64,000 bases of DNA from Kushneria aurantia DSM 21353 (GTDB taxonomy: Bacteria; Pseudomonadota; Gammaproteobacteria; Pseudomonadales; Halomonadaceae): positions 62,001 through 126,000 of the forward strand of contig NZ_KB907866.1 in NCBI RefSeq assembly GCF_000382245.1. The letters are read 5' to 3'. A program made the translations under genes and the position numbers. The notes under the pieces are model-generated. The model was not told the origin of the DNA, made no database searches, and was given only the letters and a program-made list of their open reading frames with translations. This document shows positions 1 through 64,000 of the stretch, one piece after another. Within the stretch, counting starts at the first letter, position 1; every line of letters begins with the position of its first letter.

Positions 1-158
1 ACCACATCGAAGATATCACCGGCGATCAGCAGGGCGTCAGGGCGGCGTGCGCTCAGGGTGTCGAGCAGCCAGTCGAGGAAACGACGCTGCTCGAAGTGGC
101 GTTCGCGACCGTGAAAGCTCTGGCCGAGATGCCAGTCGGCGGTGTGGATCAGTTTCAT
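1..158 (-). CDS. sbcD: Exonuclease subunit SbcD, N-terminal part (cut by window edge)
   Basis: The first 52 residues of SbcD, the Mre11-type nuclease subunit of SbcCD, which cuts DNA hairpins and processes ends; the rest lies beyond the left edge. Seen: the phosphoesterase metal motif D-x-H (D8, H10) and the second metal motif GDIFD at residues 47-51. The ATG at 158 has GGAG five bases upstream. It is divergent from opgD, so the roughly 215 bases between them should carry both promoters. The neighbouring sbcC is not in the window. Confidence 0.9.
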   Translation of the reverse strand, partial: MKLIHTADWHLGQSFHGRERHFEQRRFLDWLLDTLSARRPDALLIAGDIFDV

Positions 159-374
159 ACGACTCCGGCTGTCATGAGGCATTACAGGTGGCGTCTGCGG
201 TATTGCGTTGCGCCATCCGGCAGGCGTTTGTAAGCCTGGGTGAACGATACTCCTCATCGTGCTCACGGATCTTCACTCGGCGTTACCCGTGTGGCCGTTC
301 CTCGAGGTGCCGAGCTTCATCAAAGCGGTTAGGATGATGGCCTTCCAGGGGTTGCACAGAGGAATCATCCTGAC

Positions 375-2039
375 ATGGATCGAAGAACGCTACTCAAGGC
401 ATCTGCGGCGCTTTCAGCGCTGGGTCTTTCCGTACGCTCCGCATTTGCCGGTGCGGGCCAGCAAAGCGGTGAAGGTGACGGCGTCGCCGTGGCGCTGGAC
501 GAGCAGAGCACATCGTTTGACTACGACTGGCTCAAGTCGCACGCTCGCGAACTGGCCGGCAGCGCATGGCAGGATACCACTCAGCAGCTGCCCGATACCC
601 TGACGCTCAACAATCTCGACCCTCGCGAATACTCCGCCATCAGCTACGCGCAGAATCATGCCCTGTGGTCGGATCTGGCCCGCGGTGATCTGCAGGTGCA
701 GTTTTTCCATGTCGGCATGCAGTTCAATCAGCCAGTGCGCATGTATAGCCTGGTCGAGGGCCAGGCCCGTCAGATCCATTTTCTCCCGGAGCTTTTCACC
801 TACGGCGATAGCGGCGTCGATGTCAGTCAACTGGAAGGGCACGATCTGGGCTTCGCCGGCTGGCGGGTATCGAAACGCCCTGATTTTTCGGCCTATGCCA
901 ACATCGTTGCCTTTCTGGGTGCGACCTACTTCCGGGCCATCGACAGCGGCGACCAGTTCGGTCTGTCGGCGCGCGGCCTGTCTATCAATACAGCCGTGTC
1001 GCCGCAACACGGGCCGGAGGAGTTCCCTTACTTCAGGGCATTCTGGTTCGAGCAGCCCGCTGCGCACAGTACACGCATGACGGTCTATGCACTGCTCGAT
1101 TCGCAGTCGGCGACCGGCGCTTATCGTTTCGATATCGATATGCAGCAGGGCCGTGTGGTGATGGGTATCGATGTCAATGTCTATCCCCGTGAGCCGATCG
1201 AGCGGTTGGGTATCGCGCCGATGACCAGCATGTTCCTGACCGGTACCAGTCAGCGCATGCGTCGCGATACCATCGTGCCGCTGATTCACGACTCCGATCG
1301 GCTGTCGATCTGGACGGCGGAGGGGGAGTGGATCTGCCGCCCGCTCTACAACCCCGAGACCCTGCAGTACAACATCTTCAGAGACCACAATCCGCGCGGC
1401 TTCGGGCTGGTGCAGGATGACCACGAGTTCGCCAACTACCGCGATCCGGTCAACTACTACAGCGCTCGGCCCAGTCTCTGGTGCGAGCCCACCAACGACT
1501 GGGGCGAGGGCGGTATCGTACTGCTCGAACTGCCGACGCTGGGGGAAACGGTCGATAATATCGGCGCCTTCTGGCAGCCCTCTCAGCCTGTCGAGGCGGG
1601 CCAGGCGCTGCACTACAGTTACAACCTCTACTGGAGCCCGCGCCCTCCCGTCAAACCCTCTCTGGGCCAGGTCGACAAGACCTGGAGCGGCATGGGCGCG
1701 GTGCGCGACGGCTGGATTCCCGGTGAGCACAACCCGGAGACCTGGGCGAAGCGCTTTGCAATCGATTTCCGCGGCGAGCCGATCGCCAGCATGCCTGACG
1801 ACGCCGACATCGGGGCGGTCATCAGCGCCTCCCGTGGCGAAACCCAACTGGTGTCGGTGACCCGACTGCGGGCGCCGCTCAATATGTGGCGTGCCCAGTT
1901 CGATTGGTATCCGCAGAGCGATTCAGTCGAGCCGGTAACGCTGCGGCTTTATCTCCAGCAGGGCGATCAGACCCTGAGCGAAACCTGGCTTTATCAGTTC
2001 GTGCCGCCGGCGCCTGCCAATCGCAACTGGAACGGCTGA
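375..2039 (+). CDS. opgD: Glucans biosynthesis protein D (periplasmic, Tat-exported)
   Basis: A 554-residue member of the MdoG/OpgD family, which shapes the backbone of osmoregulated periplasmic glucans made at low osmolarity. Seen: an N-terminal twin-arginine signal (R3-R4 in RRTLLK, a hydrophobic stretch to about residue 25 ending in AFAGA), which separates OpgD from Sec-exported OpgG. The length is close to that of E. coli OpgD. AGAGGA precedes the ATG. It appears to be a single transcription unit closed by a 10-bp hairpin. Glucan synthase opgH is not in the window, so OpgD acts here with an enzyme encoded elsewhere. Substrate detail is inferred from the family. Confidence 0.9.
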   Translation: MDRRTLLKASAALSALGLSVRSAFAGAGQQSGEGDGVAVALDEQSTSFDYDWLKSHARELAGSAWQDTTQQLPDTLTLNNLDPREYSAISYAQNHALWSDLARGDLQVQFFHVGMQFNQPVRMYSLVEGQARQIHFLPELFTYGDSGVDVSQLEGHDLGFAGWRVSKRPDFSAYANIVAFLGATYFRAIDSGDQFGLSARGLSINTAVSPQHGPEEFPYFRAFWFEQPAAHSTRMTVYALLDSQSATGAYRFDIDMQQGRVVMGIDVNVYPREPIERLGIAPMTSMFLTGTSQRMRRDTIVPLIHDSDRLSIWTAEGEWICRPLYNPETLQYNIFRDHNPRGFGLVQDDHEFANYRDPVNYYSARPSLWCEPTNDWGEGGIVLLELPTLGETVDNIGAFWQPSQPVEAGQALHYSYNLYWSPRPPVKPSLGQVDKTWSGMGAVRDGWIPGEHNPETWAKRFAIDFRGEPIASMPDDADIGAVISASRGETQLVSVTRLRAPLNMWRAQFDWYPQSDSVEPVTLRLYLQQGDQTLSETWLYQFVPPAPANRNWNG

Positions 2040-2049
2040 TTCCGCCATG

Positions 2050-2078
2050 GCCCCGGCGCTGTTCATCGGCGCCGGGGC
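2050..2078 (+). terminator. Terminator-like hairpin after opgD
   Basis: A perfect 10-bp stem (GCCCCGGCGC at 2050-2059 with GCGCCGGGGC at 2069-2078) and a 9-base loop, starting 11 bases after the opgD stop. A T run follows only about 20 bases later (2096-2104), so efficient intrinsic termination is not certain. Confidence 0.6.
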
Positions 2079-2122
2079 GTCTACAATAAGTACTCTATTT
2101 TTTTCTACGGTACCCGGGATTG

Positions 2123-2716
2123 ATGGCTGATCTTGCCCCGCGCCCCTTTGTATTCGTTCGTCACGGCGAAACCTTCTATAACCGCGCCGGTCTGGTTGCC
2201 GGGCGGCTGGATGTTGCTCTGACCCGTCTGGGCGAGCGCCAGGCGCGGGAAGCCGGTGAACTGTTGGGCGGCTTTCGCTGGTCATATATTGCCGTCAGCA
2301 GCCAGTTTCGCGCCCGCAAGACGGCGCGCCTGCTGCTGCCCGGTGCCCGCCTTCATTATCATGATGGATTGCGCGAGCGCGACTGGGGCGTGCTGGAGGG
2401 CGGGCCACTGCAGGCACCCATGCCCTATTTCGACGAGCCTGCACAGGGCGAGTCATGGGAGATATTCCGCAGCCGGGTGCTTGCGGCCCTCAATGCGGTG
2501 ATCGAGCGCTACGAGTGGCCGCTGATCGTGGCTCACTCGGGCGTGTTTCGAGTGATTCGCCACGCCACCAGCGGCAGTCTCGACGGCCCGCGGGTCGGCA
2601 ACGTTGAACCGGTTGTCTGTCAGCCGCCGGGGCGCCCCGGCGGTAACTGGGAGCTGCTATCCTGCTATCAGGAGCCCGAGGCGCTGAATTCGCTGACAGC
2701 ACTTCGTCGTTGCTGA
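2123..2716 (+). CDS. Histidine phosphatase family protein (phosphoglycerate mutase-like)
   Basis: A 197-residue branch-1 histidine phosphatase. Seen: the phosphohistidine motif RHGE at residues 13-16 and a second catalytic His in the AHSG context in the C-terminal half. These enzymes remove phosphate from small metabolites such as alpha-ribazole phosphate or phosphoglycerate; nothing here fixes the substrate. A TTG at 2120 lies directly before the chosen ATG at 2123, and no strong ribosome binding site separates the two choices. No cobalamin genes are nearby, so CobC is not supported. Confidence 0.8.
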
Positions 2717-2789
2717 GTCGCTATCGGCGTTTCGCCACCTTACGGGCAGCACATACTCGCAGGCAGGAATTTTCAGGACGGTAGAGGTC

Positions 2790-3290
2790 ATGACAAGGAT
2801 TCTGCACGGTGAAGAGCATATCGATGTCGAAGGGCATTTTCCGGAAGTGGGTGAAACGGTGCCGCCCTTTACACTGACCGGTCGCGACATGGTCGATGTA
2901 GCGCTTGCCGATTACGCCGGGCAGCGCAAGGTGTTGTCGATCGTGCCCAGCATCGATACCGGCACCTGCGCTACGTCGGCGCGCAAGTTCAACGAGCGCG
3001 CTTCCGGGCTCGACAATACGGTGGTCATGGTCGTGTCGGCCGACCTGCCTTTCGCTGCCGGTCGTTTCTGCGCTGCTGAAGGGCTTGATCAGGTGATGAC
3101 GCTGTCGAATTTTCGTCATCACCCATTCGCTCGCGACTTCGGTGTCGACGTTGTGACGGGGCGCATTCGCGGTCTATGCGCCCGCGCCGTAGTGGTACTG
3201 GATGAAAACGATCGAGTTCTGCACAGTGAGCTTGTCGATCAGATCAAGAACGAGCCCGATTACGAGGCGGCGCTGGCCGCATTGAAATAG
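2790..3290 (+). CDS. tpx: Thiol peroxidase Tpx
   Basis: A 166-residue atypical 2-Cys peroxiredoxin that reduces hydrogen and alkyl peroxides using thioredoxin. Seen: the peroxidatic cysteine C60 in the family context D-T-x-x-C-A-T-S-x-R-K-F-N and the resolving cysteine C94, matching Cys61/Cys95 of E. coli Tpx (168 residues). The ATG is preceded closely by AGAGG. osmC follows, giving a small peroxide-defence group, although about 100 bases separate them and each may have its own promoter. Confidence 0.93.
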
Positions 3291-3398
3291 TTGATCGGAT
3301 CGAACTGGCGGTATAGCGGTTCTTCTGACTATGCTGTCAGGGCAATTCGGTAGTGGGCTATCGAATACAGTAATCCATGAATGTCACGGAGGATCATG

Positions 3399-3830
3399 AT
3401 GGCGATTCAGAAGAAGGGTTCCGCAGAGTGGAAAGGTAGCCTCAAGAAGGGCAAGGGCGTCGTGTCGACCGAAAGCGGGGCGCTCAAGGAAAACCCTTAC
3501 GGCTTCAACACCCGTTTCGAAGGCCAGCCCGGTACCAATCCGGAAGAGCTGATCGGCGCTGCCCATGCCAGCTGCTTCTCCATGGCGCTGTCGATGATGC
3601 TTGGCGAAGAAGATCTGGAGCCCGAGAGCATCAATACCGAGGCGACCGTGACACTGGATCAGGACGACAGCGGTTTCTATGTCAGCAAGGTCCATCTGCA
3701 GACCGTGGCAAAAATTCCCGGCGCCGACCAGACCGCCTTCGACCGCGCGGCGAAGAATGCCAAGGAAGGCTGCCCGATTTCACGCCTGTTCAACGCCGAG
3801 ATCACGCTCGACGCCAAACTTGAAGGCTAA
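3399..3830 (+). CDS. osmC: OsmC family peroxiredoxin
   Basis: A 143-residue OsmC-type hydroperoxide reductase, reducing organic peroxides with a cysteine pair. Seen: C59 in AAHASCF and C125 in KEGCPIS, the two conserved cysteines, plus R39 and E50, which fit the usual active-site set. The ATG at 3399 is chosen because GGAGGA ends five bases upstream; ATG at 3396 and 3381 are in frame but badly spaced. The stop codon TAA is part of a CTAA target duplication, and a 159-bp miniature element begins at the very next base. Confidence 0.9.
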   Translation: MAIQKKGSAEWKGSLKKGKGVVSTESGALKENPYGFNTRFEGQPGTNPEELIGAAHASCFSMALSMMLGEEDLEPESINTEATVTLDQDDSGFYVSKVHLQTVAKIPGADQTAFDRAAKNAKEGCPISRLFNAEITLDAKLEG

Positions 3831-3989
3831 GGAAGCGCCGCATAAATCGCCGAACGAGATGAAGGGCAAGGCGCATGGAACGCAGAAGGCGAGACATAAC
3901 ATGGGGTTAGGCGAGTCTTCGACCGGGCTGGCGCACCAGTACCGCGCAACGTAGTCATTCGCTCGTGCAGGCATTTATGCAGTGGTTCC
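3831..3989. mobile_element. IS5-like miniature element (MITE), copy A, 159 bp
   Basis: Non-coding element with imperfect terminal inverted repeats: the left end starts GGAAGCGCCGCATAAAT, and the right end read inward starts GGAACCACTGCATAAAT. It is flanked on both sides by CTAA (3827-3830 and 3990-3993), which fits the YTAR target duplication of IS5-group elements. It has the same length as copy B at 29038-29196 and near-identical internal sequence, including the stretch around ACATAACATGGGGTTAGGCGAG. It sits between the osmC stop codon and the hairpin at 4022 that was probably osmC's terminator. A transposase acting in trans is inferred. Confidence 0.85.
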
Positions 3990-4021
3990 CTAATGCCTTT
4001 CGGCCTGAGTTGAACGCGAAC

Positions 4022-4042
4022 AGCCCCGCTCTATGCGGGGCT
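4022..4042. terminator. Bidirectional terminator-like hairpin between osmC and the RcnB-like gene
   Basis: A perfect 8-bp stem (AGCCCCGC / GCGGGGCT) with a TCTAT loop, between convergent genes. The T-rich tail on the plus side (TTGTTGT) is weak. It probably ended osmC transcription before the miniature element was inserted upstream of it. Confidence 0.6.
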
Positions 4043-4058
4043 TGTTGTATCCCACCCT

Positions 4059-4523
4059 TTATTGTCCTGAACCCTCGAGCCCCGGGCGGGAGTCGCTCGG
4101 GCAGATCAGATCATGAAAGACGTTGTGATAGCTGTTGGAGGAAATGGCAATCAGTACCAGATCATGGCCAACACGTCGCCAGGCATAGCCTTCGAAGCGG
4201 GGCAGGGCGTCGACAAGTCCTGGCGGCAACTGTGTGCTGCTGACTTCGGTTGGCACCATCTCTCCGACCCGGGGCTCATGGCCGGATACCCCGATGCGCT
4301 TGCAGCGAAAGCTGTCGCCATGGTACTGAACGACTTCGACAATGCGTACATGATTGACGCTGGGGCCGCTGTCAAGCCAGGTGACGACAACAGGGCCGTG
4401 CTGGCTGTCGATAATCTGTGTAAGGCTTGAGGAGACGGTGTCTCCCCAGGCGACGCCGCCCTCTGTCGCCAGCGATGCGGCGAGAAAAAGGGTAACGATG
4501 AAAACAAAACGTGCGGCAAGCAC
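4059..4523 (-). CDS. RcnB-like small exported protein
   Basis: A 154-residue exported protein. Seen: an N-terminal hydrophobic signal (about residues 4-24, followed by A-W-G-D), and a C-terminal region reading LPPGL...LPRFEGYAWRRVGHDLVLIAI, which resembles the C-terminal repeat of RcnB, the periplasmic nickel/cobalt homeostasis protein. The start is taken as GTG at 4523, because AGGAG lies about 7 bases upstream; an upstream in-frame extension has no ribosome binding site. No metal-binding cluster or rcnA efflux gene is adjacent, so a metal role is only a family inference. Confidence 0.65.
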   Translation of the reverse strand: MLAARFVFIVTLFLAASLATEGGVAWGDTVSSSLTQIIDSQHGPVVVTWLDSGPSVNHVRIVEVVQYHGDSFRCKRIGVSGHEPRVGEMVPTEVSSTQLPPGLVDALPRFEGYAWRRVGHDLVLIAISSNSYHNVFHDLICPSDSRPGLEGSGQ

Positions 4524-4757
4524 ATCAACACTCCTGCTCTGGATCTGCAAACAGCAAGCCAATAATTTTCCGGGGCCCGTAGCGAATGCAGGACAGAGCC
4601 GATGAAATCCGGGCCGGCTTTGCAGAGGTATTTCGATCCGGATGTTGTTTTAAATGACGTATGCTACGTCAATGTCACCAAATTTTGCAGCCTGAAAAAC
4701 GATGACCTGGTGGTGACGAAAGCGGTGCCATCAAGCGCGCCGGATTCCGATTGCGGC

Positions 4758-4976
4758 TCAATGCATTACGCTGTCCTGCCCGGGCCGGATGATGCTGGGA
4801 GCCGGTGCAGTGCCGTATTTTTCGAAGTAGGCCTGACGCTGGCGCCATTCTATGAGTTGTTGCCGCCTTTTGAAGTCATAAAAACTCTCGCTGCGTGCCA
4901 TGTCATCGGCTGCAACGTGAAAATCATGAGTCACCACTTTGTTACGGCGGCGGCTGGAGCGTCTGAAAATGCCCAT
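4758..4976 (-). CDS. Small basic protein of unknown function (72 aa)
   Basis: Not recognised. The 72-residue product begins MGIFRRSSRRRNK and is rich in Arg, with a charged and aromatic middle (FKRRQQLIEWRQRQAYF) likely to be helical. Support for a real gene is the strong ribosome binding site AGGGAGGAAG about five bases before the ATG and the protein-like composition. A plus-strand open frame over the same bases lacks such signals and is treated as a shadow. No membrane segment or signal peptide is visible. Confidence 0.6.
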   Translation of the reverse strand: MGIFRRSSRRRNKVVTHDFHVAADDMARSESFYDFKRRQQLIEWRQRQAYFEKYGTAPAPSIIRPGQDSVMH

Positions 4977-5164
4977 GCTGTCTTCCTCCCTGCGACCACG
5001 TTGATATGACGTCGATCCTTCGCATCATCACACCCAGTGTAGTCTACAGGTTCCGCTAATGTTACAGCATGTGATCCTTTGCGGCATCAGGGTAAAGCTG
5101 CGACCCTCGCGAGCAGGGCCGGGGCAGGAAAAGGTTCAGGGATAGGGTGTTAAGCCGAAGTCCT

Positions 5165-6013
5165 TCAAACGATCCGGATCGAACTGCTTCCTTCGGGAAG
5201 CGGGAAGGCATCGTCAAGGCGCTCCAGCGCATCCTCGTCCAGTTGGATCTCGAGCGCTGCGGCGTTTTCATCCACGTGCCCGGGGCTGACGGCCTTGGGT
5301 AGCGCAATAACGTCGTCATCGCGCACCGACCATGCCAGCAGCAACTGCGAAGGCGTAATGTCGTACTCGTTGGCAATGGCGCGTACCGTTCTGTTATTAG
5401 CCAGACGTTTAAAGTCGCGTCCGCCCTGCGCCAGCGGGCAGTAGGCCATTGTAGGCAGGTCGTTACGCCTTTGTAGAGGCTGCAACCCCAGCTCTATCTC
5501 GCGAGAACCAAGGTGATAGAGCACCTGGTTGGCAGCGCAGCGCTCGCCGGCCTTGAGAGTGTAGAGCTCCTCGATGTCGTCGACGTCGAAATTGGAAACG
5601 CCAAAGGCGGCGATCTTGCCCTCGCGCTCCAGCTGTTCGAAGGCTTCAAGCGTTTCCGACAATCTTGTGCCACCGCGCCAGTGCAGTAGATAGAGATCGA
5701 GCTGCTCTACGCCAAGGCGTTTGAGTGACGCTTCACAGGCTGCAACCGCCTCATGACGGCCGGCATTGGAAGGTAGTAGCTTGGAAACCAGAAAGGCGTC
5801 ATCGCGGCGTCCGCTGATCGCCTCGCCCACCACCTTTTCGGCTTCACCGCTGGCGTACATTTCGGCGGTATCGATCAACGTCATGCCGGCATCAAGACCG
5901 CGTCGCAGGGCATTGACCTCGTCCTGTCGAGGGTACTGTCCTTCACCCATGTGCCAGGTGCCCTGGCCGATGGCGGGAACGTCGCTGCCGGCGAGTCGAA
6001 CATAGCGCGTCAT
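5165..6013 (-). CDS. Aldo/keto reductase
   Basis: A 282-residue NAD(P)H-dependent aldo/keto reductase of the (beta/alpha)8-barrel family, reducing aldehydes or ketones to alcohols. Seen: the full catalytic tetrad D48, Y53, K78 and H111, and the cofactor-binding end ALPKAVSPGH. The start at 6013 is chosen for AGGAGA about nine bases upstream and because MTRYVRLAGSDVPAIGQGTWHMG is a typical N-terminus; a longer in-frame reading to 6124 lacks both. It resembles the YajO/YeaE-type reductases, but the substrate cannot be told. It is divergent from the MFS gene across the repeat array. Confidence 0.87.
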   Translation of the reverse strand: MTRYVRLAGSDVPAIGQGTWHMGEGQYPRQDEVNALRRGLDAGMTLIDTAEMYASGEAEKVVGEAISGRRDDAFLVSKLLPSNAGRHEAVAACEASLKRLGVEQLDLYLLHWRGGTRLSETLEAFEQLEREGKIAAFGVSNFDVDDIEELYTLKAGERCAANQVLYHLGSREIELGLQPLQRRNDLPTMAYCPLAQGGRDFKRLANNRTVRAIANEYDITPSQLLLAWSVRDDDVIALPKAVSPGHVDENAAALEIQLDEDALERLDDAFPLPEGSSSIRIV

Positions 6014-6154
6014 GAGAGATTCTCTCCTGTCGACATGGCTTGTACTGACAATGCTTGTACTGATAATGATGGTTGATGTAAGCGAAGTTTGCCTGGTCAA
6101 TGACGACATTGAGATGTCAGTCATCCGAAAGCGCGCCCGGCCTGGTCATGAAAC

Positions 6155-6450
6155 GCCCGCCATCCCTGGCGGGCACCCTTCGGGGTCGTCGCTTGTGCGA
6201 CGTTAAAAATCGTTCCCGACGATTGTTGATGCCCGCCATCCCTGGCGGGCACCCTGCGGGCCATCGCTTCGCGACGTTAAAAATCGTTCCCGACGATTTT
6301 TGATGCCCGCCATCCCTGGCGGGCACCCTGCGGGCCATCGCTTCGCGATGTTAAAAATCGTTCCCGACGATTTTTGATGCCCGCCATCCCTGGCGGGCAC
6401 CCTGCGGGCCATCGCTTCGCGATGTTAAAAATCGTTCCCGACGATTTTTT
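6155..6450. repeat. Tandem array of four triple-hairpin repeats, 74-76 bp period
   Basis: Units start at 6155, 6231, 6305 and 6379. Each contains three hairpins: I, GCCCGCC-ATCCCT-GGCGGGC; II, a short stem that differs between units (CGTCGC/GCGACG in unit 1, CATCGC/GCGATG in units 3 and 4, one mismatch in unit 2); III, AAAAATCGT-TCCCG-ACGATTTTT, terminator-like. The paired changes in hairpin II suggest selection for structure. Partial copies occur at 20443 and 24814, and a relative of hairpin I at 35278. The array lies between the divergent aldo/keto reductase and MFS genes. There are no unique spacers, so it is not CRISPR. Confidence 0.9.
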
Positions 6451-6585
6451 CTGGTAAGCTGTTGCGCCGCTGAAGCGAGTCGTTTCCAACATTTTAGCTG
6501 CCGTTGTCGGCTTTTGCCGCAGGGTATGCCAGCCGCATGGCGATTCGCAGAACTGTCAACGTGCTCTCCCGCAGGCGATTTTGCA

Positions 6586-7908
6586 ATGAACAACGAATCC
6601 ACCGAAGACCACAATACATCGGCGGCCCGTCCGCTGGGCGCCAGGGATGTCAAAACACTGGGGCTCTCGGCACTGGGCGGTGCGCTCGAGTTCTACGATT
6701 TCGTTATCTTCGTCTTTTTCGCCAGTATCGTCGGGCGGCTGTTCTTTCCTCCCGACATGCCGCAGTGGCTGACGCTGGTGCAGACTTTCGGTATCTTTGC
6801 CGCCGGCTACATCGCCCGGCCCATCGGCGGTGTCGTCATGGCACACTTTGGCGACAAGGTGGGCCGCAAGAAGATGTTCATGTTCTCCATCATGCTGATG
6901 GCGCTGCCTACCCTCATCATGGGTCTTCTGCCCACCTATGCCACCATCGGCTATATGGCACCGATTTTGCTGCTCGTCATGCGTATGCTGCAGGGGGCGG
7001 CAATCGGTGGCGAAGCGCCGGGGGCCTGGACGTTTGTCACCGAGCATGTGCCGGCACGTCATACCGCCTTTGCCACCAGTACGCTCTCTGCCGGGCTGGT
7101 GGCCGGCATTTTGCTCGGTTCGCTGGTGGCGACCGGCCTCAATTACGCCATGAGCGCCGAGACGCTGGAGAGCTGGGGCTGGCGTCTGCCGTTTCTGCTG
7201 GGCGGGGTGCTGGGCTTTGTTACGCTTTACCTGCGTCGCTACCTGCACGAAACGCCGGTCTTTACCGAAATGCAGCAGACGAAAGCGCTCTCCGAGGAGC
7301 TGCCGATGCGTGCGCTGCTGCGCGACTACCGCAATGGTGTGGCAATCTCGATGATCGCCACCTGGCTTTTGACCGCAGCGGTCGTGGTCACCATCCTGAT
7401 GGCACCGACACTTCTGGAAAGCTTTGCCGGTCTCGACCGCGGGCTGGTTCTGCAGGCCAACAGCGTGGCGATCGTCTGCGTGATCATAGGCTGCCTGGTG
7501 GCCGGCTGGCTGGCCGATCGCTTCGGCGACGGCATCATTCTGACCCTGTTCTGCGCCGGCCTGGGTATCAGTTTTTTCTGGTTCTTCTGGCTGATGCACC
7601 AGAGCACCGAACTGCTTTTCCCGCTCTATGCGCTGGTGGGGTTCTTCTGCGGCCTGGTGGGTATCGTACCGGCCATTGCGGTCAAGTCCTTTCCCGCCGC
7701 GATTCGTTTCACCGGTCTGTCGTTTTCCTATAACGTGGCCTACGCCTTTGCCGGCGGCTTCACGCCCATGGTCGTGACCTCATCGATCGAGGTATTGCCG
7801 ATGTCGCCGGCCTGGTATGTCGCTCTGGTGATGCTGGTCGGCGTGGTGCTGGGGCTATCGCTGGCGCGCCGCCACTATCGCTATCGCAGCGCTGCCCCGG
7901 TCTCCTGA
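6586..7908 (+). CDS. MHS-family MFS transporter
   Basis: A 440-residue 12-helix major facilitator of the metabolite:H+ symporter type. Seen: N-terminal LGGALEFYDFVIFVFFA, typical of the family (compare ProP/KgtP), the loop 2-3 signature GDKVGRKKMFMFS, and the loop 8-9 counterpart ADRFGDGI. It probably imports a small organic acid or compatible solute with protons at the inner membrane; the substrate is unknown. The start MNNESTED is chosen because it is the usual short cytoplasmic N-terminus; upstream in-frame codons run into the repeat-side leader. Confidence 0.85.
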   Translation: MNNESTEDHNTSAARPLGARDVKTLGLSALGGALEFYDFVIFVFFASIVGRLFFPPDMPQWLTLVQTFGIFAAGYIARPIGGVVMAHFGDKVGRKKMFMFSIMLMALPTLIMGLLPTYATIGYMAPILLLVMRMLQGAAIGGEAPGAWTFVTEHVPARHTAFATSTLSAGLVAGILLGSLVATGLNYAMSAETLESWGWRLPFLLGGVLGFVTLYLRRYLHETPVFTEMQQTKALSEELPMRALLRDYRNGVAISMIATWLLTAAVVVTILMAPTLLESFAGLDRGLVLQANSVAIVCVIIGCLVAGWLADRFGDGIILTLFCAGLGISFFWFFWLMHQSTELLFPLYALVGFFCGLVGIVPAIAVKSFPAAIRFTGLSFSYNVAYAFAGGFTPMVVTSSIEVLPMSPAWYVALVMLVGVVLGLSLARRHYRYRSAAPVS

Positions 7909-8118
7909 GGCCGAGGGGCTGCGGTGCTGCTGCAAGGGCCATGAGTTCGGCTCTTTTTTAGCGCTACGCCTTGTAGCGGTACTTTCTTGCACAAGTGCCG
8001 TTGCACGCCTTTCTCTTTTTATCAATGTGCCGCTTTCCCGGCGCCCGGTTATCGACCAGACTTGCGCTGACGGGTGCGGCCGTAGAGGCCGTTTTCATCG
8101 CAATACAGGGAGAGTTCG

Positions 8119-8922
8119 ATGGATATTCGGCTGAATGGCAAAACGGCGCTGGTCACCGGCGCCAATCGGGGCATTGGCGCCCACATGGCGCAGGCGCTGG
8201 CCGCGGCCGGCGCCAATGTGGCACTGCATACCCGCAAACCGCGCGAGGACGTCAACGACCAGGCGCAGCGGCTGGCCGACGATTACGGCGTCGACACCAC
8301 GGTGCTCAGCGGTGATCTGAGCGAGCAGCGCACTATCGACGAGATGTTCGAAGCCTTTGATCGCCACTTTGGACAGATCGATATTCTGATCAACAATGCC
8401 GGCTTCGAAAACGCTCACGCGCTGGAGGATATGCCGTTCGAGGACTGGCAGCAGCTGCTCGACGTCAATCTCAGCGCGCCCTTTCTGTGCTCGCAGCATG
8501 CCGCGCGGCGGATGAAAAAGGCCGGCAGCGGCGGCGTGATCATCAACGTGCAGTCGATTCACGACGATGTGACACGCAAGGGCGTGGCGCACTATAGCGT
8601 TGCCAAGGCAGGGCTCAAAATGCTCACTCGCGCTGCCGCCGTCGAATGGGGCGAGTACGGCATTCGCGTGGTCGGGCTGTCCCCCGGGGCGATCCAGACC
8701 GATATCAACCGCGAGGACAACGAGGCGCTGGGCATCGACAACATGAACAGCTGGATTCCGCTCGGCTTTATCGGCGAAACCGGTGATGTATCCGGCGTCA
8801 CGGTGTTCCTCTGCTCCGAGCAGGCGCGCTATATCACCGGCACCACGCTCTACGTCGACGGTGGCTTCATGCACAACGTGATGCGTTACGATATGCGGCC
8901 GGATCACGATCTGGGGGTATAG
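8119..8922 (+). CDS. SDR family oxidoreductase
   Basis: A 267-residue classical short-chain dehydrogenase. Seen: the cofactor motif TGANRGIG at 13-20, NNAG at 92-95, the catalytic set S146, Y159 and K163, and the substrate-loop motif LSPGAIQTDI. It looks like the glucose-1-dehydrogenase / 3-oxoacyl reductase branch; the actual substrate is not evident. GGAGAG precedes the ATG. It stands alone, with a hairpin behind it. Confidence 0.87.
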   Translation: MDIRLNGKTALVTGANRGIGAHMAQALAAAGANVALHTRKPREDVNDQAQRLADDYGVDTTVLSGDLSEQRTIDEMFEAFDRHFGQIDILINNAGFENAHALEDMPFEDWQQLLDVNLSAPFLCSQHAARRMKKAGSGGVIINVQSIHDDVTRKGVAHYSVAKAGLKMLTRAAAVEWGEYGIRVVGLSPGAIQTDINREDNEALGIDNMNSWIPLGFIGETGDVSGVTVFLCSEQARYITGTTLYVDGGFMHNVMRYDMRPDHDLGV

Positions 8923-8926
8923 TCAC

Positions 8927-8946
8927 AGGCGCCCGGGCGGGCGCCT
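8927..8946. terminator. Terminator-like hairpin between convergent genes
   Basis: Stem AGGCGCCC / GGGCGCCT with a GGGC loop, 4 bases after the SDR stop and before the convergent NTF2-like gene. There is no T run, so it may act as a weak or bidirectional terminator. Confidence 0.45.
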
Positions 8947-8969
8947 TGCGAAGCGTATTCGGCGGGCTG

Positions 8970-9441
8970 CTAAAGCCCATTCCGGTTGAGACCGGGATGG
9001 TTCTCCGGGCGCGGCCCCGGCGCCGGCCAGCGAAAGCGGCGTTCGCTCTCTTCAATGGGGATTTCGTTGATGCTCGCCTCGCGGCGCACCATCAGGCCGC
9101 GCTCGTCGAATGCCCACATTTCATTGCCGTAGGCGCGATACCACTGATCGGAACGATCGTGCCATTCGTACTGAAAACGCACGCCAATTTTCGCCTCGTC
9201 GAAGCCCCACAGCTCCTTGCAGAGGCGGTAATCGAGTTCGCGCTGCCACTTGCGCTGCAAAAACGTGACGATGGCTTCGTGGCCCTGAAAAAACTCGCTG
9301 CGGTTGCGCCAGCGGGCGTCCTCGCTATAGGCCAGTACTACCTGTTCCGGGCGGCGGCTGTTCCATGCGTTCTCGGCGGCGCGCACCTTCTGCAGAGCAC
9401 TGTCATGGTCGAAGGGAGGAAGCGGGGGGGCGTGGCGTCAT
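8970..9441 (-). pseudogene. NTF2-like protein (DUF1348 family), frameshifted at a G7 tract
   Basis: Codes for a SnoaL/NTF2-like protein: [15 protein letters not shown]...[11 protein letters not shown]...[31 protein letters not shown], the DUF1348 pattern. The family N-terminus ([13 protein letters not shown]) can be read from an ATG at 9441, but the run of seven G at 9424-9430 pushes the frame into a stop; six G would restore it. Either the gene is off by one base in this genome or read set, or translation starts at an internal GTG at 9386 and gives 138 residues. Function in the family is unknown. Confidence 0.75.
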
Positions 9442-9563
9442 GAAGGCTCCTGGGTTCAAAAGCGTCACCATAGCAGCCCTGTCGCAAGAGGGTAGAGCAG
9501 GAGGGGGAGTGCTATCCTTTGCAGACTCACTTTTTCCTCTTTTTTGCCGGACGAGGATTGTTC

Positions 9564-10583
9564 ATGCGTCATCTCGATCTTCAGGTGGTTCAGCAGGCGC
9601 GCCAGTGGGCGGCCAGCGAGTCTGTCATGTGGCTCTGCACGGTACTGGGGACCTGGGGGTCATCGCCGCGTGCGCCCGGTTCGATGCTGGTGGCGCTGAG
9701 CGATGGCCGCTATATCGGCTCGCTGTCCGGCGGCTGTGTCGAAGAGGCCTTTATCGAAAGCCTGCGCGACGGTGCCTTCGAGCGGCCCGCCACTATCATT
9801 CGCTATGGTGAGAGTCAGGAGCAGAGTCAGCGCCTGCAGCTACCCTGTGGCGGTATTCTGGAGGTGCTGATCGAGCGGCTGGAGGTCAACGATGAACTCT
9901 GTGTTCACCTCGAGGTGCTGGAGGCGACCCTGCTGGGCCAGAAGCGGTTGATCCGACGCGTCGACCCGCACAGCGGCCGCTATCGGGTGATCCTCGACGA
10001 GGCGCCCGGCGGGCCGGCGGTGTCGCGCGACGACGAGCAGCGCCTCAATATTCGTATCGGCCCCGCGCTGCGCCTGATTCTGGCCGGTATCTCGCCGGTA
10101 GCGGGCTTTTGTGCCCGGTTTGCGCGTTCGCTCGGCTACGAGGTGATCGTCTGCGACCCGCGTGACGACGAGCGCCACGCCTTTATCGCCGCCGGCCATG
10201 GCGAGGGCATCGAAGTACAGGCGGCATTGCCGGCGCTGTTCATCGCCTCCGGCGCCTGCCATGAATCGACCGCCGTGGTGGCGCTGACTCACGACCCGCG
10301 TATCGACGACCCGGCGATGATCGAGGCGGTGCGCACGCCGGCTTTCTATATCGGTGTCATGGGCTCTCAGCGCACCTCGGCACGGCGTGCCGAACGGCTC
10401 AAACGCTCCGGCGGGCTCAACGACGCGCAGATCGCAAGGCTGCACATGCCGATCGGCATGGATCTGGGCAGCAAGACGCCGGCCGAGATCGCGCTGGCCG
10501 TGGTCGCCGATGTGATGCGTGTCCATAACGGTCGCGCTGGCAGCTACCGTGACGAGGCGCAGCCGGTCAGTGTCCATGCCTGA
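9564..10583 (+). CDS. XdhC/CoxI family molybdoenzyme maturation protein
   Basis: A 339-residue XdhC/CoxI family protein; relatives bind molybdenum cofactor and help sulfurate and insert it into xanthine dehydrogenase-type enzymes. Seen: N-terminal GTWGSSPRAPGSMLV and SLSGGCVEEAFIE, and a C-terminal Rossmann-like part ending in YIGVMGSQRTSARRAERL. The start ATG at 9564 follows CGAGGA. It overlaps mocA by 8 bases, so the two are translated together. No xanthine or CO dehydrogenase subunits are in the window; the client enzyme must be elsewhere. Confidence 0.85.
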   Translation: MRHLDLQVVQQARQWAASESVMWLCTVLGTWGSSPRAPGSMLVALSDGRYIGSLSGGCVEEAFIESLRDGAFERPATIIRYGESQEQSQRLQLPCGGILEVLIERLEVNDELCVHLEVLEATLLGQKRLIRRVDPHSGRYRVILDEAPGGPAVSRDDEQRLNIRIGPALRLILAGISPVAGFCARFARSLGYEVIVCDPRDDERHAFIAAGHGEGIEVQAALPALFIASGACHESTAVVALTHDPRIDDPAMIEAVRTPAFYIGVMGSQRTSARRAERLKRSGGLNDAQIARLHMPIGMDLGSKTPAEIALAVVADVMRVHNGRAGSYRDEAQPVSVHA

Positions 10584-11172
10584 GGACAGAGCGAGGGCGT
10601 GCCACGGCGTGGCGGCGCTGGTACTGGCCGCCGGCCACGGCCGCCGCTTCGGCAGTGACAAGCGCCGCGCTCGGCTGACGGATGGCCGTACCCTGCTGCG
10701 TGCCACCCTCGACAGCCTTGCTCCCTGCTTTGCGACGCCGCTGGTGGTGCTGCGCGCAGAGGATGACGACGCGGCTCTCGAACTGCCCGGCAGTGCGAAG
10801 CGACTGCACGTTGCGCCCGACGCCGCCGGTATGGGTGACAGCCTCGCCACGGGTGTAAAAGCGCTGCTGCATGACGCGCCGCATTACCGCGCACTGGCGG
10901 TGGTGCTGGGTGATATGCCCGCGGTACGCGAGGAGACTCTGCGCCGACTGTGCACTGCCGCCTCTGCCGAGAACATCGTCAGGCCCGCAAGGGCAGGACG
11001 CTGCGGCCATCCGGTACTCTTCGGCCGCCACTGGTGGCCCGAACTGGCCGAGCTCGGTGGCGACGAGGGTGCGCGGGCGCTGCTTCAGCGCCACGCTGCG
11101 CAGTTGGTCGAGGTGGCGGTCGACGACGACGGCATTCACCGCGACGTGGATACCCCGGAGGCGCTGCCTTGA
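10576..11172 (+). CDS. MocA-like molybdenum cofactor nucleotidyltransferase
   Basis: A 198-residue NTP-transferase of the MobA/MocA type, expected to attach CMP (or a related nucleotide) to molybdopterin. Seen: the nucleotide-binding motif LAAGHGRRFGSDKRRA at about 17-32 and the metal-site segment VLGDMPAV. It starts inside the end of the xdhC-like gene and its own stop overlaps the next start. This arrangement supports MocA, which makes the cytosine form of the cofactor used by the xanthine dehydrogenase family, over MobA; the base specificity is inferred. Confidence 0.8.
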   Translation: MPEDRARACHGVAALVLAAGHGRRFGSDKRRARLTDGRTLLRATLDSLAPCFATPLVVLRAEDDDAALELPGSAKRLHVAPDAAGMGDSLATGVKALLHDAPHYRALAVVLGDMPAVREETLRRLCTAASAENIVRPARAGRCGHPVLFGRHWWPELAELGGDEGARALLQRHAAQLVEVAVDDDGIHRDVDTPEALP

Positions 11173-11693
11173 ACATCTCGTCGTCCGCACCGGCGAGTGC
11201 CGCGACGCCTGCCGTGGCGCTGTTCGCCGACGTACAGAATCTCTACTACACCAGCCGCGACGTCCACGGCCGTGCGCCCGACTACCGCGCCCTGTGGCGC
11301 CACGCCTGCAGGAGCGAGCGGGTCGCGATGGCCAACGCCTACGCCATCGAGCGCCATGATGCGCGTCAGCAGCAGTTTCAGAACGCCCTGCGCCAGATCG
11401 GCTTCAACGTCCGCCTCAAGCCCTTTATTCAGCGCCGCGACGGCAGCGCCAAGGGCGACTGGGACGTGGGTATCACACTGGATATGATCGAGGCTGCCGA
11501 ATGTGCCGAGCGGCTGGTACTGATGTCCGGCGACGGCGATTTCGTTGAACTGATCGAGCGGCTGCATCGGCGTTTCGGCGTGATCGTGGAAGTCTATGCG
11601 GTTGAAGCCCTGACCGCCCGCGCCCTGATCAACGCTGCCGACCGCTTTTACCCCATTGATGACCGCTTTCTGATCGCCGAACGGCGGCAGTGA
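11169..11693 (+). CDS. NYN domain protein (LabA/DUF88-like)
   Basis: A 174-residue NYN/PIN-like putative RNase. Seen: conserved acidic positions in ALFADVQNLYYT, KGDWDVGITLDM and LMSGDGDFVELI, the pattern of the NYN nuclease fold. The proposed TTG start at 11169 overlaps the mocA stop (TTGA), giving translational coupling and a normal N-terminus; no ATG is suitably placed. The link to molybdenum cofactor genes is positional only. The RNA target is unknown. Confidence 0.75.
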   Translation: MNISSSAPASAATPAVALFADVQNLYYTSRDVHGRAPDYRALWRHACRSERVAMANAYAIERHDARQQQFQNALRQIGFNVRLKPFIQRRDGSAKGDWDVGITLDMIEAAECAERLVLMSGDGDFVELIERLHRRFGVIVEVYAVEALTARALINAADRFYPIDDRFLIAERRQ

Positions 11694-11711
11694 GCGGCCG
11701 TAGAGCAGACC

Positions 11712-12956
11712 ATGACGGATCACCTCAACGCCCGCCAGGCACGCGCCATGACGCTCCGGGCCCAGGGCTTCGGTGTCCGCCGCGACAGCGCCGAGACTGA
11801 TGGCCGCGCCCTGTTGCGCTGTGTGCGGCGGCTGGGCGCGCTACAGATCGACAGCGTCAACGTGCTCTGTCGTGCCCACTACATGCCGCTGTTCTCTCGG
11901 CTTGGCGGCTATGACCGCGCAAGGCTCGATGCCTTCAACCAGGGGCCGCCGTCGCGGCGGCGACTGTTCGAGTACTGGAGTCACGAGGCGTCACTGCTGC
12001 CGCTGGAGGACTATCCGCTGTATCGCTTTCGCATGCAGCGCGCCTGCGAGGGCGGCGGTGGCCTGTGGAAGCACCTCGCGCGCTTCGCGCGTGAGCACCC
12101 GGACTACCTGGCGGGCGCGCTGGCGGAGATCGAACGCCACGGGCCACTGTCGGCGGCGGAGCTGAGCGGCGCCGGTCGCAGCCGCGGCAACTGGTGGGGC
12201 TGGAGCCACGGCAAGTCGGCGCTGGAGGCGCTGTTCTGGTGCGGTCGGGTACTGGTCGCCCATCGGCGCGGCAACTTCGAACGCGTCTATGATCTGCCCG
12301 AGCGAGTGGTGGGGCGGCTCGCCCATGAGGTGCCCGCTGTGCCCGAAGAAGCCCAGCGCGCCCTGGTCGAGCGGGCGATGCGTGCCATGGGGGTGGCGAC
12401 GACGCGCGACGTGCAGCGCTACTTTCGCCTCGACGGCGCCGAGACTCGCCAGCGGCTGGCAGAGCTTGCCGAGGCGGGTGTGATCGCGCCGCTGCGCGTG
12501 GAGGGCTGGCCGGACGGTGGCTGGCGCCATGTCGAGGCCCGCGCCGGCCGCCATGCAGCGAACGCCACGGCGCTACTGGCGCCCTTCGATCCGCTGATGT
12601 GGGACCGCGAGCGCGCCGCCCGGCTGTTCGACTTTCACTACCGGATCGAGATCTACACCCCGCAGGCGCAACGCCGCTTTGGCTACTATGTGCTGCCCTT
12701 TCTGCTGAATGGCGAACTGGTGGCGCGACTCGATCTCAAGGCCGATCGCCAGCGCTCGACGCTGCGGGTGATCGCTGCCCATCCCGAACGCGATCAGCCG
12801 CTTGTCGAACTGGCTGCGGCGCTGAGCGACGAGCTGCGACGGTTGGCGGATTTCCTGGCGCTTCGGGAGGTGAGCATCGAGGGCAGCGGCGAACTCGATC
12901 GGGCGCTGCACCGGGAGCGGTCGGCCGCTTGTCACAGCGGCCCCGATCGATGGTGA
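11712..12956 (+). CDS. AlkX/YcaQ-type DNA glycosylase (winged-helix, HTH_42)
   Basis: A 414-residue member of the HTH_42 family. E. coli YcaQ (AlkX) unhooks DNA interstrand crosslinks and removes bulky alkylated bases. Seen: RLGALQIDSVNVLCRAHYMPLFSRL near residues 35-60, which carries the Q-x-D catalytic motif of the AlkX branch, then EYWSHEASLLP and a C-terminal LLAPFDPLMWDRERAARLFDFHYRIE block. It follows the NYN gene by about 18 bases and may be co-transcribed. The length matches YcaQ (about 410). Confidence 0.85.
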   Translation: MTDHLNARQARAMTLRAQGFGVRRDSAETDGRALLRCVRRLGALQIDSVNVLCRAHYMPLFSRLGGYDRARLDAFNQGPPSRRRLFEYWSHEASLLPLEDYPLYRFRMQRACEGGGGLWKHLARFAREHPDYLAGALAEIERHGPLSAAELSGAGRSRGNWWGWSHGKSALEALFWCGRVLVAHRRGNFERVYDLPERVVGRLAHEVPAVPEEAQRALVERAMRAMGVATTRDVQRYFRLDGAETRQRLAELAEAGVIAPLRVEGWPDGGWRHVEARAGRHAANATALLAPFDPLMWDRERAARLFDFHYRIEIYTPQAQRRFGYYVLPFLLNGELVARLDLKADRQRSTLRVIAAHPERDQPLVELAAALSDELRRLADFLALREVSIEGSGELDRALHRERSAACHSGPDRW

Positions 12957-13033
12957 AGGCGTAGAGCAGCATGTTGGCAGGCGATGCCGCAGGTCCGACT
13001 GACTGCCCCTCGATGACAGAGATAGCAGCGGCC

Positions 13034-13852
13034 TCAGCTGTCGCTGGATTGATCCGAGGCATAGTCGGCCGGATGGTCCCAGCCCTGTAGCGGGAGAGTG
13101 CTCCAGTCGCCATAGGTGGCATTGGGAAAGACAATCCAGCGGTCGCCGAATTTTTCGGCGTTGCTGGCGACGCCTTCGTACTGCCTGTCGAGGTCGTCGT
13201 CGTCAAACAGGCTGGCAAAGTCGTGCAGAGTATCGCCCATCATCAGCACGATCTCGTGATTTTGCTTGACCTTCGCGCGCCGCTCTTCCTTGCTGAGGCC
13301 ATAGAGTTTGACGCTGTCCTCGGTCACCTGCGGCAGCCCCAGCTGTTTGAGCGTTGCCAGAGTAGCGGGCTCGTTCTCCTGAAAGCGATCGGAGATGTAG
13401 TAGATGGCCACGCCCTGTTCGTTGGCGTAGTCAAGAAACGCTTTCGCGCCGGGAATCAGCTTCGGTGTGCCTTCGCGTTCCCAGTTGCTCCAGGTATCCC
13501 AGCCGCTGTAGGTGTGGCAGTTTTGCATGTCGCGAATCAGCAGCGCACTGTTATCGATCACCGTTTCGTCGAGGTCGGTGACGACGGCCAGCCGGGAGGG
13601 CGCCTTGTCACTGTTGGCCAGCGCCTGCTGCAGACGCAGCCTTGCCAGCGACCAGGCCTGGCGCTGAAGGGCGCGTACCTCGGGCGACTGCTGATAGCGC
13701 AGCGCCATGGCATAGGCCGCCACCGGGCACTGCTCCAGCGCCTTCGCGGGCGTCATGTCGGCGTTTTGCGGGGCGGCAACTGCGTTGCAGGAGAGCAGCA
13801 GTGCGCCCAGCGTCAGGCCGATAGCAGTGCAAGTCGATGTCGGGTTCATCAT
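13034..13852 (-). CDS. Acid phosphatase / 5'-nucleotidase, lipoprotein e(P4) family
   Basis: A 272-residue HAD-superfamily class C acid phosphatase. Seen: an N-terminal signal with a possible lipobox LLSC (C22), the catalytic DxD motif VVTDLDETVID (D93, D95), and the later acidic motif MMGDTLHDF. In Haemophilus, protein e(P4) is an outer-membrane lipoprotein that dephosphorylates NMN and other nucleotides before uptake, so a nucleotide-scavenging role at the cell surface is likely. It stands alone; the 250 bases upstream contain an AT-rich stretch near 13915-13950 that probably holds the promoter. Confidence 0.85.
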   Translation of the reverse strand: MMNPTSTCTAIGLTLGALLLSCNAVAAPQNADMTPAKALEQCPVAAYAMALRYQQSPEVRALQRQAWSLARLRLQQALANSDKAPSRLAVVTDLDETVIDNSALLIRDMQNCHTYSGWDTWSNWEREGTPKLIPGAKAFLDYANEQGVAIYYISDRFQENEPATLATLKQLGLPQVTEDSVKLYGLSKEERRAKVKQNHEIVLMMGDTLHDFASLFDDDDLDRQYEGVASNAEKFGDRWIVFPNATYGDWSTLPLQGWDHPADYASDQSSDS

Positions 13853-14106
13853 GTTGTGTTGTTCCTTGCGTTGGTGTTCAAGGCAAATCTGCCTCTCGAA
13901 TCACGCTACGTAATTTTATTCGCTCATTCAATAAAAATTCGTGATCAAATGCTGTTGGCCGCCTTCCCGTTTGCGGCGTGATGGGGCAGGGCAGGGGGCA
14001 AGGGGAGGCGGCGAAATGGCGACCGAAGACGTCAGTTATCGGGATGGATAAAGGAAGAAGGCGCTCATGCGCTGCAGGAAGCCTTTTACAGGCTGTCTTT
14101 GTCGCT

Positions 14107-14940
14107 CTATACCTTGACCGACAGCGAACCGCCATTGAGCGCGGGCAGGGTTGCGGTGTCGGCCGTCGGGATGCCCCGGGCGCCGTAGAGCTTCGGCATC
14201 AGGCTGTCCATCAGGCGATTATCAAGCTTGCGCAGCTGCTCTTCGGCATTTTTCAGCTGGCTGCGCGTGTCGCGGTCATCCTTGTCGGCGATTGACTTGA
14301 GATTATCGATCAGCTCCTTGAGCAGCTTGCGCGCCTCGATCAGCGTCTCGCGCAGGGCGCTGTCGTCACCTTCACCAGCGCCACCGCCGCGGCGCTCTTT
14401 GCGCTCCTGACTCTCCTGCGGCTGCTCATTGGTGCCGCTGCTGGCTGCTGCGACAGCCTGGCTGGCAGTCGCTTCGGCATCGGCTGCCTTGCCTTCGCTG
14501 TCGTGGGTTGCCTGCGACGCCTCGACCTCGGGCATTTTCGACCGCGCAGCCTGTGATAGCGATGCGGCCGGGATGTTCGGCACGCCCGTAGCGCCAGTGG
14601 TTGCGCCACTCAACTGTTTGGCTGCATCGCTCAGCTGCCCGGCGATGCTTTTGATCTCGCGGGCGATACTTTTGATCTGTGCGGCGGAGGCGCCGAACAT
14701 CATCATCGACTGTATCAGCGCCTTGAGCTCCTTGAGCCGCTTGACCAGCATCGCCGCCTTGTCTTCGGCACTTTTGCGCGGCAGTTGTTTGAGTTTCTCG
14801 AGCGCCTCGAACTCTTTTGCGAACCTGTCCTGCGACGCTTCGCTGTTTTCCGAGCGGCGCTCACGGGGCGGCGTAGCGGCGGACGCGAGGGAAGTACGCG
14901 ATGGACTCTGCTGCGGAGAAAAGGACCAGCCGATCTGCAT
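14107..14940 (-). CDS. Hypothetical coiled-coil protein (277 aa)
   Basis: Not recognised. The product has three parts: a polar start (to about 30), a charged helical segment rich in K, E and L (about 38-110, including FEALEKLKQLPRKSAEDKAAMLVKRLKELK), a low-complexity Ala/Ser/Gln/Glu linker (about 125-185), and a second helical segment ending LDNRLMDSLMPKLYGARG. There is no signal peptide or membrane segment. It could be a cytoplasmic scaffold or a flagellar or secretion accessory, but nothing specific supports this. Codon use looks native. Confidence 0.6.
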   Translation of the reverse strand: MQIGWSFSPQQSPSRTSLASAATPPRERRSENSEASQDRFAKEFEALEKLKQLPRKSAEDKAAMLVKRLKELKALIQSMMMFGASAAQIKSIAREIKSIAGQLSDAAKQLSGATTGATGVPNIPAASLSQAARSKMPEVEASQATHDSEGKAADAEATASQAVAAASSGTNEQPQESQERKERRGGGAGEGDDSALRETLIEARKLLKELIDNLKSIADKDDRDTRSQLKNAEEQLRKLDNRLMDSLMPKLYGARGIPTADTATLPALNGGSLSVKV

Positions 14941-15089
14941 GGGAAGCTCCTCGATGGTCGGCAGCGTCGGGATAGCGTGCGCTGTCTGCAGGTTCTGGAA
15001 GGTGAAGGTCCGGCTTGTCCTGTCTTATCGGTCCCGCCGCGAAGAAGCTTTAAATTTTCTTCTGCAGACTCTTCGCGCTCGCCGATCTG

Positions 15090-16028
15090 TCAGACGGCGC
15101 CTCCCGCTGCTGCGCTGTCGGCAAGCTCCTGCTCGAAACGTCGAATGTTCTCCGCCACCAGTCGGCTACCGGTGGGGGCGTCGATCATCGAGGCGATATG
15201 CGGTGTGACGGTGATCTGTGGGTGGTGCCAGAAGGGGTGGTCGGCGGGCAGCGGCTCCTGGCGAAAGACGTCAAGGGTGGCATGGGAGAGCCGTGCGCTG
15301 GCCAGCGCATCGAGCAGATCGGCCTCGACAAGATGCTCGCCGCGGCCGGCGTTGATCAGCCCGGCGCCTCTCGGCAGGCGGGCAAGCAGGCGATGATCGA
15401 GGATGTCGCGGGTGGCGTCGGTCAACGGCAGCAGGCAGACGAGAATCTCGCAGCCGGCGAGAAAGTCGTTCAACTCATCGCCGGCGAAGGTGGTGACGCC
15501 GCCCAGCTGATGCGGCGAGCGCGCCCAGCCGCGGGTATCGAACCCCAGAGCCGCCAGGCTTGTGGCAGCGGCGCTGCCCAAAAGGCCCAGTCCCATCACC
15601 CCTACGCGGCGCTCGGGAGCCGGTGGGGTGACCTGCGGTTGCCACTCGGCGCGGCGCTGCGCCGCCGCAAGCTGCGGCATGTCGCGATGGTGGCGCAGCA
15701 CCTGCAGGCAGACGTATTCGCGCATGCGCTGGGTCAGCGCCTCGCCGGTGGTGCGCAGAATCGGCGGCCGATGGGCGGGCAGGGCGTCGGCCGGGATATG
15801 GTCGATGCCGGCGCCCAGCGACACCACCGCACGCAGCGCGGTAAAGGGGGCCAGCGCCCCTGGTGACGGCTTCCATACCACCGCATAGCGCACTCGCTCG
15901 GGGGCGACCGCCTCGTCGATGGCGGCCAGCCTGAATGCCGGCAGCAGCGGTGCCAGCCGCGCGATCCACGCCGCGACGCGCTCGGCCTGCGGGTGGCAGA
16001 CCAGTATCACCTCCCTTGCATCGCTCAT
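15090..16028 (-). CDS. ghrA: Glyoxylate/hydroxypyruvate reductase A
   Basis: A 312-residue D-2-hydroxyacid dehydrogenase, reducing glyoxylate to glycolate and hydroxypyruvate to D-glycerate with NADPH. Seen: the dinucleotide motif GVMGLGLLGSAAA, and the catalytic Arg in INAGRGEHLVEADLL, Glu in DVFRQEPLP and His in VTPHIAS, in GhrA order. The ATG overlaps the stop of the upstream gamma-glutamyltransferase gene by 4 bases (ATGA), so the two are translationally coupled. It is the last gene of a three-gene minus-strand operon. Confidence 0.87.
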   Translation of the reverse strand: MSDAREVILVCHPQAERVAAWIARLAPLLPAFRLAAIDEAVAPERVRYAVVWKPSPGALAPFTALRAVVSLGAGIDHIPADALPAHRPPILRTTGEALTQRMREYVCLQVLRHHRDMPQLAAAQRRAEWQPQVTPPAPERRVGVMGLGLLGSAAATSLAALGFDTRGWARSPHQLGGVTTFAGDELNDFLAGCEILVCLLPLTDATRDILDHRLLARLPRGAGLINAGRGEHLVEADLLDALASARLSHATLDVFRQEPLPADHPFWHHPQITVTPHIASMIDAPTGSRLVAENIRRFEQELADSAAAGGAV

Positions 16029-17629
16029 GGCCGGGCTCCCTGGCGAGGCCGATCACTGTCAACCGCTGTGAAGGGGGCGGGAATGGCACCGCCGCCCACC
16101 GGCTGGGCCGGGTCACAGAGCGCTTCGTATTCGCCGCTGCTGTTACGCGCCACGCCGCCGGGGCAGGCGTAGAGGCGTGGAAATACCAGCTGCTGGGCCG
16201 GCTCCAGCACATAGTGTTTGCCCAGTTGTGCCAGCACTTGCGGCGCCAGCCGCGGGTCGACGCGCAGCGAGCCGCGATCGCTGGCGTCCAGTCGGGGATG
16301 ATGCATCGCCTCCTCCAGACTCATGCCGAAATCGGTCATCAGCGCCACCAGTTGCGTTACTGCCGGCATAATAAGGTCGCCGCCGGAGGCGCCCAGTGCG
16401 AAGCGGGCGCTGGTGTCGTAGATGCCGATGGTGGGGCACATATTGGAGGAGTTGATACGCTGACCGCCGGCCATTGAGGTGGGGTAGCCGGGGCGCGGGT
16501 CGAAGTAGCTGACGCCGTCGTTCATCAGGATGCCGCTGCCGGGCAGCGTGACGCCGGAGCCGAAGCGATTGAGCAGGGTGTGGGTGAGCGCCACCATGTT
16601 GCCGTCGCGGTCTGCCGCCGACAGCGAGGAGGTGCAGCCGCCCTGTTCGGTGACCACGCCACGGCGGATTTTATGCTGCCGCCAGCAGTGTTCCAGCGCC
16701 GCGGCGTAGCTCAGCCAGCTGCCGGCATCGGGGCGCTCGGGCGGCTGCGGCATCGAGCGTCGGCTGTGGGCGAGCATGTCGCGCTGACGCTCGCCGCCGG
16801 AGATCTCCCCCGGCGTATAGAGCGTAAAGCCGCGGTGCTCGGCGCGCATGGCGTCGAACTCGCGCACCCGGTAGGCGGCGAAGTCCTCCACCGACAGGCG
16901 TGAGCCGCCGCGCTGCAGGTCGTCGACCATGCGCTCGGCCAGCGCGCCGCGATAGAAGCCCTCGCTGCCGGTAGCGGCGATCTCCTTGAGGCTGGCGGCC
17001 AGCCCCGGAATGTGCAGGCGGCTCTCCGGCAGCGCGGGGTGACCGCCGGGCAGATAGATATCGCGGGAGACCGGATCGCGGGCCAGCACCCGGGCGGCAA
17101 GGCCGATCTGCAGGCTGGTGAACCAGTCGACGGGATGACCGCGCTCGGCCAGTTCGATCGCCGGCGCCATCACCTGTGCCCGCGACAGGCGACCAAAGCG
17201 TTGTCGGGCGTGCTCCAGCCCGGCGACACTGCCGGGCAGCGTCATGGAGGGGTAACCCTCGGTATTGGCGCGATCGGCTACCGCCGGAAACCCCATGGGT
17301 GTGTCCGGCAAATCGGGGTCGAGAGGGTAGTCGGCCGGGTCCAGTGTGCTCGCCAGTACGCCCTGAAAGTCGAGCGCCACGGCGCGCTGCTCGGCAGCCA
17401 GCCATACCACCATGAAGCCGGAGCCGCCCGGGCCGCTCATCCAGGGTTCGACGGCGGCCAGCGCCCAGCCGCAGGCGACCGCTGCGTCTACCGCGTTACC
17501 GCCCTGGTGCAGCATGGCGGCGCCGGCGCGGGCGGCAACCCGGTGCTGAGCGGCCACCGCGCCGTCGGCCGAGCGTACCGGTATGGTGCGTCGCTGCCAC
17601 TGTTCGGTATCAGCCAGCGATGAGCTCAT
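16025..17629 (-). CDS. Gamma-glutamyltransferase family protein
   Basis: A 534-residue Ntn-hydrolase of the GGT family, which cleaves gamma-glutamyl amides such as glutathione after self-processing at a threonine. Seen: GGNAVDAAVACGWALAAVEPWMSGPGGSGF near the N-terminus, the catalytic Thr T333 in GGCTSSLSAADRDGN, where the usual T-T-H context is replaced by T-S-S, and the late GASGGDLI motif. No clear signal peptide is present, so it may act in the cytoplasm. It lies 10 bases after the serine hydrolase gene and overlaps ghrA. Substrate unknown. Confidence 0.83.
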   Translation of the reverse strand: MSSSLADTEQWQRRTIPVRSADGAVAAQHRVAARAGAAMLHQGGNAVDAAVACGWALAAVEPWMSGPGGSGFMVVWLAAEQRAVALDFQGVLASTLDPADYPLDPDLPDTPMGFPAVADRANTEGYPSMTLPGSVAGLEHARQRFGRLSRAQVMAPAIELAERGHPVDWFTSLQIGLAARVLARDPVSRDIYLPGGHPALPESRLHIPGLAASLKEIAATGSEGFYRGALAERMVDDLQRGGSRLSVEDFAAYRVREFDAMRAEHRGFTLYTPGEISGGERQRDMLAHSRRSMPQPPERPDAGSWLSYAAALEHCWRQHKIRRGVVTEQGGCTSSLSAADRDGNMVALTHTLLNRFGSGVTLPGSGILMNDGVSYFDPRPGYPTSMAGGQRINSSNMCPTIGIYDTSARFALGASGGDLIMPAVTQLVALMTDFGMSLEEAMHHPRLDASDRGSLRVDPRLAPQVLAQLGKHYVLEPAQQLVFPRLYACPGGVARNSSGEYEALCDPAQPVGGGAIPAPFTAVDSDRPRQGARP

Positions 17630-17639
17630 GGCGTCTCCT

Positions 17640-18677
17640 CTATGCGCTGTCGTCGGCGCTGGTGTGCTGTGGTTCGGTGGCGCGGATCAGCGCTTCCACC
17701 ACGCCCTTGAGACGGTCGTTGTAGCTGCCGTTGGAGGGCGGTGTGGGGTCGGAGGTCATCACCACCGTCATGGCGCGGTCGGGGACCACGAACAGCACCT
17801 GGCCGCCGTAGCCGCGGCCGTAGTAGACCCGGCTGCCGGCCAGCTCGTCCATGAACCAGCCGTAGCCGTATTGGTCACCGCTGTAGACCGAGCGAGTGCG
17901 CGGCTGCCAGCTCTGCTCGACCCACTCCGCGGAGAGTACCCGCTGGCCGTTGAACTCGCCCTGCAGGCGGTACATCTCGCCAAAGCGCAAAAGCCCCAGC
18001 GGGGTGATGCCCATCTCGTTACCGCCGAAATAGACCCCTTCGGGGCTCTGTGTCCAGGGCGGAATGGTGATCCCCAGCGGCTCGCCCAGCCAGTCGCGGG
18101 CCAGTGCCAGCGTCGAGCGGCCGGCGGCATCGGTGAGCGCCGCCGACAGAATATGGCTGTTGCCGGTGGAGTAGAGCATCGGGCCGCCGGGCTCGGCGAC
18201 GAAGGGCCGGGCGAGGGCGTTGCGCGTCCAGTTGCCGCTGGCCACCCAGCTGCCGTAGTTTTGCCCCGAGGTGCGCTCCAGCCCCGACTGCATGGAGAGC
18301 AACTGGCCCACCGTGATGTCGTCAAGGCGCGGGTCGGGGTCGGCGGGCAGCCGGGAGGGGGCGAGCAGCTCGACCACCGGCTGATCGGCGCTGCGGATAA
18401 TATCGCGATCGATGGCCGCGCCCACCAGCGCCGAGATCAGTGTCTTGGAGAGCGACTTGATGTTGGCGGTGGCATCGGTGCGGTGGCCGCGAAAGCTCTC
18501 GTCGATCACCGTGTCGCCGTCGATGGCCACCACCAGCGTATGGGTACGCGGCAGTTCACCGGCGCGCTGAACAATGTCGTCAAGGCGGTCGCGCTCGCCC
18601 GCGGCGCTGGCCGGTGTCGCCAGCAGCCCCAGCGACAGCAGGGCCGGAGAGAGGGGGAGAAGCAGTCGTGACAGCAT
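17640..18677 (-). CDS. Exported serine hydrolase (class C beta-lactamase fold)
   Basis: A 345-residue beta-lactamase/esterase family protein. Seen: an N-terminal signal peptide cut after ASAA (about residue 26), the S-x-x-K nucleophile motif S75-L-S-K78, a Tyr motif in MLYSTGNSH, and a C-terminal YYGRGYGGQ segment in place of the K-T-G box. Such proteins are periplasmic esterases or peptidases more often than true beta-lactamases. It is the first gene of the operon with the GGT-family gene and ghrA; a shared peptide or amide degradation role is possible but inferred only from position. Confidence 0.83.
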   Translation of the reverse strand: MLSRLLLPLSPALLSLGLLATPASAAGERDRLDDIVQRAGELPRTHTLVVAIDGDTVIDESFRGHRTDATANIKSLSKTLISALVGAAIDRDIIRSADQPVVELLAPSRLPADPDPRLDDITVGQLLSMQSGLERTSGQNYGSWVASGNWTRNALARPFVAEPGGPMLYSTGNSHILSAALTDAAGRSTLALARDWLGEPLGITIPPWTQSPEGVYFGGNEMGITPLGLLRFGEMYRLQGEFNGQRVLSAEWVEQSWQPRTRSVYSGDQYGYGWFMDELAGSRVYYGRGYGGQVLFVVPDRAMTVVMTSDPTPPSNGSYNDRLKGVVEALIRATEPQHTSADDSA

Positions 18678-18867
18678 GGCGTTGGTTTCACCGAAGGTAT
18701 GGAGATTTTCAGCGTAGCGGAGATCGGCGGATATCAGCAGTCAGGTTCTGGATTTGGGGTAGCCCCAGCTCAGCCTGGCCTCAGCGGTCAAAGAAGTTGC
18801 TGGTCATGGCTGGCGCTGCGCCATCATCCTGTGTAGGGTCAAATCCGGCGACTACAAGGAGAAGTTG

Positions 18868-20382
18868 ATGACGCGCCCCAATATTCTGGTCCTGATGGCC
18901 GATCAGGTGAACGGTACGCTGTTCGAAGACGGCCCGGCGGATTTTCTGCACATGCCGAATCTCAAAAAGCTGGCCCAGCGTTCGGTGCGTTTCCGCAACG
19001 CCTATACGCCCAGCTATCTCTGCGCGCCGGGCCGCGCTGCCTTCATGTCGGGCCAACTGCCGTCGCGCACCGGCGTCTATGACAATGCCGCCGAGTTTCC
19101 CTCCAGTGTGCCCACCTGGGCCCACCACCTGCGGCGTGCCGGCTATGAGACCTGCCTGTCGGGCAAGATGCACTATGTCGGCCCCGATCAACTGCACGGC
19201 TTCGAGTCGCGCCTGACCACCGATGTCTATCCCCCCGACTTCGGCTGGACACCGGACTACCGCCGCCCCGGCGAGCGCATCGACTGGTGGTACCACAACC
19301 TCGGTTCGGTAACCGGCGCCGGCGTTGCGGAAATCTCCAACCAGATGGAGTATGACGACGAGGTGGCGTTTCACGCCGAGCAGAAGCTCTATGACCTCGC
19401 GCGCGGTCAAGACGAGCGCCCCTGGGCGCTGTGCGTCAGCTTCACGCACCCCCACGACCCCTACGTGGCACGGCGCAAGTTCTGGGACCTCTACAACGAC
19501 TGCGATCACCTCGAGCCGCAGGTCGGGGAGATTCCCTACGACCAGCAGGATCCCCACTCGCAGCGCATCTTCGATGCCAACGACCACACCAAATTCGATA
19601 TTCAGCCGGAGAATGTGCGTCGCGCCCGCCAGGGTTACTTCGCCAACCTCTCCTACATCGATGACAAGGTCGGCGGCATTCTCGATGTGCTGGAGCGCAC
19701 GCGCATGATGGACAATACCATCATCCTGTTCGTCTCCGACCACGGCGACATGCTCGGCGAGCGCGGTCTGTGGTTCAAGATGAGCCCCTATGAGGGGTCG
19801 TCGCGGGTACCGCTGATGGTCGCTGCCCCCGGCCTCGAGCCCGGGCGTATCGACACGCCGGTGTCGTCGATCGACGTCAACCCGACGCTGGCCGATCTGG
19901 TCGGTATCGACCTGAGCGCCATCGAGCCCTGGACCGACGGCGAGTCGCTGGTGCCGCTGATGAAGGGCGGCGAGCGCAGCAGCCCGGTCTACATGGAGTA
20001 CGCCGCCGAGGGCAGCTACGCGCCGTTGGTCACCATTCGCAAGGGGGACTGGAAGTTCAACCACTGCGAGCTCGACCCGCCGCAGCTCTACAATCTCACC
20101 GACGATCCCCATGAGCTGACCAACCTGGCCGAGAGCCCCGAGTATCACGCCACGCTCACAGAGTTCACCCGCATGGCGATGGACCGCTGGGATATGGCAC
20201 GCTTCGACGCCGATATTCGGGAAAGCCAGGCGCGCCGACTGATCGTCTATGAAGCGCTGCGCAACGGCCACTACTACCCCTGGGACCATCAGCCGCTACA
20301 GGTTGCTTCGGAGCGCTACATGCGCAACCACATGGACCTCAACGTGCTGGAGGAGTCGCAGCGCTTCCCGCGCGGCGAATAA
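18868..20382 (+). CDS. betC: Choline-sulfatase
   Basis: A 504-residue sulfatase hydrolysing choline-O-sulfate to choline and sulfate, feeding choline into glycine betaine synthesis. Seen: an N-terminal metal site MADQ, the formylglycine motif C52-A-P-G-R56 inside SYLCAPGRAAFMSGQLPSRTG, a metal site in SDHGDMLGE, and the C-terminal family block reading LRNGHYYPWDHQPL. The ATG at 18868 follows AAGGAGAAG; a TTG directly before it is less likely. betA, betB and betI are not adjacent. A strong intrinsic terminator follows. Confidence 0.93.
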   Translation: MTRPNILVLMADQVNGTLFEDGPADFLHMPNLKKLAQRSVRFRNAYTPSYLCAPGRAAFMSGQLPSRTGVYDNAAEFPSSVPTWAHHLRRAGYETCLSGKMHYVGPDQLHGFESRLTTDVYPPDFGWTPDYRRPGERIDWWYHNLGSVTGAGVAEISNQMEYDDEVAFHAEQKLYDLARGQDERPWALCVSFTHPHDPYVARRKFWDLYNDCDHLEPQVGEIPYDQQDPHSQRIFDANDHTKFDIQPENVRRARQGYFANLSYIDDKVGGILDVLERTRMMDNTIILFVSDHGDMLGERGLWFKMSPYEGSSRVPLMVAAPGLEPGRIDTPVSSIDVNPTLADLVGIDLSAIEPWTDGESLVPLMKGGERSSPVYMEYAAEGSYAPLVTIRKGDWKFNHCELDPPQLYNLTDDPHELTNLAESPEYHATLTEFTRMAMDRWDMARFDADIRESQARRLIVYEALRNGHYYPWDHQPLQVASERYMRNHMDLNVLEESQRFPRGE

Positions 20383-20406
20383 AGCAGGTCCGCTTTGTTG
20401 AACCAT

Positions 20407-20440
20407 AACCCGCCCCCTCGCAGGAGGAGGCGGGTTTTTT
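20407..20440 (+). terminator. Intrinsic terminator of betC
   Basis: Stem AACCCGCC (20407-20414) with GGCGGGTT (20429-20436), ending in a run of six T (20435-20440). It lies 24 bases after the betC stop. Confidence 0.88.
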
Positions 20441-20442
20441 GT

Positions 20443-20480
20443 GCCCTGCCATCCCTGGCGGGCACCCTTCTCGGGCCGCC
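20443..20480. repeat. Partial copy of the structured repeat at the left edge of the island
   Basis: Contains hairpin I of the 6155-6450 array (GCC-ATCCCT-GGC with a bulged outer stem) followed by GGCACCC and CGGGCCGCC. Hairpins II and III are missing. The matching right-hand piece is at 24814-24874, and island genes fill the space between the two. Confidence 0.7.
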
Positions 20481-20636
20481 ACGCGCAAGGCCCAGACCAT
20501 GAAGGGGTATTGCCACACCTTCATGCGCCTTGGTTTCGGCCAAGGCGTTTTGCTTTGAAGGAATCGAAGTCAAGAAATAGGTGCGCCGAATCCCGCCCCG
20601 AAGGCATCGAACCCCAGGGGCCGGAAGAATCTCGCG

Positions 20637-21308
20637 TTACTTCTTCGACTCGGGCTTGGAAATTGTCGCCATTAACGCCTCGGGATAGGCGACCTCTTGT
20701 TTCACCCGCTGCCATTCCGCTTTGAGGATCGCTTCCGTATGTGTCTGTGCTTCGCCGACAAGCGCTAGCATGCGGCTGACACACTCCCGATTGGCGTCCA
20801 AGGTATTGGCTCCCTGCATTTTATTCATCACATATCGGATGTTGTCGAGGCACTGACGAAGCTGGATATGCAAGTCTTCAGTCGGATTGAGTCGGAACAT
20901 GATGCGTATATGCCCTTCGTGATGCTCCCGCTCGCGTTTGCTATTTTCCGGAGAGAACTTGTCGGCTTCTTCTTGATGAATCTGATCCACTTTGGCTGGG
21001 GCGTATATGCCATCTTCATCCTTGGCTTCGCTTTCAACTCGCTGCGCTGCTTCCATGCGCAAACCGTCCCATTTCCAGATTATTTCCTGCGACAAGGCAA
21101 GATGGAACGCCATGTCTATGCGCAACTCGTGTATCCAGTGCTGGCGCTTGTCGGCGATGAAAGAGGCCGTGGATCGATGCGAGACCAAGTGCTGGAGGTC
21201 AAGCTGCTTTCTGACTTGGCTCCGGCCGAGATAAGCAATCAGAAACTGAACCAGTACGCCGCAGGCCGCGACACCCACTGTCAGCCATTGCTCAGTTGTC
21301 AGAGTCAT
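20637..21308 (-). CDS. Hypothetical membrane-anchored protein (223 aa)
   Basis: Not recognised. Seen: one N-terminal transmembrane helix (about residues 8-29) followed by a basic stretch (GRSQVRKQLDL) and a long soluble, mostly helical region containing a conserved-looking segment FIADKRQHWIHELRIDMAFHLAL. The layout, one helix plus a cytoplasmic helical domain, is common among accessory-island proteins. It lies in the decayed island on the same strand as the Xre/PRTase/SLOG genes but some 600 bases away. Function unknown. Confidence 0.6.
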   Translation of the reverse strand: MTLTTEQWLTVGVAACGVLVQFLIAYLGRSQVRKQLDLQHLVSHRSTASFIADKRQHWIHELRIDMAFHLALSQEIIWKWDGLRMEAAQRVESEAKDEDGIYAPAKVDQIHQEEADKFSPENSKREREHHEGHIRIMFRLNPTEDLHIQLRQCLDNIRYVMNKMQGANTLDANRECVSRMLALVGEAQTHTEAILKAEWQRVKQEVAYPEALMATISKPESKK

Positions 21309-21722
21309 TTGAATCCATCGTCAGAAGATTGGCGAAGTAAAAAACTATAGCTACTCACGCACGCAATTGTCGAACCTTTGCGTGTCGGCGCGATCTACCG
21401 CCGGGCTTTCGGGCCGAGTCCCGTGCCGTCTTCGCCGTCATGGCCATTCGCCACCAATCTCTCACGCCTTCGCGCCTGCGGCGCTGCGCGCTTTGCTTGC
21501 ACCCCGCCGTAATGGGCGGGGCTTGTGGGGCTACGCTCCGGAATGCTGCGGCAAGTTGTGCCAAAGTGTGCCGTCCTCGACGCTGGAGGTTCGCGCCTGT
21601 ACGTCATGAAGGACGGTTTACCGACACGCCACGCCTAAACAATGTCGTCGCAATCTGCGACAAGGAGTGTTCTCGCTCGTCGTTGGGGTATTGGCCTTGC
21701 CCGCGTCAGGGCGCAAGCCTGC
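21309..21722. other. Non-coding remnant of an integrative element
   Basis: About 410 bases with no convincing gene. GC-rich short open frames occur on both strands, with a hairpin near 21507 (CCCCGCC...GGCGGGG). It leads into the DUF736 fragment and probably is decayed mobile-element sequence. Confidence 0.45.
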
Positions 21723-21857
21723 GAAGCCGGGCGGGATTATCTGTCGTTGGCCATCGACGATCCTTCGTTCCCGGCAACGGTCTATGCCCGCCTGATCGAA
21801 GGCGAGAACGGCACGCACGACCTGATCTGGTCGCGCAGCAAGCCACAGGCGGCGTGA
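21723..21857 (+). pseudogene. 3' fragment of a DUF736 family gene
   Basis: About 44 residues matching the C-terminal end of DUF736 proteins: [28 protein letters not shown]...[13 protein letters not shown]736 genes are typical of Tn4371-like integrative and conjugative elements and related plasmids. The N-terminal half is absent and the upstream frame is unrelated, so this is a remnant. It is the best evidence that the island derives from a conjugative element. Confidence 0.7.
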
Positions 21858-21910
21858 CTGCCGCCCACCGCGCCCCGCCGATTGCGGCGGGGGCGGTGAA
21901 GCACCGTCAG

Positions 21911-22471
21911 TCAATGCGCGAACATTTCACTTTGCTCGTACTTCAAGGCGTTGAGCCTCGAAAATAGGCCAATTTTCTGTTCGGCTTTCATATGGGCATG
22001 GGAACTCATGCGGCTCAATAAAGTGTGTAATTGCTCCAGGTTCCCGACGTTCACGAAGTCTTTGTCCTTGTTAACGAAGACTACGGCCTTTTTCTTTTGC
22101 TGCAACAGCTCCAGCACGTTGCTCAACGTCCCGGTACTCTTGGCGTCCCAGATCATCAACCCGTAGTCCGCGACTCGCGCCATCTCTATATCCTTAGCCG
22201 TGAAGAACGCGCGAGTACCGGGAGCAGCCTTGGCAGCCACGTAGTGAACAGGCCATCCCCCAAGATTGTTGCGCGGATTTTCTCCGCTGCAAAACACAGT
22301 GGTGTGCTGATCCTGCTTTTCAGCGAGGTAGCTCTGAATCGACGAATCCGCACCATCCGCGTCACCTACCACGACACCAAAACCGGACTCTATGATGCGA
22401 TCAAGTCGTTCCTTAACCTGACGATCAAGGTTTTTGATATTGATGGATCCTGCTACAAATATAGTGGTCAT
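21911..22471 (-). CDS. SLOG-like nucleotide-binding protein
   Basis: A 186-residue protein with a Rossmann-like SLOG-type pattern: MTTIFVAGSINIKNLD at the N-terminus, the glycine-rich motif GDADGAD at 36-42, then DYGLMIWDAKSTGTLSNVLEL (about 102-122), where STGT fits a phosphate-binding turn. SLOG proteins bind nucleotides or their derivatives; LOG members release a base from a nucleoside monophosphate. The start at 22471 is chosen for GGAG in the end of the upstream gene and the 4-base gap from it. It is the last gene of an Xre/PRTase/SLOG operon. Catalytic activity is not shown by the sequence. Confidence 0.7.
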   Translation of the reverse strand: MTTIFVAGSINIKNLDRQVKERLDRIIESGFGVVVGDADGADSSIQSYLAEKQDQHTTVFCSGENPRNNLGGWPVHYVAAKAAPGTRAFFTAKDIEMARVADYGLMIWDAKSTGTLSNVLELLQQKKKAVVFVNKDKDFVNVGNLEQLHTLLSRMSSHAHMKAEQKIGLFSRLNALKYEQSEMFAH

Positions 22472-22475
22472 GGTT

Positions 22476-23060
22476 TCATCTCCAGGTGACGGCCGCCACA
22501 TAGATACGGTCAATTTTCCGGTAGGTGCGTAATGCCGTGCAAGCTGCCTCCAACGATGCGCCCGTGTGAAAGAGATCATCAACAAGCAATGCGTTCCAAC
22601 GGCCTTCGTTACTGATGCCCTCGTGCAGCGTGAAGCTATCGGCCAAAGCCGCCTGCTTATCCGCCTTGCTTGTGAGATCCTTCAACTGCTGGCCGTTGGC
22701 CGTTTTAGTGAGCAATTCATCGAAAACGGGCTTGCCGACCAACCTGCCCAGTCCCAGCGCGAGTTCCGTCACTGGTTGGCGGTTTCGGAAATTCGATGCA
22801 GGCATTGGCACAATAAGACCGACCCGATCAAATCGCGGATAGATCGACTCACTTAGCTCAGCGGCCAGCGACTCAACTTGGCTGAAATCTCCCCTGTATT
22901 TTAGCTGAAACAGAGCTTCCCCTGCTTCGGTGCGAGTAGTGTTCCAAACGGGATAGCCCAGCGCATTCTGACCCACGACTTCGCTGTGTAGGGAATGCTT
23001 ATCAAGCACGTACCCCGCGTCCCAATTGCCAGCAATTTGCCTGATGTTTACTTTCATCAC
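22476..23060 (-). CDS. ComF-like phosphoribosyltransferase
   Basis: A 194-residue protein of the type I PRTase/ComF family. Seen: the ComF-like segment ALFQLKYRGDFSQVE at about 49-63, VPMPASNFRNRQPVTELA at about 84-101, and the PRPP-binding loop LLVDDLFHTGASLE at 158-171. It lacks the N-terminal zinc fingers of true ComF and has no competence genes around it. It is immediately upstream of the SLOG-like gene and about 58 bases downstream of the Xre regulator, so a nucleotide-handling pair is likely. The base it uses is unknown. Confidence 0.75.
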   Translation of the reverse strand: MMKVNIRQIAGNWDAGYVLDKHSLHSEVVGQNALGYPVWNTTRTEAGEALFQLKYRGDFSQVESLAAELSESIYPRFDRVGLIVPMPASNFRNRQPVTELALGLGRLVGKPVFDELLTKTANGQQLKDLTSKADKQAALADSFTLHEGISNEGRWNALLVDDLFHTGASLEAACTALRTYRKIDRIYVAAVTWR

Positions 23061-23118
23061 GAAAACTTCAATTCAAAAAATGCTTGACAGCCCGTGCGGC
23101 AGGTAACCCCAGTTTCAG

Positions 23119-23400
23119 CTACTCGGATAATCCATCAAGCTCCTGGCGCACTTGCGCTAGCAATTCGTCGGCGTGGTGCGTGTTGTCTTCGGCATAGGCC
23201 AGTGTCAGCAGCGTGAGTGGATGAACCCTCATCACCTCGCACAGCTCCCCCAGCTTGCTCAGAGTCGGGCTCTTCAGCCCGCGCTCCAGTGAATTCAGGT
23301 GGGTGCGGCTGGACACGTCCGAGAACGCCTCTTGGCTCAGGCCGCGAGCCTTCCTGATCCGCCGCAGTGCCTCGGGCAACGATGGCTTCGCCGTTGTCAT
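23119..23400 (-). CDS. Xre-family helix-turn-helix regulator (93 aa)
   Basis: A small DNA-binding protein with a Cro/C1-type HTH: EALRRIRKARGLSQEAFSDVSSRTHLNSLERGLKSPTLSKLGELCEVM (about 10-58). It is the first gene of the island operon and probably controls it. The promoter should lie in the AT-richer stretch 23401-23460, where the inverted-looking pair CATTCTGGAC / CCAGAATGAC overlaps the start and is a possible operator. Confidence 0.82.
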   Translation of the reverse strand: MTTAKPSLPEALRRIRKARGLSQEAFSDVSSRTHLNSLERGLKSPTLSKLGELCEVMRVHPLTLLTLAYAEDNTHHADELLAQVRQELDGLSE

Positions 23401-23639
23401 TCTGGACTTTCCCCAAAATCCAGAATGACAACCTGTTGCGCCCTATAGAGCTACAATCTATAGCGTTCATTTGGTGTTGTGAACCGCTATCTCTGTTCTT
23501 CCGTGCTTTTACGGAAATCCGCTTCTGTGTCTTTGATGCTTTCTACCGTTCCGGCTTTGCGCTTTCACGCTTTCACGCACAAGTGCATCCGTGCCTCGTC
23601 GGCTTTGCACACTTACGCCCCCACCAGAAGGCCGCGACC

Positions 23640-23760
23640 ATGAAGACGCCCTTCGTCACCGACGCCCAGCGCGCACAGCTGCTCGCCAACGGCCGCGCAC
23701 GCGCGGCCGGGCAGGCCTTCGATCCGCTGCCCGTGGTGCGGCTGTTCACCCCGGACGCGC
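23640..23760 (+). pseudogene. 5' fragment of a DUF2958 family gene
   Basis: About 40 residues from the ATG match the N-terminus of DUF2958 proteins: MKTPFVTDAQRAQLLANG then ARAAGQAFDPLPVVRLFTPDA. DUF2958 is another standard gene of conjugative elements. The reading breaks at about 23760, where sequence of an MFS transporter begins in a different frame, so a rearrangement joined two genes here. Confidence 0.7.
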
Positions 23761-24219
23761 ATCCTGAAAGACCCATATTTCGTCGGCAACGTCGCTCTGT
23801 CGGTGGTGGTGTTCACGGCGATGTTCGCCGCCTACACTTATCTCGCCGACACGCTGGAGCGCATCGCCGGCGTGGCGCCGGCGCATTCTCGCTGCTGCTG
23901 GGGCTCGGCATGGCGGCCAGCGTGCCGCTGGCGGGTTCATTGGCTCTGCTGGGCTTGGCGCTGGCGGTATGGGGCATCGCCTATACCGCGCTGTTCCCCA
24001 TCTGCCAGGTGCGGGTGATGAAGTCCGCCACGCACGCCCAGGCGCTGGCCGGAACCCTGCACGTCTCGGCGGCCAACGCCGGCACGGGCCTGGGAGCAAT
24101 CATCGGGCGGGCTGGTGATCCCCCAATGGGGATTGGAAAGCATCGGTTACGTTGCCACGGGCATCGCGGTCGCGGCGATCCTCATGGTGGCTTGGGTCGC
24201 GCGCTTGCAGCCGCGATGA
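23761..24219 (+). pseudogene. MFS transporter remnant (internally deleted and frameshifted)
   Basis: Starts mid-gene with LKDPYFVGNVALSVVVFTAM and YTYLADTLERIAGV, then jumps to LLLGLGMAASVPLAGSLALLGLALAVWGIAYTALFPICQVRVM in another frame and ends [16 protein letters not shown]-stop in a third. These fit the sixth and later helices of a DHA1-type efflux permease. The start, several middle helices and reading continuity are lost. It probably formed a cargo pair with the adjacent LysR gene. Confidence 0.75.
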
Positions 24220-24238
24220 TTGGCGTGGGGAGGTCGCG

Positions 24239-24813
24239 ATGGAACTGCGCCATCTTCGTTGTCTCCTCGCCGTAGCCGAAGAACTGCACTTTGCCCGTGC
24301 GGCAGAGAAACTGCACATCGAACAGTCGCCTCTGTCGCGTGCCATCAAGGAGCTGGAGGAAGACGTGGGCGAATAGTTGTTCGTCCGCACGTCCCGCAGC
24401 ACGCGCCTATCCCGCGCGGGCAGGCTGTTCCTCGAACACGTGCCGCGAGTCTTCAACTACCTTGCAGCAGGCGCGCGAGAGTGTGAAGGTCGCCGCCAAT
24501 GGGTTCCACGGCCAACTACGCGCCGCCCTGTCCGACAGCAACACGCCTTCGCGCCTGCCGGCCTTGTTGGCGCTGTGCAGGCAGGAAGAACCCGAGGTCG
24601 AAATTCGCCTGACCGAAGTACCGCTGTCGCAGCAGATCAAGGGGCTGCGAGACGATCTGTACGACGTGGGCTTTGCTCGCCCCGACGAATGTAGGTGACG
24701 GCATCGTTGCCATGCCAGTCTGGAACGATCCGCTGATGGTGGCCGTGCCGGCCCGGCATGACCTGCTCCGGTACAAGCGCATTCCGCTCGAAGAAATGCT
24801 GCTTTGTGAAATG
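24239..24813 (+). pseudogene. LysR-family regulator, broken and 3'-truncated
   Basis: The N-terminal HTH is clear ([19 protein letters not shown] then [21 protein letters not shown]), but an in-frame TAG at 24374-24376 interrupts it before LFVRTSRSTRLSRAG. Two frameshifts follow (near 24460 and 24690) and the ligand domain stops at about 24813, where a structured-repeat piece begins. It is a clear pseudogene that once probably regulated the neighbouring efflux gene. Confidence 0.85.
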
Positions 24814-24874
24814 ATCCCTGGCGGGCACCTTTCGGGCCGCCTGCGGCGTCAAAAATCGTTCCCGACGATTTTTT
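24814..24874. repeat. Partial structured repeat at the right edge of the island
   Basis: Holds the loop and right arm of hairpin I (ATCCCTGGCGGGC), a middle hairpin with its own sequence (GCCGC-CT-GCGGC) and a complete hairpin III (AAAAATCGT / ACGATTTTT, then T). The left arm of hairpin I is missing, as if broken when the LysR gene was truncated. Hairpin III could end transcription entering from the island. Confidence 0.75.
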
Positions 24875-24986
24875 GTGGGCGCCGCCGTAGCGCTGCTGAT
24901 GGGGTATCAGGAGTTTTCATGGCAGCCTTCGCCACGCCGGTCACAATAACGCCTCATCCTTGTGTGAGAAGAAAGGAGAGCGGGCG

Positions 24987-25589
24987 ATGCTGGAGGCGGG
25001 ACTGGCGGGGTTCGGGCTGGGGCTGTCATTGATCGCAGCGATCGGGGCGCAGAACGCCTTCGTGCTGCGACAGGGTGTGCGCGGCGAGTACGTCACGCGG
25101 GTCTGTCTGGCCTGTGCACTTTCTGACGCCGTATTGCTGACGCTGGGCGTTATGGGCTTCGCCGCCTTGACCGCACGGTTGCCGGCGCTGGAGATGGTGC
25201 TGCGCTACGGCGGCGCGCTCTTTCTGCTGATTTACGGCGCACGCAGCCTGCTGGCGGCGCTGCGCGGTGGTCAGCGCCTCGACCCCGCCGAGGGTACCAC
25301 TTCGGCGCGCCGCACCCTGGCGGTGTGCCTGGCGCTCACCTGGCTCAATCCTCACGTTTATCTCGATACCCTGGTGCTGATGGGCTCGGTGTCGTCCGGC
25401 TTCGATGAAGGGCGTGGCGCTTTTCTGTGCGGCGCGATTCTGGCCTCCTTTCTCTTCTTTTTTGCTATTGGCCATGGCGCTGCGCTGCTGCGACCGCTGC
25501 TCGCCAGGCCCATCGCCTGGCGGGTGCTGGATGCGCTGGTAGGTGTCGTCATGGGAGTGATTGCGGTTTCCTTGCTGCGGGGCGGCTGA
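24987..25589 (+). CDS. LysE/ArgO family amino-acid exporter
   Basis: A 200-residue inner-membrane exporter with about six helices. Seen: GLSLIAAIGAQNAFVLRQGVRGEYV near the N-terminus, typical of LysE/ArgO, and TWLNPHVYLDTLVLMG in the middle, the second family signature. It should export basic amino acids such as arginine or lysine. The ATG at 24987 follows AAAGGAGAG by seven bases. The usual divergent LysR-type regulator (LysG/ArgP) is absent; the broken LysR gene upstream belongs to the island and a different family branch. Confidence 0.87.
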   Translation: MLEAGLAGFGLGLSLIAAIGAQNAFVLRQGVRGEYVTRVCLACALSDAVLLTLGVMGFAALTARLPALEMVLRYGGALFLLIYGARSLLAALRGGQRLDPAEGTTSARRTLAVCLALTWLNPHVYLDTLVLMGSVSSGFDEGRGAFLCGAILASFLFFFAIGHGAALLRPLLARPIAWRVLDALVGVVMGVIAVSLLRGG

Positions 25590-25691
25590 AGCGGTTTGTA
25601 TTTTGGTTGCACCCAGACACCGTTGCGTTGGCCGGGCTGTGTTAGGCTTTTTGTCGCTTGATTGGAGTTAACAAAAAGCAGGAAGATCATA

Positions 25692-26291
25692 ATGGCTGAA
25701 CAACGTTTTGCTACCGCCATGGTGGCGCTGGATGCGCTGCACGCCGAAGACCCGCGGATTGAGCGTGACGCTGATGGCGCCGATCAGCCCTACGAACTGC
25801 TTTACGCCCGGCGCATGAGCGGCTGGCTGGCGCGCCTGCGGCCGCAGGCGGGCGAAACGCTGCGGCTGGCGGTGCGCGCTCAACATCTCAAACGCTGGGA
25901 AGTGCCGCGCGACAGCTACGCCATGGACCGTTTCGGCTATCATGCCTGGCGCACCGACTTGAAAAAGCGTCAGGGACAGATGGCGGCCGATGTGCTGAGT
26001 GAAGCGGGTTATGATGAAAAGAGCTGCGAGCGAGTGGCAGCACTGGTACGCAAGGAAAATCTCAAAAGCGATGACGAGACCCGCGCACTGGAAGATGCCG
26101 CCTGTCTCGTTTTCCTGCAGGACTATTACACCTCCTTTGCCGGCGAGCATGACGATGACAGGGTGATCACCATCTTGCGCAAAACCCTGCGCAAGATGTC
26201 GCCTCTGGGCCATCGGATGGCCGGCGAGATTGTCCTGAAGGGACGCCCGAAAGCGCTGCTGGAGCAGGCGGTGGCTGCCGAAACGCACTGA
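25692..26291 (+). CDS. DUF4202 family protein
   Basis: A 199-residue protein of the DUF4202 type: RFATAMVALDALHAEDPR, LAVRAQHLKRWEVPRDSY, GYHAWRTDLKKRQGQMAADVL and EDAACLVFLQDYYTSF. The conserved His, Arg and acidic residues in these blocks resemble an HD-like all-alpha fold, but the function is not known. The start MAEQRF at 25692 follows GGAAG about seven bases upstream. Alone on its strand, about 100 bases after the exporter. Confidence 0.8.
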   Translation: MAEQRFATAMVALDALHAEDPRIERDADGADQPYELLYARRMSGWLARLRPQAGETLRLAVRAQHLKRWEVPRDSYAMDRFGYHAWRTDLKKRQGQMAADVLSEAGYDEKSCERVAALVRKENLKSDDETRALEDAACLVFLQDYYTSFAGEHDDDRVITILRKTLRKMSPLGHRMAGEIVLKGRPKALLEQAVAAETH

Positions 26292-26558
26292 TTTGCCACA
26301 ATCGAGGGACCTGCAGTTTCATTGACGACGTGAGAACAGGCGTCGGATTATGCGGTATAAAGTTCCGCCGGTTATGGTCGATTTATCCGTGAGAGCCCGT
26401 CATGGCGAGGTTTTCGTGGCGTATCCAGCTAGAGGGGTAGACCGTGTGTTGAATACCGTAACAACAGGATCGATAGTCGGCCTGCCCTTCATCTGTAGAT
26501 ATTTCACTCATGTTTCGCAATATTTTCTTTTGCTGTTGCATCGCAAGGATCGCCGGGA

Positions 26559-28910
26559 ATGACGTTACGACGTCGCCTGATGCTGACCATGCTCGGCATG
26601 GTGATCGTCGCGCAGCTGATTGTGGCTGTGGCAACCCTGGGCAATATTCGCCACTACGCTATCCAAAACGGCGCCCACGAACTCGGAATTGCCACCAATG
26701 TGGCGCGCCAACTGATTGACGAGCGTGTGCGGCAACTGGCCGACAGCGCCGCGATGCTGGCCGCCAACGGTAGTTTTGCCGCTGACGTGGCAACCCGTGA
26801 CAGCCACGCGATCGGGGAAGAACTGCGTGATTACGGCGAGCGCGCCGGCGCCGATATGGTAATGCTGGTCGGCCCCGAAGGGCAGTTGCTGGCCGGCAGC
26901 CACTGGCTGCCCGGGTCGCTGTTCCCCTACCGGGAGCTTCTGCAGCGAGCACGCAGCGAGCAGTATGCCAGTGCCGTACTGATCGATCAGAGGCAGCCCT
27001 ACAAACTGGTCATGGTGCCGGTCCCAGCGCTCGATTCCATAGGCTGGATCGGCATGGGGCTGCAACTTGATGATGCCCTCGCCGATGAGATCAGCGGTCT
27101 GATCCAGCGTCCTGCCACCTTCATTGCCGACACCGATACCGACGCCTCGCCACAAGTCGAGTTCGTTGCTGGTGCGCTGAAAGGTGCCGGGGTGGCGACT
27201 GTTGATAGCCTCGGTCGAGCGCTGGCTCAGGGTCGGTATCTCGACAGCGCCTTGCCTTTCTCACCCAATGATGCCCTGACCCGCGCCGCCCGGCTGGGAG
27301 AAAACAGCTCCGGCAGTGTCTATATCGTGATTCAACAAAAATTCGATGAACTGCTGGCGGCTTTCAATGAGCTCAGCTGGCAGCTATTGGGTATTTTCGC
27401 AGTCATGCTGGTGATCGCGGCGCTGGCGGCGGGCTTCAGTGCCCGCAGTATGGCAGCTCCTCTGATACGTCTTTCCGAGGCGGCCGGGCGTATCGGCCGC
27501 GGCGAACGGGCCAATCTGTCTCCCGAGCGTTTTGCCGGTGATATGGCGGTACTGGCCACCACGCTGAAAAAGATGGAAGCCGATATCGACACCCGCGAGC
27601 GGACGCTGCGCTATCAGAGCTACCATGATCAGCTGACCGGACTGGCCAATCGCCAGAGCGCTCAGAAGGATCTCGAGGCGGGGGTCGAAGGCGAAGCGAG
27701 CTTTACCCTGATACGCCTGTCGATCCGCGGTTTTCGTCACATCAACGATACCTTTGGCTATGCCACCGGCGACTTCGTGCTGCAGACCATGGCCAGGCGT
27801 TTGCTGACCCTGATCGGCTCCGGAGAGCAGGCCTATCGGCTTGGCGGTGATGAGTTCCTGCTATGGCTGACCGGCAGCGAAGCCTCCGAGGCACGTGTGC
27901 AGGAACTGCATCGCCAGCTCAGAGTGCCGATCGTGCTGGATGAGTCGCCGCTGAGTCTGAGTATCGCTTCCGGCGAGGTCAGTTTCCCCCTGCACGGCTA
28001 TACCGCCTGGCAGCTGCTGCGCCGCGCCGAAATTGCCATGGATCGCGCCAAGGCTTCGCGCATGCGGCATCTACGCTATCTGGAAGGGCAGGACGAGCAG
28101 CATCAGCGTCGCTTGATGCTGGTGCGCGATCTGCAGCACGCCGCGGCCCAGGGGCAGCTCAAGCTGGTCTATCAGCCGCAGATCGACACCAAAAGCGGTG
28201 AGATCAACGGCTTCGAGGCGTTGATGCGCTGGCACCACCCAACGCTTGGCCTCGTTTCGCCGGATGAGTTTATCGGCCTCGCCGAGCAGTCGGGCAACAT
28301 CGCTTTGCTGACCCGCTGGCTGATCGATAGCGTGGGGCGCCAGATGGCCGAGTGGGAAGCGCGTGGTCGTATGTTGCGGATATCCATCAACCTGTCGGCG
28401 CAGGATGTTATTGATCCCGCACTGCCCGACCGGTTGGAGAGCGTTATGCACCATTATCGCCTGAGCCCTGCACGCCTGTGTCTGGAGGTGACCGAAAGCG
28501 CCATTATTCAGGACCCGGTGCTGGCCCATCGTACGCTGGAGAAACTGCGCTGCCGTGGTTTTCGTATCGCCGTCGACGATTTCGGCACCGGTTACTCGTC
28601 GCTGTCGCAGATTCGCAGCCTGCCCATCGAGGAGTTGAAGATCGACAAGTCCTTCATCTTCGGTCTCGACGACAGCGCCGACGACCGCACCATTGTGCGC
28701 TCCACCATCGAGCTGGGGCACAACCTCGGTCTTGAAATAGTCGCCGAGGGGGTCGAGTCCTCCGTCTCGCGGCAGCTGCTCAACGAGCTGGGCTGCGACT
28801 ACCTGCAGGGGTATTTCATTTCGCGGCCAATGGCCGTCGAGGATGTTCCCGACTGGATCGAGCAGTACGACAGCCAAAAGAGTACCGGGAAGGGCAGTGA
28901 CAAGGGATAG
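26559..28910 (+). CDS. Membrane-bound GGDEF/EAL cyclic-di-GMP enzyme
   Basis: A 783-residue protein controlling c-di-GMP. Domains in order: TM helix (about 8-30), a periplasmic sensor region (about 35-270, Cache-like by length and pattern), TM helix (about 274-294), HAMP (about 295-345), GGDEF (about 360-515, with an intact GGDEF near 429-433) and EAL (about 530-775, EAL near 552-554, with DDFGTGYSSL and EIVAEGVE intact). Both active sites look complete, so it may make and degrade c-di-GMP; the inhibitory RxxD motif before GGDEF is absent. AAGGA precedes the ATG. The signal sensed is unknown. Confidence 0.88.
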   Translation: MTLRRRLMLTMLGMVIVAQLIVAVATLGNIRHYAIQNGAHELGIATNVARQLIDERVRQLADSAAMLAANGSFAADVATRDSHAIGEELRDYGERAGADMVMLVGPEGQLLAGSHWLPGSLFPYRELLQRARSEQYASAVLIDQRQPYKLVMVPVPALDSIGWIGMGLQLDDALADEISGLIQRPATFIADTDTDASPQVEFVAGALKGAGVATVDSLGRALAQGRYLDSALPFSPNDALTRAARLGENSSGSVYIVIQQKFDELLAAFNELSWQLLGIFAVMLVIAALAAGFSARSMAAPLIRLSEAAGRIGRGERANLSPERFAGDMAVLATTLKKMEADIDTRERTLRYQSYHDQLTGLANRQSAQKDLEAGVEGEASFTLIRLSIRGFRHINDTFGYATGDFVLQTMARRLLTLIGSGEQAYRLGGDEFLLWLTGSEASEARVQELHRQLRVPIVLDESPLSLSIASGEVSFPLHGYTAWQLLRRAEIAMDRAKASRMRHLRYLEGQDEQHQRRLMLVRDLQHAAAQGQLKLVYQPQIDTKSGEINGFEALMRWHHPTLGLVSPDEFIGLAEQSGNIALLTRWLIDSVGRQMAEWEARGRMLRISINLSAQDVIDPALPDRLESVMHHYRLSPARLCLEVTESAIIQDPVLAHRTLEKLRCRGFRIAVDDFGTGYSSLSQIRSLPIEELKIDKSFIFGLDDSADDRTIVRSTIELGHNLGLEIVAEGVESSVSRQLLNELGCDYLQGYFISRPMAVEDVPDWIEQYDSQKSTGKGSDKG

Positions 28911-28958
28911 TTGACGCCACGTTTCATGACGTCGCGAGGTGACCGTCAGCCGCCATGG

Positions 28959-28990
28959 CTGTTAACCTTTTAAATTTACAGGGTTGACCA
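28959..28990. promoter_or_regulatory. Probable BirA operator (biotin box) of the bio operon
   Basis: Arms CTGTTAACC (28959-28967) and GGTTGACCA (28982-28990) separated by 14 AT-rich bases. This resembles the BirA operator pattern TTGTAAACC-N(14-16)-GGTTTACAA. The spacer contains TTTTAAATTTA, a likely -10 region, as in known biotin operators where BirA blocks the promoter. The bioB start is 247 bases further on, because a miniature element lies between. Confidence 0.65.
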
Positions 28991-29037
28991 AAGGGGTGTG
29001 GGCATGAGTTGATAACCGCAAAACGACGCTCGGTTAA

Positions 29038-29196
29038 GGAAACGCTGAATAAATCGACGAGCGAGATGAAGCGCAAGGCGCATGGAACACAGAACACGAG
29101 GCATAACATGGGGTTAGGCGAGTGTTCGACCGGGCTGGCGCGCCAGTACCACGCAACGCAGCGATTCGCTAGCGCAGGCATTTATGCAGCGTTTCC
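29038..29196. mobile_element. IS5-like miniature element (MITE), copy B, 159 bp
   Basis: Ends GGAAACGCTGAATAAAT and, read inward from the right, GGAAACGCTGCATAAAT (one mismatch in 17), flanked by TTAA on both sides (29034-29037 and 29197-29200). It is exactly as long as copy A at 3831-3989. It lies between the biotin operator and bioB, so it is probably transcribed as part of the bio leader. The better-matched inverted repeats suggest that it is younger than copy A. Confidence 0.88.
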
Positions 29197-29236
29197 TTAA
29201 CAGGCCGGGCGAAGATTATCGATAACAGGACCGCTC

Positions 29237-30295
29237 ATGACCACATCGACCGCTGCGCTGCGCCACGACTGGCGCCGCGAGGACATCGAGGCGCTGCTGG
29301 CGCTGCCCTTCAACGACCTGCTGTTTCGCGCCCAGAGTGTCCATCGCCAGTATTTCGACCCCAACGCGGTGCAGATCTCGACCCTTTTGTCGATCAAGAC
29401 CGGCAGTTGCCCCGAGGACTGCAAATACTGCCCGCAATCCGGCCACTACAATACCGGCCTTGAGCGCGAAAGGCTGATGGCGGTCGCGCCGGTGCTGGAA
29501 GAGGCGCAACGCGCGAAGGCCTCCGGCGCGACGCGCTTCTGCATGGGCGCCGCCTGGCGCCACCCGCGTGAGCGCGATATGCCGGCGGTACTGGAAATGG
29601 TGCGCGGCGTGCGCGCCATGGGGCTTGAAACCTGCATGACGCTGGGCATGCTCGACCGCGATCAGGCACGGGCGCTGGCCGACGCCGGCCTCGATTACTA
29701 CAACCACAACCTCGACACCTCGCCGGAGTACTACGGCGAGATCATCACCACCCGCACCTATGACGATCGCCTCGAAACGCTATCCAACGTGCGCGAAGCG
29801 GGTATGAAAGTGTGCTGCGGCGGTATTGTCGGCATGGGCGAGAGCCTGCGCGACCGCGCCGGCCTGCTGACCCAACTGGCCAACCTGCCGGAGCACCCCG
29901 AGAGCGTGCCGGTCAATATGCTGATCCGCATCGAAGGCACGCCGCTGGAGAACGTCGAGGATCTCGACCCGCTGGATTTCATTCGCACCCTGGCTGTCGC
30001 ACGGATCGTCATGCCGGCCTCCCGCGTGCGCCTTGCCGCCGGGCGCGAAACGATGAGCGATGAAACCCAGGCGCTGGCCTTTCTTGCCGGGGCCAACTCG
30101 ATCTTCTATGGCGAGCGCCTGCTGACCGCCGACAACCCCCGGGCCGAGCATGACCGCCGCCTGTTCGAACGCCTCGGGCTGCGCGGTGAGCAGCGTCATG
30201 CGCCGGATGACGACGGCCTCGAAGCCGAAATCGACCAGCGTATGGCGCGCGCCCGGCTCGATGCCATGACCGTCGATGCCGCGGCACAGCAGTGA
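29237..30295 (+). CDS. bioB: Biotin synthase
   Basis: A 352-residue radical-SAM enzyme inserting sulfur into dethiobiotin, the last step of biotin synthesis. Seen: the cluster-binding motif C58-x3-C62-x2-C65 in [17 protein letters not shown], the substrate segment [16 protein letters not shown], and later [12 protein letters not shown] and [24 protein letters not shown] lies just before the ATG. It is the first gene of a six-gene operon and overlaps bioF by one base (TGATG). Confidence 0.96.
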
Positions 30296-31524
30296 TGGCG
30301 GGAGTGCCGGGCACTTCGCCGGCGGGCCGCCTCGATGCTGTGCTGGCGACGCGTATCGCCGATCAAAAGCGCAGACGTCGCTATCGCCAACGTCGCACCC
30401 TGACCCGTGGCGGCGTGCATGTGCGACTGGACGGCCGTGAACGGCTCGCCTTTTGCAGCAACGACTATCTCGGTCTCGCCGACGATCCGCGCCTTGCCGA
30501 GGCGATGGCGGAGGGCGCGCGCCGCTACGGCAGTGGCAGCGGTGCCTCGGCGCTGATCAGCGGCTATCGCACGCCTCACGAGGCGCTGGAAGGGCGTCTT
30601 GCCGAGTGGACCGGGCGCCGGCGGGCGCTGCTGTTTACCAGCGGCTATCAGGCCAACCAGGGTGTGCTCTCGGTGCTGGCCGGCCGCGGCGATCACGTCG
30701 TCCATGACCGCCTCAACCACGCCTCGCTGCTGGACGCTACCCGGCTCGCCGGCGCGCGTTTGCATCGCTACCTTCACGCCGACTGCGATGCCGCCCGCGA
30801 CCTTCTGGCGCGCCTTGCGGGCGGCGGACGGCGGCTGCTGGTCAGCGATGGGGTATTCAGCATGGGCGGCGACTGTGCCGACGTGGCGGCGCTGGCGCGC
30901 ATCGCCGGCGATCACGCCGCCAGCCTGGTGATCGACGACGCCCACGGCCTTGGGGTGCTGGGAGAGAGTGGCGCCGGGGTATTGCAGGCGCAGGGGATGA
31001 GCGCCGCGCAGGTGCCGGTGCTGATCGGCACGCTGGGCAAGGCGCTGGGCACCGAGGGGGCTTTCGTGGCCGGCAGCGATACCCTGATCGAGGCGCTGAC
31101 GCAATTCAGCCGCGCCTGGATCTATACCACCAGCCCATCACCGGCGCTGGCCCACGCCACCCTGGCGGCGCTTGACATCGTACGCGACGAGCCCGAGCGG
31201 CGTGCCCATCTCGAGGCTCTGATCGGCCATTTTCGTCGTGAAGCAAAAGCCCTTACGGGGGATCGGGCGCGGCTATTGCCCTCGGGCACGCCCATTCAGC
31301 CGCTGATCATCGGCAACGGCGATGAAGCGACACTGCTGGCCGTGGCGCAGGGGCTCGAGGAGGACGGTCTGTGGTGCGGCGCGATCCGGCCACCGACCGT
31401 GCCGGCGGGTAGCGCTCGCCTGCGCATCACTTTGTCGGCGGCACATGATTTTGATGACATCGACCGGCTGTTGACGGCGCTGCAGGCGCGGCTGCCGTCG
31501 ATCAGGGAGACACCGCATGCCTGA
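30295..31524 (+). CDS. bioF: 8-amino-7-oxononanoate synthase
   Basis: A 409-residue PLP enzyme joining pimeloyl-ACP (or CoA) with alanine. Seen: SNDYLGLADDPRL near the N-terminus, GSGASALISGY, the pyridoxal site VIDDAHGLGVLGESGAG and the PLP lysine in LIGTLGKALGTEGAF (about residue 249). The ATG at 30295 shares a base with the bioB stop; a GTG one codon earlier is possible. It overlaps bioH by 8 bases. Confidence 0.95.
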   Translation: MAGVPGTSPAGRLDAVLATRIADQKRRRRYRQRRTLTRGGVHVRLDGRERLAFCSNDYLGLADDPRLAEAMAEGARRYGSGSGASALISGYRTPHEALEGRLAEWTGRRRALLFTSGYQANQGVLSVLAGRGDHVVHDRLNHASLLDATRLAGARLHRYLHADCDAARDLLARLAGGGRRLLVSDGVFSMGGDCADVAALARIAGDHAASLVIDDAHGLGVLGESGAGVLQAQGMSAAQVPVLIGTLGKALGTEGAFVAGSDTLIEALTQFSRAWIYTTSPSPALAHATLAALDIVRDEPERRAHLEALIGHFRREAKALTGDRARLLPSGTPIQPLIIGNGDEATLLAVAQGLEEDGLWCGAIRPPTVPAGSARLRITLSAAHDFDDIDRLLTALQARLPSIRETPHA

Positions 31525-32278
31525 CGCCACCGCTGCCGGCAGTCCACAGCGGCTGGTGCTGCTGCCCGGTTGGGCGCTCGGTCCCGAACCGCTGCGGCCG
31601 CTGGCCGAGGCGATCGAGCAGTGCAGCGACGCGATCAGCGTCAGCTGCTACCGCTACCCGCCGCTGACCAGCCAGCGGCTCGACATCTGGCTCGAGGCGC
31701 TGGATGAGGAGATCGAAGCGGGCTGCTGGCTGGGGGGCTGGTCGCTGGGCGGTATGCTGGCCACTGCGCTGGCCGAGCATCGGGGTTCCGGGGCACGGGG
31801 ATTGGTGACGCTGGCCAGTAACGCCTGCTTCGTGACCCGCGCCGACTGGTCGACGGCGATGGCGGGCGACACCCTGAGCGCCTTTGGCAACGGTTTACGG
31901 CATCGACCGCTCGATACAGTGCGCCGCTTTGCGCTGCTCTGCGCGCGCGGCGGGCATGACACTCGGCGGCTGGGTCAGCGGCTGCTGATGGCACTGCCAC
32001 AGCTGCCGCCGGAGCAGGCCGCGGCCGGGCTGGCACTGTTACGCACGCTCGATCTGCGCCGGGCGCTGGGCCGCCTTGCCGTGCCGCAGCTGCACCTGTT
32101 CGGCGAGCAGGACGTGCTGGTGCCGGCGGCGGCGCGCCAGGCCATTGCCGAACTGCTGCCGCCCACGGGTATCACGCGACTGATCGCCGACAGCGGCCAC
32201 GGATTCGTACTCGAAAAAACCGAACAGAGCGCCGCCCTGATCGCCGCTTTCATTACCGCTGGGGGCCGCCTTGAGTAA
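31517..32278 (+). CDS. bioH: Pimeloyl-ACP methyl ester carboxylesterase-like hydrolase
   Basis: A 253-residue alpha/beta hydrolase. In the pathway BioH releases pimeloyl-ACP from its methyl ester. Seen: the nucleophile elbow GWSLGG (S76), the acid in GEQDVLVP and the His in DSGHGFVLEK. Similarity to E. coli BioH is moderate, but the place between bioF and bioC, with 8-base overlaps at both ends, makes this role very likely. Confidence 0.83.
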   Translation: MPDATAAGSPQRLVLLPGWALGPEPLRPLAEAIEQCSDAISVSCYRYPPLTSQRLDIWLEALDEEIEAGCWLGGWSLGGMLATALAEHRGSGARGLVTLASNACFVTRADWSTAMAGDTLSAFGNGLRHRPLDTVRRFALLCARGGHDTRRLGQRLLMALPQLPPEQAAAGLALLRTLDLRRALGRLAVPQLHLFGEQDVLVPAAARQAIAELLPPTGITRLIADSGHGFVLEKTEQSAALIAAFITAGGRLE

Positions 32279-33056
32279 CGCCCCGGTCATGACGCCAGCG
32301 GCGCGGCGCTTTTCACGTGCCGCCCACAGCTACGATGGCGCTGCTGCCCTGCAGCGCCGGGTGGCCGACAGACTGCTGACACGGCTGCCGGCCGAACTGG
32401 TCCCGCGGTGCGTGGTGGATGCCGGCTGTGGCACTGGCCATGTCACCCGCGCGCTGGCGCAGCGCTATCCCGGCGCCGAGCTGACCGGCCTCGACCTGTC
32501 GCCCGCCATGCTGGCGCAGGCGCGTGCCGCCGATATGGCGACGGTGGTGCGCTGGCTGCAGGGCGATATCGAAGCCCTGCCGCTGGCCGCCGGCAGCGTC
32601 GATCTGCTGGTTTCCAGCATGACGCTGCAGTGGTGTACCACACCCGCGGCCTTTCTCGCCGAGGCGGCGAGGGTGCTGCGTCCCGGTGGCGTGCTGGCCT
32701 TCACCACCCTGCTCGAGGGGTCGCTGGCGGAGCTGGCCGGCGTCGACGGCGCGGCGGTCAATGCGTTCATTGCTCCCGAGGCGTTGCAGGCCCGGCTCGA
32801 CGCCGTGCCTTTTGTCGGCCTGACGGCGTGCGATGATCTTCATCGCTGCTTTTATCCCCGCCCGTTGGCGCTGCTGCGCGAGCTGTCGGCGACCGGCGCC
32901 ACCACCCTGATGACGTCGCGGCGGCGCGGACTGGCCGGCCGGCGTCGGCTGGCGGGCTGGCTCGAAGGGCTGGAGCGTCAGCGCACGCCGCAGGGTATTC
33001 CGCTGGGCTGGCATATCGCCCACCGGGTCATGCGCCGTACGGCGGCAACGGGCTGA
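32271..33056 (+). CDS. bioC: Malonyl-ACP O-methyltransferase
   Basis: A 261-residue SAM methyltransferase that methylates malonyl-ACP to start pimelate synthesis. Seen: ARRFSRAAHSYDGAAALQRRVA at the N-terminus (the BioC pattern), SAM motif VVDAGCGTGHVTRAL, and LQWCTTPAAFLAEAARVLRPGG. The start is taken as TTG at 32271, which overlaps the bioH stop; ATG at 32289 is the alternative and would cut six residues. Confidence 0.9.
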   Translation: MSNAPVMTPAARRFSRAAHSYDGAAALQRRVADRLLTRLPAELVPRCVVDAGCGTGHVTRALAQRYPGAELTGLDLSPAMLAQARAADMATVVRWLQGDIEALPLAAGSVDLLVSSMTLQWCTTPAAFLAEAARVLRPGGVLAFTTLLEGSLAELAGVDGAAVNAFIAPEALQARLDAVPFVGLTACDDLHRCFYPRPLALLRELSATGATTLMTSRRRGLAGRRRLAGWLEGLERQRTPQGIPLGWHIAHRVMRRTAATG

Positions 33057-33059
33057 GCC

Positions 33060-33785
33060 ATGTCACGCAGCGCCGGTTTTTTCATTACCGCTACCGATAC
33101 CGATGCCGGCAAGACCCTGATCGGCTGCGCGCTCCTGCACGCCGCTGCTCAGCGTGGATTGACCACCGCCGCCGGCAAGCCGGTGGCGTCCGGCAGTGCG
33201 ATGACCCGGGCGGGGCTGCGCAACGCCGATGCGCTGGCACTGCAGGCACAGTGCCGCCCGCCGCTGCCCTATGAGGCGATCAATCCTGTCGCGCTGGCAC
33301 CGCCCATCGCGCCCCATATCGCGGCTCGTGAGGCCGGCGTGGCACTTGATGTCGAGCGTCTGGCGGCTCCCATGCGCGCCCTGCTGGCACGCCGCGCAGG
33401 GCTGACCCTGATCGAGGGAGCGGGCGGCTGGCGAGTGCCGCTCAATGCACGCGAGTGCCTGTCATCGCTGGCGATAGCGCTGGCCCTGCCGGTGATCCTG
33501 GTGGTCGGCGTGCGGCTGGGTGCGATCAATCACGCCCGCCTGACGCTGGAGGCGATCCGCCGCGACGGGCTGCCGGTAGCCGGCTGGGTTGCCAACCTGA
33601 TTGATCCCGACATGGCGCGCGGCGAAGACAATCTCGCCGCGCTCGATGACGGGCTGAGCGTGCAGGGTGGCGCGCCCTGTCTGGGCGTGGTGCCCCCGCT
33701 GGCGACCGCGACAGCCCGGGCGGCTGCGGACCAACTCGATCTGGATGCGCTGCTCGGCGGCGCTTCGAACCCCGCAATTGACTGA
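33060..33785 (+). CDS. bioD: Dethiobiotin synthetase
   Basis: A 241-residue P-loop enzyme closing the ureido ring with CO2 and ATP. Seen: the P-loop TATDTDAGKTLIGCAL (usual form G-T-D-T-x-V-G-K-T), KPVASGS, and EGAGGWRVPLNA. It begins three bases after bioC ends. Confidence 0.93.
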   Translation: MSRSAGFFITATDTDAGKTLIGCALLHAAAQRGLTTAAGKPVASGSAMTRAGLRNADALALQAQCRPPLPYEAINPVALAPPIAPHIAAREAGVALDVERLAAPMRALLARRAGLTLIEGAGGWRVPLNARECLSSLAIALALPVILVVGVRLGAINHARLTLEAIRRDGLPVAGWVANLIDPDMARGEDNLAALDDGLSVQGGAPCLGVVPPLATATARAAADQLDLDALLGGASNPAID

Positions 33786-33797
33786 GAAGAGCCTCGC

Positions 33798-35153
33798 ATG
33801 ACCAACCTCAATCAGCACTGGATGCAGCGCGACATCGCCGCGCTGTGGCACCCCTGCACCCAGATGAAGGATCACGAACATCTGCCGGTAGTGCCGATCA
33901 AAAGCGGCAGCGGCGTCTGGCTGGAGGACTTCGATGGCAAACGCTATCTGGACGCGATCAGCTCCTGGTGGGTCAACATCCTGGGCCACGCCAATCCGCG
34001 CATCAACGCCCGTATCAAGGCGCAGCTCGATGCGCTGGAGCATGTCATTCTGTCGGGCTGCAGCCATCGTCCGGTGATTGAGCTGTCGGAGCGGCTGGGG
34101 GCGCTGGCGCCTGCGGGTCTGGGCCACTGCTTCTACGCCGACAGCGGTTCGGCGGCGGTCGAGATCGCTCTCAAGATGAGTTACCACTACTGGCAAAACC
34201 GCGGCCGACCGGAAAAGAAACGCTTTTTAACCATTACCAACGGCTACCACGGCGAGACGCTGGGGGCGCTGTCGGTAGGCGACGTGTCGTTTTTTACCCA
34301 CACCTATCGCTCGCTGCTGCTGGATGTCATCAAGGTGCCGGCGCCGGACTGCTTCGCGCTGCCTCGCGAGCAGTGGGTGTCGCACGCCGCCGCACGCTTT
34401 GCCGAGATGGAGGTGGCGCTGGCGCGTCACGCTGACGAGCTGGCGGCGGTGATTGTCGAACCCCTGATTCAGTGCGCCGGGGGGATGCGGATGTACCCGC
34501 CGGAGTATTTGCGCTGGCTGCGCGAGGCGTGCGACCGCTACAACGTGCAGCTCATTCTTGATGAGATCGCGGTCGGCTTCGGGCGTACCGGAACGCTGTT
34601 TGCCTGTCAGCAGGCCGAGGTGCGTCCCGACTATCTGTGCCTCTCCAAGGCGCTGACCGGCGGCTATCTGCCGCTCTCGGTGGTACTCACCACCGATGAG
34701 GTGTATGACGCCTTCTACGACGACTACGCCAGTCTGCGCGCCTTTCTGCACTCGCACAGCTACACCGGCAATCCGCTGGCCTGCGCAGCGGCGCTGGCGA
34801 CGCTGGATATTCTCGAAGAGGACGACGTGCTGGCCGCCAACCGTGACAGGGCGGCGCGTATGGCGCGGGCAGCAGCGCCGCTGGCGTCGCATCCGCTGGT
34901 CGGTGACGTGCGCCAGACCGGCATGGTAGTGGCGATCGAGATGGTACGCGATCGCGACAGCCTCGAGCCTTTCGACTTTCGCGAGCGCAAGGGGCTGGAG
35001 GTGTTTCGTCACGCCCTGTCGCGCGGTGCCCTGCTGCGCCCGCTGGGCAATGTGATCTACTGGATGCCGCCCTACGTCATCAGTGACAGCGAAATCGACT
35101 TTCTCGCCGAGGTGACCGGCGAAGGGCTGGAGCGGGTGGCGGACAGCCTGTGA
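33798..35153 (+). CDS. bioA: Adenosylmethionine-8-amino-7-oxononanoate aminotransferase
   Basis: A 451-residue PLP aminotransferase using SAM as amino donor. Seen: LWHPCTQMKDHE and DAISSWWVNILGHANPRI at the N-terminus, YADSGSAAVEIALKMSYHYW, and the PLP lysine in CLSKALTGGYLPLSV (about residue 287). Last gene of bioB-F-H-C-D-A. E. coli has bioA divergent from bioBFCD; here all six genes run in one direction under one operator. Hairpins follow the stop. Confidence 0.95.
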   Translation: MTNLNQHWMQRDIAALWHPCTQMKDHEHLPVVPIKSGSGVWLEDFDGKRYLDAISSWWVNILGHANPRINARIKAQLDALEHVILSGCSHRPVIELSERLGALAPAGLGHCFYADSGSAAVEIALKMSYHYWQNRGRPEKKRFLTITNGYHGETLGALSVGDVSFFTHTYRSLLLDVIKVPAPDCFALPREQWVSHAAARFAEMEVALARHADELAAVIVEPLIQCAGGMRMYPPEYLRWLREACDRYNVQLILDEIAVGFGRTGTLFACQQAEVRPDYLCLSKALTGGYLPLSVVLTTDEVYDAFYDDYASLRAFLHSHSYTGNPLACAAALATLDILEEDDVLAANRDRAARMARAAAPLASHPLVGDVRQTGMVVAIEMVRDRDSLEPFDFRERKGLEVFRHALSRGALLRPLGNVIYWMPPYVISDSEIDFLAEVTGEGLERVADSL

Positions 35154-35180
35154 GTCTCTGAACAGGGCCGGGACAGTAAA

Positions 35181-35201
35181 AGGGCGGCCCGAATCCGCCC
35201 T
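35181..35201. terminator. Hairpin after bioA
   Basis: Stem AGGGCGG / CCGCCCT with a 7-base loop, 28 bases after the bioA stop. No T run follows, so it is only terminator-like. Confidence 0.4.
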
Positions 35202-35277
35202 GAGGCTGCTGACAAGGTTGCTGTCGGATCGCAAAAGCCCTGCACGAGGGCGCTATAAATCCTTCCATGGACGCTAA

Positions 35278-35297
35278 ATTCGCCATCCCTGGCGAAT
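35278..35297. repeat. Isolated repeat-type hairpin with the ATCCCT loop
   Basis: Stem ATTCGCC / GGCGAAT around the loop ATCCCT, the loop seen in hairpin I of the array at 6155. It is part of a larger structured stretch (about 35222-35366) that also contains a pair of complementary segments, CCTGCACGAGGG and CCCTCGTTGCAGG. It may be an extragenic palindrome or help end bio transcription. Confidence 0.6.
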
Positions 35298-35376
35298 AAC
35301 CCTCGTTGCAGGCTGTTTCCGACCCTCTCCGCAAGGTCTTCAGCAAGGCTTTTACGGGCTTTGTCATCAATCCGGG

Positions 35377-35396
35377 AGGGCGGCCGAAGCCGCCCT
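35377..35396. terminator. Stable hairpin between convergent units
   Basis: Perfect 8-bp stem AGGGCGGC / GCCGCCCT with a CGAA loop (TTCG on the minus strand, a stable tetraloop). It lies 25 bases past the end of the small minus-strand gene, so a terminator for that gene is likely; there is no T run. Confidence 0.5.
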
Positions 35397-35421
35397 GAAA
35401 GATGTTATTGCACCATCCTGA

Positions 35422-35580
35422 TCAGCGCGGCCCGCGCGGTGAACGGCCGCTGCCGCCCTTGCTGCTGCCCTTGCGCTGCTGATAGCGGTTCCACACCTGC
35501 TCGGCGGTACGTTTGGCTTTGGCACGGTTCTGCGGCTTGCGCAGCCAGTTGGCCAGCCAGGTACCCAGTAATTTTTTCAT
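35422..35580 (-). CDS. Small, very basic protein (52 aa)
   Basis: Not recognised. The product begins MKKLLGTWLANWLRKPQNRAKA, continues through EQVWNRYQQRKG and ends in a Ser/Gly/Arg/Pro tail (GGSGRSPRGPR). It is amphipathic at the start and strongly positive overall. GGGAGTCG directly precedes the ATG and a stable hairpin follows the stop, which supports a real gene. It could bind nucleic acid or a membrane surface; nothing more can be said. Confidence 0.65.
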   Translation of the reverse strand: MKKLLGTWLANWLRKPQNRAKAKRTAEQVWNRYQQRKGSSKGGSGRSPRGPR

Positions 35581-35681
35581 GGTCGACTCCCTTCGCGATA
35601 GTTATTGATCTGCAGTATAGATGCCGTCGTCAGTGGCGCGATTCAATCCTGCATTCCGAGGCAGGGTTGAAAACACCGGCG

Positions 35682-36740
35682 TTAAAGCGTCAGCTCGATG
35701 ATTTCGGGGTCGTCGGCCGGCTTGCCGAAGCTCAGCTCGGCACGCTTTGCGGTCAGATTCATGACGATGGTGAACAGCGTCTCCATGCGGTCACGTGCTT
35801 CGAGCTGCGCGTTGTCGCGGCGATTGATGGCGTCCGGCGTGCCCTGTTCGTCGGCCAGATGGGCGCGCAACGCGGCGAAGTCGGGGTTGTCGTTGGCGGC
35901 CACCAGTTCGCGCAACCGCTCCAGCCGCGAGAAGGAGTCCTCGCGGGGGAAATCCTCCAGTCCCGGGGGCAGATGTTTGGCGATCAGATGGTTGGTGTGG
36001 CACAGCCGACCGCCGCGCGGCGTCATGGCGCTGTCTCCCATCGGCGAGACCTCGACGCCGGCGGCGTGGCCGGTGGCGTCGGCGATCAGAAAGTGCGCCG
36101 GCGAGGCCACGCCCACCTCATCGATCATATCGAGGGCGTGCTCGACGTTGCTGCTCTCCAGCACCCGGCGCAGCATCACGTGCACCGGCAGTTTGGGATA
36201 GCAGATGCGCGAGCGCAGGGCGTTGAGACAGACCCCCACGCCGTGCTCATTGAAGCCGATCTTGCCGACGATGCCGGCCTCGGTCACCATGCGGATGGCG
36301 GGTTTGTCGGGCGCGCGGATCGTCATGTGAATGAGCGCGTCGCGCTGCTCCGGCTTCCAGTCCCAGTTCTGCGCCAGCCACTGGGTTCCCGCAGCGCTGT
36401 CGTACTGGGCAAAGGCCGAACAGCCGTCGGGCTGCACCGGCGCGTCGGCATGGGTCAGGGCAATCTCGCTGCGCGCGTTGAGCACCAGCACGTCGAGGGG
36501 GTCGATGTCGGCGCCGCGGGCAATGCCGGCCATCTCCTCCAGAAGCTCCGGGCAGACGTGCTCGATGGCGGCCTTGAAACGCTCTGCCTCGTAGCGTGCG
36601 CCGTTCCAGTCCAGCCCTGCCATCTCCTCGAACAGGCGCCGGTAGGTGGCAAGGCTGACGGCGATCTCGGCTGCTGCCTGGCGACCGTGTGCCTCACCGA
36701 TCTCGAAATGCGACCCCCGGGCGTCGATATGTTGGACCAC
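35682..36740 (-). CDS. C45 family peptidase / acyltransferase-like Ntn-hydrolase
   Basis: A 352-residue protein of the acyl-CoA:6-aminopenicillanate acyltransferase (C45) family, Ntn-hydrolases that self-cleave before a cysteine and then hydrolyse or transfer amides. Seen: DGCSAFA with the likely catalytic C107, WLAQNWDWKPEQRD after it, and the later block GVCLNAL and LCHTNHL. No signal peptide. The natural substrate is unknown; in proteobacteria these often act on small amides or peptides. It is a single gene, divergent from nothing close. Confidence 0.8.
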   Translation of the reverse strand: MVQHIDARGSHFEIGEAHGRQAAAEIAVSLATYRRLFEEMAGLDWNGARYEAERFKAAIEHVCPELLEEMAGIARGADIDPLDVLVLNARSEIALTHADAPVQPDGCSAFAQYDSAAGTQWLAQNWDWKPEQRDALIHMTIRAPDKPAIRMVTEAGIVGKIGFNEHGVGVCLNALRSRICYPKLPVHVMLRRVLESSNVEHALDMIDEVGVASPAHFLIADATGHAAGVEVSPMGDSAMTPRGGRLCHTNHLIAKHLPPGLEDFPREDSFSRLERLRELVAANDNPDFAALRAHLADEQGTPDAINRRDNAQLEARDRMETLFTIVMNLTAKRAELSFGKPADDPEIIELTL

Positions 36741-36933
36741 CGTGCTCTCCTTCTCAGTTCACGTCCTGCGCTATTGTTGCTCCCGGTTGCCGTGGCGGTC
36801 GGGGCGTCCTGTGTCGAGTCTCGCTGCCCGCGGCGAGCGGCGCAAGTCCCGTGGCGTTGTCGGGGAGAAGTGAGTGGTGGAGAGTGCCGCGGCCGCCGCT
36901 GCGGACAGGGCCGCGGCATGAGGGTTCGGAAGG

Positions 36934-38445
36934 TTATCGATCGAGCACCGAACGCATCGAGCCTTCGCGCTGCGCCGCGGCGTGCCACGACAGCGCCTCT
37001 TCCAGGCAGTGGGGCGTATGGCCGCCGCGGGCGCAGGCACGTTCGAAGTAGTCGTTCAGTGCCGGGCGGAAGAAGGGGGCGGCGCAGTGGTCGATAATGC
37101 GCCGCGCCCGCTCGCGCGGTGCCAGCCCACGCAGGTCGGCAAGACCGTGCTCGGTAACCAGCACATCGACGTCGTGCTCGCAGTGGTCGACGTGGCTGGC
37201 GAAGGGTACCACGCTCGACAGCTCACCCTTTTTGGCTGTGGCGTTGGCGACAAAAATCGACAGCTGACCGTTGCGGGCGAAATCACCCGAGCCGCCGATG
37301 CCGTTCATCATCTGGCTGGCGTTGATGTGGGTGGAGTTGACGTTGCCATAGATATCGAACTCCAGCGCCGTGTTGATGGCGATGACCCCCAGTCGTCGCA
37401 CCATACCCGGATGGTTGGAGATCTCCTGCGGGCGCAGCACGATGCGATCGCGGTAGCGTTCCAGATTATGCCAGACACGCTCGCCGCAGGCCTGTGACAG
37501 AGTGATGGCGCTGCCCGAGGCAAAGCGCATGCGGCCGCTGTCGAGCAGGTCGAAGGTACTGTCCTGCAGCACCTCGGAGTACATCGTCAGATCCTCGAAA
37601 GGGCCCTCCATCAGGCCGTGCATCACCGCGTTGGCGACGCTGCCGATACCCGCCTGCAGGGGCAACAGCGAAGGCGTCAGGCGCCCCGAGGCCACTTCGT
37701 TCTCGAAAAAGTCGATCAGGTGGCCGGCAATGTGGCGGGTGGCGTCGCTCGGTGGTGTGACCGTCGACGGGCTATCATGGCCCTCGGTGACCACAATGGC
37801 GGCGATTTTTGCCGGATCGACAACAATCCAGGGATGACCGATACGGGTATCCGGCGCCATGATCGGAATTGGATGACGCTCGGGACGCATGTCGGGCAGA
37901 TAGATGTCGTGCAGACCGATCAGCGCGGCCGGGGCGGCGACGTTGAGCTCGACGATTACCCGCTCGGCCTGGGCGACGAAGCTGGCGGAATTGCCCACCG
38001 AGGCGGTGGGTACGATATAGCCTTCGGGGGTTATCGCCACCGCTTCGATAACCGCCACATCCAGCCGGTTGAGCTGCTTGTTGCGCAACAGCTCGGCGGT
38101 TTCCGACAGGTGCTGGTCGATGAACATCACCTCGCCACGATTGATCGCGCCGCGCAGTCGACGATCGACCTGAAAGGGCATGCGCCGCGCCAGTACACCG
38201 GCGTCGGCCAGAATACCGTCGATGTCGTTGCCCAGCGAAGCGCCGGTCATCAGGGTAATCTGCAGTGGGTCCTGCTCGGCGCGCCGCGCAAGCGCCAGTG
38301 GCACTGCCTTGGCTTCACCGGCGCGCGTGAAGCCACTCATGCCGACGGTCATGCCGTCACGGATAAGCTGTGCGGCATCATCGGCGCTCATCAGGTAGCG
38401 TCGCCAGTCGGGCAATCTACAGCGGTAGTCGGCGTCTTCGAGCAT
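36934..38445 (-). CDS. Acetyl-CoA hydrolase/transferase family protein (succinate:acetate CoA-transferase type)
   Basis: A 503-residue class I CoA-transferase. Seen: the catalytic glutamate E291 in LTMYSEVLQDSTFDLLDSGR, the glycine-rich LPLQAGIGSVANAVMHGL before it, and the C-terminal VTEHGLADLRGLAPRERA. This pattern matches enzymes that move CoA between acetate and succinate or propionate rather than simple hydrolases. The ATG at 38445 gives the family N-terminus (YRCRLPDWRRYLMSADDAA). It probably serves acetate handling or a bypass of succinyl-CoA synthetase. Confidence 0.85.
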   Translation of the reverse strand: MLEDADYRCRLPDWRRYLMSADDAAQLIRDGMTVGMSGFTRAGEAKAVPLALARRAEQDPLQITLMTGASLGNDIDGILADAGVLARRMPFQVDRRLRGAINRGEVMFIDQHLSETAELLRNKQLNRLDVAVIEAVAITPEGYIVPTASVGNSASFVAQAERVIVELNVAAPAALIGLHDIYLPDMRPERHPIPIMAPDTRIGHPWIVVDPAKIAAIVVTEGHDSPSTVTPPSDATRHIAGHLIDFFENEVASGRLTPSLLPLQAGIGSVANAVMHGLMEGPFEDLTMYSEVLQDSTFDLLDSGRMRFASGSAITLSQACGERVWHNLERYRDRIVLRPQEISNHPGMVRRLGVIAINTALEFDIYGNVNSTHINASQMMNGIGGSGDFARNGQLSIFVANATAKKGELSSVVPFASHVDHCEHDVDVLVTEHGLADLRGLAPRERARRIIDHCAAPFFRPALNDYFERACARGGHTPHCLEEALSWHAAAQREGSMRSVLDR

Positions 38446-38532
38446 AGTGGCCTCTGGTCGAATTTGTCGTCGACCAGTCTATACCCCTTGAAGCGTTAAA
38501 ATGATCTTCGGCGACAGGGTGTCGCACTATTC

Positions 38533-38590
38533 ATGCGCGATGCGGGTCATGCGCGATGCGGGTCATGCGCGATGCGGGTCATGCGCGAGG
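38533..38590. repeat. 16-bp tandem repeat, about 3.6 copies
   Basis: The unit ATGCGCGATGCGGGTC starts at 38533, 38549 and 38565, then a partial copy at 38581. It lies between the CoA-transferase promoter side and the small gene at 38662. No known function; perfect copies suggest recent slippage. Confidence 0.9.
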
Positions 38591-38661
38591 CAGGCAATGC
38601 CCGATAGCGAAAAATGGGGAGGGTCGGAAGTGCCTTCAGGATCCAATTGCACAATACCCGT

Positions 38662-38805
38662 TTAAAGACCCAACAGGCGGCGCAGCAACTGAATGCGTAC
38701 CGGCGCCGGACAGGTCGCCAGATAGCGTCGGATCATGGGGCGCGGCAGGCTCTCCATGTCGGCCAGGCGAGTGTTGTGGACCTTTTGGTAGTCGTTTGCG
38801 GACAT
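38662..38805 (-). CDS. Small protein of unknown function (47 aa)
   Basis: Not recognised. The product begins MSANDYQKVHNTRLADMES, continues LPRPMIRRYLATCPAPVRIQL and ends LLRRLLGL, a polar start with a basic, probably helical end. GGAG lies seven bases before the ATG. It is divergent from the RibD-like gene, with a set of TTGTACA-type palindromes in front of it, so both may answer to the same regulator. Confidence 0.6.
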   Translation of the reverse strand: MSANDYQKVHNTRLADMESLPRPMIRRYLATCPAPVRIQLLRRLLGL

Positions 38806-38860
38806 GACAGTCTCCGAAGGATTTCGACATGTCGTCGTGAAAGACAGCGTTGATGGTGCA

Positions 38861-38894
38861 CCCTTGTACAAGGGTTTGTACATTATTGGTACAA
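38861..38894. promoter_or_regulatory. Clustered TTGTACA palindromes, probable operator
   Basis: A perfect 14-bp palindrome CCCTTGTACAAGGG (38861-38874) is followed by a second dyad, TTGTAC-N7-GTACAA (38876-38894). A further TTGTACA occurs at 39043-39049. The sites lie between the divergent small gene and the RibD-like gene. Dyads of this type suggest a dimeric regulator such as a MerR-type protein; that identity is a guess. Confidence 0.5.
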
Positions 38895-39106
38895 CAATGA
38901 AAAAGCGCCAGCGAGCACTGATTGAATTTACCAATCGTCAGCGCTGAAGCGCTGTATCACGCTCTCTGGTTGCTGTGCTGCTGCTGAAAGGCAGCGCCAC
39001 ATGGCGCCCCGTGCTCGCGGGATGGCGCGAAAAATCATAAAGTTGTACAGGATGGTAGCGCCCTTGAAGTGCAGGGCGCCGGATAGACCAGCCCGGTGAA
39101 GTTTCA

Positions 39107-39970
39107 ATGGCCGATTCACATATCGACGACGACCTCGCATGGCAGCATCTTTTGCGCGCTCGCCATCATGACTGGCGCGATAGTGCCCACTATGGGGCAA
39201 CGCCACTCGCCTTCAGCGCCGACGGGCGCTGGCAGTCGGCAGCCGCAGTGAGTGCCGCGGCGAGCCAGCTGCTGGATATTATGACGCCGCTGGTAGCGCG
39301 CTCAACGCCACTGGTGATCGCGCAGTTCGGCCAGAGCCTGGATGGCCGTATCGCCACCGAGTGCGGCGACTCCTGCTATGTCACCGGGCATGAGGGGCTG
39401 GTACATCTGCACGCCCTGCGCGCGCTGGTCGATGCGGTGTTGGTGGGGGCCGGCACGGTGGACGCCGATAATCCGCAGTTGACCGTGCGTCATCGGCATG
39501 GAACCCATCCTGTGCGGGTGGTGCTTGATCCGCGCGGACGGCTGTCGCCCGATCGTTTCGTGTTCGACGACGACAGTGCCGCTACCCTGCATCTGGTCGA
39601 CAGCGCACAGCGCCAGCAGTGGCAGCGCCGCCATGATGAACGCGGCCGCAGGGTAGAGGTGCTGGGCCTTGAAGGCGGCGAGCAGGGCGTCGACCCACGC
39701 CGGATCGTGGCGCTGCTGGCCGAGCGCGGACTGACACGGCTGCTGGTCGAGGGCGGCGGGCTGACCATCTCGCGCTTTCTGCAGTACGGCTGTCTGCACC
39801 GGTTGCACTGCATGGTGTCGCCGATGCTGATCGGCTCCGGGCGGCCCACGCTGACGCTGCCGGTTATCGACCGCCTCGCGCATTCGCTGCGACCGCGGGC
39901 GCGCCATTTCACTCTCGGCAGTGATGTGCTTTTCGATCTTGATTTCGAAGACGAATCGCCTGCCGGCTGA
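39107..39970 (+). CDS. RibD C-terminal reductase domain protein
   Basis: A 287-residue protein with a DHFR-like pyrimidine reductase domain (about 65-280) and no deaminase domain. Seen: PLVIAQFGQSLDGRIAT, DAVLVGAGTVDADNPQLTVRHR, PVRVVLDPRGRLSPD and RLLVEGGGLTISRFL, all RibD reductase blocks. In riboflavin synthesis this domain reduces the ribosyl side chain of a pyrimidine phosphate. Here it ends 4 bases from a convergent operon containing a pterin-synthase-like gene, so it more likely acts in that pathway than in riboflavin synthesis. The first 60 residues are not recognised. Confidence 0.82.
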   Translation: MADSHIDDDLAWQHLLRARHHDWRDSAHYGATPLAFSADGRWQSAAAVSAAASQLLDIMTPLVARSTPLVIAQFGQSLDGRIATECGDSCYVTGHEGLVHLHALRALVDAVLVGAGTVDADNPQLTVRHRHGTHPVRVVLDPRGRLSPDRFVFDDDSAATLHLVDSAQRQQWQRRHDERGRRVEVLGLEGGEQGVDPRRIVALLAERGLTRLLVEGGGLTISRFLQYGCLHRLHCMVSPMLIGSGRPTLTLPVIDRLAHSLRPRARHFTLGSDVLFDLDFEDESPAG

Positions 39971-39974
39971 GGCT

Positions 39975-40958
39975 TCAGCGCTGGCGCCAGCGGCCCAGTA
40001 GTAGCCTGACCGCCCCGGGTAGACTGGAAACCAGCACCACTGCGCCGTAGGTCACCGAGATGGCCACGCCCTGCTGGGCGGGCAGGCCGGCAAGGATCCA
40101 CACCAGCGCCGCAGCGCTTTCACGAATGCCCCAACCGGCCACCGACAGCGGAATGGCCATCGCCATCAGTACCAGCGGTGTCAGCGCCAGCAGCGTCGTC
40201 ACCGGCAGAGGGGCGCCCAGCGCCCGGGCACAGCAGATAAACACCAGCACGTAGCTCGCCACGATCGCCAGCGATCCCGCCAATTGCCGCCGCCAGAGAC
40301 TACCCGCCCACAGGGTGCGGTGCAGGTCGTGGTGCAGGCCGGCCAGCCAGCGCGGCGCCATTCGCCACACAGCGGCAAATGCCAGTATCACCAGGGCGAC
40401 GCCAATCAGTGTCAGTATCAGCGGGCCGTTGGCGGCAAGGTCGCCTATTGCGCCGAAGCGGGCGGCAATGCCATCGCGCAGCGGTGCAAACAGCACCAGA
40501 CTGACCAGCGCCACCAGCGCCAGCGCCAGCTGGCCCGAGGCGCGTTCGATGACGACCGCGCGCAGTGCGGCGCGCCTTGACACCCCTTCGCTGCCGTGGC
40601 GCCAGGCACGCCCCAGGTCGCCGCTGACACCGCCGGGGAGTATCTGATTGAGAAAGGTGGCGAGGTAGTACTCGGCGACCGCCGTGCCGGGGCGCAGCTC
40701 CAGGCCCATATGGCACGCCGTCAGCCGCCAGCGCCAGGCCGAAAGCAGCACCTGCGGCACCGTCAGCGCCAGTGCCAGCGCCAGCCAGCCGGGGGAGAGC
40801 GATGCCAGCCGCGACAGCAGGGCGTTGTGATCGACCAGCAGCGCCACGCTGCCGAGCAGGACCAGCGACAGCAGCCAGCGCAGCAGTGGCGATCCCGGCG
40901 CGCCGCGCAGTGACGCCAACAGACGTCCGGCACTGCGCTGTGCACTGCGTTCGCTCAT
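39975..40958 (-). CDS. Flippase-like membrane protein (lysylphosphatidylglycerol synthase TM / UPF0104 family)
   Basis: A 327-residue integral membrane protein with about eight helices. Seen: the family segments AWRWRLTACHMGL, EYYLATFLNQILPGGVSGDLGRAWRHGSE, VVIERASGQLALAL and IPLSVAGWGIRESAAALVW. Relatives include AglD-like proteins and the membrane half of MprF, linked to moving lipid-attached sugars or lipids. It overlaps the methyltransferase gene by 4 bases and is the last gene of the operon, which hints that the pathway product is lipid-linked or exported. Confidence 0.8.
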   Translation of the reverse strand: MSERSAQRSAGRLLASLRGAPGSPLLRWLLSLVLLGSVALLVDHNALLSRLASLSPGWLALALALTVPQVLLSAWRWRLTACHMGLELRPGTAVAEYYLATFLNQILPGGVSGDLGRAWRHGSEGVSRRAALRAVVIERASGQLALALVALVSLVLFAPLRDGIAARFGAIGDLAANGPLILTLIGVALVILAFAAVWRMAPRWLAGLHHDLHRTLWAGSLWRRQLAGSLAIVASYVLVFICCARALGAPLPVTTLLALTPLVLMAMAIPLSVAGWGIRESAAALVWILAGLPAQQGVAISVTYGAVVLVSSLPGAVRLLLGRWRQR

Positions 40959-41842
40959 TGACGCCTGTCACCCTGCGGCAGGGCCAGCAGGTCCTGATGG
41001 CCGACCTCGATGTCGAGCGTACCATCCTTGATGGCGGCGCAGCGGCGGCTGTACCAGTGATCGAGCGCCTCGCGCCGTATCGGGGCCTGCTCCAGCGCCG
41101 CGTCATACCAGCCTGCTACCAGCGCGTGCATTAATTCGGCATGATTCGGCCGGCGGCTGTCGAGCTGCCAGGGGGCGGTCGCCACGCTCACCTCGAAGCC
41201 GCGTTCATTCAGCAGCCGCTGCGCCACGACCGGGGCATCGCAGCCCAGGGCACCGTTGAAGCCCTTGTCGCGGCGCTGGTGGCGGGCGATCAACTGCTGT
41301 ACGTCACGGTCCAGCGCCCGCATGGCGTCATCGCTGCCGGTGCGCTCGGCAAGACGGTTATCGCCGTCGATACTCAACGCCAGCAGCAGGGCGCAGCGGC
41401 GTTCGCCGCACCAGTCGGCCAGCGTCGTCAGCCAGCTTTCGGCGACCAGGTCGAGCAGCGCGGAGGCGGTCACCAGATCGGGGTGCGGCGGGGCGTGGCG
41501 AGCCAGCGCCTCTTCCAGTGCGACCAGATCGCAGCGTCGGGTTGTCAGTGCGGAGACCTGCGCGGCATGCGAGGTGTTGGCAGCGCTATCGAGCAGGGCG
41601 GCGTCCTGATCGAGCAGCCACCACTGCTGCTCGGACGTCAGCCGCGCACTCAGATAGCGCAGGTTGCTGCCGCTGCCGCAGCCCAGGTCAACGATCTGTA
41701 CGCTGTCGTCGCGCGCTTTCAGCCAGGGCGCGAGCCGTTTCAGCAGCGGGTGGCGGTCGCGGGCGTCGTGGTCGGCGGCTTCGCGCAGGGCCAGCCATTC
41801 GCCGCTGAAGTCGCTGTGCGGTGCCTGATCCTGATCGCTCAT
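40955..41842 (-). CDS. Class I SAM-dependent methyltransferase
   Basis: A 295-residue methyltransferase. Seen: the SAM motif VQIVDLGCGSGSNLRYLSARL at about 49-69, an acidic motif WLLDQDAALL, and HPDLVTASALLDLVAESWL. The acceptor is unknown. Overlaps of 4 bases with the genes on both sides show translational coupling with the glycosyltransferase and flippase-like genes, so it probably methylates the glycosylated intermediate or its sugar. Confidence 0.8.
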   Translation of the reverse strand: MSDQDQAPHSDFSGEWLALREAADHDARDRHPLLKRLAPWLKARDDSVQIVDLGCGSGSNLRYLSARLTSEQQWWLLDQDAALLDSAANTSHAAQVSALTTRRCDLVALEEALARHAPPHPDLVTASALLDLVAESWLTTLADWCGERRCALLLALSIDGDNRLAERTGSDDAMRALDRDVQQLIARHQRRDKGFNGALGCDAPVVAQRLLNERGFEVSVATAPWQLDSRRPNHAELMHALVAGWYDAALEQAPIRREALDHWYSRRCAAIKDGTLDIEVGHQDLLALPQGDRRQ

Positions 41843-42969
41843 GGCTGCTCCATCCTGCGCTGGCGCACGATGCGGCCCTGTGCCACCAGGCGTGCCAGGG
41901 CGTGGTGGAAAAGCCGCGCCGCACTCGACCAGTCGGCAAACGTCTCGCGGGCGGCGATCGCCCCCTCGCGCAACTTTTGATAGCGCTCGCGGCTTTTAAC
42001 GTCGCCGCCAAGCAGCGATGCCAGCGCCTCGCGCAGCGCTTCGCTGTCTCCCGGTGCGATCTGCAGGCCGGCACCCGCCGGCAGGGTATCGGCCAGCGCG
42101 CCACCATGGGTGGTGACCACCGGCAGGCCGTGGGCCAGCGCCTCGCTGACCACCATGCCGTAGCCTTCGTAAAAGGAGGGCAGTACGAAAACGTCGGCCG
42201 CCTGCCAGAAGGCTTCCAGCTGTTCGAAGGGCAGGGCGCCGTGCAGGCTGATTCGCGCTTCAAGCCGATGGCTGGTGATCAGATCGTGCAGGCGCGTGGC
42301 ATAGGCCGTGTCGCGTTCGCTGTCGCCGATCAGGTCGCAGTGCCAGCCCTGCTGTGCCAGTCCCGCCAGCGCCTCGACCAGTAGATGCTGGCCCTTGCGC
42401 GGAATCAGCGTGGCGATGCACAAAAGCCGCGGCGGGTTGCCCGCTGCAGGCGACAGCGCCACCGGCTCGACGCCCGGCTCGACCACATCGATACGCGCGT
42501 CATCGATACCCAGCTCGATCAGCCGGCGGCGGGTGAAGGGGCTGGTGACGATGATGCCGGCCACCGCGTCGAGGGTCTGACACTCCAGCGTCAGCAGCCG
42601 TTCGCGCTGCGCATCGCTCATGCCGGTTTCGTCGCCCAGCGGATGGTGAATCAACGCCACCAGATCGAGGCGCTGGCGGTGTACGGCGACAACTTCGGGC
42701 ATGGCGCTTGCCGCCAGGCCGTCGAGCACCACCGTGGCACCGTCGGTGCAGCCGCCCAGGGCGCGCTGTAGCGACTCACGGGCGATGTCGTCGGGCAGCG
42801 GAAAACGGCCGTCGAGGCCGATCACCTCGACCTGCACGCCGAGCGCCTGCAGCCCCGCGACGACATGGCGGTCGTAGAGATAGCCGCCGGTGAGCTGATC
42901 GAGGCGCCCGGCGATGATCAGGGTGAGCCGCTTCGGACCGGTGTCTTTCTCTGCCGCGCCTTCCTTCAC
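41839..42969 (-). CDS. Glycosyltransferase family 4 protein
   Basis: A 376-residue GT-B glycosyltransferase. Seen: an N-terminal acceptor domain beginning [23 protein letters not shown], the donor-domain start [22 protein letters not shown], and the nucleotide-sugar motif [25 protein letters not shown] with the E-x7-E arrangement. It should add a sugar from an activated donor to a small acceptor, probably the product of the PTPS-like and reductase enzymes encoded beside it. 4-base overlaps on both sides. Confidence 0.83.
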
Positions 42970-43364
42970 AGCTCACCCTCGTAGCTGGCCCAGGCGATGT
43001 GCGATTCGTGCAGGGTGATCAGCATGGCACTCAGGCCGTGACCGCCTTCGCCGAGGCGGTCGGCGGTAATGGCGTCGACCAGCCGATCGAAAATCACTTT
43101 CGCCATGAATTCGGTGGTGGTGTTGTGACCCTTGAAGGCCTCGACTTCGTCAAGGTTTTGCATGTTGATCTCGCCCAGCACGGCGGCCAGAGCCTGGCTG
43201 GCGAGACCGATATCGACCACCAGGCCGTGCTCGTCGAGCTGCGCGCGGCGGAAGGTGACATCCACCACATAGGTGGCGCCGTGCAGCTGTTGCGCCGGGC
43301 CGAAGATCTCGCCGCTGAAGCTGTGGGCGATCATGACGTGGTCGCGAACGGTAAGGCTGAACAT
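42966..43364 (-). CDS. 6-pyruvoyl-tetrahydropterin synthase / QueD-like protein, diverged active site
   Basis: A 132-residue T-fold protein of the PTPS/6-carboxytetrahydropterin synthase family. Seen: H14 in MIAHSF and H28 in QLHGATY as zinc ligands, VVDIG (position of V-V-D-F), NTTTEF (position of N-P-T-x-E-N) and E120 in [11 protein letters not shown]. The third zinc ligand, His in the usual H-G-H, is A30, and the catalytic Cys before it is absent. It may therefore do a different reaction on a related pteridine or pyrimidine. GGGAGCTC precedes the ATG. Second gene of the operon. Confidence 0.8.
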
Positions 43365-43383
43365 AAGAGCTCCCTGGTCGGAA

Positions 43384-44382
43384 TCAGGCGGTTTGCAGAT
43401 AGCGGATACGGTGGCAGAGCGCACCCGGTCGGGCGGTCAGTTCGGCCATGGTAGCGGGCAGATCGTCGAAGCCACTCTCGCCGTCGATCAGTGCGTCAAG
43501 GCGGGCGTCATCGAGCAGTGCCAGCGCCTGCGCCATGCGCTCGGCGAAGCCGCGGCGGGCGGCGCGCGCCGGGGAAACGGTGCCCACCTGGCTGGCACGC
43601 AGGGTCAGTCGGCGCGAGTGAAAGGCCTCGCCCAGCGGCAGGCTGATCGACTGGCTGGCGAACCAGCTCATCTCGATCACGCTGGCTTCCCGGCCGGCCA
43701 GCTGCAGCGCGCGGGCCAGCCCGGCCTCGCTGCCGCTGGCGTGAATCACCACATCGCACTCGTCAGCGGCCTGCTCGGGAGGGCGAAAGTCGAGCGCCAG
43801 CGATCGGGCCAGGGCGGCACGCTCCGGGTTGATATCGATCAGCTCGACGCGGCTGCCGGGCATGGCGTTGCACAGGTGGGCCATCAACGTGCCGACCACA
43901 CCGGCGCCGATCACGGCGATGCGATCGCCGATGCGCGGTGCGGCGTCCCACAGGCCGTTGAGGGCGGTCTCCATGTTGGCTCCCAGCACCGCGCGGCTGG
44001 CCGGTACTCCGGGCGGCAGCGGTGTGACCATGGCAGCCGGCACCACGTAGCGCTGCTGGTGCGGGTGCAGACAGAACACTTCGCGACCCAGCAGTGACGG
44101 CGGGCCGGCTTCGACCACGCCGACGCTTGCGTAGCCGTACTTGACCGGAGCCGGGAAGTCGCCCTGCTGAAAGGGCGCGCGCATGCGCTGATATTCGCTT
44201 TCGGGTACCCGACCGTGAAAAACGGTGGTTTCGGTGCCGCGGCTGACGGCGCTGTAAAGCGCGCGCACGCTGACCTCGTCGTCGCCCGGCGGCGCCAGTA
44301 TCTCGCGGCGCAGGCTGCCGTGTCCCGGTGATTCGATCCAGAAAGCGAGGGTCTGCTGCTGTGGGGCGGTCCCTGAAGACAT
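43384..44382 (-). CDS. Zinc-type alcohol dehydrogenase family protein, BchC-like, without the catalytic zinc ligands
   Basis: A 332-residue medium-chain dehydrogenase. Seen: [35 protein letters not shown] where classic enzymes have G-H-E, and the Rossmann motif [16 protein letters not shown]. The usual Cys and His ligands of the catalytic zinc are replaced, as in BchC-type enzymes that begin S-R-G-T-E. It should oxidise or reduce a hydroxyl group of the pathway intermediate. The start at 44382 follows AGGGAG. It is the first gene of a five-gene operon reading towards 39975. Confidence 0.82.
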
Positions 44383-44450
44383 AAGGCTCCCTGCGTTCAT
44401 CCCTGATGGTGGCGCTGAAAGTCGAAGCGACAACGGTTACCGAACGACTA

Positions 44451-44476
44451 CGCTATGATGACAGTTCATCATAGCG
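44451..44476. promoter_or_regulatory. Perfect 11-bp inverted repeat, probable operator
   Basis: Arms CGCTATGATGA and TCATCATAGCG with a 4-base spacer (CAGT), between the divergent dehydrogenase (start 44382) and phosphatidyltransferase (start 44638) genes. The length and perfection fit a dimeric regulator controlling both directions. No regulator gene is adjacent. Confidence 0.7.
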
Positions 44477-44637
44477 CGTCCGGCATGGTACCGACCTGTG
44501 ATGACGTTTGCGTCCATCCCTTGCGATCGAATAAAGGGGTGGCAGCGCCAGTGCCGATGCGCACAGGGCTGATTTTCGAGCAGACGCCACGCGATAGAAA
44601 AAGTGGTGCGTCGCCGGCGCTTCAGGGAGGTAGCGAC

Positions 44638-45378
44638 ATGAGTGACCGCAATTCGGTGCCGCAGCGCTGCGTACGCCATTGGCCGCCCGCAATCGGTGAG
44701 CTGGGCGTCGGGCTGGGGGCATTGCTGGTGCTGGTCGAGGTACTGCGTCTGGGCGTTCGCGTGCCGGCGCTTTTGCACCTCAGCGCCGCGGCGGTCTATC
44801 TCGCCATTGCCGCACTGGTGGCCTATGGCGGGCCGGCGCGTGCCGGTGGATTGGGCTGGGCCAATCGTGTGACGCTTGCACGCGCCGTGCTGATCGCGCT
44901 GGTTGCCGGTACGTTGCCGCTGCCGCACTTCATTAATGATCACCATCTGCTGCTGTTCGTGGTAGCGCTGGTGGCGCTGTGCATGGATGGCCTTGACGGT
45001 CTGGTGGCGCGCCATACCGACAGCGCCACCCATTTTGGTGCTCGCTTCGACATGGAGCTCGACGCCTTTTTCATTCTTGCGCTGTGTCTGCTGCTGGTGG
45101 TGCAGAGCAAGGCCGGTCCATGGGTCATCGCTATTGGTGCGATGCGTTATCTGTTCGTGCTGGCGGCGCAGTACTGGCACTGGCTCGAGGCCGAGCTGCC
45201 GGTCAGCTATCGGCGCAAGACAGTCTGTGTGATCCAGCTCGGCGCGCTGATGCTGTGCCTGCTGCCGGGCGTAACGCCGCCGCTGACCACTGTGCTGCTG
45301 GCGGCGGCGCTGGTAGCGCTGCTGCTCTCCTTCCTGCTGGATATTATCTGGCTGCGCCGTCGCTCGCATATACGCTGA
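44638..45378 (+). CDS. CDP-alcohol phosphatidyltransferase family protein
   Basis: A 246-residue membrane enzyme with about six helices. Seen: the complete family motif D-G-x2-A-R-x8-G-x3-D-x3-D in MDGLDGLVARHTDSATHFGARFDMELD. Members move a phosphoalcohol from a CDP-activated donor to an alcohol, as in phospholipid head-group synthesis. AGGGAGG precedes the ATG at 44638. It faces the dehydrogenase gene across a perfect palindrome and so is probably co-regulated with the pteridine-like cluster, where it may attach the product to a lipid. Confidence 0.85.
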   Translation: MSDRNSVPQRCVRHWPPAIGELGVGLGALLVLVEVLRLGVRVPALLHLSAAAVYLAIAALVAYGGPARAGGLGWANRVTLARAVLIALVAGTLPLPHFINDHHLLLFVVALVALCMDGLDGLVARHTDSATHFGARFDMELDAFFILALCLLLVVQSKAGPWVIAIGAMRYLFVLAAQYWHWLEAELPVSYRRKTVCVIQLGALMLCLLPGVTPPLTTVLLAAALVALLLSFLLDIIWLRRRSHIR

Positions 45379-45492
45379 TCGCATCAATCTGCTCGTTTAA
45401 CGTATTCAACGTGGCCCGGTGACAGTCCGGCCTCAGGATGGCAGATGAGATGACGATAAAATGGGATTTGAATACCGATTCGAGATTTTCGC

Positions 45493-46506
45493 ATGGCCCG
45501 TGATCCTTTCGTTCTCGCCGGCGAGCATGTCGCGCCCGGCCAGCGTCGCCAGATTGATGTTCCGGTGGCGCGTCTTTATACCCACACCCCCCTCAATATT
45601 CCTGTCGAGGTCGTCCACGGTCGTCGCGCCGGACCGGTGATGCTGGTGTGCGGCGCGATTCACGGCGATGAGCTCAACGGCGTCGAGATCGTGCGCCGCG
45701 TGCTGCGTACCCGATCGCTTTCCAGGCTACGGGGAACGCTGATCGCGGTACCGATCGTCAACGTGTTTGGTTTCGTACAGCACAGCCGCTACCTGCCCGA
45801 CCGGCGCGATCTCAACCGCTGCTTTCCGGGCAGTGAGTCGGGCTCGCTGGGCTCGCGCATGGCGGCGCTGTTTCGTCAGGAGGTCGTCGATCAGGCCAGC
45901 CATATCCTCGATCTGCATACCGGCGCCATTCACCGTACCAACCTGCCGCAGATTCGTGCCCAGCTGGATGATAACAGCGCTACACAGGCGATGGCGGAGG
46001 CCTTCGGGGCGCCGGTTATCCTCAATGCCGAGCTGCGCGAAGGCAGCCTGCGCGAATACGCCGAGAGCCGCGGTATTCCGGTGCTGACCTACGAGGCGGG
46101 CGAGGCGCTGCGTTTCGATGAGTGGGCGATCAGCGCCGGCGTGCGCGGCGTACTGCGGGTGATGCGGCTGCTCGATATGCTGCCGGCCGGGCGGGGCAGC
46201 CGCCCCGCCGCCTGCGAGATTGCGCGCGGTTCGAGCTGGGCGCGCGCGCCTATCGACGGCGTGCTGCGGCCGCGGGTGCGGCTTGGGGCGCGAGTCGACA
46301 AGGGTGAGCGGCTGGGTGTGGTGGCCGGTCCCTTCGGCAATGAGGAAGGCGAGGTCGTGGCGAGCGGTGCCGGTATCGTTATCGGCATGACCAATCTACC
46401 GCTGGTCAACGAGGGTGAGGCGGTGTTTCATATCGCCCGTTTTCGAGGTATTGACGAGGCGGAGAGCGCGGTGGAAGCCTGGCAGTCGCGCTCTGCGGAG
46501 AGCTGA
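45493..46506 (+). CDS. Succinylglutamate desuccinylase/aspartoacylase family protein
   Basis: A 337-residue zinc carboxypeptidase-like hydrolase. Seen: zinc motif GAIHGDELNGVEIV (H-x-x-E), the third ligand His in ILDLHTGAIHRTNLPQ, RDLNRCFPG, and a C-terminal beta-rich domain with GVLRPRVRLGARVDKGERLG. It removes an acyl group from an N-acyl amino acid or similar amide. About 115 bases separate it from the phosphatidyltransferase, so a link to that cluster is uncertain. Confidence 0.83.
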   Translation: MARDPFVLAGEHVAPGQRRQIDVPVARLYTHTPLNIPVEVVHGRRAGPVMLVCGAIHGDELNGVEIVRRVLRTRSLSRLRGTLIAVPIVNVFGFVQHSRYLPDRRDLNRCFPGSESGSLGSRMAALFRQEVVDQASHILDLHTGAIHRTNLPQIRAQLDDNSATQAMAEAFGAPVILNAELREGSLREYAESRGIPVLTYEAGEALRFDEWAISAGVRGVLRVMRLLDMLPAGRGSRPAACEIARGSSWARAPIDGVLRPRVRLGARVDKGERLGVVAGPFGNEEGEVVASGAGIVIGMTNLPLVNEGEAVFHIARFRGIDEAESAVEAWQSRSAES

Positions 46507-46533
46507 GGGGCGGCGCGTCACCGCCCCTGCCGA

Positions 46534-47514
46534 TCAGGAGGCCGCGCCGGGAATGGGCGCCTCCATCGAAATCAGCTGCTCATCCCACAGCGTTTGCCAC
46601 AGTTCGCCGGGAATGGCGATGTCCATCAGCGCCAGGTTCTCGGTAATACGCTCCGGGCGAGTGGTACCGGGGATCACCGAGGCGACGCAGGCCGGCGCGG
46701 CGGAGAACTGCAGTGCCACGGCGCGCACATCCACCCCGAACCGCTCGCAGACATCGCGCAGTCGGGCGGCGCGGTTGCGAATATCGTCGGGCGCCTTTTT
46801 GTAGTTGTAGTGCTCGCCGCCGGCCAGAATGCCGGAATTGTAGGCGCCGCCGATCACCAGCCGCGCGCCGCGACGTTCGCACTCCGGCAGCAGGTGTGTC
46901 AGGGCGTTATCGTGGTCGAGCAGTGAGTAGCGACCGGCGAGCAGGAAACCGTCCGGGTCGGCCTTTTCAAGGGCACGTGTACAGGCCTCGACGCGATTGA
47001 CGCCCAGCCCCCAGGCCTTGATGACGCCTTCGTCGCGCAGCCGGGTGAGCGCTTTCGCGGCGCCATTCATCGCCTGGTCGTGAACCTCCTCCCAGCGGCT
47101 GCCGTGGGCATCCTCGGCGCAGTCGTGAATCCAGGCGATATCGATGCGGTCGGTATCGAGGCGTTTCAGACTCTCCTCGATGGAGCGCAGTGCGGCGGAT
47201 TCGGAGTAGTCGAACACGACCCTGTTGGGTCGACCGTTGGCGAAAATGCCGCTTTTCTCTTCGGTTTCGTCGAGCAGCAGACGACCCACCTTGGTCGAGA
47301 TGACAAAGTTGGCCCGTGGCTCGTCGGCCAGCGCGGCGCCGAGGCGCATCTCGGAGAGCCCGGCGCCATACTGCGGTGCGGTATCGAAGTAGCGTATGCC
47401 TTCCTCCCACGCCGTCTGCAGCGTCTGCATGGCACGCTCGTCGGGTATCTCCTCGTACATGTTACCCAGCGGCGCGGTACCCAGCCCCATTTTGCCCGGT
47501 AGTTCAAAGCGCAT
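46534..47514 (-). CDS. Aldo/keto reductase (D-threo-aldose / L-fucose dehydrogenase-like)
   Basis: A 326-residue aldo/keto reductase. Seen: GLGTAPLGNMYEEIP at the N-terminus and YFDTAPQYGAGLSEMRLG with catalytic D and Y, STKVGRLL with the Lys and IAWIHDC with the His. The sequence fits the galactose/L-fucose dehydrogenase-type group (COG0667). The start at 47514 follows AGGAGAAAG. It is not similar in detail to the other aldo/keto reductase at 5165. Substrate unproven. Confidence 0.83.
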   Translation of the reverse strand: MRFELPGKMGLGTAPLGNMYEEIPDERAMQTLQTAWEEGIRYFDTAPQYGAGLSEMRLGAALADEPRANFVISTKVGRLLLDETEEKSGIFANGRPNRVVFDYSESAALRSIEESLKRLDTDRIDIAWIHDCAEDAHGSRWEEVHDQAMNGAAKALTRLRDEGVIKAWGLGVNRVEACTRALEKADPDGFLLAGRYSLLDHDNALTHLLPECERRGARLVIGGAYNSGILAGGEHYNYKKAPDDIRNRAARLRDVCERFGVDVRAVALQFSAAPACVASVIPGTTRPERITENLALMDIAIPGELWQTLWDEQLISMEAPIPGAAS

Positions 47515-47621
47515 CTCTTTCTCCTGACCTGTTGAAGCCTTCCGATGGTGTGTCGATTCGGGTATCCCAGTATGGTCTGACAGGCCAAAAGGGCAAAACC
47601 ACGGCGTTGTGGCCACCGTCG

Positions 47622-48683
47622 TTAGTAGGTCATTCGCTCGGGCGGTTCGCGCCGGGCGTCCTGCTCGGCGATCAGCGCCATGGCGCGGTCATATACGTCG
47701 AGACCGGCATCGCTGCGGTGGGCGGTTTCGGAGAGATAGCGGCGAAAGCGTCGGCCGCCGCGGCAGCCGCTGAAAAGACCCAGGATGTGGCGGGTGATGT
47801 GGTTAAGCCGCACCCCCTCGGCCAGCCGTGACGCGACATAGGGGCGAAAGGCCTGCATCGCCTCCAGTCGGGTGGGCGGTGTGCCGGCATCGCCGAAGAT
47901 ATCGCGATCGACGTGGGCCAGAAGCCAGGGGTTCTGATAGGCCTCGCGGCCGACCATGACGCTGTCGACCATCGCCAGCTCCTGCTGACACGCCTGTAGC
48001 GTTTTCAGCCCGCCGTTGAGACCGATATGCAGCGCCGGGCGCGCCTGCTTGAGGCGATGGATACGCTCATAGTCGAGCGGCGGCACGTCGCGATTCTGCT
48101 TCGGCGACAGGCCCTGCAGCCACGCCTTGCGGGCGTGGACGATAAATGTCGTGCAGCCGCTGGCCGCCACGGTGTCGATGAAGTGAGCGAGATCGGCCTC
48201 GTCGTCCTGGTCGTCGATGCCGATGCGACACTTCACCGTCACCGGGATGGTGACCGCGGCGCGCATCGCCGCCACGCAGCGCGCCACCAGTTCGGGGTAG
48301 GCCATCAGGCAGGCGCCGATCAGATTGTTCTGCACCCGGTCACTGGGGCAGCCGACATTGAGGTTGACCTCGGCGTAGCCCCACTGCTCGGCAATGGCGG
48401 CACACTCGGCCAGCTCGAGGGGGTCGCTGCCGCCCAGCTGCAGCGCCAGCGGCTGCTCGATGGCGCTGTAGCCCAGAAAACGTTCGCGCGGCGAGCCGTG
48501 CAGGATGGCGCCGGTGGTTACCATCTCGGTGTAGAGCAGCGCACGGCGGGTCAGAGTGCGCGCGAAAGCGCGCTGATCGCGCGGCGTCCAGTCCATCATC
48601 GGCGCCACCGAGAAACGGCGTGCGGCGTCGGCTGCGGTCGTGTCAGGATTCATGCGGGTTGAGGTGGTGGCCTTGTCTACCAT
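47622..48683 (-). CDS. dusA: tRNA-dihydrouridine(20/20a) synthase
   Basis: A 353-residue flavoenzyme reducing uridines 20 and 20a of tRNA with NADPH. Seen: FSVAPMMDWTPRDQRAF with the FMN-binding start, the catalytic cysteine in VNLNVGCPSDRVQNNLIGACLM, CRIGIDDQD, and HARKAWLQGLSPKQNRDVPPLDY, which is diagnostic of DusA over DusB/C. The start at 48683 (MVDKATT) is preferred to the next ATG ten codons on, without a strong ribosome binding site for either. Confidence 0.93.
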   Translation of the reverse strand: MVDKATTSTRMNPDTTAADAARRFSVAPMMDWTPRDQRAFARTLTRRALLYTEMVTTGAILHGSPRERFLGYSAIEQPLALQLGGSDPLELAECAAIAEQWGYAEVNLNVGCPSDRVQNNLIGACLMAYPELVARCVAAMRAAVTIPVTVKCRIGIDDQDDEADLAHFIDTVAASGCTTFIVHARKAWLQGLSPKQNRDVPPLDYERIHRLKQARPALHIGLNGGLKTLQACQQELAMVDSVMVGREAYQNPWLLAHVDRDIFGDAGTPPTRLEAMQAFRPYVASRLAEGVRLNHITRHILGLFSGCRGGRRFRRYLSETAHRSDAGLDVYDRAMALIAEQDARREPPERMTY

Positions 48684-49333
48684 GGCTGTTCGGGGAGGCT
48701 CGCGTGGCAACGATCAAAAGCGCTGGCGAAAGGACGGTAGTTTCTCATATGTGACCCTTATCCGCATCGCTCGCGGACTTCCGGTAAATAGCGTTTGCTC
48801 TGTTTCATGGCTTCAGCCTCTAAAGTATTGGAGCCTTCGACGATCCCGGGGTGGTTCACGATGGGCTGCCGCCGAATGCAGCAGAAAGGAACTACTGGAA
48901 TGCTCAAAAATCGGTGGCCAAAAATACTTGACCACTACAGCTTCAATTTGGCGGCGTGAGAGTGGCGAGAAGGTCAGTTTTTCAGATACCATCCTGGATG
49001 CGGCTGTTGGTGCTTGATGGATTGATCAAGGTTCTTGAAATCATGGCATTTTCAGTCGCTTTCTTTATATACCCTGTGAGAAATTCGGGCTAGATCATGC
49101 TGGGCGCAGAATCCAGAGCCACGGTTTGGCGCTTGCAGGGGCATTATCTCGACAAGGACGTGCCCGTCTACAGCGCGAGAATACCCGGCCCTGGCGCTTT
49201 CCGCACCTGCCGCGTGGACCAAATCGCCGGAGGGCACCCTCACCCGTGAACGCCATGCCCTCGACGATCTCGATGAAAGCCGTCGAAATCCGTAGTAAAC
49301 GTCAGACCCGGAAACTAGAGAGGTGAGAGAGTA
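48684..49333. other. Gene-poor junction before the acquired cluster
   Basis: About 650 bases with no convincing gene on either strand; the short open frames lack ribosome binding sites and protein-like composition. AT-richer patches around 48890-48950 and 49030-49075 look like decayed mobile-element sequence. AGAGAGGTGAGAGAG just upstream of 49334 is the ribosome binding site of the Lrp gene. Confidence 0.5.
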
Positions 49334-49792
49334 ATGATCGGACTCGATAAGATCGATTTGGCCATCCTTCGAGCCTTATCGGAGGATTCAACTGCAACGA
49401 ATATTGAGATCGGGAAGCAGGTAAATCTTTCCGGTCCGGCAGCATTTGAGAGGATAAAACGCCTTAAAAAAGAAGGGGTTATTCTTGGAACAAGAGTAGA
49501 TATCGATGCAGACGCTATCGGCCTTCCATTCTTGGCATTCGTTTTTTTGAAAACGCGGGGAAGTGGAAAACGTAAACAGGTAAATAGCTTGGAAAAAATT
49601 CGTGAGATCGAGGAAATACACTCCACAGCCGGACAATTTTCAATTTTGCTCAAGGTGAGGACCAAAGCTGCCAAGGATATGGAGGATATTTTTGAAGAGA
49701 TTTATTCCGTCGATGGTGTTGAAGCTTCCGAGACAATCATTGTGTTCCAAACCTTTATGACGAGGCCAGTGTTCATCGAACTCGAACCGTAG
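49334..49792 (+). CDS. Lrp/AsnC family regulator
   Basis: A 152-residue regulator. Seen: the N-terminal winged HTH (LDKIDLAILRALSEDSTATNIEIGKQVNLSGPAAFERIKRLKKEGVI, 4-50) and the C-terminal ligand-binding RAM domain (about 65-150). Lrp/AsnC proteins sense amino acids. Base composition is more AT-rich than the surroundings, like the hydroxylase/exporter genes to its right, and it probably controls that cluster, from which it is separated by a transposase fragment. Confidence 0.85.
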   Translation: MIGLDKIDLAILRALSEDSTATNIEIGKQVNLSGPAAFERIKRLKKEGVILGTRVDIDADAIGLPFLAFVFLKTRGSGKRKQVNSLEKIREIEEIHSTAGQFSILLKVRTKAAKDMEDIFEEIYSVDGVEASETIIVFQTFMTRPVFIELEP

Positions 49793-50034
49793 ACTGTTTG
49801 ATCCGCTCAAATACCAGATCAATTCGCCAATGCAGCTAAATATAGTACCCTTGTCTTCTGTAATGCTAACTCTAGAGCGGGGGTTGTTGAGTTTTATTAG
49901 CACAGAGCGCTTTTCATAATTAGTCGGTCCTGCAAAACCAAAAATCATCATAAAATCATGATTATGCGCCTGGATGATGCTCCCTTTTCGGCGTAAAATC
50001 TGGTCTATCCTCGCCAAAATCGTGAGAAATCGAC

Positions 50035-50697
50035 ATGACTCCCCGCGATCAGCGCCAGAATCCACAGCGTGACCTGCTCAACATCTACCTTGATGACATC
50101 ATCAACATGCGCCACGAGTTGGTGCAAATGAGTCAGAGAATCGACTGGTCCGATTGCGAGAACATTTTTGCATCAGACTACACCAGCAACAACGGTAGAC
50201 CCGGCTTGCCCATCCGGTTGCAGGTCGGTCTCCAGATGTTGAAACATCTCTATGGGCTGTCGGATCGCGAGGTGCTGGATCGCTGGGTTGAAAATCCGTA
50301 TTGGCAGTTTTTCTGCGGTGAAACCCTCTTCCGTCATCGTTTGCCCATGGATGAGACGACCATGCTGCGCTTCAGACAGCGGATTGGTGAAGAAGGGGCT
50401 CGTCAGATTTTGAAGATGACGATCCAGTTGGGACAGGATACCGGCATCGTGAAACCTGAGAGTTTTCGCGCAGTGGTCATCGATACCACCGTCATGCCGA
50501 AGGCTATCGCCTATCCGACTGATGCCCGTCTGGTGAGCCGTTGCCACTATAAAATCGTGACCCTTGCCAAACAGGAAGGCGTCAAATTCAAGCGAACGTT
50601 CTGCCGAAGTCTTGAGACAATGGCGCGCAAGGTAGCGGTGGCCGCTCGGTTTGACGAAGCGCGCGTCGACACCAAGATCGGTATCGACGCCTTGACA
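50035..50697 (+). pseudogene. IS5-family transposase, 3'-truncated
   Basis: About 220 residues of an IS5-type DDE transposase: the DUF772 region NGRPGLPIRLQVGLQMLKHLYGLSDREVLDRW, DETTMLRFRQRIGEEG and the first catalytic Asp in VVIDTTVMPKAIAYPTDARL. Similarity ends at about 50697, within the last bases before the convergent argG homologue; the second half with the remaining catalytic residues is absent. No right-hand inverted repeat was found. Translation runs on to 50874 through unrelated sequence. Recombination or deletion at this junction brought the island next to it. Confidence 0.82.
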
Positions 50698-50698
50698 T

Positions 50699-51933
50699 TT
50701 AACTTGCCTCCCGTGTTTCAGCGGCGGGTTCGATGCTGGCCTGCTCGGAAGATCGCTGGAGGGCAGCGACACGCCCCTGCATTGACCAGATATAGGAGAA
50801 GCCGACCCCAGCTGTTTGATCGAAACCTTCGTAAGATTCATATGAGGAAATGCCGAGATTGTAGAGCGAGTTAGGCGAGCGTCGCGCCGCAACAATAATC
50901 CGTCCCCGATCAAGCTGAAGTATAATGGTTCCGTTCACGCGCTGCGCATAGCCATCGAAAAAACCGTCCAATGCCTCGCGCTTGCCGCTGAACCATTTCC
51001 CTTCGTAGATCAGGTCGGCATATTGCTGCGATAGGAGAGGCTTGGTGTGCAGGAGATCACGGTCGAGAACCAGATTCTCCAGCTCACTCATCGCCGCCGA
51101 AAGAATTTCGGCGGCCGGGCTTTCATAGACGCCACGCACTTTAAAACCCACCACGCGATTTTCGATGATATCCAGCCTGCCGATGCCGTGCCTGCCGCCG
51201 ATCTCGTTCAAATCTGTGACCAGTTCGACCGGTGGTAGCGCTTTTTCATTGAGCCGTACCGGCCGTGCGGCCATGAATTCAATGGATACCGTTTCCGGCT
51301 CTGACGTAGAGTCATTTGGCTTCCGCGTGATGGTGTAGGCGTCCTCGGGCGGTAAGCTCTCAATGTTGTCGATCTCGCCGCACTCGACGCTTGTGCCCCA
51401 AAGATTGGCATCGCGGCTATAGGGGCTGGTCTTGAAAACCGGCATTTGGATACCGTTGGCATGAGCATACTCGATTTGTTTTGAACGCGTTGTCAGATCC
51501 CACTCCATGACGGGTGCGATAACGCGCAAGCGAGGGTCGAGCGCAATGATGCTCGTGTAGAAGCGAATCTGGTCATTGCCCTTTCCGGTCGCCCGTGGGC
51601 CACTGCGTCAGCTCCCTCCAACCGGGCGATTTCAACGAGACGTTTTGCGATCAATGGGCGGCCTAGAGATGCGGCCATATGGTAGCGCCCCTCGTAGAGC
51701 GCGCCGGCACGCATAGACCGGAATGCGAATTGGCGAATGAATTTATCCCGAAGATCTTCGATATAGACGGCTGCCGCGCCATTGGCTTTCGCCCGCTCTT
51801 CCACCGAAGACAAGTCTTCCCCTTGGCCGATGTTCGCGCAAAATGCGATAACCTCAGCGTTATATTGTTTCTGAAGCCAGGCGAGTGCAATCGATGTATC
51901 GAGGCCGCCGGAATATGCAAGTACGATCTTCAT
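50699..51933 (-). pseudogene. Argininosuccinate synthase homologue, interrupted by a frameshift
   Basis: Full-length ArgG-like sequence of about 410 residues in two frames. Seen: ATP-pyrophosphatase motif AYSGGLDTSIALAWLQ at the start, then AVAHGR where A-H-G-A-T-G-K-G-N-D-Q is expected near 51580-51610. One missing G in a G-run (GGG for GGGG) shifts the frame; the rest (RVIAPVMEWDL..., MPVFKTSPYSRDANLWGTS, GRHGIGRLDIIENRVVG) is intact. The enzyme joins citrulline and aspartate. Composition and context suggest a second, pathway-specific copy. One base would restore it, so a sequencing error must be excluded. Confidence 0.85.
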
Positions 51934-51936
51934 GGA

Positions 51937-52533
51937 TTAAACCCTCCTAAGCTGGAACTTCAACAGGTGAGAATCTTGACCTTCGCGCATTTCATGCCGC
52001 GCGAGCATCGCTCGCGTATGGAGTGTGGGGCTCCACTTTTCATCACAGTCACTCGGAAGTTTCTGCCCGCAAGCGATCCGTTGAACGATCTCGTAGAAAA
52101 GGATAAGGCAGTAGGAAGCTGTTCGATCGCGCAAGCTGTCGACAGTCTCCGAAGGCAGGATCGGGAAACGCAAAACTTTGATGATTGGGCCGAAGTCGAT
52201 CTCCTTCACGATATGATGGCACGTTGCTCCGAAAACCGGCCGGTGCTCCGTTATGGCATAATTGTAGCCGCCGATACCCCGATAATCTGGAATGCTTGGA
52301 TGAAAATTGATAGCCGTTTTCTTTACCTGCGCAAGCACGGCCGGGGTTAGTATCAGGTCTGCCTTGAAGGTAAAAAGGCGATCTCCCTCCCAGTTTTCGA
52401 CTGCTGATGGTGGTTCATTCCCATGGTCCCAAAAGATCCTGTCAACATGTCGAAACACAATGGCAAGGCAATCTGCTGCTGAATAACTCCATCTGGATGA
52501 ATCGCCAATGAATAGAATCTTTTCATCAATCAT
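51937..52533 (-). CDS. Formyltransferase family protein
   Basis: A 198-residue protein with the formyltetrahydrofolate-dependent formyltransferase fold. Seen: the catalytic Asn-His in INFHPSIPDYRGIGGYNYAI and the Asp in GATCHHIVKEIDFGPII, the conserved triad of Fmt/PurN-type enzymes. It is shorter than Fmt and lacks its C-terminal domain. The likely acceptor is an amino group of a small amino acid or sugar. It ends 3 bases before the argG homologue starts, so the two are coupled. Confidence 0.8.
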   Translation of the reverse strand: MIDEKILFIGDSSRWSYSAADCLAIVFRHVDRIFWDHGNEPPSAVENWEGDRLFTFKADLILTPAVLAQVKKTAINFHPSIPDYRGIGGYNYAITEHRPVFGATCHHIVKEIDFGPIIKVLRFPILPSETVDSLRDRTASYCLILFYEIVQRIACGQKLPSDCDEKWSPTLHTRAMLARHEMREGQDSHLLKFQLRRV

Positions 52534-52617
52534 GCTTGACCTCCGTTTTTGCTAGTTCTAAATATTCACCCTTTTCGCCGCGTCTCTTTTTTCCTGCGTT
52601 ATCGGCTAGCGTTTTGC

Positions 52618-53514
52618 TTACTTCGCCTCCCGACCACGCAGGATACACGCAACGCCGATCAATACGAAAAAGAGAGAGAGAGCAGTGTAAATACCCACGT
52701 TTTCATTGAGGAAGTACATGCCAAGGCCAACTGCCACGATAGGCGTCACGAGCGTGTAGCTTGTTGCCACCGACATGCGTACATTTTGTAGAAGGTACAT
52801 GTAAGCGCTATAGGCGAGAATCGATCCGCCGATCACTAGATACAACAAAGCAATCAAAGCCCCCGGCCCCGGGAGTGTGTTCATGCGTTCTCCGAGCATT
52901 AATGCGATCAACGTGATCGCGATTCCTCCCGTCAGCATTTCATAGGCGTAACCCGTCATGCCTTCGGGAACCGGAAGGACCTTGCTGAGAACAGACCCCA
53001 AACCCCAAAAAAGCGCTGCGGCGACGATTATGACGGCACCGATTCCGGCGTTACCTATGCCGCCACCCTCAAGATTGAGGACGACCACTCCGGCGAAGCC
53101 AAGTAGAATTCCCCACACTTCCCAACTGTTGGGCCATTCACGGAGAAACAGAACGGATAGCAGTACCGCCCAGATCGGGACAGTCGCGATGCCGACCGAA
53201 GCCATTCCGCTTGAGATTGTCTGTTCAGCAATAGCGATTCCGCCAACGCCGAGGCCCAGCATCGAGCAGCCGACAATCATGCAACTCAATAGTTCTTTAA
53301 AGGTGGGTAATCCGACACCACGGATCGCCAGAACGCCGACCATAAATAGACCAGCCACGACAAACCGTGATCCAGTCATCAAGAGCGGTGGCATTCCTTC
53401 GAGAGCAAGAGCAATCGCCAGATAGGTTGAGCCCCACACGATATACACGATGATCAGGCAGGCCATGACTATCGGCGTGAACGGGCTCCTCGCAATAGCT
53501 GCGCGTAGATGCAT
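52618..53514 (-). CDS. EamA/DMT family exporter
   Basis: A 298-residue membrane protein with ten predicted helices in two EamA repeats. Seen: VYIVWGSTYLAIALALEGMPPLLMTGSRFVVAG in the first repeat and GSILAYSAYMYLLQNVRMSVATSYTLVTPIVAVGLGMYFLNENV in the second. DMT transporters of this type commonly export amino acids and metabolites (compare RhtA/YdcZ-like systems). It lies 15 bases after the hydroxylase gene, so it probably exports the hydroxylated or further modified amino acid. Confidence 0.87.
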   Translation of the reverse strand: MHLRAAIARSPFTPIVMACLIIVYIVWGSTYLAIALALEGMPPLLMTGSRFVVAGLFMVGVLAIRGVGLPTFKELLSCMIVGCSMLGLGVGGIAIAEQTISSGMASVGIATVPIWAVLLSVLFLREWPNSWEVWGILLGFAGVVVLNLEGGGIGNAGIGAVIIVAAALFWGLGSVLSKVLPVPEGMTGYAYEMLTGGIAITLIALMLGERMNTLPGPGALIALLYLVIGGSILAYSAYMYLLQNVRMSVATSYTLVTPIVAVGLGMYFLNENVGIYTALSLFFVLIGVACILRGREAK

Positions 53515-53529
53515 TTCGTATATCCTTGA

Positions 53530-54258
53530 TCAGTCCTCTTTGAGGATCTTGGGTGTATGGGTATAGCCGAGCACCAGAATGTCCCGGATCGCCGGTTTAT
53601 CACCGTTCGCCGGTGCGATCGGCGTGACGGAGTGCAGCACTTGCCGGTCGGCCCAATAGAGCGTGTCGAACAGTCCTTCCAGGCAGTGCTCAGCCTTCAC
53701 GCTCCGGTCGTTTTCATGAATGCGCGAAAGACCACCAACGGTGTTTTGTCGTTTGATAAGGTGGATTGCGCCGAAATCGATATCATCACGATGCACGCCT
53801 TCAGGTGTTGGCTCGCCCAGTTCGCTCTTCCGTCCGATAATCCGGAACATGTGGCAAGCGACGAGCCACCAATCGTCTTCCGGATAGTCGCTAGCCGGAA
53901 AGCACTTGAAGTCGTGCTTGATCAGCGTGCTGAGAACCGGATTTGATGTAATCGAGTCAGTTACCGGTGCGACCACCCGCTGGACGCCACCGGCATAGGC
54001 GTTGGTCTTTGCAGCCTGGAAATAGGGCTTTTGCTTCAGGAGGACGATACGTTCGGTGCTCGGTTGAAATGCATATCGCCCATAGCGCCGTTCGCGAAAC
54101 GTTGCTCCATCCTTGAGGTACTTGTCGACCTCCATGCTGTCCCATTCAGCGACGAATTTCTCAGCATGGGGAGCGAGTTCGTCGGGGATAGGCAGGGCGG
54201 AACCTTCAAAGAAGGCGCAGCCATCTTTACGAAGGTGATTTTGCGCTACGGTTTGCAT
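53530..54258 (-). CDS. 2OG-Fe(II) dioxygenase of the PF10014 (BsmA/IDO-type) family
   Basis: A 242-residue iron/2-oxoglutarate oxygenase. Seen: iron ligands H156 and D158 in EGVHRDDIDFGAIHLI, the distal H209 in DRQVLHSVTPI, and a 2-oxoglutarate-binding Arg at about 225 in IRDILVLGY. PF10014 members studied so far hydroxylate free L-amino acids, for example isoleucine, leucine or methionine. The start at 54258 is chosen for GGAGG eight bases upstream. It is the first gene of the operon with exporter, formyltransferase and argG homologue. The amino acid used is unknown. Confidence 0.85.
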   Translation of the reverse strand: MQTVAQNHLRKDGCAFFEGSALPIPDELAPHAEKFVAEWDSMEVDKYLKDGATFRERRYGRYAFQPSTERIVLLKQKPYFQAAKTNAYAGGVQRVVAPVTDSITSNPVLSTLIKHDFKCFPASDYPEDDWWLVACHMFRIIGRKSELGEPTPEGVHRDDIDFGAIHLIKRQNTVGGLSRIHENDRSVKAEHCLEGLFDTLYWADRQVLHSVTPIAPANGDKPAIRDILVLGYTHTPKILKED

Positions 54259-54360
54259 CGGCATATCCTCCATTCTCATTCGAGATGACAGGCGCAATTT
54301 CCCTTCCTTATCCCAGCGCATGTTGACCAGGGAGACGCAGTGATGCAGGCGGCACGACTG

Positions 54361-54460
54361 CACTTTGCCTAACAATAATTTGTTTTTATAATATAAAACT
54401 AACGATATTCTGAATAATGCCTTCTTTTCAAAATGAAGTCAAGTAATCTGGTGCTCGTGT
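54361..54460 (-). promoter_or_regulatory. AT-rich promoter region of the hydroxylase operon
   Basis: A strongly AT-rich stretch (for example TTTGTTTTTATAATATAAAA near 54380-54400) about 120 bases upstream of the hydroxylase start, unlike the rest of the window. On the minus strand it contains TATATT and TATTAT, which could serve as -10 elements. Exact promoter positions cannot be fixed by eye. Confidence 0.5.
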
Positions 54461-54479
54461 AAATCCAAAACAGAAATTT

Positions 54480-54504
54480 CCCCTCGGCATGACAGGCCGA
54501 GGGG
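54480..54504. terminator. Perfect 9-bp hairpin at the island edge
   Basis: Stem CCCCTCGGC / GCCGAGGGG with loop ATGACAG. It lies between the AT-rich promoter region and the transposase remnant and could isolate the operon from outside transcription. No T run on either strand. Confidence 0.5.
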
Positions 54505-54574
54505 CTCAGAGTGATGCCGAACCATCTCTTGTTCTCGCCGTTCGCCGCCAGGGAGGTGCTGCTGAATACGCGCA

Positions 54575-54800
54575 CTAACGCAGGGTTTCGACCGATAGCA
54601 CACGACCGTGACAGGCCCGCAGCTTCCCGCAGGCCTGGGTGGGGTTGAAATCGGCGCAGCGCTCTCGCTCCAGCGTCAGGACCGAGTGGCGGACAGCCTT
54701 GGTCACGGCGTTGCTTGGGCGCCGGCCGCGGCGACGTCCCGATAGCGGCGCACGAGACGCTTGATCTGCCGCGTGGTCAGGCCCGGTTTGCCCGAGGCGT
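54575..54800 (-). pseudogene. ISNCY-type transposase remnant
   Basis: Minus-strand fragments in two frames: GLTTRQIKRLVRRYRD, the HTH found at the start of ISNCY-type transposases, followed after a frameshift by ADFNPTQACGKLRACHGRVLSVETLR, which corresponds to the usual A-D-F-G-P-T-L-A-A-E-K-L block. The rest is gone. It marks a second old insertion bordering the 49-54 kb cluster. Confidence 0.6.
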
Positions 54801-55080
54801 CTAAGAGAGTGTTCGTGCCAAGTGGGTACCAGGCACTGAAATCATGTTTACCGGTTTCCCGAAAGCGCGCCGGGGGAGTGCTGGAGGCGGGCGAGTTCGA
54901 CGGTGTACATGCTGGACATGCTGTCGCGTGCGAGTCCTGGGCGATAGCCGGGACGGTTTGTAAGGGGTGGGGGGTACATGAGGCCCTCAATGTCTGCGAA
55001 TGCTGACATCGTCAGTACCGAACGCTGATCGTGCGAGATTTGTTTGTTGTAAACGACGGTGTTACGGCGGGAGGGCAGTA
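54801..55080. other. Non-coding sequence between the transposase remnant and the next gene
   Basis: No convincing gene. Contains more decayed sequence next to the transposase remnant. A plus-strand open frame (54761-55006) lacks a ribosome binding site and protein-like composition. Confidence 0.4.
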
Positions 55081-55104
55081 AAAGGGCCCGCGTGGGCGGG
55101 GCCT
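55081..55104 (-). terminator. Probable terminator of the minus-strand membrane protein gene
   Basis: On the minus strand GGCCCCGC and GCGGGCC pair with a one-base bulge and are followed by CTTTTAC. It begins about 20 bases after the stop at 55124. Confidence 0.5.
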
Positions 55105-55123
55105 GGTACCTGTTGGTGACGGT

Positions 55124-55666
55124 TTACTTTCCGCTAATGGCGGCCAGCAGTCTTCTGAGTACGCGAATGGCCGCAGCGTCGTCGCTGCCATTATTGGCGT
55201 TGGATTGGCTGCCGCCGCGCCTTTCTTCGTTGATGAAGTCGGTGGCGAAGCGCGCCAGAGTGATGAACATCAGCAGGGCAAAGAGGGACAGGGAGAAGAT
55301 GGGCAGCATGGGCAGGACATTCGACCAGGTGCCGGTGTCGGGAAAGGGGGTGGGCACCAGCTCTCGTATCGTGAAGGTGGCAATCAGCTTGTAAACCAGA
55401 AAGGTGGCGGTAGCTATCATGGCAGTCGTGACCAAGCTGAATACCACCATGAAGGTCAGGCCAGCCCACCGTCCCCATCTCCTGCGTGTAAGGTTTTCGT
55501 CTGTTGAATCATTCTGCAGTTTTTGACTGCGCTCTCGCTCTTTTGAGAAACGCTCGCCGGCCAACTGCTCACCTTCATCCACTCCATATGAATCTGGCCC
55601 CGAATTGGCATTTTCGGGGCCATCCTGATACTCCGGTTCCACTTTATACTCGTTGTCGTTCGCCAT
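55124..55666 (-). CDS. Two-helix membrane protein of unknown function (180 aa)
   Basis: Not recognised. Seen: a polar acidic N-terminal region (1-60), two transmembrane helices (about 66-97 and 118-143) joined by a short periplasmic or cytoplasmic loop with prolines, and a charged C-terminal tail. Its start codon shares a base with the stop of the upstream IrrE-type peptidase gene, so they are made together. It may be the membrane target or partner of that peptidase; this is inference from coupling only. Confidence 0.7.
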   Translation of the reverse strand: MANDNEYKVEPEYQDGPENANSGPDSYGVDEGEQLAGERFSKERERSQKLQNDSTDENLTRRRWGRWAGLTFMVVFSLVTTAMIATATFLVYKLIATFTIRELVPTPFPDTGTWSNVLPMLPIFSLSLFALLMFITLARFATDFINEERRGGSQSNANNGSDDAAAIRVLRRLLAAISGK

Positions 55667-55998
55667 CAGGCGATTCCGAGATTTTTCAGCCGATTGGAGA
55701 TCGCTGACGTCGAGACACCAAAGATACCCGCCAAGTGCCTGACGTCGGTCGCCGAGTGTGCATGCCTGCGTATCTCGGCTTCCGGCATCAGTAGCTCGGC
55801 CGCGAAGGCGTTGGCGCCGGTTTCCAATGGATCGCCGTAGGCATTGAAATTGGTATCTCTTCTGGGCTCTACGCCAGGCTGGACGTGGCCCATAAGTACG
55901 TGGCCCAGCTCATGTGCCATGGTGAAGCGACGACGATTTTGGTGTTCGTCGGCGAAGCACGACACAGCCGCTATACAGGATGACCTGCCAGAGAGCAT
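55666..55998 (-). CDS. ImmA/IrrE family metallo-endopeptidase, short form
   Basis: A 110-residue zinc peptidase of the ImmA/IrrE family, which in phages and Deinococcus cleaves a repressor to switch on mobile elements or stress genes. Seen: RRRFTMAHELGHVLMGH with the zinc motif HELGH (29-33), ANAFAAELLMP with the downstream Glu, and a C-terminal HTH-like end (LAGIFGVSTSAISNRLKNLG). It lacks the usual 40-50 N-terminal residues; a stop lies ten codons upstream of the ATG with matching sequence (GFDERQEYA) between, so the gene may be truncated. Confidence 0.78.
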   Translation of the reverse strand: MLSGRSSCIAAVSCFADEHQNRRRFTMAHELGHVLMGHVQPGVEPRRDTNFNAYGDPLETGANAFAAELLMPEAEIRRHAHSATDVRHLAGIFGVSTSAISNRLKNLGIA

Positions 55999-56075
55999 GG
56001 CGTACTCTTGCCTTTCGTCAAAACCCTACTGAACCGGCAGCCGACGGTTGAAATCTTCCAACGCAAGAGAATGTC

Positions 56076-56612
56076 ATGAAAAGAGCGATTACCTTCCTGC
56101 TGCTGGCGTCATCCCTGCTGGCCGCGACGGCCTGGGCGTCATCCGTCGCCGACCGTCGCGCCGAGATTGAAGCCGGTAGCGATCTTGGCATGAGCGCCGA
56201 AACCTTCGTGACCCGCTTCAATGATCTGATGGCCGAGTCGGAGCTGCCGTATCAGGCACAGGGCGAGCTGCAGAATCTGGACGGGCCACAGGGCACTTTC
56301 AGTGAAACCTTCAGCGACAACATGGGGCTGCTGGGCTCGGTAAAGCCCGAGTCGCAGCTCGTTAACGGGCTGGTGTTTTTCGGACGCGAGAGTGAATCCG
56401 GCGAGTCCGGCGCGCGTATCCAGGCGGTGGCCGCCAGGGTTCTTGCGGCCAGCAGTGATGATCTGTCCGTCGACGATGCCATGGGCATGGTGCTGGTGCT
56501 GAACCAGGCCTGGAGTGGCACGCCGGTTTCACAGACGCAGGATGGCATCGAGTACGGTTTCTCCCGCGATCCGCTGATGGGCAATATGTATACCGTGACC
56601 GCCGTGGAATAA
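56076..56612 (+). CDS. Exported protein of unknown function (178 aa)
   Basis: Not recognised. Seen: a Sec signal peptide (MKRAITFLLLASSLLAATAWAS, cleavage about residue 22), no Cys for lipidation, and a mature part of mixed helices and strands with FVTRFNDLMAESELPYQ and VVxQAWSGTP-like segments (MGMVLVLNQAWSGTPV). Probably periplasmic. Native composition; single gene between a divergent peptidase unit and a convergent DUF1415 gene. Confidence 0.72.
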   Translation: MKRAITFLLLASSLLAATAWASSVADRRAEIEAGSDLGMSAETFVTRFNDLMAESELPYQAQGELQNLDGPQGTFSETFSDNMGLLGSVKPESQLVNGLVFFGRESESGESGARIQAVAARVLAASSDDLSVDDAMGMVLVLNQAWSGTPVSQTQDGIEYGFSRDPLMGNMYTVTAVE

Positions 56613-56650
56613 GTGCGCGGTGACGTCCCGGGACGCGGGTTAGCCGAGCT

Positions 56651-57208
56651 TCAGCGATGATCGCTGATGGTGGCCAGCGTCTCACGGCACCAGTCGGCGC
56701 CCCGGGCTCTGAGAAACTCGGCGTTGCGCTGTGGAATACGTTCGGGATGCGGGAAGTGGGCCAGGGCGGCTTCGATGCCTGTTTCACGCAGCAGATGCAG
56801 CATCGGCCAGGGGGCGCGGTTGCTGTAGTCCGCCGCGTCTTCACCCTGTCGGTCGGCGCGACTGTCAGCGAAAAGATAGTCGGGGTGGAAGCTGGCGAGC
56901 TGATAGATACCCTCGTAGCCCGAGACCGACAGCCAGCTTTCGGCGCTGTCGACCAGGCCGAGATAGCGCATGAAGTCCTCCGCGCCGGAGGTCACAATCA
57001 GCAGGGTGGTCGCGGTGGTGTCGCACTCGTCGAGATGGCGACACTCTTCGGCCAGCCGTTCAAGCAGGGTAGCGGTGTTGGTGCCGTCGATGCAGCAGTA
57101 GCGCACACGCTGGCGGTCGAATTCGAAAGCGGCGAAGGGGCACAGGTTGTGGGCGATAACCCACTCCCTGAGCCAGCGGCGGGTAATGGCGATCGGATCG
57201 GAGATCAT
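56651..57208 (-). CDS. DUF1415 family protein
   Basis: A 185-residue DUF1415 protein: TRRWLREWVIAHNLCPFAAFEF near the start, LLIVTSGAEDFMRYLGLVD in the middle, GYEGIYQLASFHPDYLFAD and NRAPWPMLHLLRE near the end. Widespread in proteobacteria, function unknown. The ATG at 57208 is preferred to a GTG at 57235; neither has a strong ribosome binding site. Confidence 0.85.
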   Translation of the reverse strand: MISDPIAITRRWLREWVIAHNLCPFAAFEFDRQRVRYCCIDGTNTATLLERLAEECRHLDECDTTATTLLIVTSGAEDFMRYLGLVDSAESWLSVSGYEGIYQLASFHPDYLFADSRADRQGEDAADYSNRAPWPMLHLLRETGIEAALAHFPHPERIPQRNAEFLRARGADWCRETLATISDHR

Positions 57209-57279
57209 GAGTTTCGGCTCGGCAGTGTCAGGCACAATGGCGACAGAATACGCTTGCCGGCCATCCGCGTCTGCCGTCC

Positions 57280-57594
57280 TTAAAGCGCTTCGCCTTCCAG
57301 CGTAATCGGCATGCGGTCGTCGGCGGTCGACGCACCGGAGCCCATCATCTCGTCGTGAGCGACGCTGTGACGGAAGAAAAGCGGCATGTCGCGGGTAACG
57401 CCCATATCGCGCAGCAGTGTCTTGGCGGCGTTGAGAGATCGCTGCCTGAGCAGACTGCCATCCTCGCTGAGCAGCACTTCAGACTCGCCTTCGACGCTGG
57501 GACGAACGAGGTAGATATCGCCCTCCATCGCTTCGATAACGATCTCGTCGACGGCGCCGTCATGCATCTTTTCAGTGAATTCTGCCAGTTTCAT
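57280..57594 (-). CDS. DUF6482-like small protein (104 aa)
   Basis: A 104-residue cytoplasmic protein: VDEIVIEAMEGDIYLVRPSVEG, then LLSEDGSLLRQRSLNAAKTLLRDMGV and FFRHSVAHDEMMG. This layout matches small proteins now grouped as DUF6482, found mainly in Halomonadaceae and pseudomonads. Function unknown. GGAGAGGC lies upstream of the ATG. It is divergent from the CsbD-like gene. Confidence 0.72.
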   Translation of the reverse strand: MKLAEFTEKMHDGAVDEIVIEAMEGDIYLVRPSVEGESEVLLSEDGSLLRQRSLNAAKTLLRDMGVTRDMPLFFRHSVAHDEMMGSGASTADDRMPITLEGEAL

Positions 57595-57710
57595 TGAGCC
57601 TCTCCGTGGCCATGTTGAACATGAAGTCGAGTTGGTGGAATGTTGACCTGGATCAATATAGTGGTTTTGCGGTCATCGCGCAGTGCTACGGGCGTTTGCG
57701 GGGCGAGCGG

Positions 57711-57717
57711 CTATAAT
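57711..57717 (+). promoter_or_regulatory. Possible stress-type -10 box of the CsbD-like gene
   Basis: CTATAAT at 57711-57717, about 42 bases before the start of the CsbD-like gene, fits the extended -10 element of stationary-phase sigma factor promoters. No good -35 box is visible, which also fits. Not proven. Confidence 0.35.
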
Positions 57718-57758
57718 TCGGTCGGGTACCGGTGGTGAATCCAGGGAGAGGTAGCGCC

Positions 57759-57956
57759 ATGAGTGACGACCATAAAAGCCCGCCGCTTGAAGATCTCAAG
57801 GGCAAGCTCAAAGAGGGGTGGGGCGAGTTTGCCGACAACGAGTCGCTCGCCGAGGAGGGCGAGATTCAACAGCTGGCGGCAAAGCTCGAAAAGCAACAGG
57901 GTCTTGAACCGGAAGAGGCGATGCGCCGGGCCCGCGAGCAGGTTCTGAATCGCTGA
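57759..57956 (+). CDS. CsbD-like small stress protein (65 aa)
   Basis: A 65-residue hydrophilic protein: LKGKLKEGWGEFADNESLAEEGE then an acidic helical end. The K-G-K-x-K-E-x-W-G pattern is that of CsbD family proteins, which are induced by general stress in many bacteria and have no known activity. AGGGAGAGG lies ten bases before the ATG at 57759. Probably under stationary-phase or osmotic control. Confidence 0.75.
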   Translation: MSDDHKSPPLEDLKGKLKEGWGEFADNESLAEEGEIQQLAAKLEKQQGLEPEEAMRRAREQVLNR

Positions 57957-57976
57957 GTCTTTTTTTTAACTCTCTT

Positions 57977-58435
57977 TCAGCGCCTCTGCAGCTGCGCATC
58001 GCGATCACCGTAAAGCGGCTGATAGTTGTCATCGACAGGCCGCATGGTGCTGTTCTGCGCCATACGGAAGTAGCGCCGTGAGAACTCCTCGCCTCGCGGT
58101 GCCGGGCGCAGCACATAGATCGACCCCTCACCGGAGACCTGCGGACCACTGATCACTCGCCATTCGCCCTTGATGTCGTGGGTCTCTCCATCGTCTGGAC
58201 CGCCGCGTCGCGTCTCGGTCAGTGTGAAGGGCCCGCCCTGGCTGTCGTGGCGAAAGTCCATGACAAGGCGTGCATCGATCGCCTCGCAGTTGTTGCACGG
58301 CAGAGTGCCAGCGAAAACCTGATGAGTACCTGAGCTCTGCATGTTGTTTTGCGACGGCGCTCGCTCACCGTCGCAGCCTGCCAGTACAAGGCTTGCCAGC
58401 ATGAGTGGTGCGATCAGGTTGTTACTTGACTGCAT
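57977..58435 (-). CDS. NlpE-like lipoprotein
   Basis: A 152-residue lipoprotein. Seen: the lipobox LVLAGC with C21, and AGTLPCNNCEAIDARLVMDF, the C-x-x-C segment of the NlpE N-terminal domain. NlpE is an outer-membrane lipoprotein that signals copper and surface stress to the Cpx system in enterics. Only the N-terminal domain is present. No cpx genes are nearby. Confidence 0.8.
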   Translation of the reverse strand: MQSSNNLIAPLMLASLVLAGCDGERAPSQNNMQSSGTHQVFAGTLPCNNCEAIDARLVMDFRHDSQGGPFTLTETRRGGPDDGETHDIKGEWRVISGPQVSGEGSIYVLRPAPRGEEFSRRYFRMAQNSTMRPVDDNYQPLYGDRDAQLQRR

Positions 58436-58564
58436 TGAGACAGCTCCATGCGGCAGGAGAAGCAGAAGGGACGGCGGCAGATATCGAAGTCCCCATTATA
58501 AGCCTTGCGCCAGGCGGCCAGCGATAGTGCCCAAAACGCCCGGCCCGAAACGGCGTCGGTATTT

Positions 58565-59041
58565 TCAGTCGCTGTCGGACTGCCCCCGGCGCACCCGTGG
58601 CGGCTGCGCCGGCCACTCCTCGACGTCGGCGCCCATTTCGATCAGCGGCAGTATCTCGTAGAGAAACTCCAGTGAGTGTTTGAGGCCGCACTCCCAGACG
58701 ATGACCGCGCGCCAGCCCAGTTCATTGAGGGCCTTGAGCTGACGTCGGTCGCGGGCCACGTTGCCCTCCAGCTTGTCACGCCAGAACTGCCTGCGGGTTG
58801 CCGGGGAAGTGGCATAGAAACATCCAGCGTGGCGGTGCCAGAAGCAGCCATGCACATAGATGGCGCAGCGAAAGCGTGGCAGAACCAGATCGGGGGTGCC
58901 CGGTAAATCACGTCGGTGCAGGCGAAAGCGATAGCCACAGGCGTGCAGATAACGCCTTACCGTCAATTCCGGGTGTGTATTGCGTCCCTGTATGCCCGAC
59001 ATCATGCGCGAGCGGGTAGCGTTGTCGACGACGTCGGCCAA
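58565..59041 (-). CDS. vsr: Very short patch repair endonuclease
   Basis: A 158-residue Vsr, which nicks DNA 5' of the T in T:G mismatches that arise by deamination of methylcytosine. Seen: the N-terminal R-S-x-M-M-S-G-I-Q-G-R-N-T, catalytic D51 in PGTPDLVLP, and the metal/active-site segment YVHGCFWHRHAGC. It usually pairs with a cytosine methyltransferase (dcm), but none is adjacent. Gene stands alone. Confidence 0.93.
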   Translation of the reverse strand: MADVVDNATRSRMMSGIQGRNTHPELTVRRYLHACGYRFRLHRRDLPGTPDLVLPRFRCAIYVHGCFWHRHAGCFYATSPATRRQFWRDKLEGNVARDRRQLKALNELGWRAVIVWECGLKHSLEFLYEILPLIEMGADVEEWPAQPPRVRRGQSDSD

Positions 59042-59108
59042 GGCGATCTCTCGGGTATAACAGTGTCAGGATAGTGTAGGAGATCGCCGTTTTGTCGCCA
59101 GTCGCGTG

Positions 59109-59726
59109 TCAGGCGATCAGGCTGGGTACCCAGACCACCGGGATGTGAGCATGAATTGTCAGCTCATCGGGATGGCAGCTCTGTTCCGGTACTTCCGGGC
59201 TTTTTTCGCTGAAAAGTTCCAGCAGGGTGCTACGTCCCTGTCTTATGCGACGAATCAGCAGACGACTGTGCCGCTCCAGCAAATAAAGACCACTATTTTC
59301 AAAATTTTGGCAGCGTCTTGCGAGCAGGAAGCTGCCGCTGCTGCAGTAATCGAACTCCGTAGAGGCGCCGGCAGCGAGAAGAAAGCTGTCCGGTGTCAGT
59401 GGTTGGGTGGGGAACAAGCTGGTGGGGAGCCAGGCCGCCACACCGTTGCTTGTATTGAGCGAGTCAGGTGAGCCGTTCAGCGTGTAGATCGGCAGGCTGG
59501 ATGCTCCGTTGAGTGTCGATTCCTGCTGATTGCCGAGCAGATACTGGATATCACAGCGTAACGCTCGCGACAGCGGTTCGAGCCGTGAGTGGCCCACTCT
59601 TTTGATCGTGCCGTTTTCCCAGTAGGAGATGGTGACGTCCGAAACGCCGACCTGTCTTGCCAGTTCGGCCTTGCTCAAGCCACAGGCTTCACGCCGTTCG
59701 CGAATGCGTCTGCCCAGATCTTTCAT
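59109..59726 (-). CDS. Xre-family transcriptional regulator
   Basis: A 205-residue regulator: an N-terminal Cro/C1-type HTH (MKDLGRRIRERREACGLSKAELARQVGVSDVTISYWENG, 1-39) and a C-terminal region of beta type that resembles the effector half of phage-type repressors but without a recognisable peptidase Ser/Lys pair. The start ATG at 59726 is preferred to an upstream GTG. The AT-rich 170 bases in front should hold its promoter and possibly operators. It could regulate itself or the lrgAB genes facing the same way. Confidence 0.8.
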   Translation of the reverse strand: MKDLGRRIRERREACGLSKAELARQVGVSDVTISYWENGTIKRVGHSRLEPLSRALRCDIQYLLGNQQESTLNGASSLPIYTLNGSPDSLNTSNGVAAWLPTSLFPTQPLTPDSFLLAAGASTEFDYCSSGSFLLARRCQNFENSGLYLLERHSRLLIRRIRQGRSTLLELFSEKSPEVPEQSCHPDELTIHAHIPVVWVPSLIA

Positions 59727-59898
59727 TGGTTGCCTCACGGCGATGCTGCTTCTGGCCGTTTATTAAGTGAGTATTCAAGGTCGGTGAGTTTGTCATCAAA
59801 TGAAATCTGCGACCAGCGGGTGACAGCATGGTTTTTGTATTGAATTGTTAATCTTTCATAAAAGTAAGATTATGACTTTGCAGGATTTTTTGTCATCG

Positions 59899-60612
59899 TT
59901 AGTGCAGCCAGCCGGCCAGCAGGGGCAGTGCCACGGCGCTGAGTGCGCCATTGAGGCCCATGGCCAGGCTGGCCAACGCTCCTGCCTGCGGGTCGAGTGT
60001 GAATGCGCGCGCCGTGCCCAGGCCATGGCCGTTGAGGCCAAGCGCGAACCCCATGACGCCAGGCTCACGGCAGTTGAGAAGGCGCGCCAGTACGGGAATA
60101 ACCGAGGCCGCCAGAATGCCGGTGACGGTGACCACGCCGGCGGTCAGCGCTGGATAGCCGCCCAGACCTTCGCTGATGCCCACGGCGATGGGCGTGGTCA
60201 CGGCTTTGGGCGCCAGCGATGCCAGCAGGTCGGGGGAGAGCCCCAGCGCCCATGCGATCGCAAGCGTTGCGCCGCAGGCGCTGACCGATCCCACTATCAG
60301 GCTGACCATAATGGGGATCAGCAGTCGCCGAATGTGCTGGAACTGCTCGAAGAGCGGAATGGCAAGCCCCACGGTGGCCGGTCCCAGCAGCAGTGTCAGC
60401 CAGTGTGCCGCGCTATAGTAGCTGCTGTAGGAGAGCGGCAGTAGAAAGATCATCAGCGCCAGCATCAGGCTGCCGGTCAACATCGGTGGCGCCCAGGCAG
60501 GATAGTGCATGGCGCGATGCAGCGACCCCGCCAGCATATAGGCGATGAGAGTAATGACGATTGCCAGCGCCGGACCATGGATCAGCGCATCGAGCGGTGA
60601 GGCAGCTTCCAT
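59899..60612 (-). CDS. lrgB: LrgB family membrane protein
   Basis: A 237-residue membrane protein of the LrgB/CidB/YohK family. Seen: YSSYYSAAHWLTLLLGPATVGLAIPLFEQF and PKAVTTPIAVGISEGLGGYPALTAGVVTVTGI, the family signatures. Works with LrgA in control of murein hydrolase release or, as now seen in several bacteria, transport of pyruvate or other small carboxylates. The start overlaps the lrgA stop by one base (TAATG). Confidence 0.88.
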   Translation of the reverse strand: MEAASPLDALIHGPALAIVITLIAYMLAGSLHRAMHYPAWAPPMLTGSLMLALMIFLLPLSYSSYYSAAHWLTLLLGPATVGLAIPLFEQFQHIRRLLIPIMVSLIVGSVSACGATLAIAWALGLSPDLLASLAPKAVTTPIAVGISEGLGGYPALTAGVVTVTGILAASVIPVLARLLNCREPGVMGFALGLNGHGLGTARAFTLDPQAGALASLAMGLNGALSAVALPLLAGWLH

Positions 60613-61016
60613 TATGGTTTCGGCGAGCGCTGTGAGTGCGCTTCGCGGCGGTACTGCCAGCGCAGCAGGGCGTTCATGGTCAAAAGGGTGATCACGCTGC
60701 TGATCAGGGTGCCGCCGATGATGGCCAGCAGCAGGCGCGGCCAGTTGTTTTCCAGCACCGGGCCGAGAAAGAAAAGGCCGGCGGCGCTGGGCAGAATCAG
60801 CAGGGTGAAGTGCCGAATCAGCTGTTTCGCGGCGCGCGCCATGGAACCCGAGCTGCGCCCCCGCATCAGCAGGATCACGAACAGCAGCAGCATGCCCACC
60901 ACACTGCCCACTATCGGAATGCCCAGTGTGGCCTGCGCAAGATTGCCGATAATCACGAAGATCATCAGCCACATGAAACCCTTGAGCATCTTGCGGTTGT
61001 CTCCCCGTTGAGTCAT
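60612..61016 (-). CDS. lrgA: LrgA/CidA family membrane protein
   Basis: A 134-residue protein with four helices, of the holin-like CidA/LrgA group. Seen: LGIPIVGSVVGMLLLFVILL and ILPSAAGLFFLGPVLENNWPRLLLAIIGGT. Upstream partner of lrgB in a two-gene operon. A LytTR-type or LysR-type regulator often found beside it is absent. Confidence 0.87.
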   Translation of the reverse strand: MTQRGDNRKMLKGFMWLMIFVIIGNLAQATLGIPIVGSVVGMLLLFVILLMRGRSSGSMARAAKQLIRHFTLLILPSAAGLFFLGPVLENNWPRLLLAIIGGTLISSVITLLTMNALLRWQYRREAHSQRSPKP

Positions 61017-61132
61017 ATAGAGGGCACCACTTTATCGCATTGGCCGTTCAGCCAATAATAGGTGCACGCATTACGCACCCCGGCCGAGACGCGGCAGGCG
61101 CGCGTGTCATACCGTCAGACAGAGAGGATTAC

Positions 61133-62110
61133 ATGGCCAAACGCATTGAATTCAGTCAAACCGGCGGCCCGGAAGTGCTCGAGCTGAGCGAGTTCGAGCC
61201 GCGCGAGCCGCAGGCGCACGAAGTGCGTATCGCCAATCGGGCGATAGGGCTCAACTTCATTGATATCTACTTCCGTACCGGCCTTTATCCCGTCAGTGAG
61301 CTGCCCTCGGGGCTCGGTACCGAAGGCGCCGGTGTCATCGAGGCGGTCGGCGAAGAGGTTGAAGACTTCAAGCCCGGGGATCGAGTGGCCTATGCGGTGG
61401 GGCCGCTGGGTGCCTACGCCACGCATCATGTGCTGCCGGCCGAAAAGGTGATTCAGTTGCCCGACCCGATCGGTTTTGATCAGGCGGCGGCGGCCATGCT
61501 CAAGGGTCTGACGGTGCAGTATTTACTGCGCCAGGTTCATGATGTCAAAGCCGGCGATACCTTCCTGTTTCACGCCGCCGCCGGCGGTGTGGGGCTGATC
61601 GCCTGCCAGTGGGCGAAGGCGCTGGGGGCAAGGTTGATCGGTACCGTGTCGTCGCCGCAGAAAGCCGAGCTGGCACAGCGCTGCGGCGCCTGGGCGACCA
61701 TCAATTACACCGAAGAGAACGTTGTCGAGCGGGTGCGCGAGCTGACCGAGGGCGCCATGTGTCCGGCGGTCTACGACTCGGTAGGCCGCGACACCTGGGA
61801 GACGTCGCTGGATTGCCTGGCGCCCCGCGGACTGCTGGTCAGTTTCGGCAACGCCTCCGGACCGGTCGAGGGGGTCAACCTGGCCACGCTCAACAAGAAA
61901 GGCTCACTGTTCGTGACCCGCCCGGGCCTGGCCGGCTACGCCGACACCCGTGAGCGTTTCGAGGCGATGTGCCGCGATCTGTTCGAGGTGATGATCAATG
62001 ACAGAGTGCACATTAACGTGGCGCGTCGTTTCCGCCTCGGCGAAGCCGGCGAGGCGCAGCAGCTGCTGGCAGATCGCAGGACCACCGGTTCCACCGTGCT
62101 GATTCCCTGA
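61133..62110 (+). CDS. NADPH:quinone oxidoreductase
   Basis: A 325-residue medium-chain reductase of the zeta-crystallin/QOR type, without zinc ligands. Seen: GLNFIDIYFRTGLYPVSELPSGLGTEGAGVIEAVG, the NADPH motif HAAAGGVGLIACQWAKALGARLIGT, and NYTEENVVERV. It reduces quinones by one electron and has a role in redox stress. AGAGAGG precedes the ATG at 61133. Single gene, convergent with an SDR. Confidence 0.9.
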   Translation: MAKRIEFSQTGGPEVLELSEFEPREPQAHEVRIANRAIGLNFIDIYFRTGLYPVSELPSGLGTEGAGVIEAVGEEVEDFKPGDRVAYAVGPLGAYATHHVLPAEKVIQLPDPIGFDQAAAAMLKGLTVQYLLRQVHDVKAGDTFLFHAAAGGVGLIACQWAKALGARLIGTVSSPQKAELAQRCGAWATINYTEENVVERVRELTEGAMCPAVYDSVGRDTWETSLDCLAPRGLLVSFGNASGPVEGVNLATLNKKGSLFVTRPGLAGYADTRERFEAMCRDLFEVMINDRVHINVARRFRLGEAGEAQQLLADRRTTGSTVLIP

Positions 62111-62148
62111 ACTGTGAATGACAGCGGGCGCCGTGCCGCCCGCTGTCA

Positions 62149-62919
62149 CTACCACTCGATCGGTTGATCGTTCCAGTCCCAAAAGCTGCCGCTCTCTTCA
62201 GGGCTACGTTTGCCGATCACATCGATCAGCCGTTCGGCGACGAATTCGGGCGTGAACAGCTTGCCCTGGGGCACTCGCGCCTGAAAGGGTTTTGATAGCG
62301 TGGTGTCCGTGGTGCCGGGGTGCAGGCAGAGTAGAATCGCCTGCGGGTTGCGTCTTTTGAACTCCACCGCGGCGGTTTTAATCAGCATATTGTGCGCCGC
62401 CTTGCTGGCTCGATAGGCGTACCAGCCGCCCATGGCGTTGTCGCCGATCGACCCTACCCGCGCCGACAGCGAGGCGATGATCGCCGGTGCCTGTGTCAGG
62501 TTGTCCACCAGCCTCGACAGCAGCATGGCGGCGGTGGCGGCATTGACGTGAAAGAGATGCGCGAGGTTGTCGTATGAGAGCGACTCGAGGCGCTTTTCCG
62601 GCGCTACATTCGAGGGTTGCTCGCCGCTCTCGGCGTCGTGCAGCACGCCCACTGTGTTGAAAAGCAGATGCAGTGCTTCGCCATCGAGGTGTTTGACAAG
62701 CCGCTTGATGCCACGCTCGGTGGTCACATCGGCCTGTACGATTTCGGGGCGCGGAGCGTTTTCGGGCAGTGTCTGATCGGTGAGCCGAGCGACATCGCGG
62801 GTGACGACGATCAGCCGGCCCAGCCGCTCGTCATCGGCCAGTTGTTGCGCCACGGCGCGACCGATACCGCCAGCGCCGACCACCAGTGCGGTGTATTGAT
62901 CAGGAAGATGGGGCAGCAT
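62149..62919 (-). CDS. SDR family protein (C-factor-like)
   Basis: A 256-residue short-chain dehydrogenase. Seen: ALVVGAGGIGRAVAQQLADD with a G-x-G-G-I-G cofactor motif, NTVGVLHD where N-A-G is usual, and the Y-x3-K pair in YAYRASKAAHNM. Its closest pattern is the group around the Myxococcus C-signal protein. Substrate unknown. The start MLPHLPD at 62919 gives the usual short lead to the Rossmann motif. Confidence 0.82.
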   Translation of the reverse strand: MLPHLPDQYTALVVGAGGIGRAVAQQLADDERLGRLIVVTRDVARLTDQTLPENAPRPEIVQADVTTERGIKRLVKHLDGEALHLLFNTVGVLHDAESGEQPSNVAPEKRLESLSYDNLAHLFHVNAATAAMLLSRLVDNLTQAPAIIASLSARVGSIGDNAMGGWYAYRASKAAHNMLIKTAAVEFKRRNPQAILLCLHPGTTDTTLSKPFQARVPQGKLFTPEFVAERLIDVIGKRSPEESGSFWDWNDQPIEW

Positions 62920-62989
62920 GAAATTTTCCGGACTCTCGCTTGCAGGGTGGGCGGGTCTGACCCTGTGAGCCTGGTCGAAAAGGGTGCTG

Positions 62990-64000
62990 TCAGCCAGTCG
63001 CGGGGAACAGTCGCGTTGGTTCGAAATGGCGCTGCAGCGCCGCCAGCCGGCTGGCGGGGTTGTCGAGCAGCGTTTGCGGCGACCCCTGCTCGATGATGCG
63101 CCCACCATCGAGTACGGCAACCCGGTCGAAATGCTCAAGCTGCGCCGGCTTGTGGGTAATCACGATCAGGGTTCGACCGGTACAGCGGCGGCGAATGGTG
63201 TCCAGTACCCGCGCCTCGGTCGCTTCATCGAGGCCCTCGGTGGGTTCATCGAGCAGTACCACGGGGGCTTGCCGCAGCAGCGCGCGGGCCACGCCGAAGC
63301 GACGCAGTTGGCCTCCTGAAAGTGAGCTGCCGCGCTCGTCGGGGTAGTCATCCAGGCCGTCCGGCTGCTGCGCCAGCCACTCATCCAGGCCAAGCTCTGC
63401 CAGCAGCGCGTGAATGGCGTCGTCGCTGATGTCCGGATCACCCATGGTGAGATTGTCGCGGAAGGTCTCGCCGAAAAGATGGGTCTCCTGGGGAGCGACG
63501 CTGAACTGCGCGCGCAGGGTGGCTTCGTCGAATGCATCCAGTGCCACGCCGCCCAGCCGAATATCGCCGCTGTCGGGCTCGACAAAGCGTACCAGGGTGT
63601 TGAAAAGGGTGGTCTTGCCGCCTCCGGATGGTCCCTGTATGACCAGCTGCTCACCCGCTTCGATGCACAGATCGAGGCCCTCAAGCGTTGACCTGTCGGC
63701 GTCGAGGCTTACCTTCAGCGCCTCGATCTCCAGCCGGCTGCCGCTCGGTGGCGGTGCTCCCCGATCGGGGAAAGCTATCTCCGGCACGCTCTGCTCGACC
63801 GCCTCGATACGCTCGGCGGCGCGCTCGATACGGCCCAGGTGCTGCCACGCCTGGGGCAGCATTGCCACCGCCTCGAAGGCGCCCATCACCGCCAGTCCCA
63901 TCAGCGCGATCAGGGTGGGGTCGAGGCCGTGGTGGGTCGACCACCAGGCGCCCAGCGCCAGCACGCCGCTGAGAGTCAGGCCCAGCATCAGGCCGGAGAG
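62990..64000 (-). CDS. cydC: ABC transporter CydC, C-terminal part (cut by window edge)
   Basis: About 337 residues of an ABC exporter half, with the end of the membrane domain (to about 80) and the full ATPase domain: Walker A GPSGGGKTTL, the signature LSGGQLRRFGVARALLR, Walker B VVLLDEPTEGLD and the switch His in VITHKPAQ. The sequence matches CydC, which with CydD exports glutathione and cysteine for cytochrome bd assembly. The N-terminal part lies beyond the right edge; cydD and cydAB are probably there. Confidence 0.85.
   Translation of the reverse strand, partial: LSGLMLGLTLSGVLALGAWWSTHHGLDPTLIALMGLAVMGAFEAVAMLPQAWQHLGRIERAAERIEAVEQSVPEIAFPDRGAPPPSGSRLEIEALKVSLDADRSTLEGLDLCIEAGEQLVIQGPSGGGKTTLFNTLVRFVEPDSGDIRLGGVALDAFDEATLRAQFSVAPQETHLFGETFRDNLTMGDPDISDDAIHALLAELGLDEWLAQQPDGLDDYPDERGSSLSGGQLRRFGVARALLRQAPVVLLDEPTEGLDEATEARVLDTIRRRCTGRTLIVITHKPAQLEHFDRVAVLDGGRIIEQGSPQTLLDNPASRLAALQRHFEPTRLFPATG

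Follow-up and report, generated by a model that had tools for sequence, protein, structure and literature searches.

A conserved gene set around a non-canonical PTPS-fold protein and a candidate pathway to a pteridine or pyrimidine bearing sugar and methyl groups

A seven-gene locus of Kushneria aurantia DSM 21353 belongs to a gene set that stays clustered in Pseudomonadota, Actinomycetota and Gemmatimonadota, which implies a useful small molecule left unnamed in the literature that we searched. We read the set as an undescribed branch off early riboflavin/pterin metabolism leading to a pteridine or pyrimidine that is both glycosylated and methylated. On balance, the gene content tips toward a conserved pathway that would convert a GTP-derived diaminopyrimidine into a glycosylated, methylated compound, with the reactions, their order and the product as we infer them below; the sequences themselves show the gene set, how it is conserved and which motifs it carries. 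Family models suggest QueD/PTPS, RibD and BchC-like proteins, although the PTPS-fold protein of the set is devoid of the residues of known PTPS chemistry.

The locus in Kushneria aurantia

The window is the whole stretch of 64,000 nucleotides that was analysed. The seven genes that the initial annotation had placed at positions 39107-45378 lie where it put them (Table 1), linked, in the case of four of them, by three 4-base overlaps (40955-40958, 41839-41842 and 42966-42969). Pfam searches confirmed the RibD_C, LPG_synthase_TM, SAM methyltransferase, GT4, PTPS and CDP-OH_P_transf identities. Judged from the starts of homologues, P0007 probably begins at 44638 rather than 44455, and a comparable reading of the alignment makes 44382, rather than 44433, the probable start of P0006.

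Table 1. Genes and inverted repeat of the K. aurantia locus (window coordinates)
Feature	Description	Position	Strand	Remarks
P0001	RibD_C-type reductase without deaminase domain	39107..39970	+	Pfam RibD_C 129.9 bits
P0002	LPG_synthase_TM / flippase-like membrane protein	39975..40958	-	Pfam 139.5 bits, cut-off 33.4
P0003	Class I SAM-dependent methyltransferase	40955..41842	-	Methyltransf_25 28.7 bits, cut-off 27
P0004	GT4 glycosyltransferase	41839..42969	-	Glycos_transf_1 102.7 bits
P0005	PTPS-fold protein, SCO6650 type, without PTPS catalytic residues	42966..43364	-	PTPS (PF01242) 84.1 bits, cut-off 22.4
P0006	BchC-like medium-chain dehydrogenase	43384..44433	-	TIGR01202 54.5 bits, below cut-off
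P0007	CDP-alcohol phosphatidyltransferase	44455..45378	+	CDP-OH_P_transf 65.9 bits
Inverted repeat	Perfect, 11-bp arms, 4-nt spacer	44451..44476		Divergent intergenic region; possible operator

P0001 consists of RibD_C only (residues 68-250) and is thus not a bifunctional RibD. Its best PDB match is 2,5-diamino-6-ribosylamino-4(3H)-pyrimidinone 5'-phosphate (DARoPP) reductase (1.7e-24). It scores nearly alike, and below cut-off, with the NCBIfam models for DARoPP reductase (TIGR01508, 108.6 bits, cut-off 186.45) and bifunctional RibD (TIGR00326, 107.9 bits, cut-off 156.35); that it favours neither counts against a DARoPP role. Residue counts for RibD_C and GT4 were taken from alignments: the RibD_C columns D79, R105, D121 and EGG are conserved in 72 aligned sequences, and the two glutamates of the GT4 E-x7-E motif are kept in 109/110 and 108/110, window included.

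P0006 falls short of the BchC cut-off (291.25 bits) and of that of ADH_zinc_N (22.9 against 31.8 bits), and its predicted structure (pLDDT 90.9) matches alcohol-dehydrogenase folds. For P0003, the first 50 Foldseek matches of an AlphaFold2 model (pLDDT 93.5) are all methyltransferases, acting on varied substrates. The substrate of P0006 and P0003 is fixed by no PDB relative or fold match, which counts against the pathway reading. P0002 corresponds to the TM region only (327 aa; MprF 23.4 bits, cut-off 600) and is not an MprF-type lysyl-PG synthase. The CDP-alcohol phosphatidyltransferase motif DxxDGxxA...GxxxDxxxD is present in the window and in 88/89 relatives.

The perfect palindrome described initially is real. 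Its sequence was not found in the 98 relatives scanned, a number of which have different dyads, with arms of 7-10 bp, and we rejected it as a conserved operator.

Conservation and partners of the gene set

A genome-neighbourhood search, proposed in the initial annotation, showed that the set spans three phyla and so extends beyond close relatives. The 110 other loci compared are neighbourhoods of the PTPS-like gene in Pseudomonadota, Actinomycetota and Gemmatimonadota. The dehydrogenase, PTPS-like, GT4 and methyltransferase genes are clustered in 102 of these, and the order and strand of the dehydrogenase, PTPS-like and GT4 genes are kept in 107. Near the PTPS-like gene, a methyltransferase was found in 103/110 relatives, an LPG_synthase_TM gene in 86/110 and RibD_C in 71/110.

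Within the phylum of the window, the PTPS-like gene (at least 51% identity, the next-best PTPS match being at 34%) and the dehydrogenase (E <= 1e-20) occur in the identical 19 of 299 genomes, and this shared distribution makes it unlikely that the seven genes are separate housekeeping enzymes. The two genes are adjacent in the window and in the 18 other genomes. Because the dehydrogenase match contains a stop in two of the 19 (G217 and G091) and lies in two pieces in G217, these may be cases of a broken gene or of sequencing error. The seven families show correlated pairwise distances (Spearman 0.39 to 0.84), as shared species history would also produce.

GTP cyclohydrolase II (GCHII), suggested as a partner in the initial annotation, is a frequent neighbour of the PTPS-like gene (65/110 relatives), as is a creatininase-family protein (63/110); both are absent from the window. 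As genes located in relatives, outside the window, these partners had been missed at first. GCHII, creatininase-family and RibD_C genes lie side by side in many relatives, and one or more of these genes is present in 99/110 loci. The two extra partners, GCHII and the creatininase-family protein, point to a GTP-derived diaminopyrimidine as the input.

Several observations count against the pathway reading. None of these three genes occurs in 11/110 loci; RibD_C lies near the cluster in just 11/44 actinomycete loci, and eight of those 11 proteins (28-38% identity) are perhaps housekeeping RibD; and creatininase has no match in the K. aurantia genome. That genome has two GCHII matches, an ordinary RibA and a 405-aa open frame (118.7 bits) in which neither of two Cys-site motifs was found by script. 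The Tyr105 equivalent is kept in 26/27 proteobacterial GCHII proteins, which argues against the formamidase step since no formamidase should then be required in these bacteria. The creatininase-family proteins score best with the MftE model, below its cut-off of 172 (131.7 and 106.6 bits for two proteins), and the ArfB model gives 37.9 bits for the protein of locus L130 (cut-off 180) and no match at E <= 1e-5 for that of L053.

The PTPS-fold protein

Streptomyces coelicolor SCO6650 (PDB 3d7j; phmmer 2.3e-53, residues 1-130) is the closest solved relative of P0005. This close relation and the motif FGPAQ-x2-HGAT assign P0005 to the SCO6650 type. We tallied residues in 111 PTPS-like sequences, with an alignment to 2g64 and 1b66, and took the zinc, catalytic and pterin-contact positions to be those of known PTPS enzymes. 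The catalytic Cys position is Ala in 111/111 sequences, the catalytic His is found in 0/111 and the catalytic Asp position is Asp in 5/111. The zinc ligands His14 and His28 are kept in 111/111, whereas the third zinc His is replaced by Ala in 109/111 and is His only in loci L167 and L168. The pterin-anchoring Glu120 is invariant (111/111). Invariance of this Glu together with the uniform Ala at the Cys position leads us to read the family as constrained for a new function rather than decaying. The loss of the catalytic residues had escaped the initial annotation.

Proposed pathway, alternatives and known systems

In the proposed pathway, GCHII, either of the set itself or, in K. aurantia, the housekeeping RibA, would open GTP to yield AFRPP or DARoPP, and a creatininase-family protein, where present, would take off the formyl group. 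The RibD_C reductase would then reduce the ribosyl chain, and the apparently zinc-less MDR dehydrogenase would oxidise the side chain, while the PTPS-fold protein, with its pterin-recognising Glu and no catalytic site, could keep the substrate in place for ring closure or some other non-canonical step. A sugar would be added by GT4 and a methyl group by the methyltransferase; the fusion of the two domains in the distant relative L167 suggests that these transfers are tied together. The interpretation put forward initially is borne out in part, by that fusion, by the GCHII neighbour, by the best PDB match of P0001 and by the conservation of the genes as one set.

In most lineages, not all, the CDP-alcohol transferase would finally link the compound or a precursor to phospholipid, and the LPG-TM protein would move it across the inner membrane. 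Neither gene has a match in any of the seven loci of a Pseudomonadota group chosen post hoc by eye, or in loci L166-L168, so lipid anchoring can probably be dispensed with; the attachment and flipping genes, common without being universal, are hence probably accessory. In a bolder and unlikely reading, a multi-phylum system would serve as a route devoted to envelope pterins: fed by GCHII, and with ring closure by a PTPS-fold protein whose active site is remodelled, it would place an exported or phospholipid-linked glycosylated, methylated pterin outside the inner membrane, in some lineages together with YceI, cytochrome b561 and OpgG/H-type proteins as partners. Periplasmic PruR-like partners were also considered, and the K. 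aurantia genome contains two PF00174 matches.

An envelope lipid or glucan pathway is an unlikely alternative, in which the GT4, CDP-alcohol transferase, LPG-TM, FkbM, sulfatase-type and OpgG/OpgH-like proteins would assemble a glycolipid or glucan decoration in the periplasm, with RibD_C, the PTPS-like protein and the MDR dehydrogenase recruited to non-pterin sugar or nucleotide-sugar chemistry. It draws support from OpgG-like (21/110), OpgH-like (22/110), sulfatase-type transferase (20/110) and FkbM methyltransferase (27/110) genes near the PTPS-like gene, which occur in Gemmatimonadota and Pseudomonadota, and from dehydrogenase and methyltransferase families that come with no assigned substrate. 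However, OpgG/H, FkbM and sulfatase-type genes have no match in L166-L168, nor OpgG/H in 44/44 actinomycete loci; GCHII, creatininase and RibD_C together indicate a GTP-derived pyrimidine route; and the pterin-contact Glu never varies.

It is quite improbable that the product is a ribityl-pyrimidine or a lumazine/flavin-type compound, never a pteridine, with the PTPS-like protein just binding or channelling it. RibD_C normally makes ribityl-aminopyrimidines, which agrees with such a product, as does a PTPS-like protein without known catalytic residues, but neither RibH nor RibE is among the ten Pfam-identified neighbour proteins, and FolB (dihydroneopterin aldolase) adjoins RibD_C in both minimal clusters (L167 and L168). 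This FolB neighbour also speaks for the proposed pathway, but, being the sole FolB of those genomes, it may simply be a housekeeping gene.

Known tetrahydrobiopterin, queuosine or folate synthesis by a normal PTPS, QueD or PTPS-III is very improbable. The Pfam PTPS match favours it, as does a QueD hit of low score (42 bits against a cut-off of 89.25); we rejected it on the uniform absence of the catalytic Cys and His, alongside the near-uniform absence of the third zinc His. Moreover, eight QueD-like proteins of the same 299 genomes, with Cys kept in 7/8 and HGH and DH in 8/8, stand outside the SCO6650-type family in the tree (branch support 0.85-0.99), the members nearest the QueD side being those of L166-L168. 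A chance neighbourhood of unrelated housekeeping genes, each of a family common by itself, is scarcely credible and was rejected given a gene order conserved in three phyla and the 19/299 shared genomes.

We return to the proposed pathway and its relation to known systems. Mycofactocin is made by a small-molecule pathway with a creatininase-family protein and a glycosyltransferase; the likeness, which includes the below-cut-off MftE match, is an analogy only, with pterin/riboflavin families here and a modified peptide there. The structure report on SCO6650, a member of the same family as P0005, is said to describe a protein lacking zinc, the catalytic triad and PTPS activity, and SCO6655 reportedly gives a formylated product. 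In the literature searched, we found neither of them placed in a pathway. The gene set offers a home for both: Streptomyces loci have the order PTPS-GT4-MT-LPGTM-creatininase-GCHII (for example, L092), which would fit the tag spacing from SCO6650 to SCO6655. In the available portion of one study, SCO6655 is listed as a GTP cyclohydrolase II and belongs to the genes for which expression and predicted flux are anticorrelated; most of these rise in stationary phase (PMC2853524).

No paper describing the gene set or pathway was found in the openly licensed literature searched, and the accessible parts of a Halomonas malpeensis genome report (PMC7814019) and of PMC1971073 hold nothing relevant to the set. 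The QueD/6-pyruvoyltetrahydropterin synthase family (COG0720) is divided into subgroups PTPS-I to -III in the text available from PMC5041015; P0005 resembles its members in fold family and pterin-contact Glu, and its own type differs by the losses of Cys, His and one zinc His. Creatininase-family formamidases acting on AFRPP have been published (BrbF; excerpted text of PMC9478397), and these early riboflavin steps with BrbF/ArfB recall the adjacent GCHII, creatininase and RibD_C genes of the relatives; here, by contrast, RibD_C comes without a deaminase, is linked to glycosyltransferase, methyltransferase and membrane genes, and the creatininase lies below the ArfB cut-off. Glycosylated pterins have precedents in Chlorobium CtPGT, a bacterial pteridine glycosyltransferase that acts on tetrahydrobiopterin (PMC5683033, in part), and in cyanobacterial pterin glycosides (PMC13259868, likewise). 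The present set would also yield a glycosylated pterin, whereas its pterin-side genes, unlike those of the CtPGT system, encode RibD_C, GCHII and a PTPS of non-canonical type.

Gene layout and the divergent intergenic region

All seven genes that the initial annotation had placed at 39107-45378 are present as described, and Pfam and NCBIfam confirmed their families. The 4-base overlaps it reported number three and join the PTPS, GT4, methyltransferase and LPG-TM genes. Its description of the dehydrogenase as BchC-like holds for a loose resemblance and for nothing closer. We take this dehydrogenase to be zinc-less, judging from its alignment, because the 48 invariant columns include no Cys. The dehydrogenase and CDP-alcohol phosphatidyltransferase genes probably start further in than first drawn, and the revised starts leave a 255-bp intergenic region that contains the perfect palindrome noted initially. 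A scan of 98 relatives did not find the palindrome sequence. In three Salinicola loci (L058, L059, L062) the divergent region upstream of the dehydrogenase holds another dyad, of the ATTGTACA-N5-TGTACAAT type, which hints at lineage-specific regulators.

Features of the cluster and of the OpgG/MdoG-like gene in the window
Feature	Strand and order	Coordinates
RibD_C reductase	plus	
Dehydrogenase	minus, first	probable start 44382
PTPS-fold protein	minus, second	
GT4 glycosyltransferase	minus, third	
Methyltransferase	minus, fourth	
LPG-TM protein	minus, fifth	
Perfect palindrome		44451-44476
CDP-alcohol phosphatidyltransferase	divergent to minus-strand genes	probable start 44638
OpgG/MdoG-like gene		375-2039
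OpgG match		543-2012

Distribution and composition of the cluster

A PTPS match of some kind (E ≤ 1e-4) occurs in 91 of the 299 genomes of the window's phylum, taken as Pseudomonadota, its own included; only 19 carry the PTPS-like gene at ≥51% identity, the next best match standing at 34%. Exactly these 19 genomes have the dehydrogenase (E ≤ 1e-20), with a stop inside the match in two genomes (G217 and G091). The 18 other PTPS-like genes are accompanied by the dehydrogenase and GT4 in every case (18/18 each) and by the methyltransferase and RibD_C in 16/18 each, one of the two RibD_C misses (L037) reaching a contig end.

There are at least 577 PTPS-like relatives in named genomes, and among the matches listed Kushneria pakistanensis has the nearest named protein (74%). 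The best 80 of these at least 577 include Halomonas, Kushneria, Salinicola, Marinobacter, Variovorax, Thauera and Thioalkalivibrio, span Streptomyces, Micromonospora, Amycolatopsis, Actinomadura, Nocardiopsis and others, and have as neighbours the dehydrogenase (80), GT4 (79), methyltransferase (79), CDP-alcohol (75), LPG-TM (72) and RibD_C (45) genes. With a threshold of E ≤ 1e-15 for both scans, PTPS-like matches were detected in 11 of 246 genomes from the phylum to which a Streptomyces belongs (identity ≥61% in seven, 35-49% in four) and in 10 of 121 genomes from that of a Gemmatimonadales genome. These two scans contributed twelve extra loci (nine Gemmatimonadota, three distant actinomycetes).

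Across the resulting 110 relatives (18 + 80 + 12), genes matching at E ≤ 1e-5 were counted up to a distance of 9.5 kb from the PTPS-like gene. The dehydrogenase is present in 110 loci, GT4 in 109 and the methyltransferase in 103, and the order and strand of dehydrogenase, PTPS and GT4 are retained in 107. Membrane-type genes follow (CDP-alcohol 89, LPG-TM 86), then those of a putative pyrimidine route (RibD_C 71, GTP cyclohydrolase II (GCHII) 65, creatininase 63) and others (FkbM methyltransferase 27, YceI 24, OpgH-like 22, OpgG-like 21, sulfatase-type 20, cytochrome b561 12). RibD_C, GCHII or creatininase, singly or in combination, occurs in 99 of the 110 loci; within the same limits all three are missing from 11, some on short contigs. 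RibD_C is nearby in 11/44 actinomycete, 9/10 Gemmatimonadota and 51/56 other loci. Between-locus pairwise distances correlate across gene families (Spearman 0.39 to 0.84), a pattern expected of families that travel together, and one that a common species history would produce as well.

Two divergent loci, L167 and L168, retain RibD_C, dehydrogenase, PTPS and GT4, with a methyltransferase domain fused to GT4 in L167 and the sole FolB of each genome adjoining the cluster; L166 retains dehydrogenase, PTPS and GT4 alone. In seven Pseudomonadota loci chosen by eye for a divergent OpgH-like gene (L041, L042, L045, L047-L050), no CDP-alcohol or LPG-TM match was found, and six (L041, L042, L047-L050) carry cytochrome b561. 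The main rivals to a pteridine-type product, each of them improbable, are an envelope glycan and a pyrimidine product lacking the pteridine ring. Because no CDP-alcohol or LPG-TM match was found in L166-L168 or in the seven OpgH-type loci, the common core is an oxidoreductase, the PTPS-like protein, sugar transfer and usually methyl transfer, and membrane and envelope genes are lineage-dependent additions.

Several further neighbours were recorded. Cytochrome b561 also adjoins the cluster in Gemmatimonadota (L157, L159, L160, L161, L164, L165), and YceI recurs in a Pseudomonadota group other than the b561 group (23/49 loci); the two families lie side by side in E. coli. The OpgG/MdoG-like gene of the window lies ~37 kb from the cluster, its match having 36% identity to a Halomonas sp. 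QHL1 protein (E 1e-78). Two Pseudomonadota loci from large genomes (L043, L044) retain dehydrogenase, PTPS, RibD_C and GCHII, with GT4 upstream of the dehydrogenase, whose match in L044 falls into two pieces; no methyltransferase match was found near their PTPS-like genes. The window's own genome holds two PF00174 sulfite-oxidase-fold matches (L169 and L170, at C28:22383-22802 and C11:933-1409).

The PTPS-like protein and possible substrate supply

The closest solved relative of the PTPS-like protein is SCO6650 of Streptomyces coelicolor. Aligned with solved PTPS, whose residue roles we take from the PTPS literature, all 111 proteins (window included) have Ala at the catalytic Cys position, none has the catalytic His and all retain the pterin-contact Glu. 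The third zinc His is Ala in 109/111, the exceptions being L167 and L168, which retain HGH. Of eight QueD-like proteins taken from those 299 genomes, seven have the Cys (L026 lacks it) and 8/8 have HGH and DH; in the tree the eight fall outside the family on a long branch adjoining L167 and L168. We rejected QueD or PTPS as a name because the catalytic residues are replaced while QueD-like proteins mostly keep theirs.

GCHII and a creatininase-family protein are additional neighbours in relatives. At the position of Tyr105 in E. coli RibA, which we take as the reference sequence for numbering, 31 actinomycete cluster GCHIIs have Met (22), His (5), Tyr (3, Micromonospora) or Gln (1), and 27 others have Tyr (26) or Ile (1). 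SCO6655, the S. coelicolor GCHII with Met here, reportedly stops at the formylated product. BrbF of the creatininase family is a published formamidase for AFRPP, the formylated pyrimidine (PMC9478397). The cluster creatininase scores nearer MftE than ArfB in NCBIfam, both below cut-off, which counts against a formamidase role. Neither a cluster-type GCHII nor the creatininase was found in the Kushneria aurantia genome, and this organism could draw on ordinary RibA instead, whose product is already deformylated.

Proposed pathway

We lean, by a modest degree, towards the conserved cluster being a pathway from a GTP-derived diaminopyrimidine to a glycosylated, methylated compound, and infer its reactions as follows. 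RibD_C would reduce DARoPP, the deformylated pyrimidine, to the ribityl compound, and the dehydrogenase would place a ketone on the ribityl chain. The 5-amino group would then attack this ketone in the PTPS-fold pocket, closing the ring to a neopterin-like dihydropterin, and glycosylation and methylation would come last. This order would be the simplest one using the core enzymes. The best PDB match of RibD_C is a DARoPP reductase; its NCBIfam scores, 108.6 bits for DARoPP reductase versus 107.9 for bifunctional RibD, are not separated, and they slightly weaken the pteridine-type reading relative to a pyrimidine product without the pteridine ring, which we consider improbable.

Two members of the cluster families have reportedly been studied one by one as proteins. 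Since no paper treating the gene set as one pathway was found in the openly licensed literature searched, the proposed pathway is, as far as found, new beside the known pathways to GTP-derived rings.
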